From a virus, in IMG/VR virus record IMGVR_UViG_3300005731_000058, positions 1-41,522 of that record: a stretch of DNA of 41,522 nucleotides. One strand, written 5' to 3'. Below the pieces are notes generated by a model, which ran no database searches, was not told the origin of the DNA, and worked only from the letters and a program-made list of their open reading frames with translations. Positions 1 to 41,522 of the stretch are shown here, one piece after another. A program made the translations under genes and the position numbers. The first letter of the stretch is position 1. Each line of letters opens with the position of its first letter.

Positions 1-388
1 TGGGATCAACGACGGTGACTGGCACTCTGTGGTGATTTCTGCGAACCCGTTAACGGCAACGTTTTATGTCGACGGAGCTTTCGTGGCTTCTGGTTTCGAA
101 GCGGGGGCTAGTCGTCCAATCTCGGCTCTAACAACTGACCACAGCCTCTATGTTGGTGCATGGAATAACAGAGGCAGTTCTGACCGGGAGTTAAATGGCG
201 AGTTAGCCGGTGTAACCTTTGTTAACCGCGAGTTCTCACAATCAGATGCGAGTGCTATTCATTCACTCGGCCCGCTAGGTCCGTACCAATTCCGTCTCCC
301 AAGCTATGTAGCAGTTGCTAGTGGTGGTGGTGGTGGATCATCAACCGGGGCGGCGGTTCAATACTATAGACGAATGATGGGAGTCTAA
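1..388 (+). CDS. LamG-domain tail/adhesion protein, C-terminal part (gene split by the window ends)
   Basis: Codons begin at base 2; base 1 is the third base of the Asp codon begun at 41521. The segment reads DGDWHSVVIS, then FYVDG, then LYVGAWNNRG, the strand pattern of a LamG/concanavalin-like jelly-roll lectin domain, and ends with a Gly-rich stretch and VQYYRRMMGV. Joined to 41080-41522 it makes a protein of 276 residues. LamG domains in phage tails usually bind surface glycans, so a role in host adsorption is likely but inferred. It is followed after one base by the next fibre-like gene. Confidence 0.8.
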   Translation, partial: GINDGDWHSVVISANPLTATFYVDGAFVASGFEAGASRPISALTTDHSLYVGAWNNRGSSDRELNGELAGVTFVNREFSQSDASAIHSLGPLGPYQFRLPSYVAVASGGGGGSSTGAAVQYYRRMMGV

Positions 389-389
389 A

Positions 390-1832
390 GTGCAAGCTTT
401 TCTAAAACAGTCAACTGCTTCTCAGGTTCGTGCTGTTGGACCGTTCATCGACGATACAGATTTCACAACTACGGAAACTGGTCTGTCGATTGCAAATACA
501 GATGTGAAACTGTCAGCGAATGGTGGAGCATCGGCGAATAAAAATAGTGGTGGCGGTACGCACATCGCGAACGGGATGTATGCACTCACATTTGATGCAA
601 CGGACACCGCAACCGTCGGGGAGTTGTCGGGGTCGATTAGCGTGTCTGGGGCGTTGGTTGTCCCGTTTAAATTCACTGTTCTGGAAGAGTCTGTCTACGA
701 TGCGTTGTTCGGGTCAGGAGCGACAGGGTACTCGACGTTCGATGCTTCTTCCGATGAGGTAACAACAGACTCTGAGTCTCGAACTGCGAGCCGAGCAACA
801 TCGGTAACCGTCTCAGATAAGACAGGATTCTCGCTTGCTGCCGATCAATCTGCTGTCACTATTGGTACGGTTAATGCAATTTCGGGGACGATATCAACTC
901 TCGATGCTTTAGACGCAGCGCAGGACACACAACACGGAGCAACTCGCACTGATATCGGCAATCTGAACGATTTAAGCACTTCAGATGTTGATGCAAGACT
1001 TGCAGCGTTCAATTGGTCGGGCATTACCATCAGTGCGGTTAGCGGTGCAGTGGGGAGCGTGACAGGTGCGGTTGGTTCAGTAACCGGAACAGTGGGTGGC
1101 ATAGCGGGAACAATTACTACATTGGATGCACTTGATTCTGCACAGGACACACAGCATGGACTGACTCGCACAGACATTGGCAATATCGATGTGGGTGATT
1201 TATCAGTGTCCGGTATTGCAGACGCTGTCTGGGACGAGGCTAAATCAGGACATGTTGCAGCAGGCTCGTTCGGAGCGTTCTTCAGCGGGATTGCCTCACT
1301 CGCTTCATGGTTGGGGATTATTGCCGGTAAAACAGCAGACGCTTCAACGCTCGCTGAAGTTAACGCGACGACAGCGGGGAACAGTTACGACAACACTAGG
1401 GATTCACCCGAAGCACTCAGGGATCGAGGTGATGCTGCGTGGACGACTGGATCAGTCAGCGGAAATGTGACAATCACACCACTGGCGGCAGGTGTCGAGC
1501 AGAGAGTATCAGGGACAACAATCAGTCTGTACACCGAAGAAGTGAAGGCAACAACGATATCAATCTCTGATGCCGACGGCGATGCGGTTGACCTGTCTGG
1601 ACTAACACTGCAACTCGCTATTGAGGATCACGCCGGATCTGACGTGCAAGTGATTGCAGATGGGAGTATCACGCGGTCAGGTGCATCAAGCGAGAATGCA
1701 ACGTTCACTAACAGTGCAGCAGTTACAGCAACCGAGCGGGTGCTGCGGTGGTCATTGCGTGACATCACAACAGGTAACGAGGTGCTGGCACGTGGGAACA
1801 TCGTCGTTACTAACGCAGGAGCGGAGGACTAA
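390..1832 (+). CDS. putative tail fibre/baseplate structural protein
   Basis: 480 residues from a GTG start with GGGAG six bases upstream. The N-terminal part (about 1-110) is rich in Thr, Ser and Gly like an immunoglobulin-like or BppU-like fibre head. Residues about 165-265 hold two copies of a segment reading TLDALD(A/S)AQDTQHG(A/L)TRTDIGN, separated by Val/Gly/Thr-rich SVTGAVGSVTG repeats typical of fibre shafts. The C-terminal domain (about 370-480) is beta-rich. It follows the LamG gene and precedes the packaging genes. A structural role is inferred from composition and position; I do not recognise a precise family. Confidence 0.7.
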   Translation: MQAFLKQSTASQVRAVGPFIDDTDFTTTETGLSIANTDVKLSANGGASANKNSGGGTHIANGMYALTFDATDTATVGELSGSISVSGALVVPFKFTVLEESVYDALFGSGATGYSTFDASSDEVTTDSESRTASRATSVTVSDKTGFSLAADQSAVTIGTVNAISGTISTLDALDAAQDTQHGATRTDIGNLNDLSTSDVDARLAAFNWSGITISAVSGAVGSVTGAVGSVTGTVGGIAGTITTLDALDSAQDTQHGLTRTDIGNIDVGDLSVSGIADAVWDEAKSGHVAAGSFGAFFSGIASLASWLGIIAGKTADASTLAEVNATTAGNSYDNTRDSPEALRDRGDAAWTTGSVSGNVTITPLAAGVEQRVSGTTISLYTEEVKATTISISDADGDAVDLSGLTLQLAIEDHAGSDVQVIADGSITRSGASSENATFTNSAAVTATERVLRWSLRDITTGNEVLARGNIVVTNAGAED

Positions 1833-1958
1833 ATGAAGATTAGGGAGCTAATGAGAAGCATGGTTGCCAGTTTCGTGAAGATAAACAGAAGGTGTTTCGA
1901 ACCATTAAGCTTTGAGCCGCAAACTAGATCAACAGGAGAGGATTGCAATGGATCTTAG
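1833..1958 (+). CDS. small hypothetical protein (41 aa)
   Basis: The ATG directly follows the stop of the fibre gene and has GGAGG five bases upstream, so translation can be coupled. The 41-residue product (MKIRELMRSMVASF...) is basic and shows no recognised motif. It overlaps the next gene by 11 bases. It could be a leader peptide or a chance frame. Confidence 0.4.
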   Translation: MKIRELMRSMVASFVKINRRCFEPLSFEPQTRSTGEDCNGS

Positions 1959-2283
1959 AGAACTACTTACAAGCACAGTCGCAACAGCAGTGGGTTCGTG
2001 TGGATTGAGTTCAGTTGATGTTCACACCAAAGACTGTGGTGAACGCCCACTGCTAATCAACGTGAAGCTCAAAGGTAACCTAAGCACCAGGCAGCATGAA
2101 AACATCAGAGAGAGCATGGAGATTGGACTCAAAGGCACAGAGCTTGAGAACGTTCCATGCCTCTTTACTTGTGAAGGAATCGACATTGAGGTTCATGGAA
2201 TCGTTAGCAATAGGCATGTCGAAGATCTTGCGGATAGGGTTGTTGAAAAGCTACTAGAACCAGTGTCACCAGGCAGGTCTTGA
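1948..2283 (+). CDS. hypothetical protein (111 aa)
   Basis: The ATG at 1948 is chosen because AGGAGAGG lies just upstream; an in-frame TTG at 1912 has no ribosome-binding site. The product is mixed alpha/beta with five cysteines (for example SCGLSSVDVHTKDCG) and an acidic-basic C-terminus. No family recognised. It lies between fibre genes and the HNH/terminase block, so a structural or packaging-accessory role is possible. Confidence 0.65.
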   Translation: MDLRELLTSTVATAVGSCGLSSVDVHTKDCGERPLLINVKLKGNLSTRQHENIRESMEIGLKGTELENVPCLFTCEGIDIEVHGIVSNRHVEDLADRVVEKLLEPVSPGRS

Positions 2284-2289
2284 CACTGG
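2260..2289 (+). other. inverted repeat spanning a gene end
   Basis: CCAGTGTCA and TGACACTGG form a perfect 9-base stem with a 12-base loop over the stop codon of the preceding gene. No T-run follows, so it is more likely an mRNA-stabilising or attenuating hairpin than an intrinsic terminator. Confidence 0.4.
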
Positions 2290-2351
2290 AGAGATTGTTG
2301 ATGAAACCAAAGTTAACAAGTCACATCCAGCACCATTGAGGGACAAGCCAC

Positions 2352-2367
2352 GTGTAAACGTTTACAC
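2352..2367. promoter_or_regulatory. 16-bp perfect palindrome, LacI-family-type operator candidate
   Basis: GTGTAAACGTTTACAC is a perfect palindrome 17 bases before the HNH start codon. Its TGTAAACGTTTACA core has the central CpG and flanking pattern of LacI/GalR-family operators (CcpA cre-like). No LacI-family gene is seen in the window, so any binding protein would be a host one. Function is inferred. Confidence 0.45.
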
Positions 2368-2383
2368 CTGAAAGGATGAAGCA

Positions 2384-2746
2384 ATGCGGAAGTTCAAGCC
2401 ACGTGGTCACGGTCTCACCTACCGTAAGGCAGCAACCCAGAGAAACAAAAATCAGATGGGGCATCCATTTTACGGCACATATGCCAGCGGCAATAAAGAT
2501 GGATGGCGAGGCAAGAATGGAATCCGAGCAAGACACTTGAAACATCACCCGTATTGCGTGGAGTGCATGAAGGAGAAGAAGCCAATGGCTGATTGTATAC
2601 CAGACAGCCCACACGTAGATCACATCAACAGGCATGGCGGCAACTGGCAGGCGTTTTGCGATGAGACCAACCTGCAAACACTCTGCCATCAACATCACTC
2701 AGCCAAGACAGCACGTGAAATGAGACTAGGACAGTCAGCAAGATAG
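2384..2746 (+). CDS. HNH endonuclease
   Basis: 120 residues. HNH core: HHPYCVEC (about residues 53-60) gives the first Cys pair, VDHINRHGGN (about 78-87) carries the His-His of the catalytic beta-hairpin, and NLQTLCHQHH (about 96-105) supplies the second zinc-binding and final His. GAAAGGA precedes the ATG. HNH proteins encoded directly upstream of terS/terL are packaging partners of the terminase in HK97-like cos phages, stimulating specific cos cleavage. That position and size fit here. Confidence 0.9.
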   Translation: MRKFKPRGHGLTYRKAATQRNKNQMGHPFYGTYASGNKDGWRGKNGIRARHLKHHPYCVECMKEKKPMADCIPDSPHVDHINRHGGNWQAFCDETNLQTLCHQHHSAKTAREMRLGQSAR

Positions 2747-2857
2747 GGGAAGTAGGGGGGGGGTATATGAATACCTACAGTCGTAATCACACCGTAACCA
2801 CACCGCAAGCGGGCAGAAAATTTGGCAAGTTTTGGGTGATTTAGGGGAGTAAATAAC
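2747..2857. other. candidate cos/packaging recognition region
   Basis: This 111-base non-coding gap lies between the HNH gene and terS, the usual place of cos in HNH-containing phages. It holds a run of nine G (2755-2763), a short inverted repeat GGTAT/ATACC and the repeated words ACACCGTAACC and ACACCGCAAGC. No site is proven. The circular assembly of the window is compatible with cohesive ends but also with headful packaging. Confidence 0.3.
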
Positions 2858-3337
2858 ATGGGAAGTCGAGGACCAACACCAAAGCCAATTGCTGGGCAAA
2901 TCCGCGACGGGACGTATCGCAAGGACCGTCATGGAGTCGAATCACTCGAATGCGAAATCCCAGATGCACCTGGTGACCTTTCGCCTCGCGCTCAAGCGTT
3001 CTGGAATGTGGTTTCGCAAGACGCAAAAAACGCAGGGTATATCAGTAGGGTCGATGGGAAAATACTGAGAATCACCGCCGATTCGTGGGATATTTACTGC
3101 CAAGCAATGGACTCGATAGCAGAGCACGGTGTCCAAGTCGTCAAACGGACGCAACACGGAGATGAGCTGAAATCAAATACCGCATTGAAAGATCGGGCGG
3201 TAGCGTGGAAGCAGTTGTATGACGGTTTGCGGCAATTTGGTTTGTCGCCAGCTTCGCGGGTGGGGATGACCTCGATGAAGGCCTTGTCTGGAAGTAGCGA
3301 GGAAGAGGAAGTAGCGAGGGTGTTAGGAATTGGCTAA
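2858..3337 (+). CDS. terS: terminase small subunit (P27 family)
   Basis: 159 residues. The N-terminus MGSRGPTPKP followed by a basic linker and the segment LSPRAQAFWNVV is characteristic of P27-type small terminases. Helical DNA-binding and oligomerisation regions follow, then LGLSPASR-like FGLSPASRVGM near the C-terminus. It recognises phage DNA and delivers it to the large subunit. A GGGGAGT motif precedes the ATG. It overlaps terL by eight bases. Confidence 0.88.
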   Translation: MGSRGPTPKPIAGQIRDGTYRKDRHGVESLECEIPDAPGDLSPRAQAFWNVVSQDAKNAGYISRVDGKILRITADSWDIYCQAMDSIAEHGVQVVKRTQHGDELKSNTALKDRAVAWKQLYDGLRQFGLSPASRVGMTSMKALSGSSEEEEVARVLGIG

Positions 3338-5045
3338 ATGTTCGCCACAAGTTGACAAGCGATTGAAACGCCTCGATGGGATGTTGACTGGTGAACGTAC
3401 GCTTTCATCACTGGAGCGGCAATGTGTGCAACGGCAAATCAATGACCTGCGAACCGGTCACGAACGTGGCCTGAAGTGGGACGAGGAAGCGGCGAGTAAG
3501 TCTATTGCATTTGCTAAGTTAATGCGGCACTGGAAAGGACGGCAGTTCATTGGCAAACCGTTTGAGCCTGAAGCGTGGCAGGAAGAATTGGTGTTTGCTC
3601 CGCTGTTCGGGTGGCAGCGGTATAGCGAGCAGTTTGGCAAATATGTTCGCCGGTTCAATGAAGGTTACGACGAGGTTCCGAGAAAGAACGGTAAGTCGTT
3701 CAAATCGGCAGTGATTGCAAATCACGGTTTGCTTGCAGATGGCGAAGAAGCTCCTGAAGTCTATTCTGCGGCGTCTCTCAAGGAGCAGGCGGGTATTGTC
3801 TACAAGGATTGCCGAAAAACGATTGAGGCAAACCCAGCACTTGCCAAGCATGTGCGGGTATTCAGCAATCGCATTGAGTGCGGTTTCAACAATGGGATAC
3901 TGAGAGCGATAGGCAGCGACTACAACGACCTGCAAGGGCTTAATCCGTCGCGTTGTATTATCGATGAGTTGCACGCACACAAGAAGCGAGACACATACGA
4001 CGCGATTCTCACGGGGATGGGCAACCGGGAAAACTGGATGCTGTTTTGCATTACGACTGCCGGTTTTGACAGGTCGTCAATTTGCTGGGAACGTCGGTCA
4101 TACGCTGAAAGGATTCTATCGGGAGACTTGATTGACGATACGATGTTCGCTTACATCGCGTGTGCGGAAGATGGCGACGACTTCAGCGACCCGGAGGTTT
4201 GGCACAAAGCGAATCCAAATCTTGGCGTCAGCGTATTTCGCGACTTCCTTTCGCGTGAAGCAAAGCAGGCGAAGGAGCTGTCATCGAAAGAGAACAGTTT
4301 TCGACGGCTGTACCTCAACCAGTGGACCGAGCAGAGCGTTCGCTGGTTGCAGATGGCGGAATGGGACGCCTGTATTGAGGAGTTCGAAGAGTCTGATTTG
4401 TACGGGCGCCCCTGTATTGCGGGGCTGGACTTAGCGAACACACGCGACGTGAATGCGTTGGTGTTGTTGTTTCCGATGGACGATGGAACTTATCGACTGT
4501 TGCCGTATTTCTGGATTCCTGAAGACTCAGCGTCAAGTCAGGCGGCAAGCGACAAGCGTTTGGCTATGGCGTATGCAGATCAGGGACACATCAAGAAAAC
4601 GAAAGGCAACATTGCCGACTTCGACGGAGAGATCATTGACGACATCGCGAATATTCTCGCTAGATTCAATGTGCTAGACATCGCGTTTGACCCATGGGGA
4701 CCAGCTCCGGTTGTGGTTGATAGATTGCACAGAGAACTAGGCGTCGACGAAAGTTTATTCGTCGAATACCGTCAGTCGCTGGCGAATTTTGCGGGGCCGA
4801 CTAAAGACTTTGAGCGACTGATCGGAAAGCGAAAAATGCGACACAACGGCAATCCTGTTCTAAGGTTTATGGCGTCAAATGTGGTTATAAGAGAAGACGT
4901 GAACGGGAACATCCGACCGGATAAAGGCGAATCAGCAAACAAGATTGATGGTATCGTGGCATCAATCATGGCTTTGGGTCAGTGGAACACACGCGAGGAA
5001 GAGACACCATCAATTTACGAAACGCGAGGAGTATTGACGCTTTGA
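3330..5045 (+). CDS. terL: terminase large subunit (ATPase/nuclease)
   Basis: 571 residues, Terminase_1 type. Deviant Walker A PRKNGKS at residues 117-123; Walker B CIIDELH with D212-E213; motif III region LFCITTAGFD (about 239-247). The nuclease domain begins near GLDLANTRD (D367, D373) and continues through LDIAFDPWG. TTG at 3330 overlaps terS and is preceded by GAGG; an in-frame ATG at 3381 is the alternative start. It translocates DNA into the prohead and cuts it. Confidence 0.95.
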   Translation: MAKCSPQVDKRLKRLDGMLTGERTLSSLERQCVQRQINDLRTGHERGLKWDEEAASKSIAFAKLMRHWKGRQFIGKPFEPEAWQEELVFAPLFGWQRYSEQFGKYVRRFNEGYDEVPRKNGKSFKSAVIANHGLLADGEEAPEVYSAASLKEQAGIVYKDCRKTIEANPALAKHVRVFSNRIECGFNNGILRAIGSDYNDLQGLNPSRCIIDELHAHKKRDTYDAILTGMGNRENWMLFCITTAGFDRSSICWERRSYAERILSGDLIDDTMFAYIACAEDGDDFSDPEVWHKANPNLGVSVFRDFLSREAKQAKELSSKENSFRRLYLNQWTEQSVRWLQMAEWDACIEEFEESDLYGRPCIAGLDLANTRDVNALVLLFPMDDGTYRLLPYFWIPEDSASSQAASDKRLAMAYADQGHIKKTKGNIADFDGEIIDDIANILARFNVLDIAFDPWGPAPVVVDRLHRELGVDESLFVEYRQSLANFAGPTKDFERLIGKRKMRHNGNPVLRFMASNVVIREDVNGNIRPDKGESANKIDGIVASIMALGQWNTREEETPSIYETRGVLTL

Positions 5046-5191
5046 GAGATATTATAGGAACAATTTGTTTCGCGGTGATGATCGGTGGTGTGGCAATGCT
5101 ATCAGTCCCGTGGGCATTGATATTTGGTGGCGGTTTGCCGTTAGCTTTGGTGGTGTACGGGTACACGTCTAGTAAAGGTGGAAGTAAATGA
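5042..5191 (+). CDS. small membrane protein (49 aa)
   Basis: The start is taken as TTG overlapping the terL stop (TTGA), with GAGGAG ten bases upstream; a longer GTG start at 4982 would lie inside terL. Residues about 5-43 are strongly hydrophobic (IIGTICFAVMIGG, ALIFGGGLPLALVVYGY), suggesting one or two membrane helices. The stop overlaps the portal start. Function unknown. Confidence 0.5.
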   Translation: MRDIIGTICFAVMIGGVAMLSVPWALIFGGGLPLALVVYGYTSSKGGSK

Positions 5192-6768
5192 TTTCTAAGC
5201 TACTCGGGATGCGTGGTACTGAACAAGGGCTTCCATCGCCGACTGACGACTTCTGGTATGAAGACGCCAGTGGGTTCCAGGTGGGTGGAGTTAGTCCTGA
5301 CACTGCAATGCGACTGTCGGCAGTCTATGCGTGCGTGCGTGTGCTGTCTGAAGGTGTTTCTGCGTTACCGCTGAAGTTGTATCAACGCAAGAAGGACGGC
5401 GGCAAGGAGGTTGCATCTGACCATCATTTGTACACAACCTTGCACGACATGCCGAACCACATCCAAAGTGCAATGGAGTTCTGGGAGTATAGTATGAACT
5501 CGCTAACATTGCGGGGAAATGCGGTCTCACTGATTAAAGGTGATGCAAGAGTGGGCGTGACGCTGGAGCCAGTCGACATTGATGACGTCCAGGAAGTTCG
5601 CCGGGTGGGGACTGATGACATTAACTACAAGATTCGCAATCCTGCCAGTGGTGTGGCAAGGTTGGTTGATGGAGCCAAGGTCTTTCATGTTCGTGGAATG
5701 ACAAGTGATGGAGTCTGGGGCGTCAATCCGATTCACTACCACAGAAACGCGGTTGGTCTGGCGTTGGGTGCTGAAGAGTTTGGCTCAGCGATGTTCAAGC
5801 GTGGTGTTCGACCGTCTGGTGTCATCGAGATTGAAAAGAGCTTGAGTGAACCGGCATTCAAGCGACTGCGAGACTCGTTTGCTTCCGAGTACGGCGGGGC
5901 TTCTAACGCGGCGAAAACTGTGATCCTTGAAGATGGGGGCAAGTGGAAGCAGGTTTCCATGACCCCTGAAGATGCACAGTTCATTGACACTCGCAAGTTT
6001 CAATTGGAGGAGATTGCAAGGCTGTTCCGAGTTCCCCCGCACATGATTGGCGACCTATCGCGGGCAACCTTTAGCAACATTGAACACCAGTCAATCAACT
6101 TTGTTGTTCACACACTGCGTCCGTGGCTAGTGCGAATTGAACAGGCAATCAAGCGGGATTTGATTTTGCAGAAAGGCAAGTATTTCGCAGAGTTCACTGT
6201 CGATGGCTTGCTGCGAGGTGACATTAAAAGCCGCTATGAAGCGTATGCTGTGGCAATTCAAAATGAGATTCTAAGCTCGAATGAGGTTAGGAAGTACGAG
6301 AACTTGAACCCGCGTGACGGTGGCGATGAATACAAAAACCCGGCAATCAACCCGAAGGGGGCAGAGTCAACCACAGGACCGAGAGTCACTGAGTCTCCAG
6401 CGGTGGAAGATTCGCAAGCAAGCCGGATTATTGAAAGCTACGTGAGTGATATCGCTCGACGCATTTCGTCACGCGAGGTTAAGAATATGGAATCAAGAGT
6501 TAAGCACGCTAGCGCAGATCGAGGGAAGTTCAACGAGTGGATGCAGGGGTTTTATGAATCACATAGTCAGTTGCTCGACTCCTCAATTAGCGGCCTGTGT
6601 GATGCTCTTGAGGTTCGCTCAACAGATCGTCTTGCGGCAGTTGAACAGCTTATTTCCGGGAGCATTCGCGACTTGAGCGGAGAGAATCCGCAGCGAGTTG
6701 TGGAAGAGTGGTCAAGCGGCGAGCTTGAGAGGCGTTATCAATCAGTTTTGAAAGGACTGGCGACATGA
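5188..6768 (+). CDS. portal protein (HK97 family)
   Basis: 526 residues. The segment MRLSAVYACVRVLSEGVSALPLKLYQR (residues about 41-67) is the classic start of HK97-type portals, followed by NHIQSAMEFWEY and the central FRVPPHMIGDLSRATFSNIEHQ signature (about 280-301). A long, less conserved C-terminal helical region follows. The dodecameric ring is the DNA gate of the capsid. ATG overlaps the upstream stop and its own stop overlaps the protease start. Confidence 0.95.
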   Translation: MISKLLGMRGTEQGLPSPTDDFWYEDASGFQVGGVSPDTAMRLSAVYACVRVLSEGVSALPLKLYQRKKDGGKEVASDHHLYTTLHDMPNHIQSAMEFWEYSMNSLTLRGNAVSLIKGDARVGVTLEPVDIDDVQEVRRVGTDDINYKIRNPASGVARLVDGAKVFHVRGMTSDGVWGVNPIHYHRNAVGLALGAEEFGSAMFKRGVRPSGVIEIEKSLSEPAFKRLRDSFASEYGGASNAAKTVILEDGGKWKQVSMTPEDAQFIDTRKFQLEEIARLFRVPPHMIGDLSRATFSNIEHQSINFVVHTLRPWLVRIEQAIKRDLILQKGKYFAEFTVDGLLRGDIKSRYEAYAVAIQNEILSSNEVRKYENLNPRDGGDEYKNPAINPKGAESTTGPRVTESPAVEDSQASRIIESYVSDIARRISSREVKNMESRVKHASADRGKFNEWMQGFYESHSQLLDSSISGLCDALEVRSTDRLAAVEQLISGSIRDLSGENPQRVVEEWSSGELERRYQSVLKGLAT

Positions 6769-7652
6769 AATATCAATCAATTCTGCGTTGGATGGAGTCT
6801 GAACCGTGGGCGATTCATCCTGAAAAGATGCAAGCGGTTCTTGGAGTTCTTGAAGCGAAAATGCGAGGCGACATCAACGTTGACGCGGAACGCTGGGTGA
6901 ACCTGGAAGCACGTCGCCAGGCGGGACTCGGTCAACAGGGTCGAATCCATGTGATGGGCTTGCATGGTACGATTAGCCATAAAGTCGGGTTGCTGACAGG
7001 TTCTGGCGGGACTTCAACCGCTGAATTTGAGAACCAGTTCAACGCAGCGATGCAATCGGATGATGTGGCAACGATTGTTGTTGATATCGATTCCCCGGGA
7101 GGCAGTGTTCCAGGCGTAATAGAGTTAGCGGAAACGATCCGCAGTTCACGCGGCACGAAGCGGACTGTCGGCGTAGTGAATTCGTCAGCGTATTCGGCGG
7201 CCTACTGGCTGGGTTCGCAGTTTGACGAGCTGGTGGTAACTCCATCGGGTGGGGTTGGTTCCATCGGTGTTTTTACGATGCACGTTGACAAATCGAAACT
7301 GAATGAAGAAATGGGAATTGATGTCAGTTACATCTTCGCGGGGAAGCATAAAGTTGAAGGGAATTCCGATAACCCGCTGACAGATGACGCGAAGGCAGAA
7401 ATCCAATCACAGGTTGATTCGTACTATGCTGATTTCGTCAACGATGTCGCTGCCGGACGTGGCGTGAAAACATCCAAGGTTCTGTCAGACTTTGGTCAGG
7501 GGCGAACGTTCCGAGCGAAGACGGCTGTTGAGTTAGGCATGGCTGACCGGGTCGCAACCTTTAATCAGGTATTGCGTGAGGAGTCAACTCGAGTCGCCAG
7601 TTCGCAACGGTCATCAATGCGAAACCGCATTAGGAAGTTGCAGACGCTCTAA
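6765..7652 (+). CDS. S49 (SppA-like) prohead protease
   Basis: 295 residues. VVDIDSPGGSVPG (about 105-117), NSSAYSAAYWLGS (about 139-151) and GGVGSIGVF (about 162-170) are peptidase S49 motifs. By comparison with SppA the Ser-Lys dyad is probably S144 and K196 (in AGKHKVEGN). S49 enzymes next to portal and capsid genes mature the prohead. The C-terminal tail (RVASSQRSSMRNRIRKLQTL) is basic. ATGA overlap with the portal gene. Confidence 0.92.
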   Translation: MKYQSILRWMESEPWAIHPEKMQAVLGVLEAKMRGDINVDAERWVNLEARRQAGLGQQGRIHVMGLHGTISHKVGLLTGSGGTSTAEFENQFNAAMQSDDVATIVVDIDSPGGSVPGVIELAETIRSSRGTKRTVGVVNSSAYSAAYWLGSQFDELVVTPSGGVGSIGVFTMHVDKSKLNEEMGIDVSYIFAGKHKVEGNSDNPLTDDAKAEIQSQVDSYYADFVNDVAAGRGVKTSKVLSDFGQGRTFRAKTAVELGMADRVATFNQVLREESTRVASSQRSSMRNRIRKLQTL

Positions 7653-7660
7653 GATTGTAC

Positions 7661-7688
7661 TTGACAGGTCGCGAGTTCTGAAGATAAT
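7661..7688 (+). promoter_or_regulatory. sigma70-type promoter inside the head operon
   Basis: TTGACA (7661-7666), 16-base spacer, GATAAT (7683-7688). It starts nine bases after the protease stop and would begin transcription near 7695, giving a leader of about 150 bases before the capsid gene. The leader ends in an intrinsic terminator (7767-7822), so capsid expression would depend on read-through. Confidence 0.65.
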
Positions 7689-7766
7689 ACATCTGCCGAC
7701 GGGAAGTACGCCAAAGCGGTTTCCGGTCACCAATTCAACTAATATCAAACAGAATCGACACTCCAA

Positions 7767-7822
7767 AGAGGTCGGACGTTGTTTGCAGTTCATGCTGTGA
7801 CAACATCCGACCTCTTTTTTTG
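7767..7822 (+). terminator. intrinsic terminator/attenuator upstream of the capsid gene
   Basis: AGAGGTCGGA C GTTGT pairs with ACAAC A TCCGACCTCT (one internal mismatch, 16-base stem), followed by seven T. It lies 26 bases before the capsid ATG, between a promoter and its gene. It may act as an attenuator balancing the high capsid demand. Confidence 0.75.
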
Positions 7823-7847
7823 TGTCACGACCTTGAAAGGTGGCCTA

Positions 7848-9179
7848 ATGCCTACCCAAAAGCACGAACGACTAATGGCGATTCAAGAGGAACAGGCAGA
7901 CGCGCAACGTCGCATGAATGCACTCCTCGAAACAACCGACAACCGTGACCTCGACGCAGAAGAAGAAAAAGAGTTCGACGAACTTGAATCGAAAATGAAA
8001 TCACTCAAGAAACGGGAAGCACGCGAGCAGGCGTACCTGGATTCGCTCCCAGAACCGTCTGCCAGCGATGTTGTGACTGTTGTAACGGCCAACGAGCCAC
8101 GATTCGGAAAGCAGCGGGAAGCGTTTGAGGATGACCCGAAATGCGGGTATGCGACACACCGTGAGTTCCTCATGGAAGTGTTGGACGTGACTCAGAACCG
8201 TGCGGAGCCGTCATCGCAGTTGAAGTTTCTCTCGGCGGCTGGCTCTGATGAGCACTCCACAACCAATGATAGCCGTGGTGGATTTCTGGTCCCTGAGGGG
8301 ATGTCTCCAGGTATGTTGTCTCTGGGTGCTGAAATGGACCCGACGGCATCGCGGGTAACACCTGTTGCGATGACTTCACCGATTGTAAAGTTCAATGCTC
8401 GCGTTGACAAGAATCACTCAACATCGGTTAGCGGTGGGCTGACTGTTTCGCGTCGCGCAGAAACGCAGACAGCCGCATCAAGTCGCATGGCGTTCGAGCA
8501 GGTGCGGTTGGAAGCAACAGGACTCTTTGGAGTCTCTTACGCTTCTGAAGAGTTGCTTGAGCGTTCCCCAATGTCGTTTGTCTCAATCCTTGAGGCAGGC
8601 TTCAATGATGAATTCTCCAGTAAAATGCTGGACGAAAAGCTCAACGGGACAGGCGTTGGCGAAGCGTTGGGTGTAAACAACGCAGCTTGCACAATCGCAG
8701 TTGCGAAAGAAGGCGGCCAGTCGGCCGATACTATTAACGGGACAAACATCCTGAAAATGCGTGAGCGGGCGTACAACTACGGTCGCAGCATCTGGATCGC
8801 GAACCACGACACTTATCGCCAGTTGGTCAACGCCCACTCAACATTGACAAACGATGACTACCCGTTGTTTGTCCATGGTAACGGAACCGATGTTCCTGAC
8901 ACCTTGTTAGGGCGTCCGATCTTCTTCAGTGAATACGCGAAGACTGTCGGGGACAAAGGCGACATTATTCTCGCTGACTGGTCTCAGTATCTATGGGGAA
9001 CACTTGGCTCCACGAATCCACGACGAGCTGATTCGATTCATGTTCGATTCTTGAACCATGAACGAACCTTCAAGTTCTGGATCAACAACGATGGCCAGCC
9101 GTGGTGGGATTCTGCACTGACTCCCAAGAATGGCGCAAACACTCTTAGTCCGTTTGTCACACTGGCAGAACGTGCCTAA
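7848..9179 (+). CDS. major capsid protein (HK97 fold)
   Basis: 443 residues from ATG 7848, preceded by GAAAGGTGG; the frame is open further upstream but through the terminator hairpin. Residues about 1-75 are a charged coiled coil (scaffold-like delta domain, removed by the protease in HK97). The mature domain begins after the SSQLKFLSAAG region near residue 120 and contains GGFLVPEGMSPGML, LLERSPMSFVSILEAGFNDEFSSK and a C-terminal FKFWINNDGQPWW. It forms the icosahedral shell. Confidence 0.93.
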   Translation: MPTQKHERLMAIQEEQADAQRRMNALLETTDNRDLDAEEEKEFDELESKMKSLKKREAREQAYLDSLPEPSASDVVTVVTANEPRFGKQREAFEDDPKCGYATHREFLMEVLDVTQNRAEPSSQLKFLSAAGSDEHSTTNDSRGGFLVPEGMSPGMLSLGAEMDPTASRVTPVAMTSPIVKFNARVDKNHSTSVSGGLTVSRRAETQTAASSRMAFEQVRLEATGLFGVSYASEELLERSPMSFVSILEAGFNDEFSSKMLDEKLNGTGVGEALGVNNAACTIAVAKEGGQSADTINGTNILKMRERAYNYGRSIWIANHDTYRQLVNAHSTLTNDDYPLFVHGNGTDVPDTLLGRPIFFSEYAKTVGDKGDIILADWSQYLWGTLGSTNPRRADSIHVRFLNHERTFKFWINNDGQPWWDSALTPKNGANTLSPFVTLAERA

Positions 9180-9207
9180 TTTGAATTTCTAACTCAAGGA
9201 GAATCAT

Positions 9208-9672
9208 ATGGCGTCTGCCATTGCAACGGAAAAGCTGTTTTCAGCACAGAAAATTGAGATGTTCGACCACGACCCAGGGGCAACATCAGCTACTCTTGTT
9301 TCTGGTTTTGGAACAAGTGGATATGCATCACTCAAAGACTACGGAGGGTTTGCGGCAGTTGCCATGTCGTCAACATTAACTGGCGCGGGGATTTCCAAAC
9401 TGGAGATTGTTGCAGCAGATGACACCAGTGGTACAAACCTAACTGTGGTCAAGGATTCCGGGGCTGTTGTTTGTGATGCGGTTGGCGACTATGTGGTTGA
9501 AGAATGCACCGCTGAAGAGATTGCACAACTCTCGTCAGCGGGCGGCTACAACCTGCAATATGTTGGCGTGCGAATTACCGTTGCCAACTCTGCCGACGAG
9601 GCGGTCGTCACGTGCATTCGGCACATGCCACGATTCCCTCAGTCAGGACTCACAGCCGATACGATCTCGTAG
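9208..9672 (+). CDS. putative head decoration/accessory protein
   Basis: 154 residues, ATG preceded by AAGGAG. Beta-rich, Ala/Ser/Thr-rich sequence with no membrane segment or catalytic motif. Its place directly after the capsid gene and before the connector genes is that of decoration or head-completion proteins. Role inferred from position only. Confidence 0.55.
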   Translation: MASAIATEKLFSAQKIEMFDHDPGATSATLVSGFGTSGYASLKDYGGFAAVAMSSTLTGAGISKLEIVAADDTSGTNLTVVKDSGAVVCDAVGDYVVEECTAEEIAQLSSAGGYNLQYVGVRITVANSADEAVVTCIRHMPRFPQSGLTADTIS

Positions 9673-9684
9673 GCTGATTCGATA

Positions 9685-9716
9685 GGAACCCCGCTTGCAA
9701 TCGTGAGCGGGGTTCC
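9685..9716 (+). terminator. strong hairpin after the capsid/decoration genes
   Basis: GGAACCCCGCT and AGCGGGGTTCC form a perfect 11-base stem with a 10-base loop. Only ACTTTAACT follows, so termination may be partial. Such a hairpin would protect the abundant capsid mRNA and lower expression of the connector genes downstream. Confidence 0.6.
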
Positions 9717-9738
9717 ACTTTAACTCAAAGGTTGATTG

Positions 9739-9960
9739 ATGCCAGTTGGTAAAGCAACGATACGATTTCTGGTAACTTACACCGTCAAAGACGAGGACTC
9801 CACGTACTACGAGGAGGGGCAGTCGTACACGATGGTTAAGAGTTCTGCTGAACACTTTATTCGACGTGGTCTGGCGGAAGAGGTTGAGACTCCAAAGCCT
9901 TCGGCGCCCAAGAAGGCCGAGAAGAAAACAGCAACCAGTGAAGACAAAAGCGATAAATAA
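9739..9960 (+). CDS. small head-tail region protein (73 aa)
   Basis: ATG 9739 is preceded by AAAGG; a TTG one codon earlier is possible. The N-terminal half is beta-like (KATIRFLVTYTVKDEDSTYYEEGQSYTM), the C-terminal third is a Lys/Glu/Pro-rich disordered tail. It resembles the small proteins found between capsid and connector genes of HK97-like phages. Function unknown. Its stop overlaps the next start (TAATG). Confidence 0.55.
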   Translation: MPVGKATIRFLVTYTVKDEDSTYYEEGQSYTMVKSSAEHFIRRGLAEEVETPKPSAPKKAEKKTATSEDKSDK

Positions 9961-10538
9961 TGCCACTGACCCTGACGACAGCACCGACCAGTGAACCGGC
10001 TTCAATCTCTGATTTGAAGTTATGGTTAGGCTATGGTGCAAACGATCAGGACAGCCTGTTCGATGAGTTGATTCGTGCTGCAAGGATGCACATCGAGAAC
10101 CGACTCTGGCGTCAGCTTGTCACGGCAACTTATACGCTGACGCTGGATGGGTTTCCTCGTATGGTTTATTTGCCTCGTCCACCATTTCAAAACTTAACAT
10201 CAATTCAGTACGTGGACGCAAATGGCGACACGCAAACGCTATCGAGTGCAAACTATCAGGTGTCGGGAACTGAACCCGCTATTATCTGTGAAGCGTACAA
10301 CAAAGTTTGGCCTGTCACTCGTTCCGTTAAAGATGCGGTGACATTGACCTTTGTCTCAGGGTATGGGACAGGTCATTCCATTCCAGAGCCAATCCGACAC
10401 GCAATTTTGATGACTGCTGCGAGTTGGTGGCAGGCGATTTCTTGCGGCGGGCAATCGTCACAGGATATGCCGCAGGTAGCCAAGTCGATGGTTGAACAGT
10501 ACGCAATCAAGGACCAGCGAATGTTGGTGGGGGTGTGA
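9960..10538 (+). CDS. head-tail connector protein (gp6-like)
   Basis: 192 residues. The N-terminus TSEPASISDLKLWLGYGANDQDSLFDELIRAARMHIENRLWRQL follows the pattern of HK97 gp6/phiE125 gp8-type connectors, with the FPRMVYLPRPPFQNLTSIQYVD and YGTGHSIPEPIRHAILM segments in the expected order. It forms the ring below the portal. Confidence 0.85.
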   Translation: MPLTLTTAPTSEPASISDLKLWLGYGANDQDSLFDELIRAARMHIENRLWRQLVTATYTLTLDGFPRMVYLPRPPFQNLTSIQYVDANGDTQTLSSANYQVSGTEPAIICEAYNKVWPVTRSVKDAVTLTFVSGYGTGHSIPEPIRHAILMTAASWWQAISCGGQSSQDMPQVAKSMVEQYAIKDQRMLVGV

Positions 10539-10539
10539 C

Positions 10540-10914
10540 ATGAGCCTGAAATGTCGTGATCGCCCACCATTGCGGTATGTGGCTACTATCCAGAAGCTGA
10601 AGACGACTGGACAGGACGCGAGCAATCAGCTTGATAAAACGTCAGCGAGTAACTGGGAAACGTACTGTAGCGGTCGACGTTGCTATGTTCGTGACGCTGG
10701 GAGCCGTGAACGGTTCTCTGATGATATCACTGTGGCGACAGTCAATAAGGTGGTTGGCATGTGGGCGGACCCATTAACTCGCAATATTAAGGCGTCCTAT
10801 CGACTGCAATACACTGACGTTGACGGTAACACACGGACATTACAGATAACTGGCGTCAAGGTCTCAGATGACACTAAATTCGTCACGCTCCAATGCTGGG
10901 AGGATGGTGACTGA
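10540..10914 (+). CDS. head-tail adaptor (head closure) protein
   Basis: 124 residues from ATG 10540 (a longer start inside the connector gene is unlikely). Beta-barrel type sequence: WETYCSGRRCYVRDAGSRER, then MWADPLTRNIKASYRLQYTD and LQITGVKV. Size, pattern and position match the SPP1 gp16/HK97 gp7-like head-tail joining family. TGATG overlap with the next gene. Confidence 0.75.
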   Translation: MSLKCRDRPPLRYVATIQKLKTTGQDASNQLDKTSASNWETYCSGRRCYVRDAGSRERFSDDITVATVNKVVGMWADPLTRNIKASYRLQYTDVDGNTRTLQITGVKVSDDTKFVTLQCWEDGD

Positions 10915-11405
10915 TGCCTGATCTGCAAATTGAAAATCTGGACCAGTTGCAAAAGAAAATGCAGCAGATGCTAAGGAATGGTGGAAAGCATTCCCGCAAA
11001 GCGGTCACTATGGCGGTTACTCCCATTGCAAAGGCGTATCGCACAGCAGCGCCAAATCCAAACCGAAAGCGTGAAGCCAGTCGAAAACGTGGGCGGCCCA
11101 TGAAGCGGGCAGTCTTCAAAAAGACGTTGAAAGGAAACAGGAAGCGTGAATCTCTTGCGAAAGCAGGCTTCAACGTCGCCAAGAAACGTCGCGATGATCG
11201 TAGGGCGTATCATGCACATTTACCATTGCTAGGAACAAAGAACCGGCAAACAAAGTCTGGTCAATTCCGTGGTCGAGTCACCTTTGCACGTGGTTCTGCG
11301 TTACGCCATCGCATTCGGGCAAGTGTTTCCGCTGGGCTGGTCCAAGCGAGGCGGATTGTCAATACAGAGTTATCACGATCTGTTCGCGATGAGTGGGAAT
11401 CATGA
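10914..11405 (+). CDS. tail completion protein (HK97 gp10-like)
   Basis: 163 residues, unusually rich in Arg and Lys. The start NLDQLQKKMQQMLRNGGKHSRKAVTMAVTPIAKAYRTAAP matches gp10-like neck proteins, and the C-terminus has the usual helix. Position between the adaptor and the tail terminator gene supports this. Confidence 0.75.
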   Translation: MPDLQIENLDQLQKKMQQMLRNGGKHSRKAVTMAVTPIAKAYRTAAPNPNRKREASRKRGRPMKRAVFKKTLKGNRKRESLAKAGFNVAKKRRDDRRAYHAHLPLLGTKNRQTKSGQFRGRVTFARGSALRHRIRASVSAGLVQARRIVNTELSRSVRDEWES

Positions 11406-11818
11406 GTACGACAATTAAAGGTGATTTGCGTTCTCAATGGGCAGCATTGTCTGTAATTACAACTGCTGGGGCGACTGTCGATATTGATCGCAGCAACCAA
11501 GGGACAGAAACTCCGAGAGTGGTGATTGAGCGCATTGAATACAGGAACTTTCCAACGCTTTCGGGCGTTGATGACTCATTGATCTTCGAGACGTTCCAGG
11601 TCGATTGTTATGGAAACACATCCAACGAGGCGGAGTTGATCAGTGACGCAATCAGTGAAGATATCGAAGCGATGAGCGGGAGCGTTGGGGCATCGCGAGC
11701 GGTCAAGGGGACAGAAATACAATCCAAAACTGACGCTTATACAGCCGATGAAATGGGTGGTGACGCAGGTGAGTCGCTTGTGTCAATTACATGTGAAATT
11801 CAACACGTTCCACAATAG
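11402..11818 (+). CDS. putative tail terminator protein
   Basis: 138 residues from ATG 11402, four bases overlapping the upstream gene. Sequence pattern (short helical start, RVVIERIEYRNFP, ETFQVDCYGNTSNEAELISDAISEDIEAM) fits gpU/DUF3168-like tail terminators, which cap the growing tail tube. Assignment rests on order and pattern. Confidence 0.65.
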   Translation: MSTTIKGDLRSQWAALSVITTAGATVDIDRSNQGTETPRVVIERIEYRNFPTLSGVDDSLIFETFQVDCYGNTSNEAELISDAISEDIEAMSGSVGASRAVKGTEIQSKTDAYTADEMGGDAGESLVSITCEIQHVPQ

Positions 11819-11828
11819 AAAGTGAATC

Positions 11829-12245
11829 ATGGCAATTATTGTTTCAAAAGGTACGGTTTTGGAATTCACGATTTCATCCGTCGATACCGCAGTTGCTCAG
11901 GTCATCGGAATTAACGTCGGCAAGCAGCAACCCGAGACATTTGACACAACGACACTGGCTGGTGGCGTTGGCAAGACAAAAGGGCGAACTGGGTATGCAA
12001 CGCAGGATGATACAACAGCAGAAATCTTCTACGATCCGGGACAAGCAACGCACCAGTTCATAGCGGCGTCTGTTGCGACTCCAGCAGAGGTTGATGGTAA
12101 CGTCGTCCTAACCGACGGGTCGACAACGCATCTCACGTTTACGGCGGCAGCGCTTGGTATTGATTTGGGTGTGGCGATGAATGACGGGCTTAAAAGCAAC
12201 ATTACAATCGAGCACTCAGGGCTTGTAGGATTTCCGACTTCATAA
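11829..12245 (+). CDS. major tail tube protein
   Basis: 138 residues, beta-rich, with a spaced ribosome-binding site (GAAAGTGA). It lies where lambda gpV-type tube genes lie, after the terminator and before the chaperones. GTVLEFTISSVDTAVAQVIG and the C-terminal NITIEHSGLVGFPTS are consistent with a tube fold of the gpV/gp17.1 type. Confidence 0.75.
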   Translation: MAIIVSKGTVLEFTISSVDTAVAQVIGINVGKQQPETFDTTTLAGGVGKTKGRTGYATQDDTTAEIFYDPGQATHQFIAASVATPAEVDGNVVLTDGSTTHLTFTAAALGIDLGVAMNDGLKSNITIEHSGLVGFPTS

Positions 12246-12254
12246 AGGTGAAAC

Positions 12255-12563
12255 ATGAAGGCTGAGCTACTTATTGACATGAAGGGGGCAAACCCTGACT
12301 TTGATAGGAAAAAGTTTTTTGATCTTAGCAACCAGGGTCTGCCGTATAGTATACCCTCGAAAATTAGCATTAAAGCGGGGACAATTATTGATGATCCTCA
12401 ATGCTTTTGGCTTGTCCGTTTTGGTTGCGCGAAGCCTGCTGACGAGGAATGCATGGCGGCGAATCCAGGTTGGTCAGAAGAACTCGCGGAAGAGCGGCTG
12501 GCAGTTTACAAAAAGACTGCGGCTGGGAAATTAACAGGAGACACGAAATACGATGCCGAATAA
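12255..12563 (+). CDS. hypothetical tail-region protein (102 aa)
   Basis: Starts nine bases after the tube gene stop with AAAGGTG upstream. Residues 44-54 (GTIIDDPQCFW) and a CAKPADEEC segment are notable, but no family is recognised. The stop overlaps the start of the tail chaperone gene by 11 bases, so the two are probably co-translated. Confidence 0.6.
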   Translation: MKAELLIDMKGANPDFDRKKFFDLSNQGLPYSIPSKISIKAGTIIDDPQCFWLVRFGCAKPADEECMAANPGWSEELAEERLAVYKKTAAGKLTGDTKYDAE

Positions 12564-12876
12564 AGCAACATTGCAGTCTCTAATAACGAAAACGCAAAGG
12601 CGGTATATCGAAGTTGAGATTCATGGGGATTTATACCGTATTCAATCATTGACTGCGATGGAGTGGATTGATTTCAACTCTACTGAAAATCGCCCACAGA
12701 TTGAAATTATCCAATTCTGTCTCGTTGACGATGATGGTTCACGACTCATCCCAGATGGCGAACCGACTGCTTGGCTCTGTGAACTAGATTCACAGATTAG
12801 TCATCAGTTAATGGATGCGTGCTGGAATCATTTATCACCTGACATGAAGGACGTGCAGGACACCGCAAAAAACTGA
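12553..12876 (+). CDS. tail assembly chaperone, short form (gpG-like)
   Basis: 107 residues, ending at the TGA that directly follows a slippery heptamer A_AAA_AAC (12867-12873). Position just before the tape measure gene and the small helical C-terminus fit lambda gpG. Most ribosomes make this form; a -1 slip yields the longer gpGT-like product with the frame at 12873-13187. Confidence 0.8.
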   Translation: MPNKATLQSLITKTQRRYIEVEIHGDLYRIQSLTAMEWIDFNSTENRPQIEIIQFCLVDDDGSRLIPDGEPTAWLCELDSQISHQLMDACWNHLSPDMKDVQDTAKN

Positions 12877-12932
12877 GAGGCGACTGGCTCAAATACTTCG
12901 GTATGACACTGAGCCTTGAGGCTGGTCGCCTC
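12867..12932 (+). other. -1 programmed frameshift site with stimulatory stem-loop
   Basis: The heptamer A_AAA_AAC is in the correct register of the upstream gene (AAA 12868-12870, AAC 12871-12873, then TGA). A nested structure follows three bases later: outer stem GAGGCGAC (12877-12884) with GTCGCCTC (12925-12932), inner stem GGCTCA (12886-12891) with TGAGCC (12910-12915). The downstream frame is exactly -1. Confidence 0.85.
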
Positions 12933-13187
12933 GACTACAGGAACGCATTGCATGAAATCAGCCAAGCTGACTTAGTAGATTGGCAAGCCTACGAGTCGCT
13001 AAATGGGCTAGGGCCAACGCGGGACGATACAAGAGCAGAAATACAAACTCGTTGGCTACTTGCCTCAAAAGGTGTTGATCCCGACGAAATGCAGTTTGAT
13101 GTTTACGACCAAGTTAGAGAGCTTGAGAAAGTTGACCCCTTAATGTTGCTGGCAGCTGCGTTTGGTTGTCCACCACCAATGAGATAA
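12873..13187 (+). CDS. tail assembly chaperone, frameshift extension (gpT-like)
   Basis: After a -1 slip the reading continues LRGDWLKYFGMTLSLEAGRLDYRNALHE..., giving a 211-residue fusion joined as 12553-12873 plus 12873-13187. The T part has the WLLASKGVDPDE and MLLAAAFGCPPP segments. It would recruit tape measure and tube proteins during tail assembly. An internal ATG at 12903 exists but has no clear ribosome-binding site. Confidence 0.78.
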   Translation: MRGDWLKYFGMTLSLEAGRLDYRNALHEISQADLVDWQAYESLNGLGPTRDDTRAEIQTRWLLASKGVDPDEMQFDVYDQVRELEKVDPLMLLAAAFGCPPPMR

Positions 13188-13188
13188 C

Positions 13189-14574
13189 ATGGCAGATCGC
13201 GACTTAGCATTAAACCTGATTGCACGCACCCAGCATTATAATTCTGGGATGCGTGAAGCTGCCAAGGAGACGCAATCCTACCAGAAGCAGACTCAGACCG
13301 CTGCCAAGTTCACTCGGGAGATGGGCAGGTCGATGTCGATGGCGGGACGCCAAAGCAGAGATGTGTCTGGCAAAATGAGTCAGGCACAGATGGCAGCGAC
13401 TCAAATGACGTTCGCCATTGATGACGCTGCGTCTGTCTACGGTACGACTGGACTCGCCGGTGCTGTGAGAGCATCAGCTAACAACTTGACGATGGTTGCT
13501 ATGCTCATGGGTGGATTGAAAGCACAGATTGCTGCGACTGCTGTTATGGTTGGCGTGCAATTGTGGATGGCTTTCGACAAAGCCGACAAGAAAGTTCAGG
13601 ACGCAAATGAAAGTCTGAAGCGATACCAAAAGATAATCACCTCAATGACATCCAGGGAGTTGGATTCATCTAACTTCACCGCAGGTCTTGCTGACATCGG
13701 AAGCAACAAAGAGGCGACCAAACAGATTGCTGACCGTCGCCGTGAGATGGAAGTTTTAATCAAAACGACCAAGCGATTGCAGTTAGAACAAGACGGAGCG
13801 AAAAGGAAACTGGCAGGCACGCGAGACGCGCCATCATATGCCGGAGAGCTTGCCAGAGGAATCCTGTTGAGAATAGGAATAGCCGAGAAAACGAAGGAGC
13901 AGTTAGAACTAGAAAAGAAACTCGCTGCGTCTGCGGAAGCACGCAAGAAATGGGCAGAAGATGGTAAGATTTTACAAGAGCAAATTACACAGAATAAAGC
14001 ACGCGAGCAAGCCATTCAGAATGAACTGAATCAACTGGAAGAGAGACGATTCCAGATTGCAAAAGAGCAGCAGGCAGAGCGATCAAAAGAGGCTGCGTTG
14101 CTGCTGTTTCAAATGATAAAGCAGCGAATCAAAGACAGTAAAGAAAAGCAAGAACAGGTCAAGCAGATCAGAGATGAAGTCTTGGCAATTAACGACCCTA
14201 AAAAATTCAGCAGGCAGCAAATCGAGGAGGATCGTCAACGCAGACTTGATGCACTGAAGGGGCAAAAAGGGAAAGGTGTCGATGATCTAATCAAGGCGAT
14301 CCATGAAGCTGCTGACAAACAGTTATCTGAGCTTGACAAAAAAGAACGCAAGGCGGTCAGAATCACTGGTCCAACATCAGCTTTAAAGGGGTCTCGCGAG
14401 GCAATGGAAATTCAACGACGCATGATTATCGGCAACCTGACCCAAAAAGACGAAATGCCTGCAATCGCGAAGCAGCAGCTTAATCAACAGAAGATACAGA
14501 CAAGGCTGTTGAAGAAGTCGTCAAGCGTTAACACGATGTCGCTTGTGGTCGGTGCGTTTACAGGAGGTGCGTGA
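13189..14574 (+). CDS. tape measure protein
   Basis: 461 residues, very rich in Lys, Gln and Ala coiled coil (about 140-460), with a hydrophobic segment near residues 100-128 (LTMVAMLMGGLKAQIAATAVMVGVQL). At about 0.15 nm per residue a tail of roughly 70 nm is expected, short for a siphovirus. It follows the frameshifted chaperone gene, as in most long-tailed phages. Confidence 0.85.
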   Translation: MADRDLALNLIARTQHYNSGMREAAKETQSYQKQTQTAAKFTREMGRSMSMAGRQSRDVSGKMSQAQMAATQMTFAIDDAASVYGTTGLAGAVRASANNLTMVAMLMGGLKAQIAATAVMVGVQLWMAFDKADKKVQDANESLKRYQKIITSMTSRELDSSNFTAGLADIGSNKEATKQIADRRREMEVLIKTTKRLQLEQDGAKRKLAGTRDAPSYAGELARGILLRIGIAEKTKEQLELEKKLAASAEARKKWAEDGKILQEQITQNKAREQAIQNELNQLEERRFQIAKEQQAERSKEAALLLFQMIKQRIKDSKEKQEQVKQIRDEVLAINDPKKFSRQQIEEDRQRRLDALKGQKGKGVDDLIKAIHEAADKQLSELDKKERKAVRITGPTSALKGSREAMEIQRRMIIGNLTQKDEMPAIAKQQLNQQKIQTRLLKKSSSVNTMSLVVGAFTGGA

Positions 14575-15518
14575 TGTCGGTTGTTTCAGTTGAGGAGATA
14601 CCAAACGACAGAGGCGGACTCGATGCGGGAAGCGTAGACGACCTCGGTGAGTCAAGAACATGGCTTATTGAGGCAGCAGACGCTTCGGTCACTCGTTTTC
14701 AGATCGTTAACCACTCGACATATATCTCGTCAAGCATCCCTAACTATTTAGCACCTCATCCCGAAAACGTGTTCTACACTTGCCGTAGTGTTCGCCTGGA
14801 GCATCAGTCAGGGAAGTATTGGTATGCGACTGCAAATTATTCGACCCAGCCAATCAGCAGGGAAGAGCGGGAGAGAAGCGAGACGCCAAACCCTGTTAAT
14901 CGCCTGACTCGGTTTTCTGTCGATTCGGTCGAGTTCCAGACATACCGTAACAAAGATGCAAGAGGAGTACCGTACAATAACAGTGCTGATGTCCCCTACC
15001 CACCTCAGATCCATGAGGATTCACGTTCGATACTACATGTTCGAAAGAACATTGGTTCGTTCAGGACTGATTGGTATCTCCTGAGAAATTCAGTCAACAA
15101 AAGTCAAATCACTGTTTATGATGGCGCGAGCAGTGTCACAATTCAGGCAGGGAACGGACTACTAAAGAGGCTTGTCATGGGCTTCTTGACTGAGGAGAAT
15201 GGAGTTCAATTTTACACTCTTTCTGCGGATATCCACGTCAGCACAAACGGTTGGAAGAAAGAACTTCTCGACCAAGGATTTCAGGCACTAGACGACAGCG
15301 GCAATCTTGTAGCGATGAAAGTCTATGATAGTGATAGCGATGGAGATTCATCTGGTGAGTTGATCGACACCGTTGAGGAGCTACCGTTAAACGGAGAGGG
15401 AAAGCCCCTAAAAAAACCTGATGGCACTTACACCGATCCCCTGAAAGATTCAATTCAATTCAATGAGTTCGACGAATTTCGCGAGGAGGATTGGAGTTCT
15501 CTTCCTTTTTGGACATAA
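14574..15518 (+). CDS. putative distal tail/tail-tip protein
   Basis: 314 residues; ATG 14574 has AGGAGG six bases upstream and overlaps the tape measure stop. Beta-rich body (LIEAADASVTRFQIVNH, SVRLEHQSGKYWYATANYS) and a highly acidic C-terminal third (DSDSDGDSSGELIDT, EFDEFREEDW). Position directly after the tape measure suggests the distal tail role, but I cannot assign a family. Confidence 0.6.
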   Translation: MSVVSVEEIPNDRGGLDAGSVDDLGESRTWLIEAADASVTRFQIVNHSTYISSSIPNYLAPHPENVFYTCRSVRLEHQSGKYWYATANYSTQPISREERERSETPNPVNRLTRFSVDSVEFQTYRNKDARGVPYNNSADVPYPPQIHEDSRSILHVRKNIGSFRTDWYLLRNSVNKSQITVYDGASSVTIQAGNGLLKRLVMGFLTEENGVQFYTLSADIHVSTNGWKKELLDQGFQALDDSGNLVAMKVYDSDSDGDSSGELIDTVEELPLNGEGKPLKKPDGTYTDPLKDSIQFNEFDEFREEDWSSLPFWT

Positions 15519-15521
15519 AAA

Positions 15522-16157
15522 ATGACAACACAAATCACACAGACAGTCAGCCTTCCAGATGGCTTATTTGCAAATAAAATCATTGCCGATAACGCGGGGA
15601 TCTCGATATCAAAATTAGCACAGCGACCATTTGCACAGAATAACCTCGACTTACTTGATTTCCGGGTCCATGATGATGTGCGGGCATTCCTTCCAGATGA
15701 AGCGGCGTCAGATGATCTTGGGTTAGAGACATCAGCGACGTTTGGAACTAACGTCCCTGTGATTGACTCTGGAGACTTAGCGTCGGCCGGAGCGACAACA
15801 AGGTACGCACGATTTCAGATTTCCCTACCAGCGGAGTACGAGGATGGGGAAACAGTTCAAGTCCGTGTGCGAACCAAGTTTTCCACGGTTGCTGACACGT
15901 CAGGAACCGTGGATATCGAAGCCTATTTGGTTGGTGAAGCAGGTGCGGTTAGTGGTTCAGACTTATGTGCGACAGCCGCAACCAACAATAACTCAGCAAC
16001 AGCAGCAAATTACGATTTCTCGATCACGTCGACCAGCCTGGTTGCAGGTGATAAACTTGACTGCCGGTTGGCGTTAGCGATCAACGATGGGGCAACCGGA
16101 TCTGGTGTAGTGTGCTACGTTGAGTCAGTAAAGCTCCTCTGCGATATAAGAGGGTGA
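15522..16157 (+). CDS. putative tail fibre/tip protein
   Basis: 211 residues. N-terminus TTQITQTVSLPDGLFANKIIADNAGISISKLAQR resembles tail-attachment segments; the rest is a beta-sandwich-like Ser/Thr/Ala-rich domain (YARFQISLPAEYEDGETVQVRVRTKF). Probable fibre protein by composition and place; no family recognised. Confidence 0.55.
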   Translation: MTTQITQTVSLPDGLFANKIIADNAGISISKLAQRPFAQNNLDLLDFRVHDDVRAFLPDEAASDDLGLETSATFGTNVPVIDSGDLASAGATTRYARFQISLPAEYEDGETVQVRVRTKFSTVADTSGTVDIEAYLVGEAGAVSGSDLCATAATNNNSATAANYDFSITSTSLVAGDKLDCRLALAINDGATGSGVVCYVESVKLLCDIRG

Positions 16158-16160
16158 GTT

Positions 16161-16625
16161 ATGTCAAAGGGCGTCGTATTTACTAAGCATGAGGCTCAGC
16201 GCACAGAGAGAACTGTCGCTGACTCCGAGCGGCGCACAGGTAGCTTGCAGCTAAGAGAGAAGAAAGTCCGTGTCCGCAGTAGCGGCGGGGTCGAAGAGTG
16301 CGTCACTCAATATGCAATCTGGTTTTCAGGTCGACCAACTGGCGGATCGACATCCATACCATTCTCAGTGGCCGGTGACTCTGAGAACGTCACGATTGGG
16401 TGGGATTATAGCGTCGATGACACTCGCACGGCACTGGCGACCCACTCTCGGATTGCGTACGATGATACTGTGGTCACAAGTCCAGGTGGGTCGCTTCCTC
16501 ATCAGGTGATACGCTTTTACTTCGAGGGGATAACAGGAACCTACTCGGTCGTCATTGGAAATCAAACTGATAGTTTCACGGGAGGCTCGTCTCCTTACTC
16601 AACTATCGATCAATGCTGCGGATAA
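16161..16625 (+). CDS. hypothetical tail-region protein (154 aa)
   Basis: N-terminal charged segment (about 1-45) followed by a beta-rich domain with FSVAGDSENVTIGWDYSVDD and VIRFYFEGITGTYSVVIG, reminiscent of carbohydrate-binding or Ig-like modules. Begins three bases after the previous stop and belongs to the tail-tip cluster. Confidence 0.5.
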   Translation: MSKGVVFTKHEAQRTERTVADSERRTGSLQLREKKVRVRSSGGVEECVTQYAIWFSGRPTGGSTSIPFSVAGDSENVTIGWDYSVDDTRTALATHSRIAYDDTVVTSPGGSLPHQVIRFYFEGITGTYSVVIGNQTDSFTGGSSPYSTIDQCCG

Positions 16626-16628
16626 TAT

Positions 16629-17723
16629 ATGGGATGTTGCTGTTTAAACCATAAGGATACCGCCATCTACTACACGGCGGCTAGGATCGGAGCTTCGAGC
16701 GGAAACAGCTTTATTTACTACGACGCGTTGCGTCCGTGGATTGGTGACCAATCGGCATTCGTCCCTGGTCAACCAAGCTCTATTTATGTGGCAAACGGTT
16801 TTTTGTACAACGCAGTAACCTTCAACGCGGGCGCCTTCGATGCATTAGACGGCAATAACTGGATTGTTGTCACCTGCTGGGACATTGACAGTAACAGTGT
16901 TGTTTGGTCGTCGCACGTTGACTCCACCTGCACGGGACTACGGATCTATGCAGACTCAAGTTATGTGTGGGTTGGAACCGATGATGGCGAGGGGTTTAGC
17001 TTCTACGCCAGCAGTGGGACAGTAATTGAGGAGGTGACAGGATTAAGTAGTCTGGGATACCTCTACATGACGGCGGGGGTTGCTGAAAATTCGGTCCAAT
17101 ACGGTCCTCTCGCCGAATACAACCATTTATTCAGCAATACTCAAGTCTCGTTGATTACACATGATTTTGTTAAGGCGTGGGATATTGGGTCTTATTATGT
17201 CGCGTGGTATTCGCCGTCTAGGGTGTACTCTGTCCCGAAGGCGCTTCTATCAAGCGAGACCCTTTTGGCGTCGTTTGATAGTGGAACAAACATCCTGGGA
17301 GCATCAGATTCAGTGTTCTTCGCAGATGACGTTTTTACAAGCAACCAGTTCGATGCGTATGACTATGACGCGAATTTACTGTGGGGAGTTGGCGACAGTG
17401 ATGCACGCAACTACATCAGCTACTACGGATCTTACATTTACTGCACGACGAGTGTAGGCCGGCTATTAAAAATCGACCCAACAGACGGGTCGACTATCTG
17501 GGAGCAAACATTCTTTTTCGTTTCCACATCAGCACAAGAACCGCGAAAATCTCTTATTGACACGTCAAATAACCAGCTTGCGATGGTATCTTCGTTCGTG
17601 ATACGTCCAAGAGACTTGAGTGATGGGGATGTGAACTGGACTAATGGAGTCAGTGCTCAGGACCTCCAGCTTGTCGATAATTGGCTATATGCAAGCTCAA
17701 CAAGAGTTTCTGTCCCAACTTAA
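16629..17723 (+). CDS. putative beta-propeller receptor-binding protein
   Basis: 364 residues with recurrent blade-like segments such as NNWIVVTCWDIDSNSVVWSSHV, SYIYCTTSVGRLLKIDPTDGSTIWEQ and LQLVDNWLYASS. The KIDPTDGSTIWE motif is typical of PQQ/Kelch-type beta-propeller blades. It starts MGCCC, is rich in Tyr and Ser, and is the last gene of the tail cluster, where receptor-binding proteins often sit. Function inferred. Confidence 0.6.
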   Translation: MGCCCLNHKDTAIYYTAARIGASSGNSFIYYDALRPWIGDQSAFVPGQPSSIYVANGFLYNAVTFNAGAFDALDGNNWIVVTCWDIDSNSVVWSSHVDSTCTGLRIYADSSYVWVGTDDGEGFSFYASSGTVIEEVTGLSSLGYLYMTAGVAENSVQYGPLAEYNHLFSNTQVSLITHDFVKAWDIGSYYVAWYSPSRVYSVPKALLSSETLLASFDSGTNILGASDSVFFADDVFTSNQFDAYDYDANLLWGVGDSDARNYISYYGSYIYCTTSVGRLLKIDPTDGSTIWEQTFFFVSTSAQEPRKSLIDTSNNQLAMVSSFVIRPRDLSDGDVNWTNGVSAQDLQLVDNWLYASSTRVSVPT

Positions 17724-17766
17724 AAAAGCAAGCCTCACCACCAACGGGCCAGAAGGTGGGAGGCTC
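17722..17766 (-). terminator. intrinsic terminator of the leftward cluster
   Basis: Read leftward, AGCCTCCCACC and GGTGGTGAGGCT form a stem with one bulge and a 12-base loop, followed by TGCTTTTTT. It lies at the end of the leftward genes and abuts the stop of the rightward tail operon. In the rightward direction the hairpin has no T-run. Confidence 0.7.
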
Positions 17767-17824
17767 TAGTCCTCAGCGGCTAATGGTCAGCGACCACTGA
17801 GGTGTGCGAGTATCTTTCATGCTC

Positions 17825-18097
17825 TCAGAGTTTGCTCTCGATCCTAAGTAGCGTCTGCGTTATCTCAGAGGCCATGATCAATAGAGACCCACTCAGAGAG
17901 AGCGTTATTGCCCCAGCGAATAACGGTGTGATCACACTGAGTAGCTCATCTCCCGATTCGAGGATCAATACAGAAAAAATAATCCCAACAACGGAAAAGC
18001 AAGAACCCGCAACGCAGAAAAAGCCGAACCCGGAAACAAATTTCGCCGACAAACTCACATCAGGCAGGTTGTCTTCATCGTCATTCTCATATCTCAT
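17825..18097 (-). CDS. small membrane protein (90 aa), holin-like topology
   Basis: Two predicted membrane helices (about residues 18-47, AKFVSGFGFFCVAGSCFSVV.., and about 54-78, VITPLFAGAITLSLSGSLLI), with an acidic N-terminus and short charged tail. AAGGGA precedes the ATG. Last gene of the leftward cluster. It could be a superinfection-exclusion or holin-like protein; nothing decides between them. Confidence 0.6.
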   Translation of the reverse strand: MRYENDDEDNLPDVSLSAKFVSGFGFFCVAGSCFSVVGIIFSVLILESGDELLSVITPLFAGAITLSLSGSLLIMASEITQTLLRIESKL

Positions 18098-18250
18098 GAT
18101 ATGTATTCCCTTCAGTCTAAAAAATGCTACATCACCAGTCCAGAGTAAGAAACACGAGATTGAATATCAATCACCAGTCCGACCATCTGTCTCAACTGGT
18201 CGCCCCTGTGGCACTCGCTCAGTCAGTTTGGTCGTTTAAGCAACTGTGTG

Positions 18251-18484
18251 TTAGTTCTTGAGAAAGTCGACAAGAAATTGCATCTCTTTGCATGTGGGAG
18301 ACTCTTTCAACCATGGGCCATTTCCGACAGTAACAACTGTTGTTCCATCACTCATGCACAGGACGTGCAACGTGCGTCCATTCCCAGTCACCTTTTCAAA
18401 TTCGCTGTGATGTGGTTGATTGTCATAAGTGATTTCGAATCCGTTTTCTATTAACCATTTTGGGTTCAATCTTTCATCACTCAT
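18251..18484 (-). CDS. hypothetical protein (77 aa)
   Basis: Acidic small protein with no membrane segment; begins MSDERLNPKWLIENGFEITYDN and ends CKEMQFLVDFLKN. No family recognised. The ATG is preceded by GGAGAC about ten bases away. Part of the leftward cluster of small genes that typically act early on the host. Confidence 0.55.
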   Translation of the reverse strand: MSDERLNPKWLIENGFEITYDNQPHHSEFEKVTGNGRTLHVLCMSDGTTVVTVGNGPWLKESPTCKEMQFLVDFLKN

Positions 18485-18553
18485 CCGAATAGTCTCCTCA
18501 TTGCGTCGATTGATTGTTGTTGCCGCCGTCTCGCTTGCGAATTGTTTGTCTAA

Positions 18554-18745
18554 TCAATAATCGTCATCGTTACGCGGTCTCCCCTTGACAATCTCTCCAA
18601 GTAGGTCTTTACGTCCAATTTTCCTCAACACGGCGTCCCTGACCATAGGGTTGATTTCAATCCCGTTTTCGTCGCAGTATTTGCGAATTGCCTCGTCTTG
18701 ATTGTCGGATACGAGGAGATTGAGTCGTTTTTTTTTCGATGGCAT
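18554..18745 (-). CDS. small ribbon-helix-helix-like protein (63 aa)
   Basis: Basic N-terminus with a short strand (KKRLNLLVSD) followed by two helices (NQDEAIRKYCDENG and INPMVRDAVLRKIG), the layout of MetJ/Arc-type DNA-binding proteins. It is a candidate repressor for the leftward promoters. No ribosome-binding site is obvious. Confidence 0.5.
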   Translation of the reverse strand: MPSKKKRLNLLVSDNQDEAIRKYCDENGIEINPMVRDAVLRKIGRKDLLGEIVKGRPRNDDDY

Positions 18746-18801
18746 TTCTTGATCTTTGCTCTCTTGTTTAGTTGTGGTTACTTACTGAACACCCTTGCGT
18801 G

Positions 18802-19077
18802 CTACAAGTGCTCACCCTTGCGGATTTTATTCAGGAGGTCTCGGAATCGCGAGAATCGTTTTTGGCGGTGCAGTGCGTACTGTGGGACTCCAATCGTCCT
18901 GGCAATTTCGCTGACGTTTGTCGTCTCGACCAGCATACTTATCGCCGCCATCGGCAACCCAGATTGATTCACATTTTTCGCTGGTTGATCCCCTTGCGAT
19001 TGTATCCACTCTAAAATCGTATCAAGTTTCGCGTGGATTTTCTGGAGTTCACTTGACATACCTTCGTCGATTCCCAT
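18802..19077 (-). CDS. helix-turn-helix protein (91 aa)
   Basis: N-terminal coiled coil (SSELQKIHAKLDTILEWIQSQ) followed by VSEIARTIGVPQYALHRQKRFSRFRDLLNK, a helix-turn-helix of the kind found in small phage regulators. Another in-frame ATG lies six codons downstream. It is a candidate regulator of the leftward/rightward control region. Confidence 0.6.
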   Translation of the reverse strand: MGIDEGMSSELQKIHAKLDTILEWIQSQGDQPAKNVNQSGLPMAAISMLVETTNVSEIARTIGVPQYALHRQKRFSRFRDLLNKIRKGEHL

Positions 19078-19112
19078 TATCTATGATTCCAGTAAGAGGG
19101 GTTTCACTATTC

Positions 19113-19148
19113 AGCCTGCATGGTATTGGCGTACCATGCAGGCTTTTT
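19113..19148 (+). terminator. intrinsic terminator, rightward
   Basis: AGCCTGCATGGTA and TACCATGCAGGCT form a perfect 13-base stem with a six-base loop, followed by five T. Its direction opposes the surrounding leftward genes, so it most likely stops late rightward transcripts that pass the end of the tail operon. Confidence 0.75.
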
Positions 19149-19170
19149 CCGTGGGTTGGTGTTGAGCGAT

Positions 19171-19515
19171 TTAAAACTTCCGAGAAGCGTTAATTGGCTC
19201 GATGGCAACATCACCACTCATGGAATCAATAATCAACTCCATTCTGTCTTCGTTAAAGTTGGCGACAACGCGAACCTCAACGCTGTTTCCGTCAGCAGAC
19301 TCATAAACCCACTGCGAATCCGAAAACTCATCGTGCCAGTCTGACGCCTCAAACCCCTGAGCTATCAAGAGCGATTGCATTGCAGCGTTTGCAGTTGCGA
19401 GTGTATTCGCGTCGATTGAATCCAGTGATTGAATCGGCTGAACAATTTTCCCCCAAACTTCCGATAGTTCGCTGAATTCTTTAACTTTTCCGTTGATGGT
19501 GATTGTCGAGTTCAT
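19171..19515 (-). CDS. hypothetical protein (114 aa)
   Basis: Acidic mixed alpha/beta protein: NSTITINGKVKEFSELSE, a helical middle with two Ala-rich stretches, then YESADGNSVEVRVVANFNEDRMELIIDS. A GGGGAAATGA ribosome-binding context precedes the start. No family recognised. An IR (19550-19573) separates it from the gene upstream. Confidence 0.6.
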   Translation of the reverse strand: MNSTITINGKVKEFSELSEVWGKIVQPIQSLDSIDANTLATANAAMQSLLIAQGFEASDWHDEFSDSQWVYESADGNSVEVRVVANFNEDRMELIIDSMSGDVAIEPINASRKF

Positions 19516-19549
19516 TTCATTTCCCCGGTTAGTGTTGGTTAGAGAATTG

Positions 19550-19573
19550 CCCGCCAGTGTGGTTGCTGGCGGG
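19550..19573. other. intergenic hairpin
   Basis: CCCGCCAG and CTGGCGGG form an eight-base stem with an eight-base loop between two leftward genes. No T-run is present leftward. It may reduce read-through or stabilise mRNA ends. Confidence 0.35.
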
Positions 19574-19587
19574 GTTTGGTGTTGGGT

Positions 19588-19794
19588 TTACACTGCGAAC
19601 TTTTTCAGCTCTCTTTTAGCTGCTCGGTTAGCTGTTGACTCTTTTTCGTATTCGCGAAGGAAGAGTACGTCGCCTTCGCTGTGTGTTCCGCTCATGAGAA
19701 GGACGCGAACGCGGTAGCATTGATTGCCATATCCGTTTGTAGTCTTGTGGATAATTGCTTTGTAGTTTCCATTTTCGATTTCGTTGATTTTCAT
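19588..19794 (-). CDS. hypothetical protein (68 aa)
   Basis: Starts MKINEIENGNYKAIIHKTTNGYGNQCYRVRVLLMSG; a small beta-rich domain followed by a basic helix (ESTANRAAKRELKKFAV). It has its own copy of the promoter/operator module 42 bases upstream (19835-19881), with AAAGG as ribosome-binding site. Function unknown; likely an early host-interaction protein. Confidence 0.6.
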   Translation of the reverse strand: MKINEIENGNYKAIIHKTTNGYGNQCYRVRVLLMSGTHSEGDVLFLREYEKESTANRAAKRELKKFAV

Positions 19795-19834
19795 TTCATT
19801 GCCTTTAATTGTGTGTTGGTTGCTGTGTTGAGAT

Positions 19835-19881
19835 AAAGATACACAACTTATCGAACGGCGTCAACAATGTTGTGTATCTTT
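19835..19881 (-). promoter_or_regulatory. leftward promoter with flanking operator arms, copy 1
   Basis: On the minus strand TTGACG (19864-19859), 17-base spacer, TATCTT (19841-19836). A perfect 13-base inverted repeat (AAAGATACACAAC / GTTGTGTATCTTT, 21 bases apart) overlaps the -10 and sits just upstream of the -35. The same layout recurs at 20193-20238. Rightward, the same hairpin is followed by T7 and could also terminate transcription. Confidence 0.7.
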
Positions 19882-19899
19882 TTTTGGTAAAAAGTCAGA

Positions 19900-20151
19900 T
19901 TAAGCCATTTCCTCTTTTGCGTATTGTATCATTGCTTTCATTTCTGCCGACTTGTAAGCGTCCATTGCTTTCTGCCAAACGTCCTTACCGGAAAAGACCT
20001 TGCCAGCACCTCTCCAGACTGAATGTGAAGCGTTGTTACAGATGACTTGTAGCGAGTAATCAGACACCGAGATGAAAGCGGATTTCTTTTCGGCTTGAAG
20101 CTCAAAGGAAGTTCCGTATTTCGTCGTTTCTTGCGATAGAACCAAGATCAT
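19900..20151 (-). CDS. hypothetical protein (83 aa)
   Basis: First gene of the leftward cluster, 43 bases from the -10 of the second promoter/operator module. Sequence: short strands at the N-terminus (ILVLSQETTKYGTSFELQAEKKSAFISVS), a VWRGAGKVF segment and a helical C-terminus. No family recognised. Early expression is expected from its promoter. Confidence 0.6.
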   Translation of the reverse strand: MILVLSQETTKYGTSFELQAEKKSAFISVSDYSLQVICNNASHSVWRGAGKVFSGKDVWQKAMDAYKSAEMKAMIQYAKEEMA

Positions 20152-20192
20152 CGTTTTGCCTTTGTTAATGTGTTGCGTTTGCCTGATGAATT

Positions 20193-20238
20193 AAAGATAC
20201 ACAACTTATCGGCACTATGCAATATGGTTGTGTATGTT
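20193..20238 (-). promoter_or_regulatory. leftward promoter with flanking operator arms, copy 2
   Basis: Minus strand TTGCAT (20222-20217), 17-base spacer, TATCTT (20199-20194). Arms AAGATACACAAC and GTTGTGTATGTT (one mismatch) are 21 bases apart, as in copy 1, and the 17 bases AAGATACACAACTTATC are identical between copies. It serves the gene ending at 20151. Confidence 0.7.
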
Positions 20239-20283
20239 TTTAGCAAAAAAGAAGGAATCAACACTCACACACAATCGAAACCT

Positions 20284-20390
20284 GCATAGCTTTGCATAAC
20301 TCTTGAAATCTTTCAAATTTATATACCGCATAACCTAAGCGGTGAGACGTGCTTTTTCAGAAATCCATTGTGCATAGAAACCCGCATAAC
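20284..20390. repeat. cluster of GCATA(A/G) words in the early control region
   Basis: GCATAG at 20284 and 20372, GCATAAC at 20294, 20328 and 20384. GCATAG followed by GCATAACTC occurs twice (20284-20302 and 20372-20392). An inverted repeat TTGAAA/TTTCAA (20303-20316) and a TATATA (20320-20325) lie between. The region is upstream of the first rightward early gene and is probably a control or protein-binding region; a good -35 is not visible. Confidence 0.4.
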
Positions 20391-20415
20391 TCAGGTAAGG
20401 GTAAGGAGACAAAAA

Positions 20416-20586
20416 ATGAAACAAGCGAAAGCAAAACAGGAAGAGTCAGCATCACGAGCGATGTTCATGCTCATGCTGGCAGTTAAAGACAATCACACCG
20501 AAGAGATACCACGTCACGTTGATTCGATCAACCGAATTGTCGAGCCAAAGGGTTTCCGCTTAATCCAGATCGGTGTGGCACCATGA
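20416..20586 (+). CDS. small hypothetical protein (56 aa), first rightward early gene
   Basis: ATG 20416 has AAGGAG nine bases upstream and is preferred to an upstream in-frame start at 20368. Mostly helical and basic at the start (MKQAKAKQEESASRAMFMLML). The stop overlaps the next gene by four bases. Function unknown. Confidence 0.55.
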   Translation: MKQAKAKQEESASRAMFMLMLAVKDNHTEEIPRHVDSINRIVEPKGFRLIQIGVAP

Positions 20587-20780
20587 GTGGCGTCATCGAG
20601 TGCGGCAAGGTTTACCAGCTTCGAGATTTCCAAAAGATTGCGAATCTTGGCGAGTCAGCAATGAAGACGGCACGCCGTGAATGTGACCAACTTGGAATCA
20701 ACCTGGTCGTGCAAGTCGGTCGCATCAGCTTTGTTCGTGGCGATGACTTCCACGCATACATCGGACTCAAGGATAAATAG
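20583..20780 (+). CDS. excisionase/MerR-type HTH protein (65 aa)
   Basis: YQLRDFQKIANLGESAMKTARRECDQLG is a winged-helix recognition segment, followed by the wing VVQVGRISFVRGDDFHAYI. Such one-domain proteins are common as Xis-like or early regulators in phages. With no integrase in the window, a transcriptional role is more likely than excision. Confidence 0.65.
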   Translation: MSGVIECGKVYQLRDFQKIANLGESAMKTARRECDQLGINLVVQVGRISFVRGDDFHAYIGLKDK

Positions 20781-20839
20781 ACGCCGAATCAGTCCGCGAA
20801 TTTTACGCGGCAGGGTGAGCAATAAGGAATGGTAATTCA

Positions 20840-21451
20840 ATGCGAGAGATTACAGCAGGGCAATTCAGGGAAATCGTCGAAAAGAACAAGTTATGGATCA
20901 ATGGAAAGGAAGGCGGTGACAGAGCCAACTTGAGTGGCGTCAACTTGAGACACGCCAACTTGAGTGGCGTCAACTTGAGACACGCCAACTTGAGTAACGC
21001 AAACTTGAGTAACGCCGACTTGAGACACGCCGACTTGAGTAACGCCGACTTGAGACACGCCGACTTGAGTGACGCCGACTTGAGACACGCCGACTTGAGT
21101 GACGCCAATTTGAGACGCACCAACTTGAGTGACGCCAATTTGAGTGACGCCGACTTGAGTGACGCCGACTTGAGACACGCCAACTTGAGTGAAGTCGACT
21201 TGAGTGAAGCCGTCGCTCGTCTTGATTTTGGCGGCTGGTCCATCTGCGTAAGGCACAATATCACATCTATTGGCTGTCGCACATGTAGCAACGATGACTG
21301 GCTCAAATGGTCACCTGAAGATGTCGCCAACTTTGACTCAAATGCAAGTGATTGGTGGGCTACTCACGGTGATGCTGTCAAAGCGGTAATTCGGTGTGTC
21401 ATGGGAAAACATCGCGGGGTGAGCCAAGCAAAAAACAAAACAACCGCTTGA
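20840..21451 (+). CDS. pentapeptide-repeat protein
   Basis: 203 residues. Residues about 29-124 are near-perfect A(N/D)L(S/R)x pentapeptides ([20 protein letters not shown]), about 19 in a row, predicting a right-handed quadrilateral beta-helix. A C-terminal domain follows: [28 protein letters not shown]... then [14 protein letters not shown]. From memory this tail accompanies similar phage proteins. Some pentapeptide proteins (Qnr, MfpA) mimic DNA and act on gyrase; whether this one does is unknown. Terminator at 21480 follows. Confidence 0.85.
20924..21210 (+). repeat. 15/30-bp tandem repeats encoding pentapeptides
   Basis: Units of the type AACTTGAGTGGCGTC and GACTTGAGACACGCC alternate about 19 times with almost no synonymous drift: Leu is always TTG and Ser always AGT. 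This indicates recent expansion or homogenisation by recombination or slippage, and it opens long spurious frames on the other strand. Confidence 0.9.
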
Positions 21452-21479
21452 CATCTGGCCCGGTGACGTGCGGTTGAGG

Positions 21480-21519
21480 AGTCGGCCCTAATGGCCCGTT
21501 GGGGTCGACTTCGTTTTTT
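21480..21519 (+). terminator. intrinsic terminator after the pentapeptide gene
   Basis: AGTCGGCCC pairs with GGGTCGACT (nine pairs including one G-U) around a 13-base loop, followed by TCGTTTTTT. It would separate the first three early genes from the rest of the operon, as a tR1-like element. Confidence 0.6.
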
Positions 21520-21543
21520 ATACCAACAGCAAGGAAACCAACA

Positions 21544-21771
21544 ATGCTGAACTATATCGCAATCTTATCAATTGTCGCGGTCGGAGCGTGTGCCGCATTT
21601 GCCGCGATACTAGCGACGGTGAAAATCACGACCTACATAGGCGGGTTGATCATTCATGTGTGGGACGCCTGGTCGATTCCGATTCTCACGTTCGTTGCGT
21701 GCAGCTTGTCAATCGTCTCGCTGATTGGCGTTCACGACATTCGCAAATTTTACGACTCACTAAGGGATTGA
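21544..21771 (+). CDS. small membrane protein (75 aa)
   Basis: ATG 21544 with AAGGAAA upstream. Two hydrophobic helices: LNYIAILSIVAVGACAAFAA (about 2-21) and IPILTFVACSLSIVSLIGV (about 46-64), with a basic C-terminus. Function unknown; early position suggests an envelope-directed host-takeover or exclusion role. Confidence 0.6.
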   Translation: MLNYIAILSIVAVGACAAFAAILATVKITTYIGGLIIHVWDAWSIPILTFVACSLSIVSLIGVHDIRKFYDSLRD

Positions 21772-21774
21772 GTG

Positions 21775-22002
21775 ATGATTATTGACAAGATTGGCAGATA
21801 CAGACAGGCAAGCGGAGGGGAAGCGAAGGTCACTGAAATCAGGAATGATGAACCGCGACACTATCCCGTGATAGGTAAAAACTCCAGCGGCAGATATGCA
21901 ACTTGGACCACGAAGGGTACTTGGTGTAGAGGCTCAAGTTGTGGCCTCGACCTTATTGAGTTCATCGGACCACTAAGGCAACCAGGAAAGGAGGCTGAGT
22001 GA
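21775..22002 (+). CDS. hypothetical protein (75 aa)
   Basis: ATG 21775 follows the GAGTGATG junction. Soluble, basic; contains WTTKGTWCRGSSCGLDLIEFIG. No family recognised. Ends with KEAE encoded by the AAAGGAGG ribosome-binding site of the next gene. Confidence 0.6.
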   Translation: MIIDKIGRYRQASGGEAKVTEIRNDEPRHYPVIGKNSSGRYATWTTKGTWCRGSSCGLDLIEFIGPLRQPGKEAE

Positions 22003-22478
22003 TGAAACTTCAAATCCGATGGTTAATTTGTCGTGACATGGGAGAGGTTCGAGCGATTGAATCAGAAGAGACAATCGACCGACTCGAAGATGAGGAACAG
22101 TTCCTTGTTTTGCTGAGGCAACGAAACTGTATCGGAGTAGTCGGCGAAGTCGACGGTCGAATCGTTGCGTACATGATTTACGAGCTGCACAAGAAACGTC
22201 TCCATATCATCAAATTTCGTGTTGCCGAATCATGCACGGGCAACGGGTACGGATCAGCGATGATTATTCGACTGATTGACAAGTTGAGTCAGCAGAGACG
22301 CAATGAAATCAGGCTCGAAGTCAACGAGCAGCGACTGGACTTTTTGATGTTTCTAAAGCGTCAAGGATTTTTCGCAACCGGGATGCACGGCGAGGAAATC
22401 ACGATGTCTTACAAGTTAGACGGGCATCAGTTCGAGCCGACCAATCGAATCAGTAACTACACGGAGACCGAGCGTTGA
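22002..22478 (+). CDS. GNAT-family acetyltransferase
   Basis: 158 residues. VVGEVDGRIVAYMIYELHKKRLHIIKFRVAESCTGNGYGSAMIIRLIDKL (about 47-98) contains the RimI-like beta4-alpha3 acetyl-CoA loop (R-V-A-E-S-C-x-G-N-G-Y-G). IRLEVNEQRLDFLMFLKRQGF is the beta5-alpha4 part. It acetylates an amine on protein or a small molecule; the target is unknown. AAAGGAGG precedes the ATG. Confidence 0.85.
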   Translation: MKLQIRWLICRDMGEVRAIESEETIDRLEDEEQFLVLLRQRNCIGVVGEVDGRIVAYMIYELHKKRLHIIKFRVAESCTGNGYGSAMIIRLIDKLSQQRRNEIRLEVNEQRLDFLMFLKRQGFFATGMHGEEITMSYKLDGHQFEPTNRISNYTETER

Positions 22479-22554
22479 ATTGAATCAACGCTGGCAAGAT
22501 GCAAGATGGACCGATGGCAATGAGTGCTACCACGGATGGCGTTTTTTATTCAAC

Positions 22555-22573
22555 AGGTGAGGGGATATGAATG
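22555..22573 (+). promoter_or_regulatory. double ribosome-binding site for two overlapping frames
   Basis: AGGTGA (22555-22560) lies six bases before the ATG at 22567, and GAGGGG (22559-22564) lies six bases before the ATG at 22571. The two ATGs (ATGAATG) open different frames, both of which stay open for more than 870 bases. Confidence 0.55.
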
Positions 22574-23463
22574 AGCTGGCATTGTTTGCAGGAGCAGGAG
22601 GGGGAATTCTCGCTTCAAAGTTACTTGGATGGAATACGGTCGGATCGGTCGAAATCGAAGACTACCCCAGGCAAGTGCTACTGCAAAGACAGCGAGATGG
22701 AATCCTGCCAAAGTTCCCAATCTGGGACGACATCAGAACATTTGACGGGAAACCCTGGAGAGGAATCGTTGACGTTGTCTCAGGCGGATTCCCGTGCCAA
22801 GACATCAGCACAGCCGGAAAAGGAGCAGGGATCGAAGGGGAACGAAGCGGATTGTGGTCGGAGATGGCAAGAGTCATTCGCGAAGTACGACCCCGATTCG
22901 CGTTCATGGAGAACTCACCAGCTCTCACTTCTAGGGGGTTACATCGAGTTCTCGGAGACTTGGCCGAAATGGGGTTTAATGCAAGATGGGGTGTGCTGGG
23001 TGCAGACGACTGCGGCGCCCCACACAGACGGAAACGAATATGGGTACTTGCCCACTCCAACATGTCAGGAAATTGCCCATCCGAATGTGAAACTGACGCC
23101 TTGTGGAAAAAGAAGACTCACAAAGGACGGGAAGGACAGCCATTCATTGAATCTGACGGATCGGGTAATGCTCAAAGAAAGAGAGAAGTTTCCGACGCCA
23201 CGATGCCAGATGTACAGAAAAGTGAATCTGCGAGAGCAGTGGTATGCAAAAAATGGGGAGAATGGAAACTTAGAGGAGCGGATAGCAGTGATAAATCCTT
23301 CCTCGATTGGTGGGAGGCTGAACCCAGATTGGACCGAGTGGCTGATGGGATGGCCAATCAAGTGGACCGACTTAAATCCATTGGAAACGGACAAGTACCA
23401 GCAGTGGCTGCAACAGCATTCACAATTTTATCGCAAGGACTAGAAAAGGAATTTGCATGTTAA
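22567..23463 (+). CDS. C5-cytosine DNA methyltransferase
   Basis: 298 residues. Motif I LFAGAGGG (6-13), motif IV GGFPCQDIS with catalytic C77, motif VI as MENSP (114-118, Ser where ENV is usual), motif VIII APHRRKRIW (151-159), and motif X RLKSIGNGQVPAVAATAF near the C-terminus. The target recognition region between VIII and X is short (about 100 residues). It methylates cytosine, probably to evade host restriction. The same DNA is open in the +1 frame (22571-23443). The stop overlaps csrA. Confidence 0.93.
   Translation: MNELALFAGAGGGILASKLLGWNTVGSVEIEDYPRQVLLQRQRDGILPKFPIWDDIRTFDGKPWRGIVDVVSGGFPCQDISTAGKGAGIEGERSGLWSEMARVIREVRPRFAFMENSPALTSRGLHRVLGDLAEMGFNARWGVLGADDCGAPHRRKRIWVLAHSNMSGNCPSECETDALWKKKTHKGREGQPFIESDGSGNAQRKREVSDATMPDVQKSESARAVVCKKWGEWKLRGADSSDKSFLDWWEAEPRLDRVADGMANQVDRLKSIGNGQVPAVAATAFTILSQGLEKEFAC
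22571..23443 (+). CDS. +1-frame protein inside the methyltransferase gene (290 aa)
   Basis: Open for 290 codons in the +1 frame. Beyond length, it carries segments that I recall from stand-alone phage proteins found near methyltransferases: SFAKYDPDSRSWRTHQLSLL, EFSETWPKWGLMQDGVCW, YLPTPTCQEIAHPN, and LNPDWTEWLMGWPIKWTDL near the end. Trp, Pro and Gly are placed as in a folded protein. ATG 22571 has its own Shine-Dalgarno register. Function is unknown; a methyltransferase partner or specificity factor is conceivable. Could still be a passive shadow of a conserved gene. Confidence 0.55.
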   Translation: MSWHCLQEQEGEFSLQSYLDGIRSDRSKSKTTPGKCYCKDSEMESCQSSQSGTTSEHLTGNPGEESLTLSQADSRAKTSAQPEKEQGSKGNEADCGRRWQESFAKYDPDSRSWRTHQLSLLGGYIEFSETWPKWGLMQDGVCWVQTTAAPHTDGNEYGYLPTPTCQEIAHPNVKLTPCGKRRLTKDGKDSHSLNLTDRVMLKEREKFPTPRCQMYRKVNLREQWYAKNGENGNLEERIAVINPSSIGGRLNPDWTEWLMGWPIKWTDLNPLETDKYQQWLQQHSQFYRKD

Positions 23464-23633
23464 TTTTATCACGGAAGCAGGGCGAGCGAATCACAATCGG
23501 CGATGACATCACAATCGTGATTGTCTCGATTCCAGGCGACAAGGTTCGTTTGGGGATTGACGCCCCGAAAGAACTCGCCATCAAGCGACCGGACATGGTC
23601 AAGCGAGAGCCAGCGGAAGCAGTGACTTCATAG
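23457..23633 (+). CDS. csrA: CsrA carbon storage regulator (phage-encoded)
   Basis: 58 residues: MLILSRKQGERITIGDD then ITIVIVSIPGDKVRLGI and DAPKELAIKRPDMVKRE. L4, R6, G9, I14, R31, G33, A36, P37 and R44 of E. coli CsrA are all retained, including the two RNA-contacting regions (residues 2-7 and 40-47). It binds GGA in mRNA leaders and controls translation and stability. AAGGA lies six bases before the ATG; start overlaps the methyltransferase stop. Confidence 0.93.
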   Translation: MLILSRKQGERITIGDDITIVIVSIPGDKVRLGIDAPKELAIKRPDMVKREPAEAVTS

Positions 23634-23689
23634 CTGTAAGAACGATTCTTTTCCAACACAATCGAAATTTCTGCGTGAAAGGTACGCAC

Positions 23690-23875
23690 ATGCCGAAGCC
23701 GAAAACGGAAACGAAAGACCCAACGCCCGAAGAGATTCGCAGTGCTTGCGAGGAGATCCGCAAGGAATGGACGGAACGAGACTTTTACCGCAGGAAAGTT
23801 GGTCGACCATCGGACAATTGTCTTGATACGCAAAAAGTGAAAATTAACATCGCAGTTGTCGAGGTGTATCCATGA
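23690..23875 (+). CDS. small charged hypothetical protein (61 aa)
   Basis: ATG 23690 with GAAAGG upstream is preferred over the GTG at 23675. Charged: DPTPEEIRSACEEIRKEWTERDFYRRKVGRPS. This TPEEIR...ERDxxRR pattern recurs, from memory, in small proteins of environmental phages; function unknown. Overlaps the next gene by four bases. Confidence 0.6.
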   Translation: MPKPKTETKDPTPEEIRSACEEIRKEWTERDFYRRKVGRPSDNCLDTQKVKINIAVVEVYP

Positions 23876-24147
23876 GGCTTGCAAGAGATATTTTGTTTGA
23901 CGTTTGCACAAAGCACAACTTGACTATCAGTGACGTCAAGGGGCCGTCAAGTGTCATGGAACTGGTTCGATGTCGTCGAGAGATTGCAGCCGAAATGTAC
24001 CGATCAGGGTATGGTCCCGCTGAAATCGGGAGAGCGTTGAATCGCTGTCACTCAACTGCAATCAATCTCCTAAAAGCCAAGAAGAGAAAAAGGAACTCTG
24101 AATATGAATGCAACCTGAACGGGAAGGTTCGAGATGAGCAAGTTTAA
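23872..24147 (+). CDS. DnaA domain IV-like DNA-binding protein
   Basis: 91 residues. VMELVRCRREIAAEMYRSGYGPAEIGRALNRCHSTAINLLKAKK aligns with the DnaA C-terminal domain: basic loop, helix-turn-helix and the HST signature that reads DnaA boxes. No ATPase domain is present. It could bind DnaA boxes of phage or host origin, promoting phage or blocking host initiation. GTG/ATG choice: the ATG overlaps the upstream stop. Confidence 0.7.
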   Translation: MRLARDILFDVCTKHNLTISDVKGPSSVMELVRCRREIAAEMYRSGYGPAEIGRALNRCHSTAINLLKAKKRKRNSEYECNLNGKVRDEQV

Positions 24148-24298
24148 GAGCCGCCAGACTGCAACTGTTGTCATGGAAGAACGTGACCTTGAAGAAGTTC
24201 GACAGATTGCAAGCTCGCGTGACATTGACGTCAGCACGCTTCTGCGTGGCTGGATTCTCGACCGCAAAACACAAATTAACCTGAGTCAAGAACAATGA
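24134..24298 (+). CDS. ribbon-helix-helix protein (54 aa)
   Basis: KFKSRQTATVVMEERDLEEVRQIASSRDIDVSTLLRGWILDRK has one strand followed by two helices, the Arc/MetJ fold. AAGG precedes the ATG. It overlaps both neighbours (14 and 4 bases), so it is co-translated. Probable small transcription regulator. Confidence 0.65.
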   Translation: MSKFKSRQTATVVMEERDLEEVRQIASSRDIDVSTLLRGWILDRKTQINLSQEQ

Positions 24299-24996
24299 AC
24301 CATGAAATCGTCATTACTCAACAATCTGAGGAAACCGAGCAGCAGCTCGTTGAGCGAATCAAAAACATGAATAGTCAGACGGCTTGGTCGGTTGGGGCGA
24401 TGATATCGCGGCTGAAGCACGATCACGGGTTAACCGACGAGCAGATCGCATCTCGAACAGAGCTATCCCGCGAGGTTGTCACGCAGAGAAGAACTGTTTG
24501 GGAGTCGTTCGGAGATTGTAACTCAAGTTACAAACTGAGCTGGACGCACTTCCGAGAAGCTGTTGCATGGGACGACGCGCCTGAATGCTTGCAATGGGCG
24601 GATGAAATGCAGGCGTCTGTTGCCGAGATGAAAGCGTGGCGACGTTCGCAGCATGGCGAAGATTTAACCGAACAGGAAGAATATGCTCCCTGGTCAGAGC
24701 AGGGACCACCGACGGAGCGTGAAACGCCGTTGGATGTTGCTGCTGAGGAAACACCTAAGCAACATTCGAGCAACATTCGAGCAACATTCGAGCAACCCCG
24801 CACTGTTGCTCAGGAGAAACCAGCAGACGCAAGACGCGACGAATCGTCGCAAGTCTCCAGAATTTATGACGGTCTTGAACAATCAATTCAGATGCTCCGC
24901 GACTATCAAAAATTGCAAAAACATCGCCAGATGACCGAGAACCTTCTCGAAATCATCAACGAGCAAATCGCAAAGGTCAAGAAGGTGGAATCGTGA
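24295..24996 (+). CDS. HTH protein with coiled coil (233 aa)
   Basis: Residues about 25-70: SQTAWSVGAMISRLKHDHGLTDEQIASRTELSREVVTQRRTVW, a helix-turn-helix of KorB/ParB-like type, then LSWTHFREAVAWDDAPECLQWADEMQASVAEMKAW. A variable Glu/Pro/Thr linker (about 130-185) holds an 11-bp tandem repeat, and the C-terminal 40 residues form a coiled coil. From memory such proteins recur in environmental phage replication regions. Role unknown. Confidence 0.65.
   Translation: MNHEIVITQQSEETEQQLVERIKNMNSQTAWSVGAMISRLKHDHGLTDEQIASRTELSREVVTQRRTVWESFGDCNSSYKLSWTHFREAVAWDDAPECLQWADEMQASVAEMKAWRRSQHGEDLTEQEEYAPWSEQGPPTERETPLDVAAEETPKQHSSNIRATFEQPRTVAQEKPADARRDESSQVSRIYDGLEQSIQMLRDYQKLQKHRQMTENLLEIINEQIAKVKKVES
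24759..24796 (+). repeat. 11-bp tandem repeat inside a coding region
   Basis: GCAACATTCGA occurs three times in tandem plus five more bases. Eleven is not a multiple of three, so any change by one or two copies would shift the reading frame of the 24295-24996 gene before its coiled coil. Confidence 0.9.
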
Positions 24997-25172
24997 ATGA
25001 GGATTGCCGTACATGTGGCACGCAATTCGGTCAAGGTGTTCCACATCAATGCATTCCTGCACTTGTGAAACGGCATGGGCAATGCGTCGACCAGGTCGGA
25101 AGTAAAGAAGTCAACGACAAGCTCACAATTGTCATAGAGAGGCTAGGCATGAGGGAGGTGAAACATGGTTGA
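24993..25172 (+). CDS. small Cys-rich protein (59 aa)
   Basis: Starts at GTG overlapping the previous stop. NEDCRTCGTQFGQGVPHQC looks like a zinc-binding knuckle (CxxC...HxC); the rest is helical and basic. Overlaps the next gene by eight bases. Likely nucleic-acid associated, but unproven. Confidence 0.5.
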   Translation: MNEDCRTCGTQFGQGVPHQCIPALVKRHGQCVDQVGSKEVNDKLTIVIERLGMREVKHG

Positions 25173-25359
25173 GTCGGAATTAAACATTGTGCTGGAGTCC
25201 ATCGAAAAGGTTCGCGCGAAGTCGAGAGAGATGGCCCCATTTAGACCTGTGACAGTCCCAATGTTTACTGAAATGTTCGAGATTCAGAAGGAGCTAGACA
25301 TCATCGAAAAAATCGTGAGAAGGAACGGAGTGTCAGACCCAGAGGTAGCCAATGACTAG
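25165..25359 (+). CDS. small helical hypothetical protein (64 aa)
   Basis: Two acidic/basic helices (ESELNIVLESIEKVRAKSREM and MFTEMFEIQKELDIIEKIVRRN). GGGAGG precedes the ATG. Lies directly before the exonuclease gene and overlaps it by eight bases; possibly an accessory of the recombination module. Confidence 0.55.
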   Translation: MVESELNIVLESIEKVRAKSREMAPFRPVTVPMFTEMFEIQKELDIIEKIVRRNGVSDPEVAND

Positions 25360-26305
25360 CCCTGGTATCTATCACGGAATGAGCTTCGAGGATTACGCGG
25401 CAATCGATGCGTTGAACTATTCAACATTGAAGCGGGCGATTGTCAGTCCTGAAGAACCGCACTCGATGAAACACCTGAAGGCAGCGATTGAGGGCGATAA
25501 TCAACTGCGACAAACGGACGCAATGCGGCTTGGTCGGGCAATTCACGCTCGCATTCTCGAACCGGATTTGTTCAATAAGATTCCAATTCAGCGGAAATGC
25601 TCGCACATCAAGAAGGATGAGCAGCGATGCACAAATCTTGGAAAGTACACCGATGAATTCGGTTGGTATTGCGGTGTTCGCGGTCATGCTCCAGCCGATG
25701 TTGTGGAGCAAGTTGATTACATTAGCGAGGCAGAAGCAAAGCAGGCGGACAGCGTTTACGAGTCGCTCAGAACTTCAGAAGTTTTGCATCACCTCAGGTC
25801 GTCCGGTTGGTCCGAATCAGTTGTTGTTTGGGAGCACAAAGGGCAGTTGCTGAAGTCGCGAATTGACCGACTATCGAAGGACTGCCGGTTGATTCTTGAT
25901 ATCAAAACTATTCAGGCGTCACGCGGTTCAGTTGACTTATGCCGCAAGCAAATTTGGAACCTGCGATACGACATTCAGACGGCAATGAACATTGATGGAG
26001 TACAGGCAGTAACGGGAGTCAAGCCACGTTTCGTGTGGGTGTTTATTGAAAAGTCCGAACCGTTCGACGTGCAAGTGATTGAAGCGGATGAAATCGACCA
26101 TGCGTATGGTGCGGTGGAGTATCAAGGCATTTTAGACAGATGGAAAATCGCAAATGAGCAAGAGCAATACTACGGATACATCAGTAATCCACGACGAATC
26201 AAACAGGGACGATTTATCGACCAAGGCGTTCCCGGCTGGGTCCGTCAACGCGATGAAAAAGCAGGGCGAGACATCCTTGCAGAATTCGCAGAGCTTCGAC
26301 AGTAG
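25352..26305 (+). CDS. RecE/exonuclease VIII-like PD-(D/E)XK nuclease with Cys/His insertion
   Basis: 317 residues. LRLGRAIHARILEP-type segment at 59-71, metal-binding D172 (KSRIDRL), and LDIKT with D183 and K185, then YDIQTAMN: the order of the PDDEXK_1 exonucleases that resect double strands for annealases. Residues 80-115 form an insertion with C83, H85, C93, C107 and H112, resembling a small zinc knuckle. The ERF gene follows, as expected for a two-component recombinase. Confidence 0.82.
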   Translation: MTSPGIYHGMSFEDYAAIDALNYSTLKRAIVSPEEPHSMKHLKAAIEGDNQLRQTDAMRLGRAIHARILEPDLFNKIPIQRKCSHIKKDEQRCTNLGKYTDEFGWYCGVRGHAPADVVEQVDYISEAEAKQADSVYESLRTSEVLHHLRSSGWSESVVVWEHKGQLLKSRIDRLSKDCRLILDIKTIQASRGSVDLCRKQIWNLRYDIQTAMNIDGVQAVTGVKPRFVWVFIEKSEPFDVQVIEADEIDHAYGAVEYQGILDRWKIANEQEQYYGYISNPRRIKQGRFIDQGVPGWVRQRDEKAGRDILAEFAELRQ

Positions 26306-27071
26306 CCAACTGTTGCAAATTGCAATTCAGAATGGCGTTGATGCTGACTCGCTGTCGAAACTTGTCGACTTGAACCAGCGAATGATGGCAATGCGAGCTA
26401 AGCAGGACTTCTATTTGGCGCTGCAGGAGTTTCAAGACAGGTGTCCTCCAATCCCAAAAAACAAGAAAGTTGACTATACAACAAAGGCGGGAGGACGAGT
26501 GAATTATTCCTACGCAACGCTCGATCACATTTCCGAGACGATTAGACCACTACTGACAGAGCTAGGATTGTCGTACACATTCGAGTGTGGTTCGGACGCG
26601 AAATCAATGAAAGTTGCGTGCATAGTTCACCACGTCGCGGGACATAGTGAGACCAGTGAGTTTCCGGTAGATATTGACCGCAGCTCGAAGATGAGTTCAA
26701 TGCAGCAGTCAGCGTCGGCGATGACATATTGTCGAAGATACGCACTCTGCAACGCTCTCGGAATCACCACAGCAGACACCGACGACGACGCCTACTCAGT
26801 CGGGGAAAGCCAGCGACGTGAACGCAGCGGCGAACCAGGACAGGAGCAGTTTGACAATATTAAACGCTATTGGTTTGAGTTGCTCAACCCCGATGGCGGC
26901 AAGTCAGAACGTGCTCGCAGGTTTGAAAAGTGGGTGGTTGAAACTACGAGCATGAAGCCTGCATTTGCAAACGACTGGAAGAAGTGGCTTTCGCAACACT
27001 TCGAGCAATGCAACGACGCACTGGATGAGATGCGGCGGGTGGAAATCGAATACATGGAGCCGGTTGAATGA
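26253..27071 (+). CDS. ERF-family single-strand annealing protein
   Basis: 272 residues from ATG 26253 (53-base overlap with the exonuclease); an in-frame ATG at 26154 would give 305. ERF core: DLNQRMMAMRAKQDFYLALQEFQ, VNYSYATLDHISETIRPLLTELGLSYTF, then SSMQQSASAMTYCRRYALCNALGI, which is the diagnostic QxxGSAxTYxRRYxL pattern of ERF/Redbeta-like annealases. Works with the exonuclease and SSB in recombination and replication restart. Confidence 0.85.
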   Translation: MKKQGETSLQNSQSFDSSQLLQIAIQNGVDADSLSKLVDLNQRMMAMRAKQDFYLALQEFQDRCPPIPKNKKVDYTTKAGGRVNYSYATLDHISETIRPLLTELGLSYTFECGSDAKSMKVACIVHHVAGHSETSEFPVDIDRSSKMSSMQQSASAMTYCRRYALCNALGITTADTDDDAYSVGESQRRERSGEPGQEQFDNIKRYWFELLNPDGGKSERARRFEKWVVETTSMKPAFANDWKKWLSQHFEQCNDALDEMRRVEIEYMEPVE

Positions 27072-27198
27072 ACTATCAAGATTTCATTGCAGGAAAACAC
27101 CGCAGGGCCGAAAAGCTGTTGGCGTCGAGTTGAAATACTCGTATTACCCGATCTGTGTGAAGAATTGCCGCAAAGCAATTAGCGAGAATAAACAATAA
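27068..27198 (+). pseudogene. remnant of a DNA methylase/helicase gene
   Basis: The start codon at 27068 overlaps the ERF stop and opens MNYQDFIAGKH, a start I recall from phage SNF2-type helicase/methylase genes, but the frame stops after 21 codons. A different frame then reads GRKAVGVELKYSYYPICVKNC (ending at 27198), which matches the C-terminal end of adenine/N4 DNA methylases (G-R-x-A-V-G-x-E-L-K-x-S-Y). The middle appears deleted. No functional product is expected. Confidence 0.45.
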
Positions 27199-27219
27199 TT
27201 ACTCTTTTAGGGAACCACA

Positions 27220-27672
27220 ATGGCATCGTTTAACAAAGTTATTTTAGTTGGGAACCTCACGCGAGACCCGGAACTGAGGCACGTTGGAAGCGGAACCGCT
27301 GTCTGCGAACTTGGTTTGGCTGTCAGTCGCACATGGTTTGATAAATCGGCGAACGATAAAAAGGAGGAGACAACGTTCGTTGACGTCACCTTGTGGGCAA
27401 GGCAGGCGGAAGTTGCGGCGGAGTATCTCGCGAAAGGTCGTCCCGTGTTAATCGAAGGACGATTGAGCCTATCGACATGGCAGGACAAGACGACAGGAAA
27501 GAACCGCTCGAAACTATTCGTGGTCGGCGAGAGCATGACCATGCTCGGAAGCGGTGGAGGCAACCAGGGAGGCGGGAATCACAGCTCGAAAAAGAGCGAC
27601 GACAGCGAGTATTCTGGCGTTCACGATTCGTTCGATAATTTGCCAGCAGACGCTGACGACGTACCGTTTTAG
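27220..27672 (+). CDS. ssb: single-stranded DNA-binding protein
   Basis: 150 residues. OB-fold from residue 1 (FNKVILVGNLTRDPELR, TFVDVTLWARQAEVAAEYLAKGRPVLIEGRLSL), a Gly/Ser/Asn linker and the acidic tip DADDVPF, which binds partner proteins. It protects replication intermediates and serves the ERF module. Its 3' end is duplicated at 28669. Confidence 0.96.
   Translation: MASFNKVILVGNLTRDPELRHVGSGTAVCELGLAVSRTWFDKSANDKKEETTFVDVTLWARQAEVAAEYLAKGRPVLIEGRLSLSTWQDKTTGKNRSKLFVVGESMTMLGSGGGNQGGGNHSSKKSDDSEYSGVHDSFDNLPADADDVPF
27634..27669 (+). repeat. ssb 3'-end direct repeat, copy 1
   Basis: 36 bases encoding [12 protein letters not shown]; 35 of 36 match copy 2 at 28669-28704. In copy 1 the repeat ends TTT followed by TAG, the ssb stop. 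Confidence 0.95.
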
Positions 27673-27765
27673 TCAACAGATCAAGATCAGCCGGTTGCGG
27701 GGGTTGATTATCCATTTCAAAAAACGCCGATTGCGACTCGGCTGCAACATTTTGTTTTATGCATC

Positions 27766-28626
27766 ATGCGTCACATTTGCCCCATTAGCGGAAAAGATTC
27801 GTTCGCAACAGCAATGTTGTTGCGGCGTGAGGATTTGCCGCTGGAGTACGTTTGGCACGATACAGGATGGGAACTGCCAGAGGTGTACGAGTGGATCGAC
27901 AAGGCGGAAAAACATTTGGGGCAACCGATTATCCGATGTGGTGATAACCTGACGGAGATCGTCGCGGAGCAAGGATTGCTGCCGTCGCCAATGCGGCGGT
28001 TCTGCACGAAGTATGCGAAGATTAAGCCGATGAATGAGTTTGTCGGCAAGCATCCGTTTACGTTGTATTTGGGACTACGAGCGGATGAACCAGGCAGGAT
28101 TGCAGGATTGCGGCAGTCGAAGTGGGAGACGCACCGATTCCCGTTGCAGGAAAACGGATTGGACATGTCAGCGGTGTGGGAAATGGTCGCAGGGGTGGGC
28201 ATGTTGCCGCCGTTGTTCGTGTGGCAGTGGATGGTTGACCGCGTAGCGGAACTTGGCGGCAGGCGTCCCAAAGGGATGCCAGATTGGGAATGGTGGCCGT
28301 TGTTTTCCGGTCGCAGTCGTCCGAATTGTGACCGTTGTTTTTACCAGCGGTTGTACGAGTGGGTCTGGTTGTGGGAAACGCACCCAAATAGATTTGAATC
28401 AGCGGTTAAAACAGAGGAAAGCACGCAGCACGCCAGCGATTTTCGCTGGCTCGGCAAGGGCAAGCCATTGAGCGAAGTGTGGAAGCGTGCCGAACAGATC
28501 AAGGAACGTCGAGCTAGGCAGATCGTGAGGTATTTGAACGACCTTAACGCTCCGAGACTGTTTGACGATTTAGTGCAAGGCAATCCGTTTGGGGCGACCT
28601 CGTGTGGTTTGTATTGCGGAAAATAG
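27766..28626 (+). CDS. PAPS reductase/PP-loop ATP pyrophosphatase-like protein
   Basis: 286 residues. PISGKDSFATAML (6-18) is a PP-loop, lacking one Gly of the usual SGGKDS; RRFCTKYAKIKP and LGLRADEPGR follow as in phage phosphoadenosine-phosphosulfate-reductase-like proteins. The C-terminal NCDRCFYQ and SCGLYCG Cys pairs suggest metal binding. Such genes have been linked to sulfur or nucleotide modification (DndC-like); the substrate is unknown. No good ribosome-binding site precedes it, and ssb-end repeats flank it, so it looks like an inserted cassette. Confidence 0.82.
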   Translation: MRHICPISGKDSFATAMLLRREDLPLEYVWHDTGWELPEVYEWIDKAEKHLGQPIIRCGDNLTEIVAEQGLLPSPMRRFCTKYAKIKPMNEFVGKHPFTLYLGLRADEPGRIAGLRQSKWETHRFPLQENGLDMSAVWEMVAGVGMLPPLFVWQWMVDRVAELGGRRPKGMPDWEWWPLFSGRSRPNCDRCFYQRLYEWVWLWETHPNRFESAVKTEESTQHASDFRWLGKGKPLSEVWKRAEQIKERRARQIVRYLNDLNAPRLFDDLVQGNPFGATSCGLYCGK

Positions 28627-28638
28627 AGTACACAGAAC

Positions 28639-28655
28639 GACCGGTTAATCCGGTC
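28639..28655. other. short inverted repeat at the cassette end
   Basis: GACCGG and CCGGTC around a five-base loop, 14 bases before the second ssb-end repeat. No T-run; could mark the end of the inserted cassette. Confidence 0.35.
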
Positions 28656-28668
28656 AGAAAGGACCACT

Positions 28669-28704
28669 GATAATTCGCCAGCAGACGCTGACGACGTACC
28701 GTTT
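28669..28704 (+). repeat. ssb 3'-end direct repeat, copy 2
   Basis: Identical to 27634-27669 except one base. Here the ssb stop position reads CAG instead of TAG, and CAGGAG directly forms the ribosome-binding site of the LexA-like gene at 28717. Confidence 0.95.
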
Positions 28705-28716
28705 CAGGAGAAATTT

Positions 28717-28956
28717 ATGGACACGACAACAAGGCAGATAGAAGTGTTGAAGTTTATCAATGACTTCAACATCGTCCGGCAATACTCGCCAACCGTTCGG
28801 GAGATAGGAACGGAGTTTGATATCAAAAGCCCAAATGGAGTGGCGAGCCACTTGAAAGCACTCAGGAGAAAAGGGTTGGTTGATTGGTCCATAGGTCAGA
28901 GTCGGACAATTCATTTAACTGCTAGAGGATTTCTCCACCTTTGCGATTCAAAGTGA
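28717..28956 (+). CDS. LexA-type winged-helix DNA-binding protein without peptidase domain
   Basis: 79 residues: [54 protein letters not shown] then SRTIHLT. This is the whole LexA DNA-binding domain (SPTVREIG recognition region, SPNGVxxHL helix) and nothing more; the S24 autoproteolytic domain is absent. It could hold host SOS genes or phage genes repressed without being cleaved during DNA damage. CAGGAG is seven bases upstream. Confidence 0.82.
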
Positions 28957-28970
28957 AAAAACTACCAGCG

Positions 28971-29168
28971 ATGAACAATTTGAAACTCGACAGTTACGGT
29001 CTGCGTTTGTTGCACGCGAATTACCACTTGAATCATGCTCGATTGATACTGCCGAAAAACCACAGACTGCAAGCTGACATTATGCGAATTATTGACAGCA
29101 TTACCGAGGCGATTGAAACAGATTGCCGAACCCCGGACAGCCGGGAGAGAGGTCAGGATGGCAGGTGA
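28971..29168 (+). CDS. small hypothetical protein (65 aa)
   Basis: Helical and basic (YGLRLLHANYHLNHARLILPKNHRLQADIMRIIDSITEAIE). A GTG at 28953 overlapping the previous stop is an alternative start giving six more residues; neither has a strong ribosome-binding site. Overlaps the next gene by 11 bases. Confidence 0.5.
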   Translation: MNNLKLDSYGLRLLHANYHLNHARLILPKNHRLQADIMRIIDSITEAIETDCRTPDSRERGQDGR

Positions 29169-29889
29169 TTGGATACCAATGCGGCTTGATTTACATACCG
29201 ACCCGGCAGTTATGCGAATGGCTGACGAGTTGGACGCCAGTGAAGATTTTATTGTTGGTTGCCTGCATCGGGTGTGGTCGTGGGCATCGTCTCACAGCGA
29301 AGACGGGCAAGTCGATGCAACAGAAAAGCAGCTTTCAAGGATGACCTCAAAGGAGTTCGTGGCGGCAATGCAACTCGTTAACTGGCTTGACGTTAACGAA
29401 GAAGGATTTATTGTTTTTCCACGGTTCGAAACGTGGATGGCAAGCTCCGCAAAGAAGCGATTACAGGCGTCAAAACGCAAGCAGAAAGAGAGGTGTCACG
29501 CTAATGTCACGCTCAAGTGTGACAAAAACGTGACTACAGAACAGTACAGAAGAGAACAGTACAGTTCTCTTCTGTCTGACAGAACAGATGGCGGTCGGGG
29601 CGGAAATGCCTTTGGGGGGCATTCCGCCAACGGTCAGGGGGATACAGTTTTCAGTAAACTCCGCGAATCAGACTTTACATGCATGGAAACAATGCGTCGC
29701 TGGTTCGACTGGCAGAAGGAATTTCCGAAGCCGGTTTATCCCAAAGCAAGCAAAGACGACTGGCGATTAGTTCAGGCAATTGCCCGACAGGTAGAGGCTG
29801 AGGCGAAGAAGTCGAAAATCGGCATGTTCGCGAAGATGGCCGGCGGCGGAATTGCACCACGAGCAAATTACTTCACGGAGGAAAAATGA
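29158..29889 (+). CDS. replication initiator-like protein (DnaT/O-like)
   Basis: 243 residues from ATG 29158 (GGGAGAGAGG upstream). N-terminal winged-helix type: AGDWIPMRLDLHTDPAVMRMADELDASEDFIVGCLHRVWSWASSH. A polar linker (about 100-175) covers DNA with strong repeats, and the C-terminal part (RRWFDWQKEFPKP...) resembles helicase-loader regions. It sits directly before the DnaB gene, so it probably opens the origin or loads the helicase. Confidence 0.65.
   Translation: MAGDWIPMRLDLHTDPAVMRMADELDASEDFIVGCLHRVWSWASSHSEDGQVDATEKQLSRMTSKEFVAAMQLVNWLDVNEEGFIVFPRFETWMASSAKKRLQASKRKQKERCHANVTLKCDKNVTTEQYRREQYSSLLSDRTDGGRGGNAFGGHSANGQGDTVFSKLRESDFTCMETMRRWFDWQKEFPKPVYPKASKDDWRLVQAIARQVEAEAKKSKIGMFAKMAGGGIAPRANYFTEEK
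29536..29628. other. candidate replication origin inside the initiator-like gene
   Basis: A perfect 12-base inverted repeat (ACAGAAGAGAAC 29546-29557, GTTCTCTTCTGT 29564-29575, six-base loop) overlaps two direct copies of GAACAGTACAG; a third CAGAACAG follows at 29579. A second hairpin (GGCGGAAATGCC / GGCATTCCGCC, one bulge) lies at 29599-29628. As in lambda, where ori lies inside the O gene, repeats within an initiator gene suggest an origin. Confidence 0.4.
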
Positions 29890-31217
29890 TTCAGGAAATC
29901 CCAAACAACGAGAGTGCCGAACTGAGCTTGATTGGTTCATGCCTGCTCGACTCGCGACACATTGACGATGTTGCGGTGATTGTGCGTCCTGAGATGTTTT
30001 ATCAGGCAGCGTGTCGTAACGTCTGGGCTGCGATAGTGCAGCTCCAGAACGCAAACCAGTTTATCGACGTTGTCACCGTCGCTCACAAGATGTCTGAGAA
30101 TAAGACGCTTGGCGTTGATGGTGCTGACGCCGCGTTTCTCAACAAGGCTTTGGAAACGGTCCCTGTTGCGTCGCATTGGAAATACTACGCTGACATCGTG
30201 CAAGGCGACTGGCTGCGACGAGAGGGCGTGTACGCGGCCCAGAAGATGCAAATGGCGATTGCCGACGAGTCAATCAGTGCGGCAGAGTCGATTGCACAAC
30301 TTGAGGAGTCACTAACAGGACTGATTGAGTCGACGAACCGTGGAACTGAATGCCAGTCGATTGGCGAAGTGTTGCTCGATGTGTTCGACAACATCGGGAA
30401 GCCTCGCGAGAAGGGCTTGAAATGCGGAATCAGCAAGCTCGACGAGTTAACAGACGGATTTCGCGGAAATGAACTCATCATCCTCGCGGCACGTCCGTCA
30501 GTAGGCAAAACGGCATTGTCGCTGAACTTTATGCATCGGTGGCTCAAGGATGGTCAATCAGTGTTGTTTGTTTCTGCGGAACAGTCGAAGATCGAGATTG
30601 CTGAACGATTACTCTCACTGCACATGAGCGTCTCAATGCACGACTTGCGAGAAGGCAACGCTGACCAGACCAGTCTGGTTGCTTGCGGGAACGAGATGGC
30701 AACGTGGCAACTCGTCATTGATGATCAAGCAAACCCTAACATCATGCGAGTGGAATCCATCTCCCGAAGGTTCAAGCGAACCTCGAAGATTGCGGCAATC
30801 GTCGTAGACTATTTGCAACTCATCGAGCCGTCAGACGCGAAGCTACCACGGGAGCAGCAAGTCGCAGGAATTACAAAGAGGCTGAAAGGTCTGGCGAAAA
30901 CGCTTGGCGTACCGGTCGTCGTGTTAGCTCAATTAAATCGCAGCGTTGAATCGCGTGGCAGTGAGGGGACTGAGGAATTTGGGCGTCCGCGTTTGTCTGA
31001 TTTGCGTGAGTCAGGTTCGATTGAGCAGGACGCGGATAAAGTCTTGTTCATGTGGCGACCGTTCCGCGATGACGTGGAGCATCCTTCGCATAACTTGACG
31101 ATGTTGGATGTTGCGAAAAATCGTAACGGTCCAATCGGCAAGGTTAAGCTCGGATTCAATGCGGCAAATTTTCATTTCGGTGAATGGGCGGGAGTGGAAT
31201 CGGATGACCGATGGTAA
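29886..31217 (+). CDS. DnaB-type replicative helicase
   Basis: 443 residues. N-terminal DnaB domain (NNESAELSLIGSCLLDSRHIDDV), then RecA-like core: Walker A ARPSVGKT (202-209), Walker B IAAIVVDYLQL with D308, LAQLNRSVE and SDLRESGSIEQDADKVLFMWR. It unwinds DNA at the replication fork. ATGA overlap with the initiator-like gene. Confidence 0.95.
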   Translation: MIQEIPNNESAELSLIGSCLLDSRHIDDVAVIVRPEMFYQAACRNVWAAIVQLQNANQFIDVVTVAHKMSENKTLGVDGADAAFLNKALETVPVASHWKYYADIVQGDWLRREGVYAAQKMQMAIADESISAAESIAQLEESLTGLIESTNRGTECQSIGEVLLDVFDNIGKPREKGLKCGISKLDELTDGFRGNELIILAARPSVGKTALSLNFMHRWLKDGQSVLFVSAEQSKIEIAERLLSLHMSVSMHDLREGNADQTSLVACGNEMATWQLVIDDQANPNIMRVESISRRFKRTSKIAAIVVDYLQLIEPSDAKLPREQQVAGITKRLKGLAKTLGVPVVVLAQLNRSVESRGSEGTEEFGRPRLSDLRESGSIEQDADKVLFMWRPFRDDVEHPSHNLTMLDVAKNRNGPIGKVKLGFNAANFHFGEWAGVESDDRW

Positions 31218-31241
31218 CAAGCAAATTAGCGAGGTAGCGAA

Positions 31242-31625
31242 GTGAGCGAACTAAAAACAAACAATGAACCCATTGTCGACCGGGATTATGCACGTCAGCT
31301 ATTTACTGATTCAGGGGTGGCATTCGCCGACCTCAGAAAGCGTGACATTCAGTCTCTGCGAAACAAAATTAACTCAAAGATGGTTTCTAGCCAGTGCTTT
31401 AGAGGCAGGTTCCGTTGCCATCAACGACCACAATATTTTGATGGTGGATGCTCAATTCGATGCAGGTCGTATTACTTCACTCAGCGTGAGGCTGTGACGT
31501 TCAACGATAACGGTTTTATTGGGTTCGCTGGCTGGGCATCCAACGATAACGTCAAGCCAATCATTGAAGGGTTTGTCGAGTGGTTGAATGACTTAATAGG
31601 CGAAGAAAGCAAGGTGGCGAAATGA
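31242..31625 (+). CDS. hypothetical protein (127 aa)
   Basis: GTG start with GAGGTAGCGAAG upstream. Contains a Cys/Arg-rich middle (SSQCFRGRFRCHQRPQYFDGGCSIRCRSYYF) that could bind metal or nucleic acid, and a C-terminal helix (KPIIEGFVEWLNDLIG). No family recognised. Overlaps the resolvase gene by four bases. Confidence 0.6.
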   Translation: MSELKTNNEPIVDRDYARQLFTDSGVAFADLRKRDIQSLRNKINSKMVSSQCFRGRFRCHQRPQYFDGGCSIRCRSYYFTQREAVTFNDNGFIGFAGWASNDNVKPIIEGFVEWLNDLIGEESKVAK

Positions 31626-32110
31626 TTTACATAGGCGACGACCCAGGCAAGAATGGTGCAATAGTAGCACTTGATGACGATGGTGGTGTTATTGGAGTCT
31701 GCCAAACAAGCAAGACGACAATCCAGGATAGATGTGAGTTTCTCAAGGGTCTCGATCCAGACAACTGCAATGGCTTTTACGCGGTCGTCGAGAAGGTGGG
31801 GGCAACTCCACAGATGGGTGCAACATCAGCGTTCACGTTTGGGCGCGGTTTTGGGTTTTGCGAGACAGTTTATGTTGCGTTAGGTATTCGTCACGAGTTC
31901 CACAGGCCGCAAGCTTGGCAGAAAGAGCTGGGCTTAACGGCTGTTAAGAAGTCAGACGGCGACACTGCAAAAAAGCGATACCTCAAAGAGAGCGCACAGC
32001 GACTATTTCCAGGTGAGAGCATTATCAATGACACAGCTGATGCATATTTGATTGCATGGTTTGCGAGGAAGATTTTCACAAGAGTAACTCAACCAAAGGA
32101 GCAGAAATGA
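31622..32110 (+). CDS. RuvC-like Holliday junction resolvase
   Basis: 162 residues, RNase H fold. GDDPGKNGAIVALD (5-18) carries the first catalytic Asp, YAVVEKVG the Glu, and NDTADAYLIAWFA (about 138-150) the last acidic pair. RPQAWQKELGL is the usual alpha-helical segment. It cuts branched DNA formed during recombination before packaging. Confidence 0.85.
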   Translation: MIYIGDDPGKNGAIVALDDDGGVIGVCQTSKTTIQDRCEFLKGLDPDNCNGFYAVVEKVGATPQMGATSAFTFGRGFGFCETVYVALGIRHEFHRPQAWQKELGLTAVKKSDGDTAKKRYLKESAQRLFPGESIINDTADAYLIAWFARKIFTRVTQPKEQK

Positions 32111-32961
32111 ACATACCAAAAAAAGTTGTCGACGCAGCCAGTCGCGTAAGGGGCGACTCAATTCTCAGTGATGAGGATCTGGATTTAATGGCAGAGTACA
32201 TCCTCAGCAAAGCAGGTGAGTTGCCGGAAGGGGAGCCTCCGTTGGTGCGAGTGCCTGGTTGCTTCATTGAAAATAGTTGGATAGCTAAAGATGAAGATGG
32301 CGACACCTACTTGTCCGATGACAGGCTAGAAAAGTTTGAGAGTTTCTGGAGTGTCCCTGATGTAGTTTCTGCGATACTAATTACCGAGAGTGATGACCTT
32401 GTCCTGCCCAAGGTTGAGTGGTCTGACGCATGTTGGCAAGTCTCCGAACTCCGTGAGATGGCAGCAGCTCGCAAGAAGTGGGAATCTAAGCAGGTTGAGC
32501 CGGAAGAGGAAAATCAGTACAAGGTTCTTCACAAGGAGGCTTTGGAGCACGTTGACAGGGTGTTTCAGGAATGCACTGAAAACCCTGAGCCAGTCCTGCC
32601 TGATTTCGCACAACTTGGAGAAAACAAGTTCGCGGCTGTTGTGCGGTTGGCTGAGGATTACAAGCGGATTGTTGAGGAAAATGAGCAGTTGCAACTGAAG
32701 CTCAGGCGAGAGCGAAGCGAGCCAGCCAAAGACGAATACATTGTCTGGGGACCGGGCGAATTGCCAGAGCAGTTTCGGGACATGCCCACCCTACTGAGAG
32801 AGTTGGAAGTTGGCGACAAGGATGAAACAGATAAAGATGAATTTTGGTTGTTTAATGCGAGGGGCAATGGTTGGGCCACTAATCGTTATCGAATGAAGCG
32901 ATCCGACTACGTGAGGCTGATTTCAGCCGAAGCAGTTCTTGCAGCGAAAGGTGGTGAGTGA
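32107..32961 (+). CDS. hypothetical protein with coiled coil (284 aa)
   Basis: ATG 32107 with AAAGGAG upstream. Acidic throughout; LVRVPGCFIENSWIAKDEDGDTYLSDDRLEKF near residues 45-76, a coiled coil near 195-225 (LAEDYKRIVEENEQLQLKLRRER), and a basic end (NRYRMKRSDYVRLIS). Ends AAKGGE, where GGE is encoded by the next ribosome-binding site. Unknown function. Confidence 0.6.
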   Translation: MNIPKKVVDAASRVRGDSILSDEDLDLMAEYILSKAGELPEGEPPLVRVPGCFIENSWIAKDEDGDTYLSDDRLEKFESFWSVPDVVSAILITESDDLVLPKVEWSDACWQVSELREMAAARKKWESKQVEPEEENQYKVLHKEALEHVDRVFQECTENPEPVLPDFAQLGENKFAAVVRLAEDYKRIVEENEQLQLKLRRERSEPAKDEYIVWGPGELPEQFRDMPTLLRELEVGDKDETDKDEFWLFNARGNGWATNRYRMKRSDYVRLISAEAVLAAKGGE

Positions 32962-33242
32962 TGCCTGATACACTAAAGGTCGTTCGAGCCGCAATAATGA
33001 TTTCAACTGATTACGGTGATATTCCGTTCTCGATGCCGCAACCTGCAAGACACCACGCCATAATCCAAGAGCTGAGAGACCGAGGGTACGAAGGTCCAGT
33101 TCAAGGCGACCGGCAAGGCTTTATCCTCAGCGATGGTCGATTCTGCATGCGGTCTGGAGCTAAGACAGCAGCTAAACGTGCGGGACAATTGAAAGGTGGT
33201 AAAACAATTTCACATTTATTAACAAGCGAGGATTTGTGGTGA
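32961..33242 (+). CDS. conserved small phage protein with SEDLW terminus (93 aa)
   Basis: RAAIMISTDYGDIPFSMPQPARHHAIIQELRDRGYEG, then QGFILSDGRFCMRSGAKTAAKRAGQLKGGKTISHLLTSEDLW. The SDGRFxxR and C-terminal TSEDLW motifs are, from memory, hallmarks of a widespread small phage protein of unknown function. Start by the AAAGGTGGTGAGTGATG junction. Confidence 0.7.
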   Translation: MPDTLKVVRAAIMISTDYGDIPFSMPQPARHHAIIQELRDRGYEGPVQGDRQGFILSDGRFCMRSGAKTAAKRAGQLKGGKTISHLLTSEDLW

Positions 33243-33604
33243 TGCCTGAAATTACTAAAGACATCAGAGAGATCGTCGAGTACGGAAGCGATGGAGTCGA
33301 CTGCAAAGACGCTGATGACCTATTGCAATTCGTGTCTGCTTTGATCCGCGAGCACGACGACGACCAGTTGCCGGTTGATGCGGAGTGGCTGGGTTCACTC
33401 GACCTAGATCAAATTTCAAATAGCAGTAATGAGAAATTGTGGAGGTATAGTCCATCGGCTTTGTCGACAGTCGTCATTGATGTCTCTTGGGTAGACAATG
33501 GGAGCGAGGAGCAGTGGACAGTTTTCGTCAACAATCATTACTTCTCAACTGACCCGACACGCGGTGACGTTCGCGGACTGTTGAAAATCGTGGGAGGTGA
33601 GTGA
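33242..33604 (+). CDS. hypothetical protein (120 aa)
   Basis: Acidic N-terminal helix region (DIREIVEYGSDGVDCKDADDLLQFVSALIREHDDDQLPVDAEWLGSLD) and a beta C-terminal part (SEEQWTVFVNNHYF). From memory similar proteins occur in small-gene cassettes of environmental phages. Ends IVGGE. Unknown function. Confidence 0.6.
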   Translation: MPEITKDIREIVEYGSDGVDCKDADDLLQFVSALIREHDDDQLPVDAEWLGSLDLDQISNSSNEKLWRYSPSALSTVVIDVSWVDNGSEEQWTVFVNNHYFSTDPTRGDVRGLLKIVGGE

Positions 33605-33903
33605 TGCCCACTAAAGAAGAAATATACGATGAAGAGATCAGCCCGTTAATGTCCCAGATAATAGGAATTTGCAAGACACATAAGATTGCCAATATTTGTT
33701 CGTTCTCATTGGACTTAGATGAAGGTTTGTGCTGCACAACCGCCATGGTGTCGGATGAGTTTGCACCACCAGGGAAATTCATTGAATGTATCAACATTCT
33801 AAACCCGCAAAATACACCATCACCAATGCTGCTGACGGTTACTGATGAGAATGGCATCGTGAAAGAAATTCATTCGATCTTGGCAGAAAAAGGAGGTGAG
33901 TGA
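33604..33903 (+). CDS. hypothetical protein (99 aa)
   Basis: Starts at the GGGAGGTGAGTGATG junction. PTKEEIYDEEISPLMSQIIGICKTHKIANICSFSLDLDEGLCCTTAMV has four Cys and an alpha/beta pattern. Ends AEKGGE. No clear function. Confidence 0.55.
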   Translation: MPTKEEIYDEEISPLMSQIIGICKTHKIANICSFSLDLDEGLCCTTAMVSDEFAPPGKFIECINILNPQNTPSPMLLTVTDENGIVKEIHSILAEKGGE

Positions 33904-34109
33904 TGAGTGAAATTACTGAAGTGGATCTCCTGCAATCACAATGCGGTGACGAATGGCAAGTCTTCACCGGAGATGGTCGCTGGCTGGAAGAGTTCATGTT
34001 GTATGAGCGGTGGGACAATAACAGTGCCGAGTGGCGTCAGCTTGATAGCCAAACTTGCTTCCTGAGAGATGGTCAGATTTACAGAAGGAGACAGAAGAAT
34101 GTGCGTTGA
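33903..34109 (+). CDS. hypothetical protein (68 aa)
   Basis: Follows the AAAGGAGGTGAGTGATG junction. SQCGDEWQVFTGDGRWLEEFMLYERWDNNSAEWRQL is rich in Trp; basic end. Unknown function. Overlaps the next gene by 11 bases. Confidence 0.55.
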   Translation: MSEITEVDLLQSQCGDEWQVFTGDGRWLEEFMLYERWDNNSAEWRQLDSQTCFLRDGQIYRRRQKNVR

Positions 34110-34308
34110 GATTCAGTTCGATGACGAAGCACCTATTACATCTAGCGATGAGCTGCAACACAAGTTCAGGCGAATTGTTTGGGGTGATCACGCCATCAGC
34201 TTTAGAGACCAGTGCCTTTGTAACGTTGACGTTGAAGCAACGTTAAGTGGCTTAGAGGTCGAATTTAAGAGAGACGATTTCGGCGACTATCTCATCACGA
34301 AAAAATAA
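34099..34308 (+). CDS. hypothetical protein (69 aa)
   Basis: ATG 34099 with AAGGAGA upstream. Beta-rich small protein (MCVEIQFDDEAPITSSDEL ... EATLSGLEVEFKRDDFGDYLI). Unknown function; belongs to the same small-gene run. Confidence 0.55.
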   Translation: MCVEIQFDDEAPITSSDELQHKFRRIVWGDHAISFRDQCLCNVDVEATLSGLEVEFKRDDFGDYLITKK

Positions 34309-34333
34309 GAATGAAGTTTACAGGGATTGAGTA

Positions 34334-34609
34334 ATGGAAGGATTAAGAAAAGGAAAGCGAAAAATGAAAAGAACTGAACCGCAAGCCAGAATTGCAACGG
34401 CGAATTACATTGCGGAGATATTAGAACTGCGTGGAATTAGTGCGAAGCGTCTGTTGACTCTCGGTGGGTCTCGGCAGGTGACGAAGACCCGCAAAGACTT
34501 GGCGTGTGGGCTGTCCGCACGCGGTCTGACGCAGAGCGAGATTGCCAGGGCGATCGGAGTCGGCAAAGACGTGATCAATAACTATCTGAAAGAAAGGAAA
34601 AAGGTGTAA
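34334..34609 (+). CDS. HTH protein in the position of a late regulator (91 aa)
   Basis: AGGGA lies seven bases before the ATG; an in-frame ATG at 34364 is possible. Very basic; SARGLTQSEIARAIGVGKDVINNYLKERKK (about 60-89) is a clear helix-turn-helix. It is the last early gene, directly before the promoter at 34697, where lambda-like phages encode Q. A role in late activation is inferred from position only. Confidence 0.65.
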   Translation: MEGLRKGKRKMKRTEPQARIATANYIAEILELRGISAKRLLTLGGSRQVTKTRKDLACGLSARGLTQSEIARAIGVGKDVINNYLKERKKV

Positions 34610-34696
34610 GCGTGAAATCAAAGAGTCTCAAGGACCAGAGCCGAGAGTTGTGAACGTCATTCGATTGAGATTCTGAAGGCCGTGACAGGATTGTTA

Positions 34697-34725
34697 TTGA
34701 AAAGATATTCAATCGCTAGTATAAA
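34697..34725 (+). promoter_or_regulatory. sigma70-type promoter of the late region
   Basis: TTGAAA (34697-34702), 17-base spacer, TATAAA (34720-34725). No gene precedes the terminator at 34780, so the transcript would be about 90 bases unless termination is overcome. The leader has a GGCGG/CCGCC hairpin and the AGAATCGAC box (34762-34770) also found before the terminator at 7767. Confidence 0.7.
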
Positions 34726-34779
34726 TACACAGACGAGGAGGCGGCCACCATAAACCCGCCAAGAATCGACTGAGACCAG

Positions 34780-34822
34780 CCAGCAACTTTCTCACGTCGA
34801 GAAGGTTGCTGGATTTTTTTTA
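34780..34822 (+). terminator. strong intrinsic terminator in the late leader
   Basis: CCAGCAACTTTCTC pairs with GAGAAGGTTGCTGG (14 pairs, one G-U) around a five-base loop, followed by eight T. It lies 20 bases before the first gene of the presumed lysis region, like tR' after lambda pR'. It also closes the early operon. Confidence 0.88.
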
Positions 34823-34841
34823 CACTGATACAGGTAACGTC

Positions 34842-35045
34842 ATGGCATGGATTCTTGAGAACTGGGTCACAATCGTCACCATCATTGGTGGTATTGTCAG
34901 TGTGGCGTCAACGATTGTAGGATTAACACCAACACCAAAAGACGACGCGATCCTGAAAGCGGTTCGAGAGTTTCTGATTCGCGTCTCGATTCTCAAGCCG
35001 AGCAATGTACAAGGAACGTTCAAGGCTCCAGGGACGAAGGCTTAG
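34842..35045 (+). CDS. small membrane protein, holin candidate (67 aa)
   Basis: One N-terminal membrane helix (ILENWVTIVTIIGGIVSVASTIVG, about 3-27), then LTPTPKDDAILKAVREFLIRVSI and a basic tail. The LTPTPKDDAI segment recurs, from memory, in holin-like proteins of siphoviruses. First gene after the late promoter. Best holin candidate in the window, not proven. Confidence 0.6.
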   Translation: MAWILENWVTIVTIIGGIVSVASTIVGLTPTPKDDAILKAVREFLIRVSILKPSNVQGTFKAPGTKA

Positions 35046-35048
35046 TCC

Positions 35049-35327
35049 ATGAACACCTATCTCATCGCAGGCGTTCTCGCATTCGTCATGCTCTCAGTCA
35101 ACACGCCGAGTTTGACTAACTGGGTTGGTTCGCTGTTTAAGAAGTCTCAGCCGACTACTAACGGTAAACAGTGTGTCAGAACTCAATATCCGGTTGAGAT
35201 TACCGACGTAAATGAGAAGCGACACATGTTTACGATTTGCCCACAGGCTGCGGAACAGTTGCTTGACGATTTGCAGGTTCAACTGGATAGGTCGCCGACA
35301 ATCAAGGCGAATCAGGTGAGTAAGTGA
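35049..35327 (+). CDS. membrane-anchored or exported hypothetical protein (92 aa)
   Basis: Hydrophobic start (TYLIAGVLAFVMLSVNTPSL), then a soluble domain with CVRTQYPVEITDVNEKRHMFTICPQAAEQLLDDL; the two Cys could form a disulfide outside the cytoplasm. Overlaps the next gene. Function unknown. Confidence 0.55.
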   Translation: MNTYLIAGVLAFVMLSVNTPSLTNWVGSLFKKSQPTTNGKQCVRTQYPVEITDVNEKRHMFTICPQAAEQLLDDLQVQLDRSPTIKANQVSK

Positions 35328-35653
35328 AAACCTTTATCAACATCACCTGTGTCACCGCCATCATTGCATTGCTGGCGCTTCCTCACATCGACATCACGAT
35401 CCCGATTGATGGCGGGAGTGGTTCGCCGATTACCGAGGCGTTCGCGAAATCGTTGGCGACTGACTTCGGCGAGATTGCGAATTTAGTCGATGAGAAGTCA
35501 CCGAATGAAATCGATAAGGCAATCGAGAACGCATTTCAACGGGCTGCGGATGAATCGGATAGAGAGCTTGATAAGTCAATCCAGATTATTGCAGATGATG
35601 ATTACGAAGGGTTGAAAGATGCTCTCCTGAAAGCGTCGGAGGGGTTGCGATGA
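35324..35653 (+). CDS. exported hypothetical protein (109 aa)
   Basis: GTG start overlapping the previous stop. KTFINITCVTAIIALLALPHIDI is a signal peptide or anchor; the rest is an acidic amphipathic helix bundle (FGEIANLVDEKSPNEIDKAIENAFQRAADESDRELDKSI). Adjacent to the protease; possibly an envelope or inhibitor protein. Unknown. Confidence 0.55.
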   Translation: MKTFINITCVTAIIALLALPHIDITIPIDGGSGSPITEAFAKSLATDFGEIANLVDEKSPNEIDKAIENAFQRAADESDRELDKSIQIIADDDYEGLKDALLKASEGLR

Positions 35654-36504
35654 GCTATCTTGGAGAAAACGGTTGGCGTAGGGAGCTTGAGGGCGCAGGC
35701 ACGCTGAAAGCGTTGCAATCTGCAAAAGTCCCGAAGGTGTTTAAGTCGTTTGCGAGTCCTGTTGAGGTGCGTCCCGACTTAGGTGACAACGCACATCGTC
35801 TTGAAAATCAATCGAGCATGGGCAGTTGTCAAGGGCATGCTATCGCGTCATGCGTCGAGCAATTGAACACCATTGCAACAGGCGGTGATAGGACGCAATT
35901 GTCTAACATCTTCGCATACATCGCATCGCAAAAAATCACAGGTAGTCAACTCTTTGGGCGTGATTCTGGTTCAACAATCTCATCAGGCGTGGAACTGGCG
36001 ACCGGGAATGGAATCTGCCCAGAATCATTGGCTCCATACCCGCAGCCGGTTCGCTATCCGAACGCCAATGAGCGAAAGAAAATACTGAGCAGCGAAAACT
36101 ACGCAGCAGGTGAGCCGTACAAGATTCGTTCGTCGGTTGGGGTCAAGACCTACGAAGACGCTGTTAACTGGATCGGTGGCGGTGGTGCGATTTCTCTCGG
36201 CATTTCATGGCCTCCCCAGATGAGAACGATCAACGGTCGCAAAACTGCGGTAGCTGCTGCAAATGGCGGCGGCGGTCACGCTATCGCCGGTCTGGGGTAC
36301 AAGAAAAACGGCAACATCATTTTTGCAAACTCGCACAACTACTGGCTTGATATCACGCCAGACGCTTTTTCTCAGATGCTGCGCCATCGCTGGACAGTTG
36401 CCATTGGTCTCTCCGACATGGCAAATCCTGTCCCGCGTGATTTGTCCTATCTCAAGAAATCTCGCAAGCAACGCTTGGGGAACGTGCAGGAGTTGTGGTC
36501 ATGA
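35650..36504 (+). CDS. papain-like (C1 family) cysteine protease
   Basis: 284 residues. Q54 and C60 in ENQSSMGSCQGHA have the papain Q19-C25 spacing; H210 in GGGGHAIAGLGY and N227 in IFANSHNYW complete the triad. No signal peptide and no clear propeptide. Lies among membrane and exported proteins directly after the late promoter, where an endolysin would be expected. It may cleave envelope or cell-wall protein during lysis, or act on host proteins. Confidence 0.83.
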   Translation: MSYLGENGWRRELEGAGTLKALQSAKVPKVFKSFASPVEVRPDLGDNAHRLENQSSMGSCQGHAIASCVEQLNTIATGGDRTQLSNIFAYIASQKITGSQLFGRDSGSTISSGVELATGNGICPESLAPYPQPVRYPNANERKKILSSENYAAGEPYKIRSSVGVKTYEDAVNWIGGGGAISLGISWPPQMRTINGRKTAVAAANGGGGHAIAGLGYKKNGNIIFANSHNYWLDITPDAFSQMLRHRWTVAIGLSDMANPVPRDLSYLKKSRKQRLGNVQELWS

Positions 36505-37151
36505 GCGAAAAAATCCAACTCGTCTTATTGGGCTTTGGTTTGGGGCTGACGGTCTTCGCTGTGACACCATCGGAACCAGTGGATGGCCCGGTTGTTGAGC
36601 AGCGACCATCGGTTTTCGTATCACAAAAGTGTTTGTGCGAGACAGAAAATAATTTGTGTACATGTGCGAAGCCGCAACCAGAAGCGAGTGGCGAGACCGC
36701 TTCGGAGAATCGAGGGGAGGTGATCCAGTCTAACATTGAGAGCGAGTCTATTGATCCAAAGTCGCTACCTTTGGACCCGCAGCAGGTGGAACCGGCTCCT
36801 CCAGCGGCTATTGCAGTCGTACCGGGGAAGCCTGCTGTTTTTACCATGCGGGGGACGCGCTACGACCTTGATTCATTCACGAAGAGTTACTATCGCAGAC
36901 CGTGGACCTATCCAGGAGGGATTGACACGCATTTGCAGGAACACGGCGTTGACAGTGCAACAATCCAGGCGTTGAGCCACAGTGAAAAAGAGCGATTGCA
37001 CGCGGCAATCCACGAACGGGAAAGCAAATCAACTGGTAACGTTACCAGTTCAAGCACGGTCATGGCGTATTTGAATTGTCCCGGTGGAGTTTGTCCGAAT
37101 CCGCAATACACGACAAAGCGGCGACGTGGTTTATTTGGAGTGCGACGATGA
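36501..37151 (+). CDS. Cys-rich exported/anchored protein (216 aa)
   Basis: ATG 36501. N-terminal membrane segment (IQLVLLGFGLGLTVFAV), then CLCETENNLCTCAKP, a Pro/Glu-rich spacer, a folded part (RYDLDSFTKSYYRRPWTYPGGIDTHLQEHGVDSATIQALSHSEKERLHAAIHE) and a Cys/Arg-rich end (YLNCPGGVCPNP, KRRRGLFGVRR). Probably outside the cytoplasmic membrane with disulfides. Unknown function. Confidence 0.6.
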   Translation: MSEKIQLVLLGFGLGLTVFAVTPSEPVDGPVVEQRPSVFVSQKCLCETENNLCTCAKPQPEASGETASENRGEVIQSNIESESIDPKSLPLDPQQVEPAPPAAIAVVPGKPAVFTMRGTRYDLDSFTKSYYRRPWTYPGGIDTHLQEHGVDSATIQALSHSEKERLHAAIHERESKSTGNVTSSSTVMAYLNCPGGVCPNPQYTTKRRRGLFGVRR

Positions 37152-37330
37152 ACGATTCAGCGAAGTGGAAAGCGTTTGAGACACTCGGAAAGTTCTCGAT
37201 CATCGTTGGGGCCATGTATTTCAATGCGTCCAACTTCGACAAAACCGAAATTACAGCGTTAGTCATGATCGCACTTGGCACAACTGGCGTCGATGGAATT
37301 AAAAAAGCGGTTGTTAAAAAAGATGACTGA
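37148..37330 (+). CDS. small membrane protein (60 aa)
   Basis: ATGA overlap with the upstream gene. Two modest hydrophobic segments (FSIIVGAMYF and ITALVMIALGTTGVDG), charged ends. Could be a small holin-like or antiholin-like protein. Confidence 0.5.
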   Translation: MNDSAKWKAFETLGKFSIIVGAMYFNASNFDKTEITALVMIALGTTGVDGIKKAVVKKDD

Positions 37331-37511
37331 GGCGAGAACATGCCCGGATTGCAAAACAGATTGTCGCTACATGTGTCTCGGTTGCGGATGGATTCCACCA
37401 GTAATTGAGGCTGCGGTTGTGCGTGGCGAGAAGCAAGAAAAAGAAACATCCCAGCCGTCGGGAGAAGTAAGAATAAACACTCGCGAGAGTGGGCGGCAAA
37501 CACAAATATGA
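37323..37511 (+). CDS. small zinc-ribbon protein (62 aa)
   Basis: ARTCPDCKTDCRYMCLGCGW has two CxxC pairs of a zinc ribbon; the rest is polar. ATG overlaps the upstream stop. Function unknown. Confidence 0.55.
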   Translation: MTEARTCPDCKTDCRYMCLGCGWIPPVIEAAVVRGEKQEKETSQPSGEVRINTRESGRQTQI

Positions 37512-37792
37512 GAATCACCATCAACATCGACGGAATTGCAGGCAAGTTGCAAATGCTCAACGACGCATTTTTGACTGGTCGCTGCAAACTCACAGACTCG
37601 GTTGACTTGGTGTTTTCTGGTTCTCCATTGCCTGTCGTGACCCAGGGTGACGGCTGGATTGACATGAGATGGAGCGACAAGGTCGAGGTTGATTTACCTG
37701 GGTTTGTCGATCCTGATGTTGATTACGTCCGCGTCTGGAAAGACCGTGCTGAGGTGAGATTCAAGATCGGCGGGAAGGCGGTGATTCGATGA
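37508..37792 (+). CDS. hypothetical protein (94 aa)
   Basis: Beta-rich domain: MRITINIDGIAGKLQML, WIDMRWSDKVEVDLPGF, DYVRVWKDRAEVRFKIGGKAVIR. No family recognised; overlaps both neighbours by four bases. Confidence 0.55.
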   Translation: MRITINIDGIAGKLQMLNDAFLTGRCKLTDSVDLVFSGSPLPVVTQGDGWIDMRWSDKVEVDLPGFVDPDVDYVRVWKDRAEVRFKIGGKAVIR

Positions 37793-38076
37793 CTGACGAA
37801 AAACGAATAAGAGACGTTCTGTCAAAAAAGGTTGCATCGTTCAATCCGCCTGCAACATCGTCGGTTAGACGCAGGAACAAGGAACGTGTCAGGCTCAAAG
37901 AGATTCGCAGCGGCTTTACGGAAATCGCTGCTCAAGAGCTTGGATACAGTACAGCTGTCCCGGCGTGGATTGTCTGGATGTTGTTGAGTACAGCGATCAA
38001 GGCAATCATTAAAGAGATGGCAAAACAGTTGTACGACAAATTGACAAAAGAAGGCGAGTCACCGTTAGAGAAATGA
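37789..38076 (+). CDS. basic protein with one membrane helix (95 aa)
   Basis: Basic N-terminal half (SSVRRRNKERVRLKEIRSGFTEI), then VPAWIVWMLLSTAIKAIIKEMA as a hydrophobic helix near the C-terminus. Member of the run of small membrane proteins 37.1-39.7 kb; role unknown. Confidence 0.55.
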   Translation: MTDEKRIRDVLSKKVASFNPPATSSVRRRNKERVRLKEIRSGFTEIAAQELGYSTAVPAWIVWMLLSTAIKAIIKEMAKQLYDKLTKEGESPLEK

Positions 38077-38417
38077 AAAAGACACTTGAAATTGTATTTA
38101 TGTTTTTCTGCGTATTCGTTGCGGCTGTCGGCGTCGCGATGGTTTACACGCTGAATAAGCAGGTTCAGTTAACGTCAGTTATTGCAAGTAAATTGACAGT
38201 TGCGCCTAGCGATGTTCGTCGTGACTTACTATCTGAGATTGTTAAGATACGCGGAGAGATTACGGCGTCGAATGAGCACAATATGGATCAGCGTGAGCAG
38301 ATGCAACACGAGTTGAAACGCGACCGGTGGACATTCACCGACCAGAAAGAGCGGTCTAAGATTGTTGACGCGAAGTTGGAAGAGTTGCAGGAGAAAATAG
38401 AAAGTTTGGCCAAATGA
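38073..38417 (+). CDS. membrane-anchored coiled coil, spanin-like (114 aa)
   Basis: N-in membrane helix (LEIVFMFFCVFVAAVGVAMVY, about 5-25) and a long periplasmic-type coiled coil (DLLSEIVKIRGEITASNEHNMDQREQMQHELKRDRW..., ending KLEELQEKIESLAK). This is the topology of an inner-membrane spanin such as lambda Rz. No lipoprotein partner is evident, so the assignment is tentative. Confidence 0.6.
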   Translation: MKKTLEIVFMFFCVFVAAVGVAMVYTLNKQVQLTSVIASKLTVAPSDVRRDLLSEIVKIRGEITASNEHNMDQREQMQHELKRDRWTFTDQKERSKIVDAKLEELQEKIESLAK

Positions 38418-39025
38418 CAGATGAGCTATTCCAGGAGTCGACAGAGAGTAGGCTTGGCCTCATTGAGCAAAACCAGGCAAAGCTCAACACTTATTTTAAG
38501 ATCATGGGGGCAGTTTTGACGTTAGGGTCGATACCGATAACGATGGTCGCTTTCGATATGCGTTCCGCCGTTGCACTGCTGTCTTCACAGAGCATCCAGC
38601 AGACAGAAGCACTGAACAAACTTAGCGATAAGATGGACGCGATTACGATCAATGGAAGTCCCCGAACCGTTGACAAGATTGAGGTGAATTCAGAGAGGAT
38701 TAAAACCAACACAGCTGCAATAAAAGACGTCGACTTACGACTGAGGGTTATTGAGCGTGGAACAACAAAGAATGTTTCATCGAACACAAACATCGTGAAT
38801 GTCGACAACTCAGAGGGAATGCAAAAGCCAAAACTATCAACTCGCGAACTGGCGGAACTTGAAGGCGTCAACACAGACACGATCCGGCGTAGGATTGCAG
38901 CGGGGGAATACCGGGCGGTGAAAGTTGGTAGCGAATATGTGATAAGCAATCCATACTTAGAAATGCCGACTGTTCGGGGGATGCCCGAAACAGGCACGAA
39001 ACAGGCACGAAAGGTGCATGAATGA
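38414..39025 (+). CDS. membrane-anchored coiled coil fused to an excisionase-type HTH (203 aa)
   Basis: Membrane helix near residues 28-49 (FKIMGAVLTLGSIPITMVAF), coiled coil (about 50-115), then residues about 137-177 LSTRELAELEGVNTDTIRRRIAAGEYRAVKVGSEYVI, a typical excisionase/MerR helix-turn-helix with its wing. One uninterrupted frame, overlapping both neighbours. A DNA-binding domain on a membrane anchor in the lysis region is unusual. Confidence 0.72.
   Translation: MTDELFQESTESRLGLIEQNQAKLNTYFKIMGAVLTLGSIPITMVAFDMRSAVALLSSQSIQQTEALNKLSDKMDAITINGSPRTVDKIEVNSERIKTNTAAIKDVDLRLRVIERGTTKNVSSNTNIVNVDNSEGMQKPKLSTRELAELEGVNTDTIRRRIAAGEYRAVKVGSEYVISNPYLEMPTVRGMPETGTKQARKVHE
38986..39012 (+). 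repeat. 11-bp tandem repeat at a gene end
   Basis: CGAAACAGGCA occurs twice in tandem plus five bases, 11 bases before the stop of the HTH fusion gene. It encodes ETGTKQAR. Same period as the repeat at 24759. Confidence 0.85.
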
Positions 39026-39483
39026 TGCATACACAATTTGCAATAGTTGCGGCATGTTTGATTGCATCAGTCGCCGAATCGCAAGAACCGCGTCACGTAC
39101 CACAACTCGTCATCCCGTGTGAAATCATCGATGTGTATGACGGTGATACCGTGACTGTTCGCGTGACGGTTGATGTTCGTGTACGGTTGCTGGATTGTTG
39201 GTCACCTGAAGTAAAGGGGAAGGGCGTTGGTCCCATCCAGAAAAGTTACGGGATTCATTCACGCGAGACACTCAAAGAGATTGTCGACGGTGAAGAATGC
39301 CTGTTGATTGTGGATTTAGATCGGGTCGACCGGCTCGACAAACTGTTTACATTCGGGCGGTTGCTGTCAAGGATTAGGACATATGGATCGGGAATTGACC
39401 TTGCGGAAGAAATGGTTCGCATGGGTGCAGCGACAGAGACGAAGTCGGTGTATTGGAAGTCTCTCGATGAGGTTAAGCCATGA
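39022..39483 (+). CDS. exported thermonuclease-like (SNase) protein
   Basis: 153 residues. Signal peptide MMHTQFAIVAACLIASVAES, then the staphylococcal-nuclease fold: VYDGDTVTVRVTVDVRVRLLDCWSPEVK (about 37-64) with the metal-binding Asp and the R of the active site, SRETLKEIVDGEECLLIV, and FGRLLSRIRTYGSGIDLAEEMVRMGAA (about 112-138). It would degrade DNA outside the cytoplasm. An in-frame second ATG at 39025 is possible. Confidence 0.82.
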   Translation: MMHTQFAIVAACLIASVAESQEPRHVPQLVIPCEIIDVYDGDTVTVRVTVDVRVRLLDCWSPEVKGKGVGPIQKSYGIHSRETLKEIVDGEECLLIVDLDRVDRLDKLFTFGRLLSRIRTYGSGIDLAEEMVRMGAATETKSVYWKSLDEVKP

Positions 39484-39674
39484 CTGGAATGCAAGTCACG
39501 GCAGCGGTAATTGCGGTTTCAATCGCGTTGTTCCTGATCGTTGAATTCACGCTCATTGCGTGCGGAAAGCCAACATACAGTAAAGCGATTCAGAGGCAGA
39601 CTGGTGTGAGTCCAATGGCGTATGTGATTGGCTTCCTGATGGGGTTGTTAACAAGTCACTTTTCGGGATGGTAG
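39480..39674 (+). CDS. two-helix membrane protein (64 aa)
   Basis: Helices TAAVIAVSIALFLIVEFTLI (about 7-26) and VIGFLMGLLTSHFS (about 49-62), separated by a polar loop ACGKPTYSKAIQRQTGVSP. Class II holin topology; also seen in other small phage membrane proteins. Overlaps the nuclease stop by four bases. Confidence 0.6.
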   Translation: MTGMQVTAAVIAVSIALFLIVEFTLIACGKPTYSKAIQRQTGVSPMAYVIGFLMGLLTSHFSGW

Positions 39675-39676
39675 AT

Positions 39677-40174
39677 ATGAGCTTTTTGCAGTCAAAGTTG
39701 CCGAACATTCCTGCCGAGAAAGCAGGTGAATTGAAAGCACACATTCTCAGTGGCGGTTACCCTGAGTGGGACGGCGAAGACGTGACAGCGAAGGATATTG
39801 CGTTGCAACTGTCTCAGCGGTCAAAGATCGCTAACCCATTGCCTGTACCGCAAGCGCTGAAGCCAATGAGCATTGCCGGTGTGTTTGGGGTTCTCTCAGA
39901 CGAGGGCAAGCAGTTAGTGAAATCGTTCGGTCCTAGTGGCCAGGAGCCAATTCGAAACGACATTAAGTCCAGTGACCGCGAAGCTGTTGTCATGTGGGCG
40001 ACAATCAACTTATCTGCTGACGATGCGGCTGCGGTCCAAGCTGAGGTCTTGAGCACGATTTCTGATCCAGATCACCCTGCTCAAATCATAGACGATTCAC
40101 CTTTACAAAAGCTCTGCGGCTGTGGTGGCATTTCAGCCGCCGAAGTCGCCTACATCCTTAACGACGGAGAGTAA
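39677..40174 (+). CDS. hypothetical protein (165 aa)
   Basis: ATG 39677 is preferred, GGGATGG upstream; ATG 39668 overlapping the previous stop is the alternative. Helical, acidic: ALKPMSIAGVFGVLSDEGKQLVKSFGPSGQEPIRNDIKSSDREAVVMWATINLSADDAAAVQAEVLSTI. Ends with a Cys motif (LCGCGGISAAEVAYILNDGE). Unknown; borders the structural genes. Confidence 0.55.
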   Translation: MSFLQSKLPNIPAEKAGELKAHILSGGYPEWDGEDVTAKDIALQLSQRSKIANPLPVPQALKPMSIAGVFGVLSDEGKQLVKSFGPSGQEPIRNDIKSSDREAVVMWATINLSADDAAAVQAEVLSTISDPDHPAQIIDDSPLQKLCGCGGISAAEVAYILNDGE

Positions 40175-40176
40175 TT

Positions 40177-40617
40177 ATGTCACGCATCCACATCCTCGAA
40201 ACAAGCATCCCAAACCAGAGCGAGTCAGGCATCCAAGCCGGTTCGATGCGTTGCGTGTATCACGTCGATATCAGTGACGTAAAGAACGCGAACGTCGACG
40301 TCTCTGATTCAATAAGCGTCGGAAACGTCACCCCTGGCGGAAGGTTGCAGAGCGGTGTCATCCGAGTCGGTCCATCGGTTATCCCTGAGTTGCTGACAGT
40401 ACATCCAGAGTTCGGAGTCACGACGGAAACGTCACTTTTAGGGACTCAAGACATCGCAGAAGTTGAGGTGCAAATCCAGCGGAACGAAGGTGAGTCGCTT
40501 GCAAGTGCTGTTGCAAGTGCGGAAGGATTTTACACGCAAATTGAGACAGAGGCGAAATCTCTGTATTCGCAGAAGTTCGCTGATTATGCAGAGTCAACAG
40601 ACAATGTTCCTGCGTAG
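40177..40617 (+). CDS. hypothetical structural-region protein (146 aa)
   Basis: Beta-rich (AGSMRCVYHVDISDV, GVIRVGPSVIPELLTVHPE), helical C-terminus ending DYAESTDNVPA. ATG preceded by GGAGAG. Lies just before two adhesion-type proteins. Function unknown. Confidence 0.55.
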   Translation: MSRIHILETSIPNQSESGIQAGSMRCVYHVDISDVKNANVDVSDSISVGNVTPGGRLQSGVIRVGPSVIPELLTVHPEFGVTTETSLLGTQDIAEVEVQIQRNEGESLASAVASAEGFYTQIETEAKSLYSQKFADYAESTDNVPA

Positions 40618-40666
40618 TAGATAAGTTTCCACAAGACGAACAACGCTAGTATTTGATAGGTGAGCG

Positions 40667-41083
40667 ATGGCAGAATATGGTCAACTCTTAAACGGTTTTA
40701 CGTCCCTTGACAGCTCTGTTTCCGTGTCAGCTGGTGGCTCTGCGAATGGTAGTTCTAAGGATGTTGGAGCGAACACATCTCCTCAAGCGTTGTTCGTTGA
40801 GTCGGAGTTCTCGGTCACTCAGTCAGGAACGACTGATCAGGCTGATTTCGTCGTAAAGGTCCAGTATTCAGACGACAATTCAACATGGCCCGATGATGAT
40901 CAGGGAGATGTTGTATTCGTCTGGAACGCTGCAAGTGTCGGTGCTGATTTAACTCGCAGTAATGCGGTTCGCTTCGTACCGAAGCAGAGGTATTTCCGTT
41001 TTCGGTTCAGCAACGGAAACAGCACCGACTCATTCACTGTCAATTCTGCTGTCGGTCTTTCCACGATGCAGGATGACGCATGA
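40667..41083 (+). CDS. putative tail/fibre accessory protein (138 aa)
   Basis: Ser/Thr/Gly/Asp-rich beta-sandwich-like protein: SVSVSAGGSANGSSKDVGANTSPQALFVESEFSVTQSG and FVVKVQYSDDNSTWPDDD, RYFRFRFSNGNSTDSFTVNSAVGL. It overlaps the LamG gene by four bases and resembles surface-exposed phage structural proteins. Role inferred from composition and place. Confidence 0.55.
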   Translation: MAEYGQLLNGFTSLDSSVSVSAGGSANGSSKDVGANTSPQALFVESEFSVTQSGTTDQADFVVKVQYSDDNSTWPDDDQGDVVFVWNAASVGADLTRSNAVRFVPKQRYFRFRFSNGNSTDSFTVNSAVGLSTMQDDA

Positions 41084-41522
41084 TTATCGTGAATGAAAGA
41101 CCAACGATAGCTATGAACGGCAGCCCGCTCGTCGGTCTCGAACCGTTGCATCCGGGGGCGTGGAATAGTGTTGTCGCTGCGTACTGCCCGATGCTGGGCA
41201 GGCAAGGAAGCACGCTCTATGACTGGTCGGGTTATAATAATCATGGCACACTCACCAACATGGATCCGGCGACAGATTATGTTGCCTCAAATGTGCTTGG
41301 TCACTCTGGGCTATCAATTGACTTTGATGGCGCCAATGATCATGTGGTGACCGGGTTGGATCATAATTACATCAATACCAACACGTCCGCTGTGTACTGG
41401 ATTAAGACGACAACGACAGCAGAAAGTGTTGTTGCCGGTTACATTGCGACCGGAGCGTCGTCGATTTATTACCTCGGAATCAACCGAAGTGTCAGTGGTG
41501 ATATATCGTTTTTGCGACGGGA
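41080..41522 (+). CDS. LamG-domain tail/adhesion protein, N-terminal part
   Basis: ATG overlaps the previous stop. Residues about 22-33 (PLHPGAWNSVVA), LYDWSGYNNHGTLTNMDP, GLSIDFDGANDHVVTG and YWIKTTTTAESVV follow the strand order of LamG/concanavalin-like domains (SxxxHGxL and FDGxNDxV motifs). The frame runs off the end of the window with GA, completed by base 1 (T). See 1-388 for the rest. Confidence 0.85.
   Translation, partial: MIIVNERPTIAMNGSPLVGLEPLHPGAWNSVVAAYCPMLGRQGSTLYDWSGYNNHGTLTNMDPATDYVASNVLGHSGLSIDFDGANDHVVTGLDHNYINTNTSAVYWIKTTTTAESVVAGYIATGASSIYYLGINRSVSGDISFLRR

Follow-up and report, generated by a model that had tools for sequence, protein, structure and literature searches.

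Both overlapping reading frames of a phage C5 methyltransferase gene are under selection and probably encode two chains of one enzyme

C5 cytosine methyltransferases contain ordered motifs that are common to all, with the recognition domain located between motifs VIII and IX (PMC3404938). Two-subunit C5 enzymes have already been described: in M.EcoHK31I (YGGCCR), the large chain carries motifs I to VIII and X and the small chain carries motif IX, with a recognition domain predicted in the large chain, and in M.AquI (CYCGRG), the large chain carries motifs I to VIII and the small chain motifs IX and X (PMC3404938). Another overlap is known from ShiLan, in which an HNH endonuclease is hidden within a phage methylase; as this is a different overlap, it was rejected as an explanation of the pair described here (PMC11855218).

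The window analyzed here, a virus record of 41,522 bases, contains a 298-amino-acid frame (alpha) and a 290-amino-acid +1 frame (beta), located as an initial annotation had claimed, with ATGs four bases apart (Table 1); every motif quoted in that annotation was found in the +1 frame. On present sequence evidence, the locus very likely specifies a C5 cytosine methyltransferase of two chains, for which the same DNA is translated in two frames. The best reading is that it represents a known kind of enzyme, a two-subunit C5 methyltransferase like M.EcoHK31I, a comparison made by motif distribution. The motif split of M.EcoHK31I is that of the window (motifs I to VIII and X in alpha, motif IX in beta). 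In addition, the M.EcoHK31I small chain was reportedly found by Lee et al. in 1995 to be nested in the large one in an alternate frame, and the beta frame of the window likewise lies over alpha in an alternate frame. The M.EcoHK31I small chain is, however, shorter, at 176 amino acids, whereas beta in the window covers 290 of the 298 codons. Further, selection in the window points to beta as the recognition chain, in contrast to the large-chain recognition domain predicted for M.EcoHK31I, and no restriction partner to compare with that system was identified in the annotated parts of the window. The M.AquI arrangement, with motifs IX and X in the small chain, is found in 11 relatives (see below), but motif X of the window sits in the alpha frame.

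Several phages carry the same +1 alpha/beta pair, with both frames annotated: K1ind2 (ORF29/ORF28, “Mte8-like”), Paenibacillus phage Jacopo (gp56/gp57), and mycobacteriophages Firecracker (gp6/gp5) and Blue7 (gp92/gp91). Their beta chains belong to phrog_1008, as does that of the window, but begin 88 to 382 bases inside alpha. In a literature search, the phage overlap was nowhere directly described, and the second frame of the phage pairs was nowhere explained as a subunit. Compared with the known two-subunit enzymes, we infer that the near-complete overlap from twin starts, the recognition region in beta, the wide spread, and the switching of motif X between frames are new.

Table 1. Positions of the two frames and of their signals and motifs in the window
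Feature	Position	Strand	Basis
Alpha chain, C5 methyltransferase with motifs I to VIII and X, 298 amino acids	22567..23463	+	PF00145, phrog_363, predicted fold similar to HhaI
Beta chain, +1 frame, 290 amino acids	22571..23443	+	phrog_1008 match, selection on the frame
Shine-Dalgarno GGTGAGG common to both starts	22556..22562	+	Read from sequence
Beta start codon ATG, 4 bases past the alpha ATG	22571..22573	+	Codon choice at alpha residue 2
Conserved beta block AKYDPDSRSWRTHQLSLLGGYIEFSETWPKWGLMQDGVCW, over alpha motifs VI to VIII	22883..22999	+	Dual constraint at residues 96-165; third-base identity
Linker, alpha residues 166-245: probable target-recognition region (beta), filler (alpha)	23062..23301	+	dN/dS, predicted disorder
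Motif IX, beta frame, LNPDWTEWLMGWPIKWTDL	23318..23374	+	Third-base identity; +1-frame motif in 61/62 loci
Motif X, alpha frame, GNGQVP	23383..23400	+	C-terminal alpha constraint; column-conserved in relatives

The dual-frame observation is real, and chance is excluded. The probability of one in a million given in the initial annotation for so long an open frame is right for uniform sequence (9e-7); in a stricter test, 100,000 synonymous-codon shuffles of alpha that kept both protein and codon usage yielded no case of an open +1 frame, with a mean of 7.8 stops expected. In the window, 15 further long genes had +1 runs of no more than 124 codons. Relatives were gathered via frame 0 only, leaving the +1 frame unselected for, and 65 of 80 such loci have a start codon at +4. 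Frequent +1 stops in homologues, which the annotation had named as evidence against a second product, were not encountered: 78 of these 80 loci lack any internal +1 stop. Among 68 unique genes, +1 stops were depleted (1.57 observed versus 5.48 expected) and +2 stops were at expectation (13.1 versus 12.4), and 44 divergent genes contained zero +1 stops over residues 11 to 245, against ∼161 in shuffles (sum over regions). Single stops occur within alpha in four relatives (L079, L180, L191, and L239) and within beta in one (L122), the other frame being open in each; these may be decay, sequencing errors, or tolerated breaks.

The overlapping alpha and beta ATGs (ATGAATG) lie behind a single Shine-Dalgarno sequence. 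A separate Shine-Dalgarno six bases before each ATG had been proposed; instead, one GGTGAGG is shared, and its GAGG core (22559 to 22562) is 4 bases from the alpha ATG and 8 from the beta ATG. In relatives, the Shine-Dalgarno is commonest at 4 to 5 bases from the alpha start and therefore 8 to 9 from the beta start; alpha often begins with GTG or TTG, and beta almost always with ATG. Where alpha residue 2 of the relatives is asparagine, it is encoded by AAT in 130 cases and by AAC in 1, compared with 622 AAT and 924 AAC at other asparagine codons. Since only AAT creates the beta ATG, this preference indicates that the beta start codon is selected. Ribosomes bound at the one Shine-Dalgarno would initiate at either start codon, and we infer that the two starts compete for a single ribosome site.

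Purifying selection acts on both frames, mostly in complementary segments. Amino acid conservation exceeded a synonymous-shuffle null with a z score of about 80 in the +1 frame and 32 in the +2 frame; because shuffling also erases shared ancestry, the contrast between the two frames is the informative part of these scores. Third-base identity at 4-fold sites was 0.74 in the motif IX block (0.29 expected), 0.61 in the FSETWP block (0.30 expected), 0.47 to 0.61 in the conserved beta block (0.29 to 0.30 expected), and 0.33 to 0.37 over residues 11 to 95 (0.28 to 0.30 expected). Differences between close pairs numbered 306, 90, and 356 at codon positions 1, 2, and 3, compared with 453, 292, and 1181 in their flanking genes (p=5e-17, kinship between pairs being only partly removed), with an excess of substitutions at the first alpha position, the third position of beta codons.

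Segment dN/dS values were obtained as two estimates each, the second being based on few doubly synonymous sites. Over residues 1 to 95, they were 0.20/0.07 for alpha, which is constrained, and 0.94/0.33 for beta, for which the estimates disagree, only the first being near neutrality. Both frames were constrained over residues 96 to 165 (alpha, 0.29/0.13; beta, 0.54/0.24) and at motif IX (alpha, 0.54/0.55; beta, 0.30/0.31). In the linker (residues 166 to 245), alpha was neutral (1.26/1.09) and beta constrained (0.40/0.35), and at the C terminus, alpha gave 0.40/0.25 and beta 0.90/0.57, i.e., weak or no beta constraint. Selection thus leaves alpha for beta in the linker and returns to alpha at motif X. 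The comparison of substitution patterns suggested in the initial annotation finds constraint in both frames, segment by segment, and its proposal of a methyltransferase and a partner sharing the same DNA is supported by the open +1 frames, the excess +1 conservation, and the dual-frame dN/dS.

Alpha is recognizable as a C5 methyltransferase by profile (PF00145, 3.4e-33; phrog_363, 2e-69) and by a predicted fold matching the HhaI large domain (Z of 22.3, 189 residues, rmsd of 2.2), in which the linker has low confidence and is predicted to be disordered. F75, P76, and C77 (the PC of catalytic motif IV) and E115 and N116 (ENS/ENV, motif VI) are invariant among 53 alpha chains. The window does not have motifs I to X in one chain: alpha lacks motif IX, and of 62 alpha-found loci, 61 have a motif-IX-like sequence in the +1 frame and 1 has one in frame 0. 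Motifs VIII, IX, and X are divided between the frames.

Relatives differ in the placement of motif X, which is in the alpha frame in type A, including the window, and in the beta frame in type B. In 11 type-B relatives (L072, L127, L135, L137, L162, L177, L227, L231, L249, L251, and L253), alpha has no motif X, and beta continues in one frame through motif IX to motif X; 25 of 242 loci, having no motif X call under the strict pattern of this automatic classification, were assigned to neither type. On the alpha N-terminus tree, whose bootstrap is not fully settled, the arrangement changes 8 times, and at least 4 of these changes are forced by well-supported branches. Beta chains of both types belong to phrog_1008. 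Type-B beta also matches phrog_116, a family of single-chain methyltransferases, within positions 381 to 495 (E values of 1.9e-7 to 4e-10), and alpha chains match the same family at 205 to 375, just ahead of the type-B beta match. In one type-B locus (L127), the part of the beta gene that separates motif IX from motif X contains a third frame, an HNH-like open reading frame (3759 to 4106, + strand) whose match to PF01844 (0.0012) is under the cut-off and which is reminiscent of the ShiLan insertion with its hidden HNH endonuclease (PMC11855218).

The beta chain of the window matches phrog_1008 (2.3e-25) over beta residues 53 to 270. Profile searches of Pfam and NCBIfam with beta matched no family, and a sequence search of the PDB gave chance-level matches only. 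Folded with 49 relatives, beta had a mean pLDDT of 55 and no structural match, and its predicted fold is therefore uninformative. In several type-B relatives, alpha stops shortly after motif VIII, so that the recognition region there must come from beta. Together with the type-A linker, which is constrained in the beta frame only, this suggests that beta carries the recognition region throughout. Beta probably holds the target-recognition region and would then be, in all probability, the motif IX and recognition part of the methyltransferase to which alpha belongs. A [WFL]PTP-type motif occurs in the beta recognition region in 0 to 5 copies, longer beta chains having more copies (e.g., the linkers at L231 3989 to 5422 and L137 3005 to 4270), and this region is possibly modular.

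In the proposed two-chain enzyme, alpha would provide the cofactor-binding and catalytic core (motifs I to VIII) and motif X, and its linker joining the core to motif X would need merely an open frame. Beta would begin with an N-terminal leader whose chief requirement seems to be an open frame; the conserved block, target-recognition region, and motif IX would follow in that order. The analogy with M.EcoHK31I and M.AquI suggests that alpha and beta assemble as one enzyme.

Other explanations accept a translated beta product but assign it differently. Beta could be a separate protein of other function, e.g., a methyltransferase regulator or counter-defense factor, the overlap being coincidental. 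No curated family recognizes beta, as such a protein would allow, but beta possesses the motif IX that is missing from alpha, possesses motif X also in the 11 type-B relatives, and in these matches single-chain methyltransferases in order after alpha; we regard this explanation as unlikely. A programmed frameshift in the linker, giving a single polypeptide with motifs I to VIII of alpha followed by the recognition region and motif IX of beta, would suit type-B relatives, in which a single +1 shift would yield the canonical order I to VIII, IX, X. Type A, however, would require a second shift back to reach motif X, both frames are already constrained at residues 96 to 165, upstream of any linker shift, the +1 frame is stop-free from residue 11, and the beta ATG is under selection, all of which makes a frameshift quite improbable.

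It is more doubtful still that the +1 frame is untranslated. This frame might be kept open by codon bias or as a shadow of methyltransferase-frame similarity, as +1 similarity partly shadows alpha similarity and most other genes of the window have longer +1 than +2 runs; this is contradicted by the synonymous-shuffle tests, by the flanking-gene control, and by +1 dN/dS values of <1 where alpha is neutral, and we consider it very improbable. Conservation of an element in the DNA or RNA, and not of a second protein, would fit the clustering of third-base conservation in two blocks but not a pattern that tracks +1 codons (the excess at alpha position 1), the avoidance of +1 stops over the entire gene, or a conserved +1 peptide that is a methyltransferase motif, and has almost no likelihood.

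The two-chain methyltransferase appears to be widespread: phages and plasmids carry relatives, as do genomes from many phyla, archaeal assemblies among them. Among 274 genomes of one class, beta was present in 10, each time in the +1 frame of alpha; a search of the same genomes for stand-alone beta genes found none, each phrog_1008 match overlapping a methyltransferase in its +1 frame. Stand-alone phage homologues of the +1 protein, mentioned in the initial annotation, were likewise not found, and lone “hypothetical proteins” proved to be the same +1 frame annotated singly. On balance, we favor a large and old phage and bacterial family of near-fully overlapping same-strand pairs, in which the two halves of one enzyme, catalytic and recognition, would have their dosage set by twin starts 4 bases apart, selection would alternate between frames, and motif X would have been repeatedly relocated. 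If so, many entries for single-chain C5 methyltransferases represent just half of the enzyme. Records often list one frame only: alpha in a Leptospira plasmid and beta, as “hypothetical,” in Vibrio phage 1.236.O and Pseudomonas phage phPA-G. If “the” methyltransferase were expressed alone, motif IX would be missing, and the recognition part probably as well; one-frame annotation could account for inactive clones and unassigned specificities. Full-length dual coding would also be well sampled in this family, with a segment-wise switch of the selected frame that makes evolution under overlap directly testable.

Other genes of the window include a CsrA-family translational regulator (23457 to 23633, + strand; PF02599, 8e-21) that overlaps the methyltransferase gene at its end. 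Another encodes a pentapeptide-repeat protein (20803 to 21451; PF00805), whose repeat also opens long antisense frames (20803 to 21330 and 20891 to 21256), which are likely a by-product of the repeat. A phosphoadenosine phosphosulfate reductase-like gene (27766 to 28626, + strand; phrog_424, PF01507) lies in the replication/recombination region, and genes for an Erf-like annealing protein (26154 to 27071, + strand) and an exonuclease VIII-like protein (25352 to 26305, + strand) share 152 bases, read in different frames.

Follow-up and report, generated by a model that had tools for sequence, protein, structure and literature searches.

An SspD-like gene between two copies of an ssb gene end in a viral genome, and flanking repeats around some of its phage relatives

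Introduction

The uptake of single cargo genes by phages usually goes unseen, as nothing is left at the joints to show it. Where the end of a gene has been duplicated, the acquisition event is both marked and given a direction. In fungal mitochondria, mobile endonuclease ORFs (mORFs) bring their own copy of the C-terminus of the target gene and displace the native one, as at atp6 in Allomyces macrogynus and at atp6, atp9, cox2 and nad3 in Glomus; in Glomus atp6, the second gene end lies about 1,000 bp downstream (PMC3630166). Among phages, Rad52-like recombinases, Erf included, recombine short and diverged homology, and the minimal pairing segment of Red-beta is 23–27 bp (PMC3945230).

Here we describe a comparable layout in a 41,522-base IMG/VR virus record (the window, by which we mean the whole stretch of DNA that was analysed), where a gene for a PP-loop enzyme lies between the intact end of ssb and a second copy of that end.

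Results

The end of ssb recurs downstream of a PP-loop gene

The gene order around the site is exonuclease VIII-like, Erf, ssb, PP-loop gene, LexA-like, replication initiator and DnaB, with the following features.

25352–26305, plus strand: exonuclease VIII-like gene (DUF3799/PDDEXK; PHROG 412, 2.4e-42)
26154–27071, plus strand: Erf single-strand annealing protein, a Rad52-like recombinase (Pfam ERF, 2.8e-24; PHROG 155, 3.3e-40)
27220–27672, plus strand: ssb, single-stranded DNA-binding protein, 150 aa (Pfam SSB, 7e-32; PHROG 44, 3.5e-43)
27634–27672, plus strand: repeat copy 1, comprising the ssb stop and the 12 codons before it (37 of 39 bases shared with copy 2)
27673–27765, plus strand: 93-base leader from the ssb stop to the PP-loop gene, unlike ssb or the LexA-like region
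27766–28626, plus strand: SspD-like PP-loop (ATP pyrophosphatase-fold) gene, 286 aa, the cargo (PADLOC SspD, 8e-48; Pfam PAPS_reduct, 7e-11; PHROG 424, 1.6e-31)
28639–28655, plus strand: short inverted repeat GACCGG-TTAAT-CCGGTC just before copy 2 (from the sequence and a fold and terminator scan)
28669–28707, plus strand: repeat copy 2, the displaced ssb end, with CAG in place of TAG; it continues into the ribosome-binding site of the LexA-like gene
28717–28956, plus strand: LexA DNA-binding-domain-only protein, 79 aa, lacking the peptidase domain (Pfam LexA_DNA_bind, 9.5e-21)
29092–29889, plus strand: replication initiation protein, likely start 29158 (PHROG 2509, 2.4e-33)

Direct reading and a repeat search of the window showed that copy 1 (GATAATTTGCCAGCAGACGCTGACGACGTACCGTTTTAG) and copy 2 (GATAATTCGCCAGCAGACGCTGACGACGTACCGTTTCAG) agree at 37 of 39 bases, the longest uninterrupted match being 28. 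A preliminary description of this DNA had reported that the 36-base ssb end recurs with one mismatch 1,035 bases downstream, and this was confirmed: without the stop codon, 35/36 bases are identical, the spacing is 1,035 bases (345 codons), and only 2.8e-11 pairs as good as this one are expected by chance in the window. Among 58 gene ends tested, that of ssb is the only one that recurs (the next best reached 24/36). No exact match to the 27-base core of the repeat was found in IMG/VR, a search from which the window's own record may have been left out.

Copy 2 differs from copy 1 by a T-to-C change at base 8 and another at the stop codon, so that the ssb stop TAG (27670–27672) corresponds to CAG. 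As had been described, this CAG falls within CAGGAG, the ribosome-binding site of the LexA-like gene, which ends 6 bases before its ATG at 28717. Past base 36, however, the copies agree only in the two bases AG; the duplication may therefore end at TTT, and whether the change at the stop is a mutation at all is uncertain. Amber recoding, with CAG in place of TAG in copy 2 and three genes in one frame, was ruled out by stop codon usage in the window (TGA 34, TAA 16, TAG 8), and an open 93-base frame is common (a random one is open in ~40% of cases).

As read from the sequence, recombination through the two copies would join SSB in frame, via QEKF, to the LexA-like domain, giving a 233-aa fusion because copy 2 has no stop codon. 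The insert would thus be hard to lose cleanly, and such a fusion upon precise excision should disfavour its loss.

The ssb protein of the window is nearest to ssb proteins of Planctomycetota (≤80% over the OB fold), and the host of the phage is therefore probably a planctomycete. Elsewhere in the window, a pentapeptide-repeat protein (20840–21451) is built from many tandem 15-base units. Near-identical hairpin/T-run elements, AAAGATACACAAC...TTGTGTATCTTTTT, at 19826–19853 and 20184–20211 bracket a small minus-strand ORF (19900–20151) and are probably paired terminators.

The junction behind ssb varies, but its end is not duplicated elsewhere

The preliminary description had treated ssb as a conserved end at which cargo is acquired. 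This did not hold up: neither the 77 readable ssb loci from IMG/VR nor the ~78 from planctomycete and verrucomicrobial genomes in GTDB contained a duplicated ssb tail, with the best chance matches to the ssb end at other ssb loci reaching 25/36 and 23/36. Recurrent insertion at ssb ends is ruled out by these ~155 loci, and no other cargo was found in them between duplicated ssb ends. The junction behind ssb is nevertheless variable, since an HNH-type endonuclease gene directly follows ssb in two of the closest phage ssb loci, L007 (5099–5578) and L022 (5477–5962), without an end duplication. The ssb of L007, whose metagenome also yielded the nearest terminase (L109), has the highest best-segment identity (69%). 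By eye, L003 may be a third locus with HNH behind ssb, although its gene has no family match. In Clostridioides phage AR1074-1 (L392, 2000–3244), a PAPS-reductase-like gene is likewise separated from ssb by one small gene, and no repeats are present.

A further proposal, an ancestral junction at which ssb led straight into the LexA-like gene with stop and Shine-Dalgarno sequence overlapping, is conjectural. Among 160 ssb loci, none had ssb adjacent to a LexA gene, and none had a LexA-like gene, a PP-loop gene or a replication initiator near ssb; the proposal rests on two matching bases. An overlap of stop codon and Shine-Dalgarno sequence as TAGGAG does exist behind another phage ssb (L006). 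No empty site, that is, an ssb-LexA junction free of the cassette, turned up in phage records, IMG/VR, contigs from GTDB or ~390 genomes belonging to one phylum, and no donor arrangement (ssb followed by the PP-loop gene without the repeat) was found.

The cargo is best described as SspD-like

The cargo protein matches the PADLOC SspD profile at 8.1e-48 over residues 2–258, covering most of the profile length. It had been labelled PAPS-reductase-like, and Pfam likewise gives PAPS_reduct; the label can be refined to SspD-like, however, because CysH models score far below their cut-offs (NF002537, 14.9 bits against 154; TIGR00434, 13.3 against 165). We therefore rejected assignment as a PAPS reductase (CysH), and a role in sulfate reduction is unlikely. 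The AlphaFold model is confident (pLDDT 85.8) and has its best PDB matches among APS/PAPS reductases and also matches other PP-loop enzymes, and the best PDB profile match of the family is chain C of 21fy (2.8e-16), deposited as 'PptA', for which we found no open paper.

Strong bacterial homologues from 392 genomes (the phylum of a Schlesneria-titled MAG) are 33–37% identical over the aligned proteins and include loci where the gene lies behind SspC and is thus SspD proper (three checked). The nearest phage relatives are L303, L306 and L305 (44–46% identity), followed by L307 (40%). In the window (27766–27801) and in these four relatives the PP-loop reads SGKDS, with one glycine missing from SGGxDS, whereas SGG is kept in all aligned homologues from the host phylum. 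The clade of the window cargo and its nearest phage relatives also carries ~25 extra residues. Most conserved motifs other than the PP-loop are kept in this SGKDS clade, and the cargo itself retains the CT-K, RADE, CxxCF and C-terminal Cys motifs.

The cargo clade occurs in many unrelated phage contexts. None of the window proteins scanned with PADLOC, a subset of its ORFs, was recognised as SspA, SspB or SspC. In five other phage contigs, a C5-methylase-like gene is found close to the relative of the cargo, and the window has such a gene at 22567–23463. We infer that the cargo is a putative DNA-modification or anti-restriction gene. Its GC content (0.54, compared with 0.53 for ssb) shows no strong compositional difference from the phage. 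Two long ORFs in different frames, of 298 aa (22567–23463) and 290 aa (22571–23443), cover nearly the same stretch; one of them is a C5-cytosine methylase.

Direct repeats flank several phage relatives of the cargo

We scored a gene as flanked when one copy of a direct repeat lay ≤170 bp upstream and the other ≤1.5 kb downstream. The survey covered the best 80 of ~290 IMG/VR relatives of the cargo, which formed 55 clusters, and 14 other loci; the window was left out. Controls were ~797 other phage genes, including many neighbours in the same contigs, after removal of SspD-like entries (L304, and L365 twice). Flanking repeats were present at 5 of 69 SspD-like loci and at 4 of the ~797 control genes (Fisher p=2.7e-4), an enrichment that was noticed after the fact and consists of five cases. 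The 14 further SspD-like loci (phage records plus L002) had no flanking repeats, and duplication is therefore a minority outcome.

Among the best 80 IMG/VR loci, L303/L304 has a repeat of 254 bp (96% identical); the others are 247 bp in L365, 38 bp with one mismatch in L339, 31 bp in L318 and 26 bp, exact, in L338. L303 and L304 come from different metagenomes, and the repeats of the different cases have no sequence in common. In L303, L318, L338 and L339, the full repeat occurs exactly twice in each 36–41 kb record, both times flanking the relative of the cargo.

The case most like the window is L339, where the repeat is the 3' end of an upstream DNA methyltransferase gene and copy 2 meets an in-frame TGA at once; the anatomy is the same. 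In L303 the repeated stretch covers the final codons of the gene upstream together with a small ORF. The L338 and L318 repeats correspond not to gene ends but to the leader or start of the downstream gene, and a different process may have produced them. That they are genome-wide start-associated sequences was ruled out by searching the whole records, each of which held two copies. Together, the comparisons suggest that the recurrence of flanking repeats goes with the cargo and not with ssb. The preliminary view that a cassette entered and duplicated the ssb end was thus supported as to a cargo enclosed by a duplicated gene end, which is seen again in unrelated phages, but not in giving ssb a special part.

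Probable origin of the 1,035-base segment

The 1,035-base segment, the cargo gene with short flanks, probably entered behind ssb through a recombination event that duplicated the final ~36 bases of ssb on the far side. Most likely, DNA carrying an ssb end and the PP-loop gene from a related phage was joined at the ssb end. With X for the upstream gene and Y for the downstream gene, this could have happened by one unequal join between an X-PP genome and an X-Y genome, or a circle bearing a short piece of X beside PP could have integrated through a single crossover (Campbell-type). Either route would yield X-end, PP, X-end, Y: ssb would be completed by copy 1, with copy 2 as the native end pushed downstream. 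The exonuclease, Erf and SSB encoded by the phage itself could plausibly have carried this out. Short-homology recombination fits because the exact run of 28 compares with the 23–27 bp of Red-beta, and because the exonuclease and Erf genes adjoin ssb upstream. Weighing against an insertion are the absence of an empty site or a donor among the sequences searched and the GC content of the cargo, which is close to that of ssb.

An alternative that we judge unlikely, yet deserving of some weight, is tandem duplication of ssb, or of an ssb-PP block, followed by loss of the second ssb except for its last 36 bases; the PP-loop gene may then be an old neighbour. This would account for a repeat that ends at the ssb stop and for the closeness of the copies, and deletions upstream of a ribosome-binding site should be easily tolerated. 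However, nothing ssb-like was found upstream of copy 2, where even gapped alignment of the upstream flanks scored no better than shuffles; this excludes the degenerate second ssb gene that the preliminary description had named as its own refutation. A tandem ssb duplication also leaves unexplained the non-ssb repeats around SspD-like genes of unrelated phages.

It is improbable that both copies were kept for a function, for instance as an RNA signal or translated leader in front of two early genes. Phages do have repeated leaders and start-associated sequences (PMC3203893), the repeats of L338 and L318 lie at gene starts, and copy 2 supplies the Shine-Dalgarno context of the LexA-like gene. 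Against this, the genome holds two copies only, and copy 1 is ssb coding sequence that lies 93 bases from the start of the PP-loop gene, a start with no Shine-Dalgarno motif. Folds at the edges of the insert, including the inverted repeat at 28639–28655, are no better than those of shuffles.

Less probable still is insertion of the transposon or integrase type, with the repeat as a target-site duplication or as the attachment core of a recombinase acting in trans. A discrete insert between direct repeats, with the 3' end of a gene restored as by integrases that use gene ends, would suit such a mechanism, but the insert encodes no recombinase and the repeats measure 26, 31, 36–39, 38, 247 and 254 bp without a common sequence. 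Because their lengths vary in this way, we favour recombination over a transposase or a fixed attachment site. An assembly artefact joining two strains at a common stretch is the least probable of all: the IMG/VR record is probably metagenome-derived and the exact run of 28 is near short k-mers, but the copies differ at two bases, both flanks are sensible (an intact ssb with its stop, and an intact ribosome-binding site with the LexA-like gene), and two-copy flanks appear again in independent contigs, L303 and L304 among them.

Discussion

The results suggest that the SspD-like gene moves from phage to phage as an insertion, with duplicated flanks left behind. We put forward tentatively that the phage SspD-like PP-loop genes may belong to one clade of compact mobile cassettes. 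These cassettes would have entered gene junctions again and again, through single crossovers at short homology or through unequal joining, with 26–254 bp duplicated and no dedicated recombinase involved. They would then be a bacterial-virus counterpart of fungal mORF insertions, in which an anti-restriction or DNA-modification cargo replaces the homing endonuclease. If the cargo family does behave in this way repeatedly, the choice between illegitimate joining and short-homology recombination by annealing proteins becomes directly testable. That this relative of SspD stands alone, and that it often lies close to DNA methylases, suggests a possible role in phage DNA modification or in interference with phosphorothioate-based defence.

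Compared with known systems, the cargo resembles the SspD of SspABCD single-strand DNA phosphorothioation in its profile match, its motifs and its identity to host-phylum homologues, but it is solitary, reads SGKDS rather than SGGKDS and has the insertion of ~25 residues. Phage morons annotated as 'phosphoadenosine phosphosulfate reductase' share its PHROG (424) and fold, but CysH models score the cargo far under their cut-offs. Unlike a transposon or integrase insertion, the window and its relatives show no fixed length of duplication, and the insert has no recombinase. Mosaicism generated by Rad52-like proteins (Erf, Red-beta, RecT; PMC3945230) also exchanges accessory genes through short homology, and the window has an exonuclease, Erf and SSB beside the site; ordinary homologous exchange, however, replaces sequence without duplicating a gene end. 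The closest described anatomy is that of the mORFs, which share the succession of gene core, inserted end completing the gene, cargo ORF and displaced native end. Their cargo is a homing endonuclease and the two atp6 ends share 63.5% identity (PMC3630166), whereas the window, in a phage, has a PP-loop enzyme, no endonuclease between the copies, and a repeat of 36–39 bp at 95–97% identity. The locus thus resembles an mORF in layout but, having no endonuclease, is not a member of that class.
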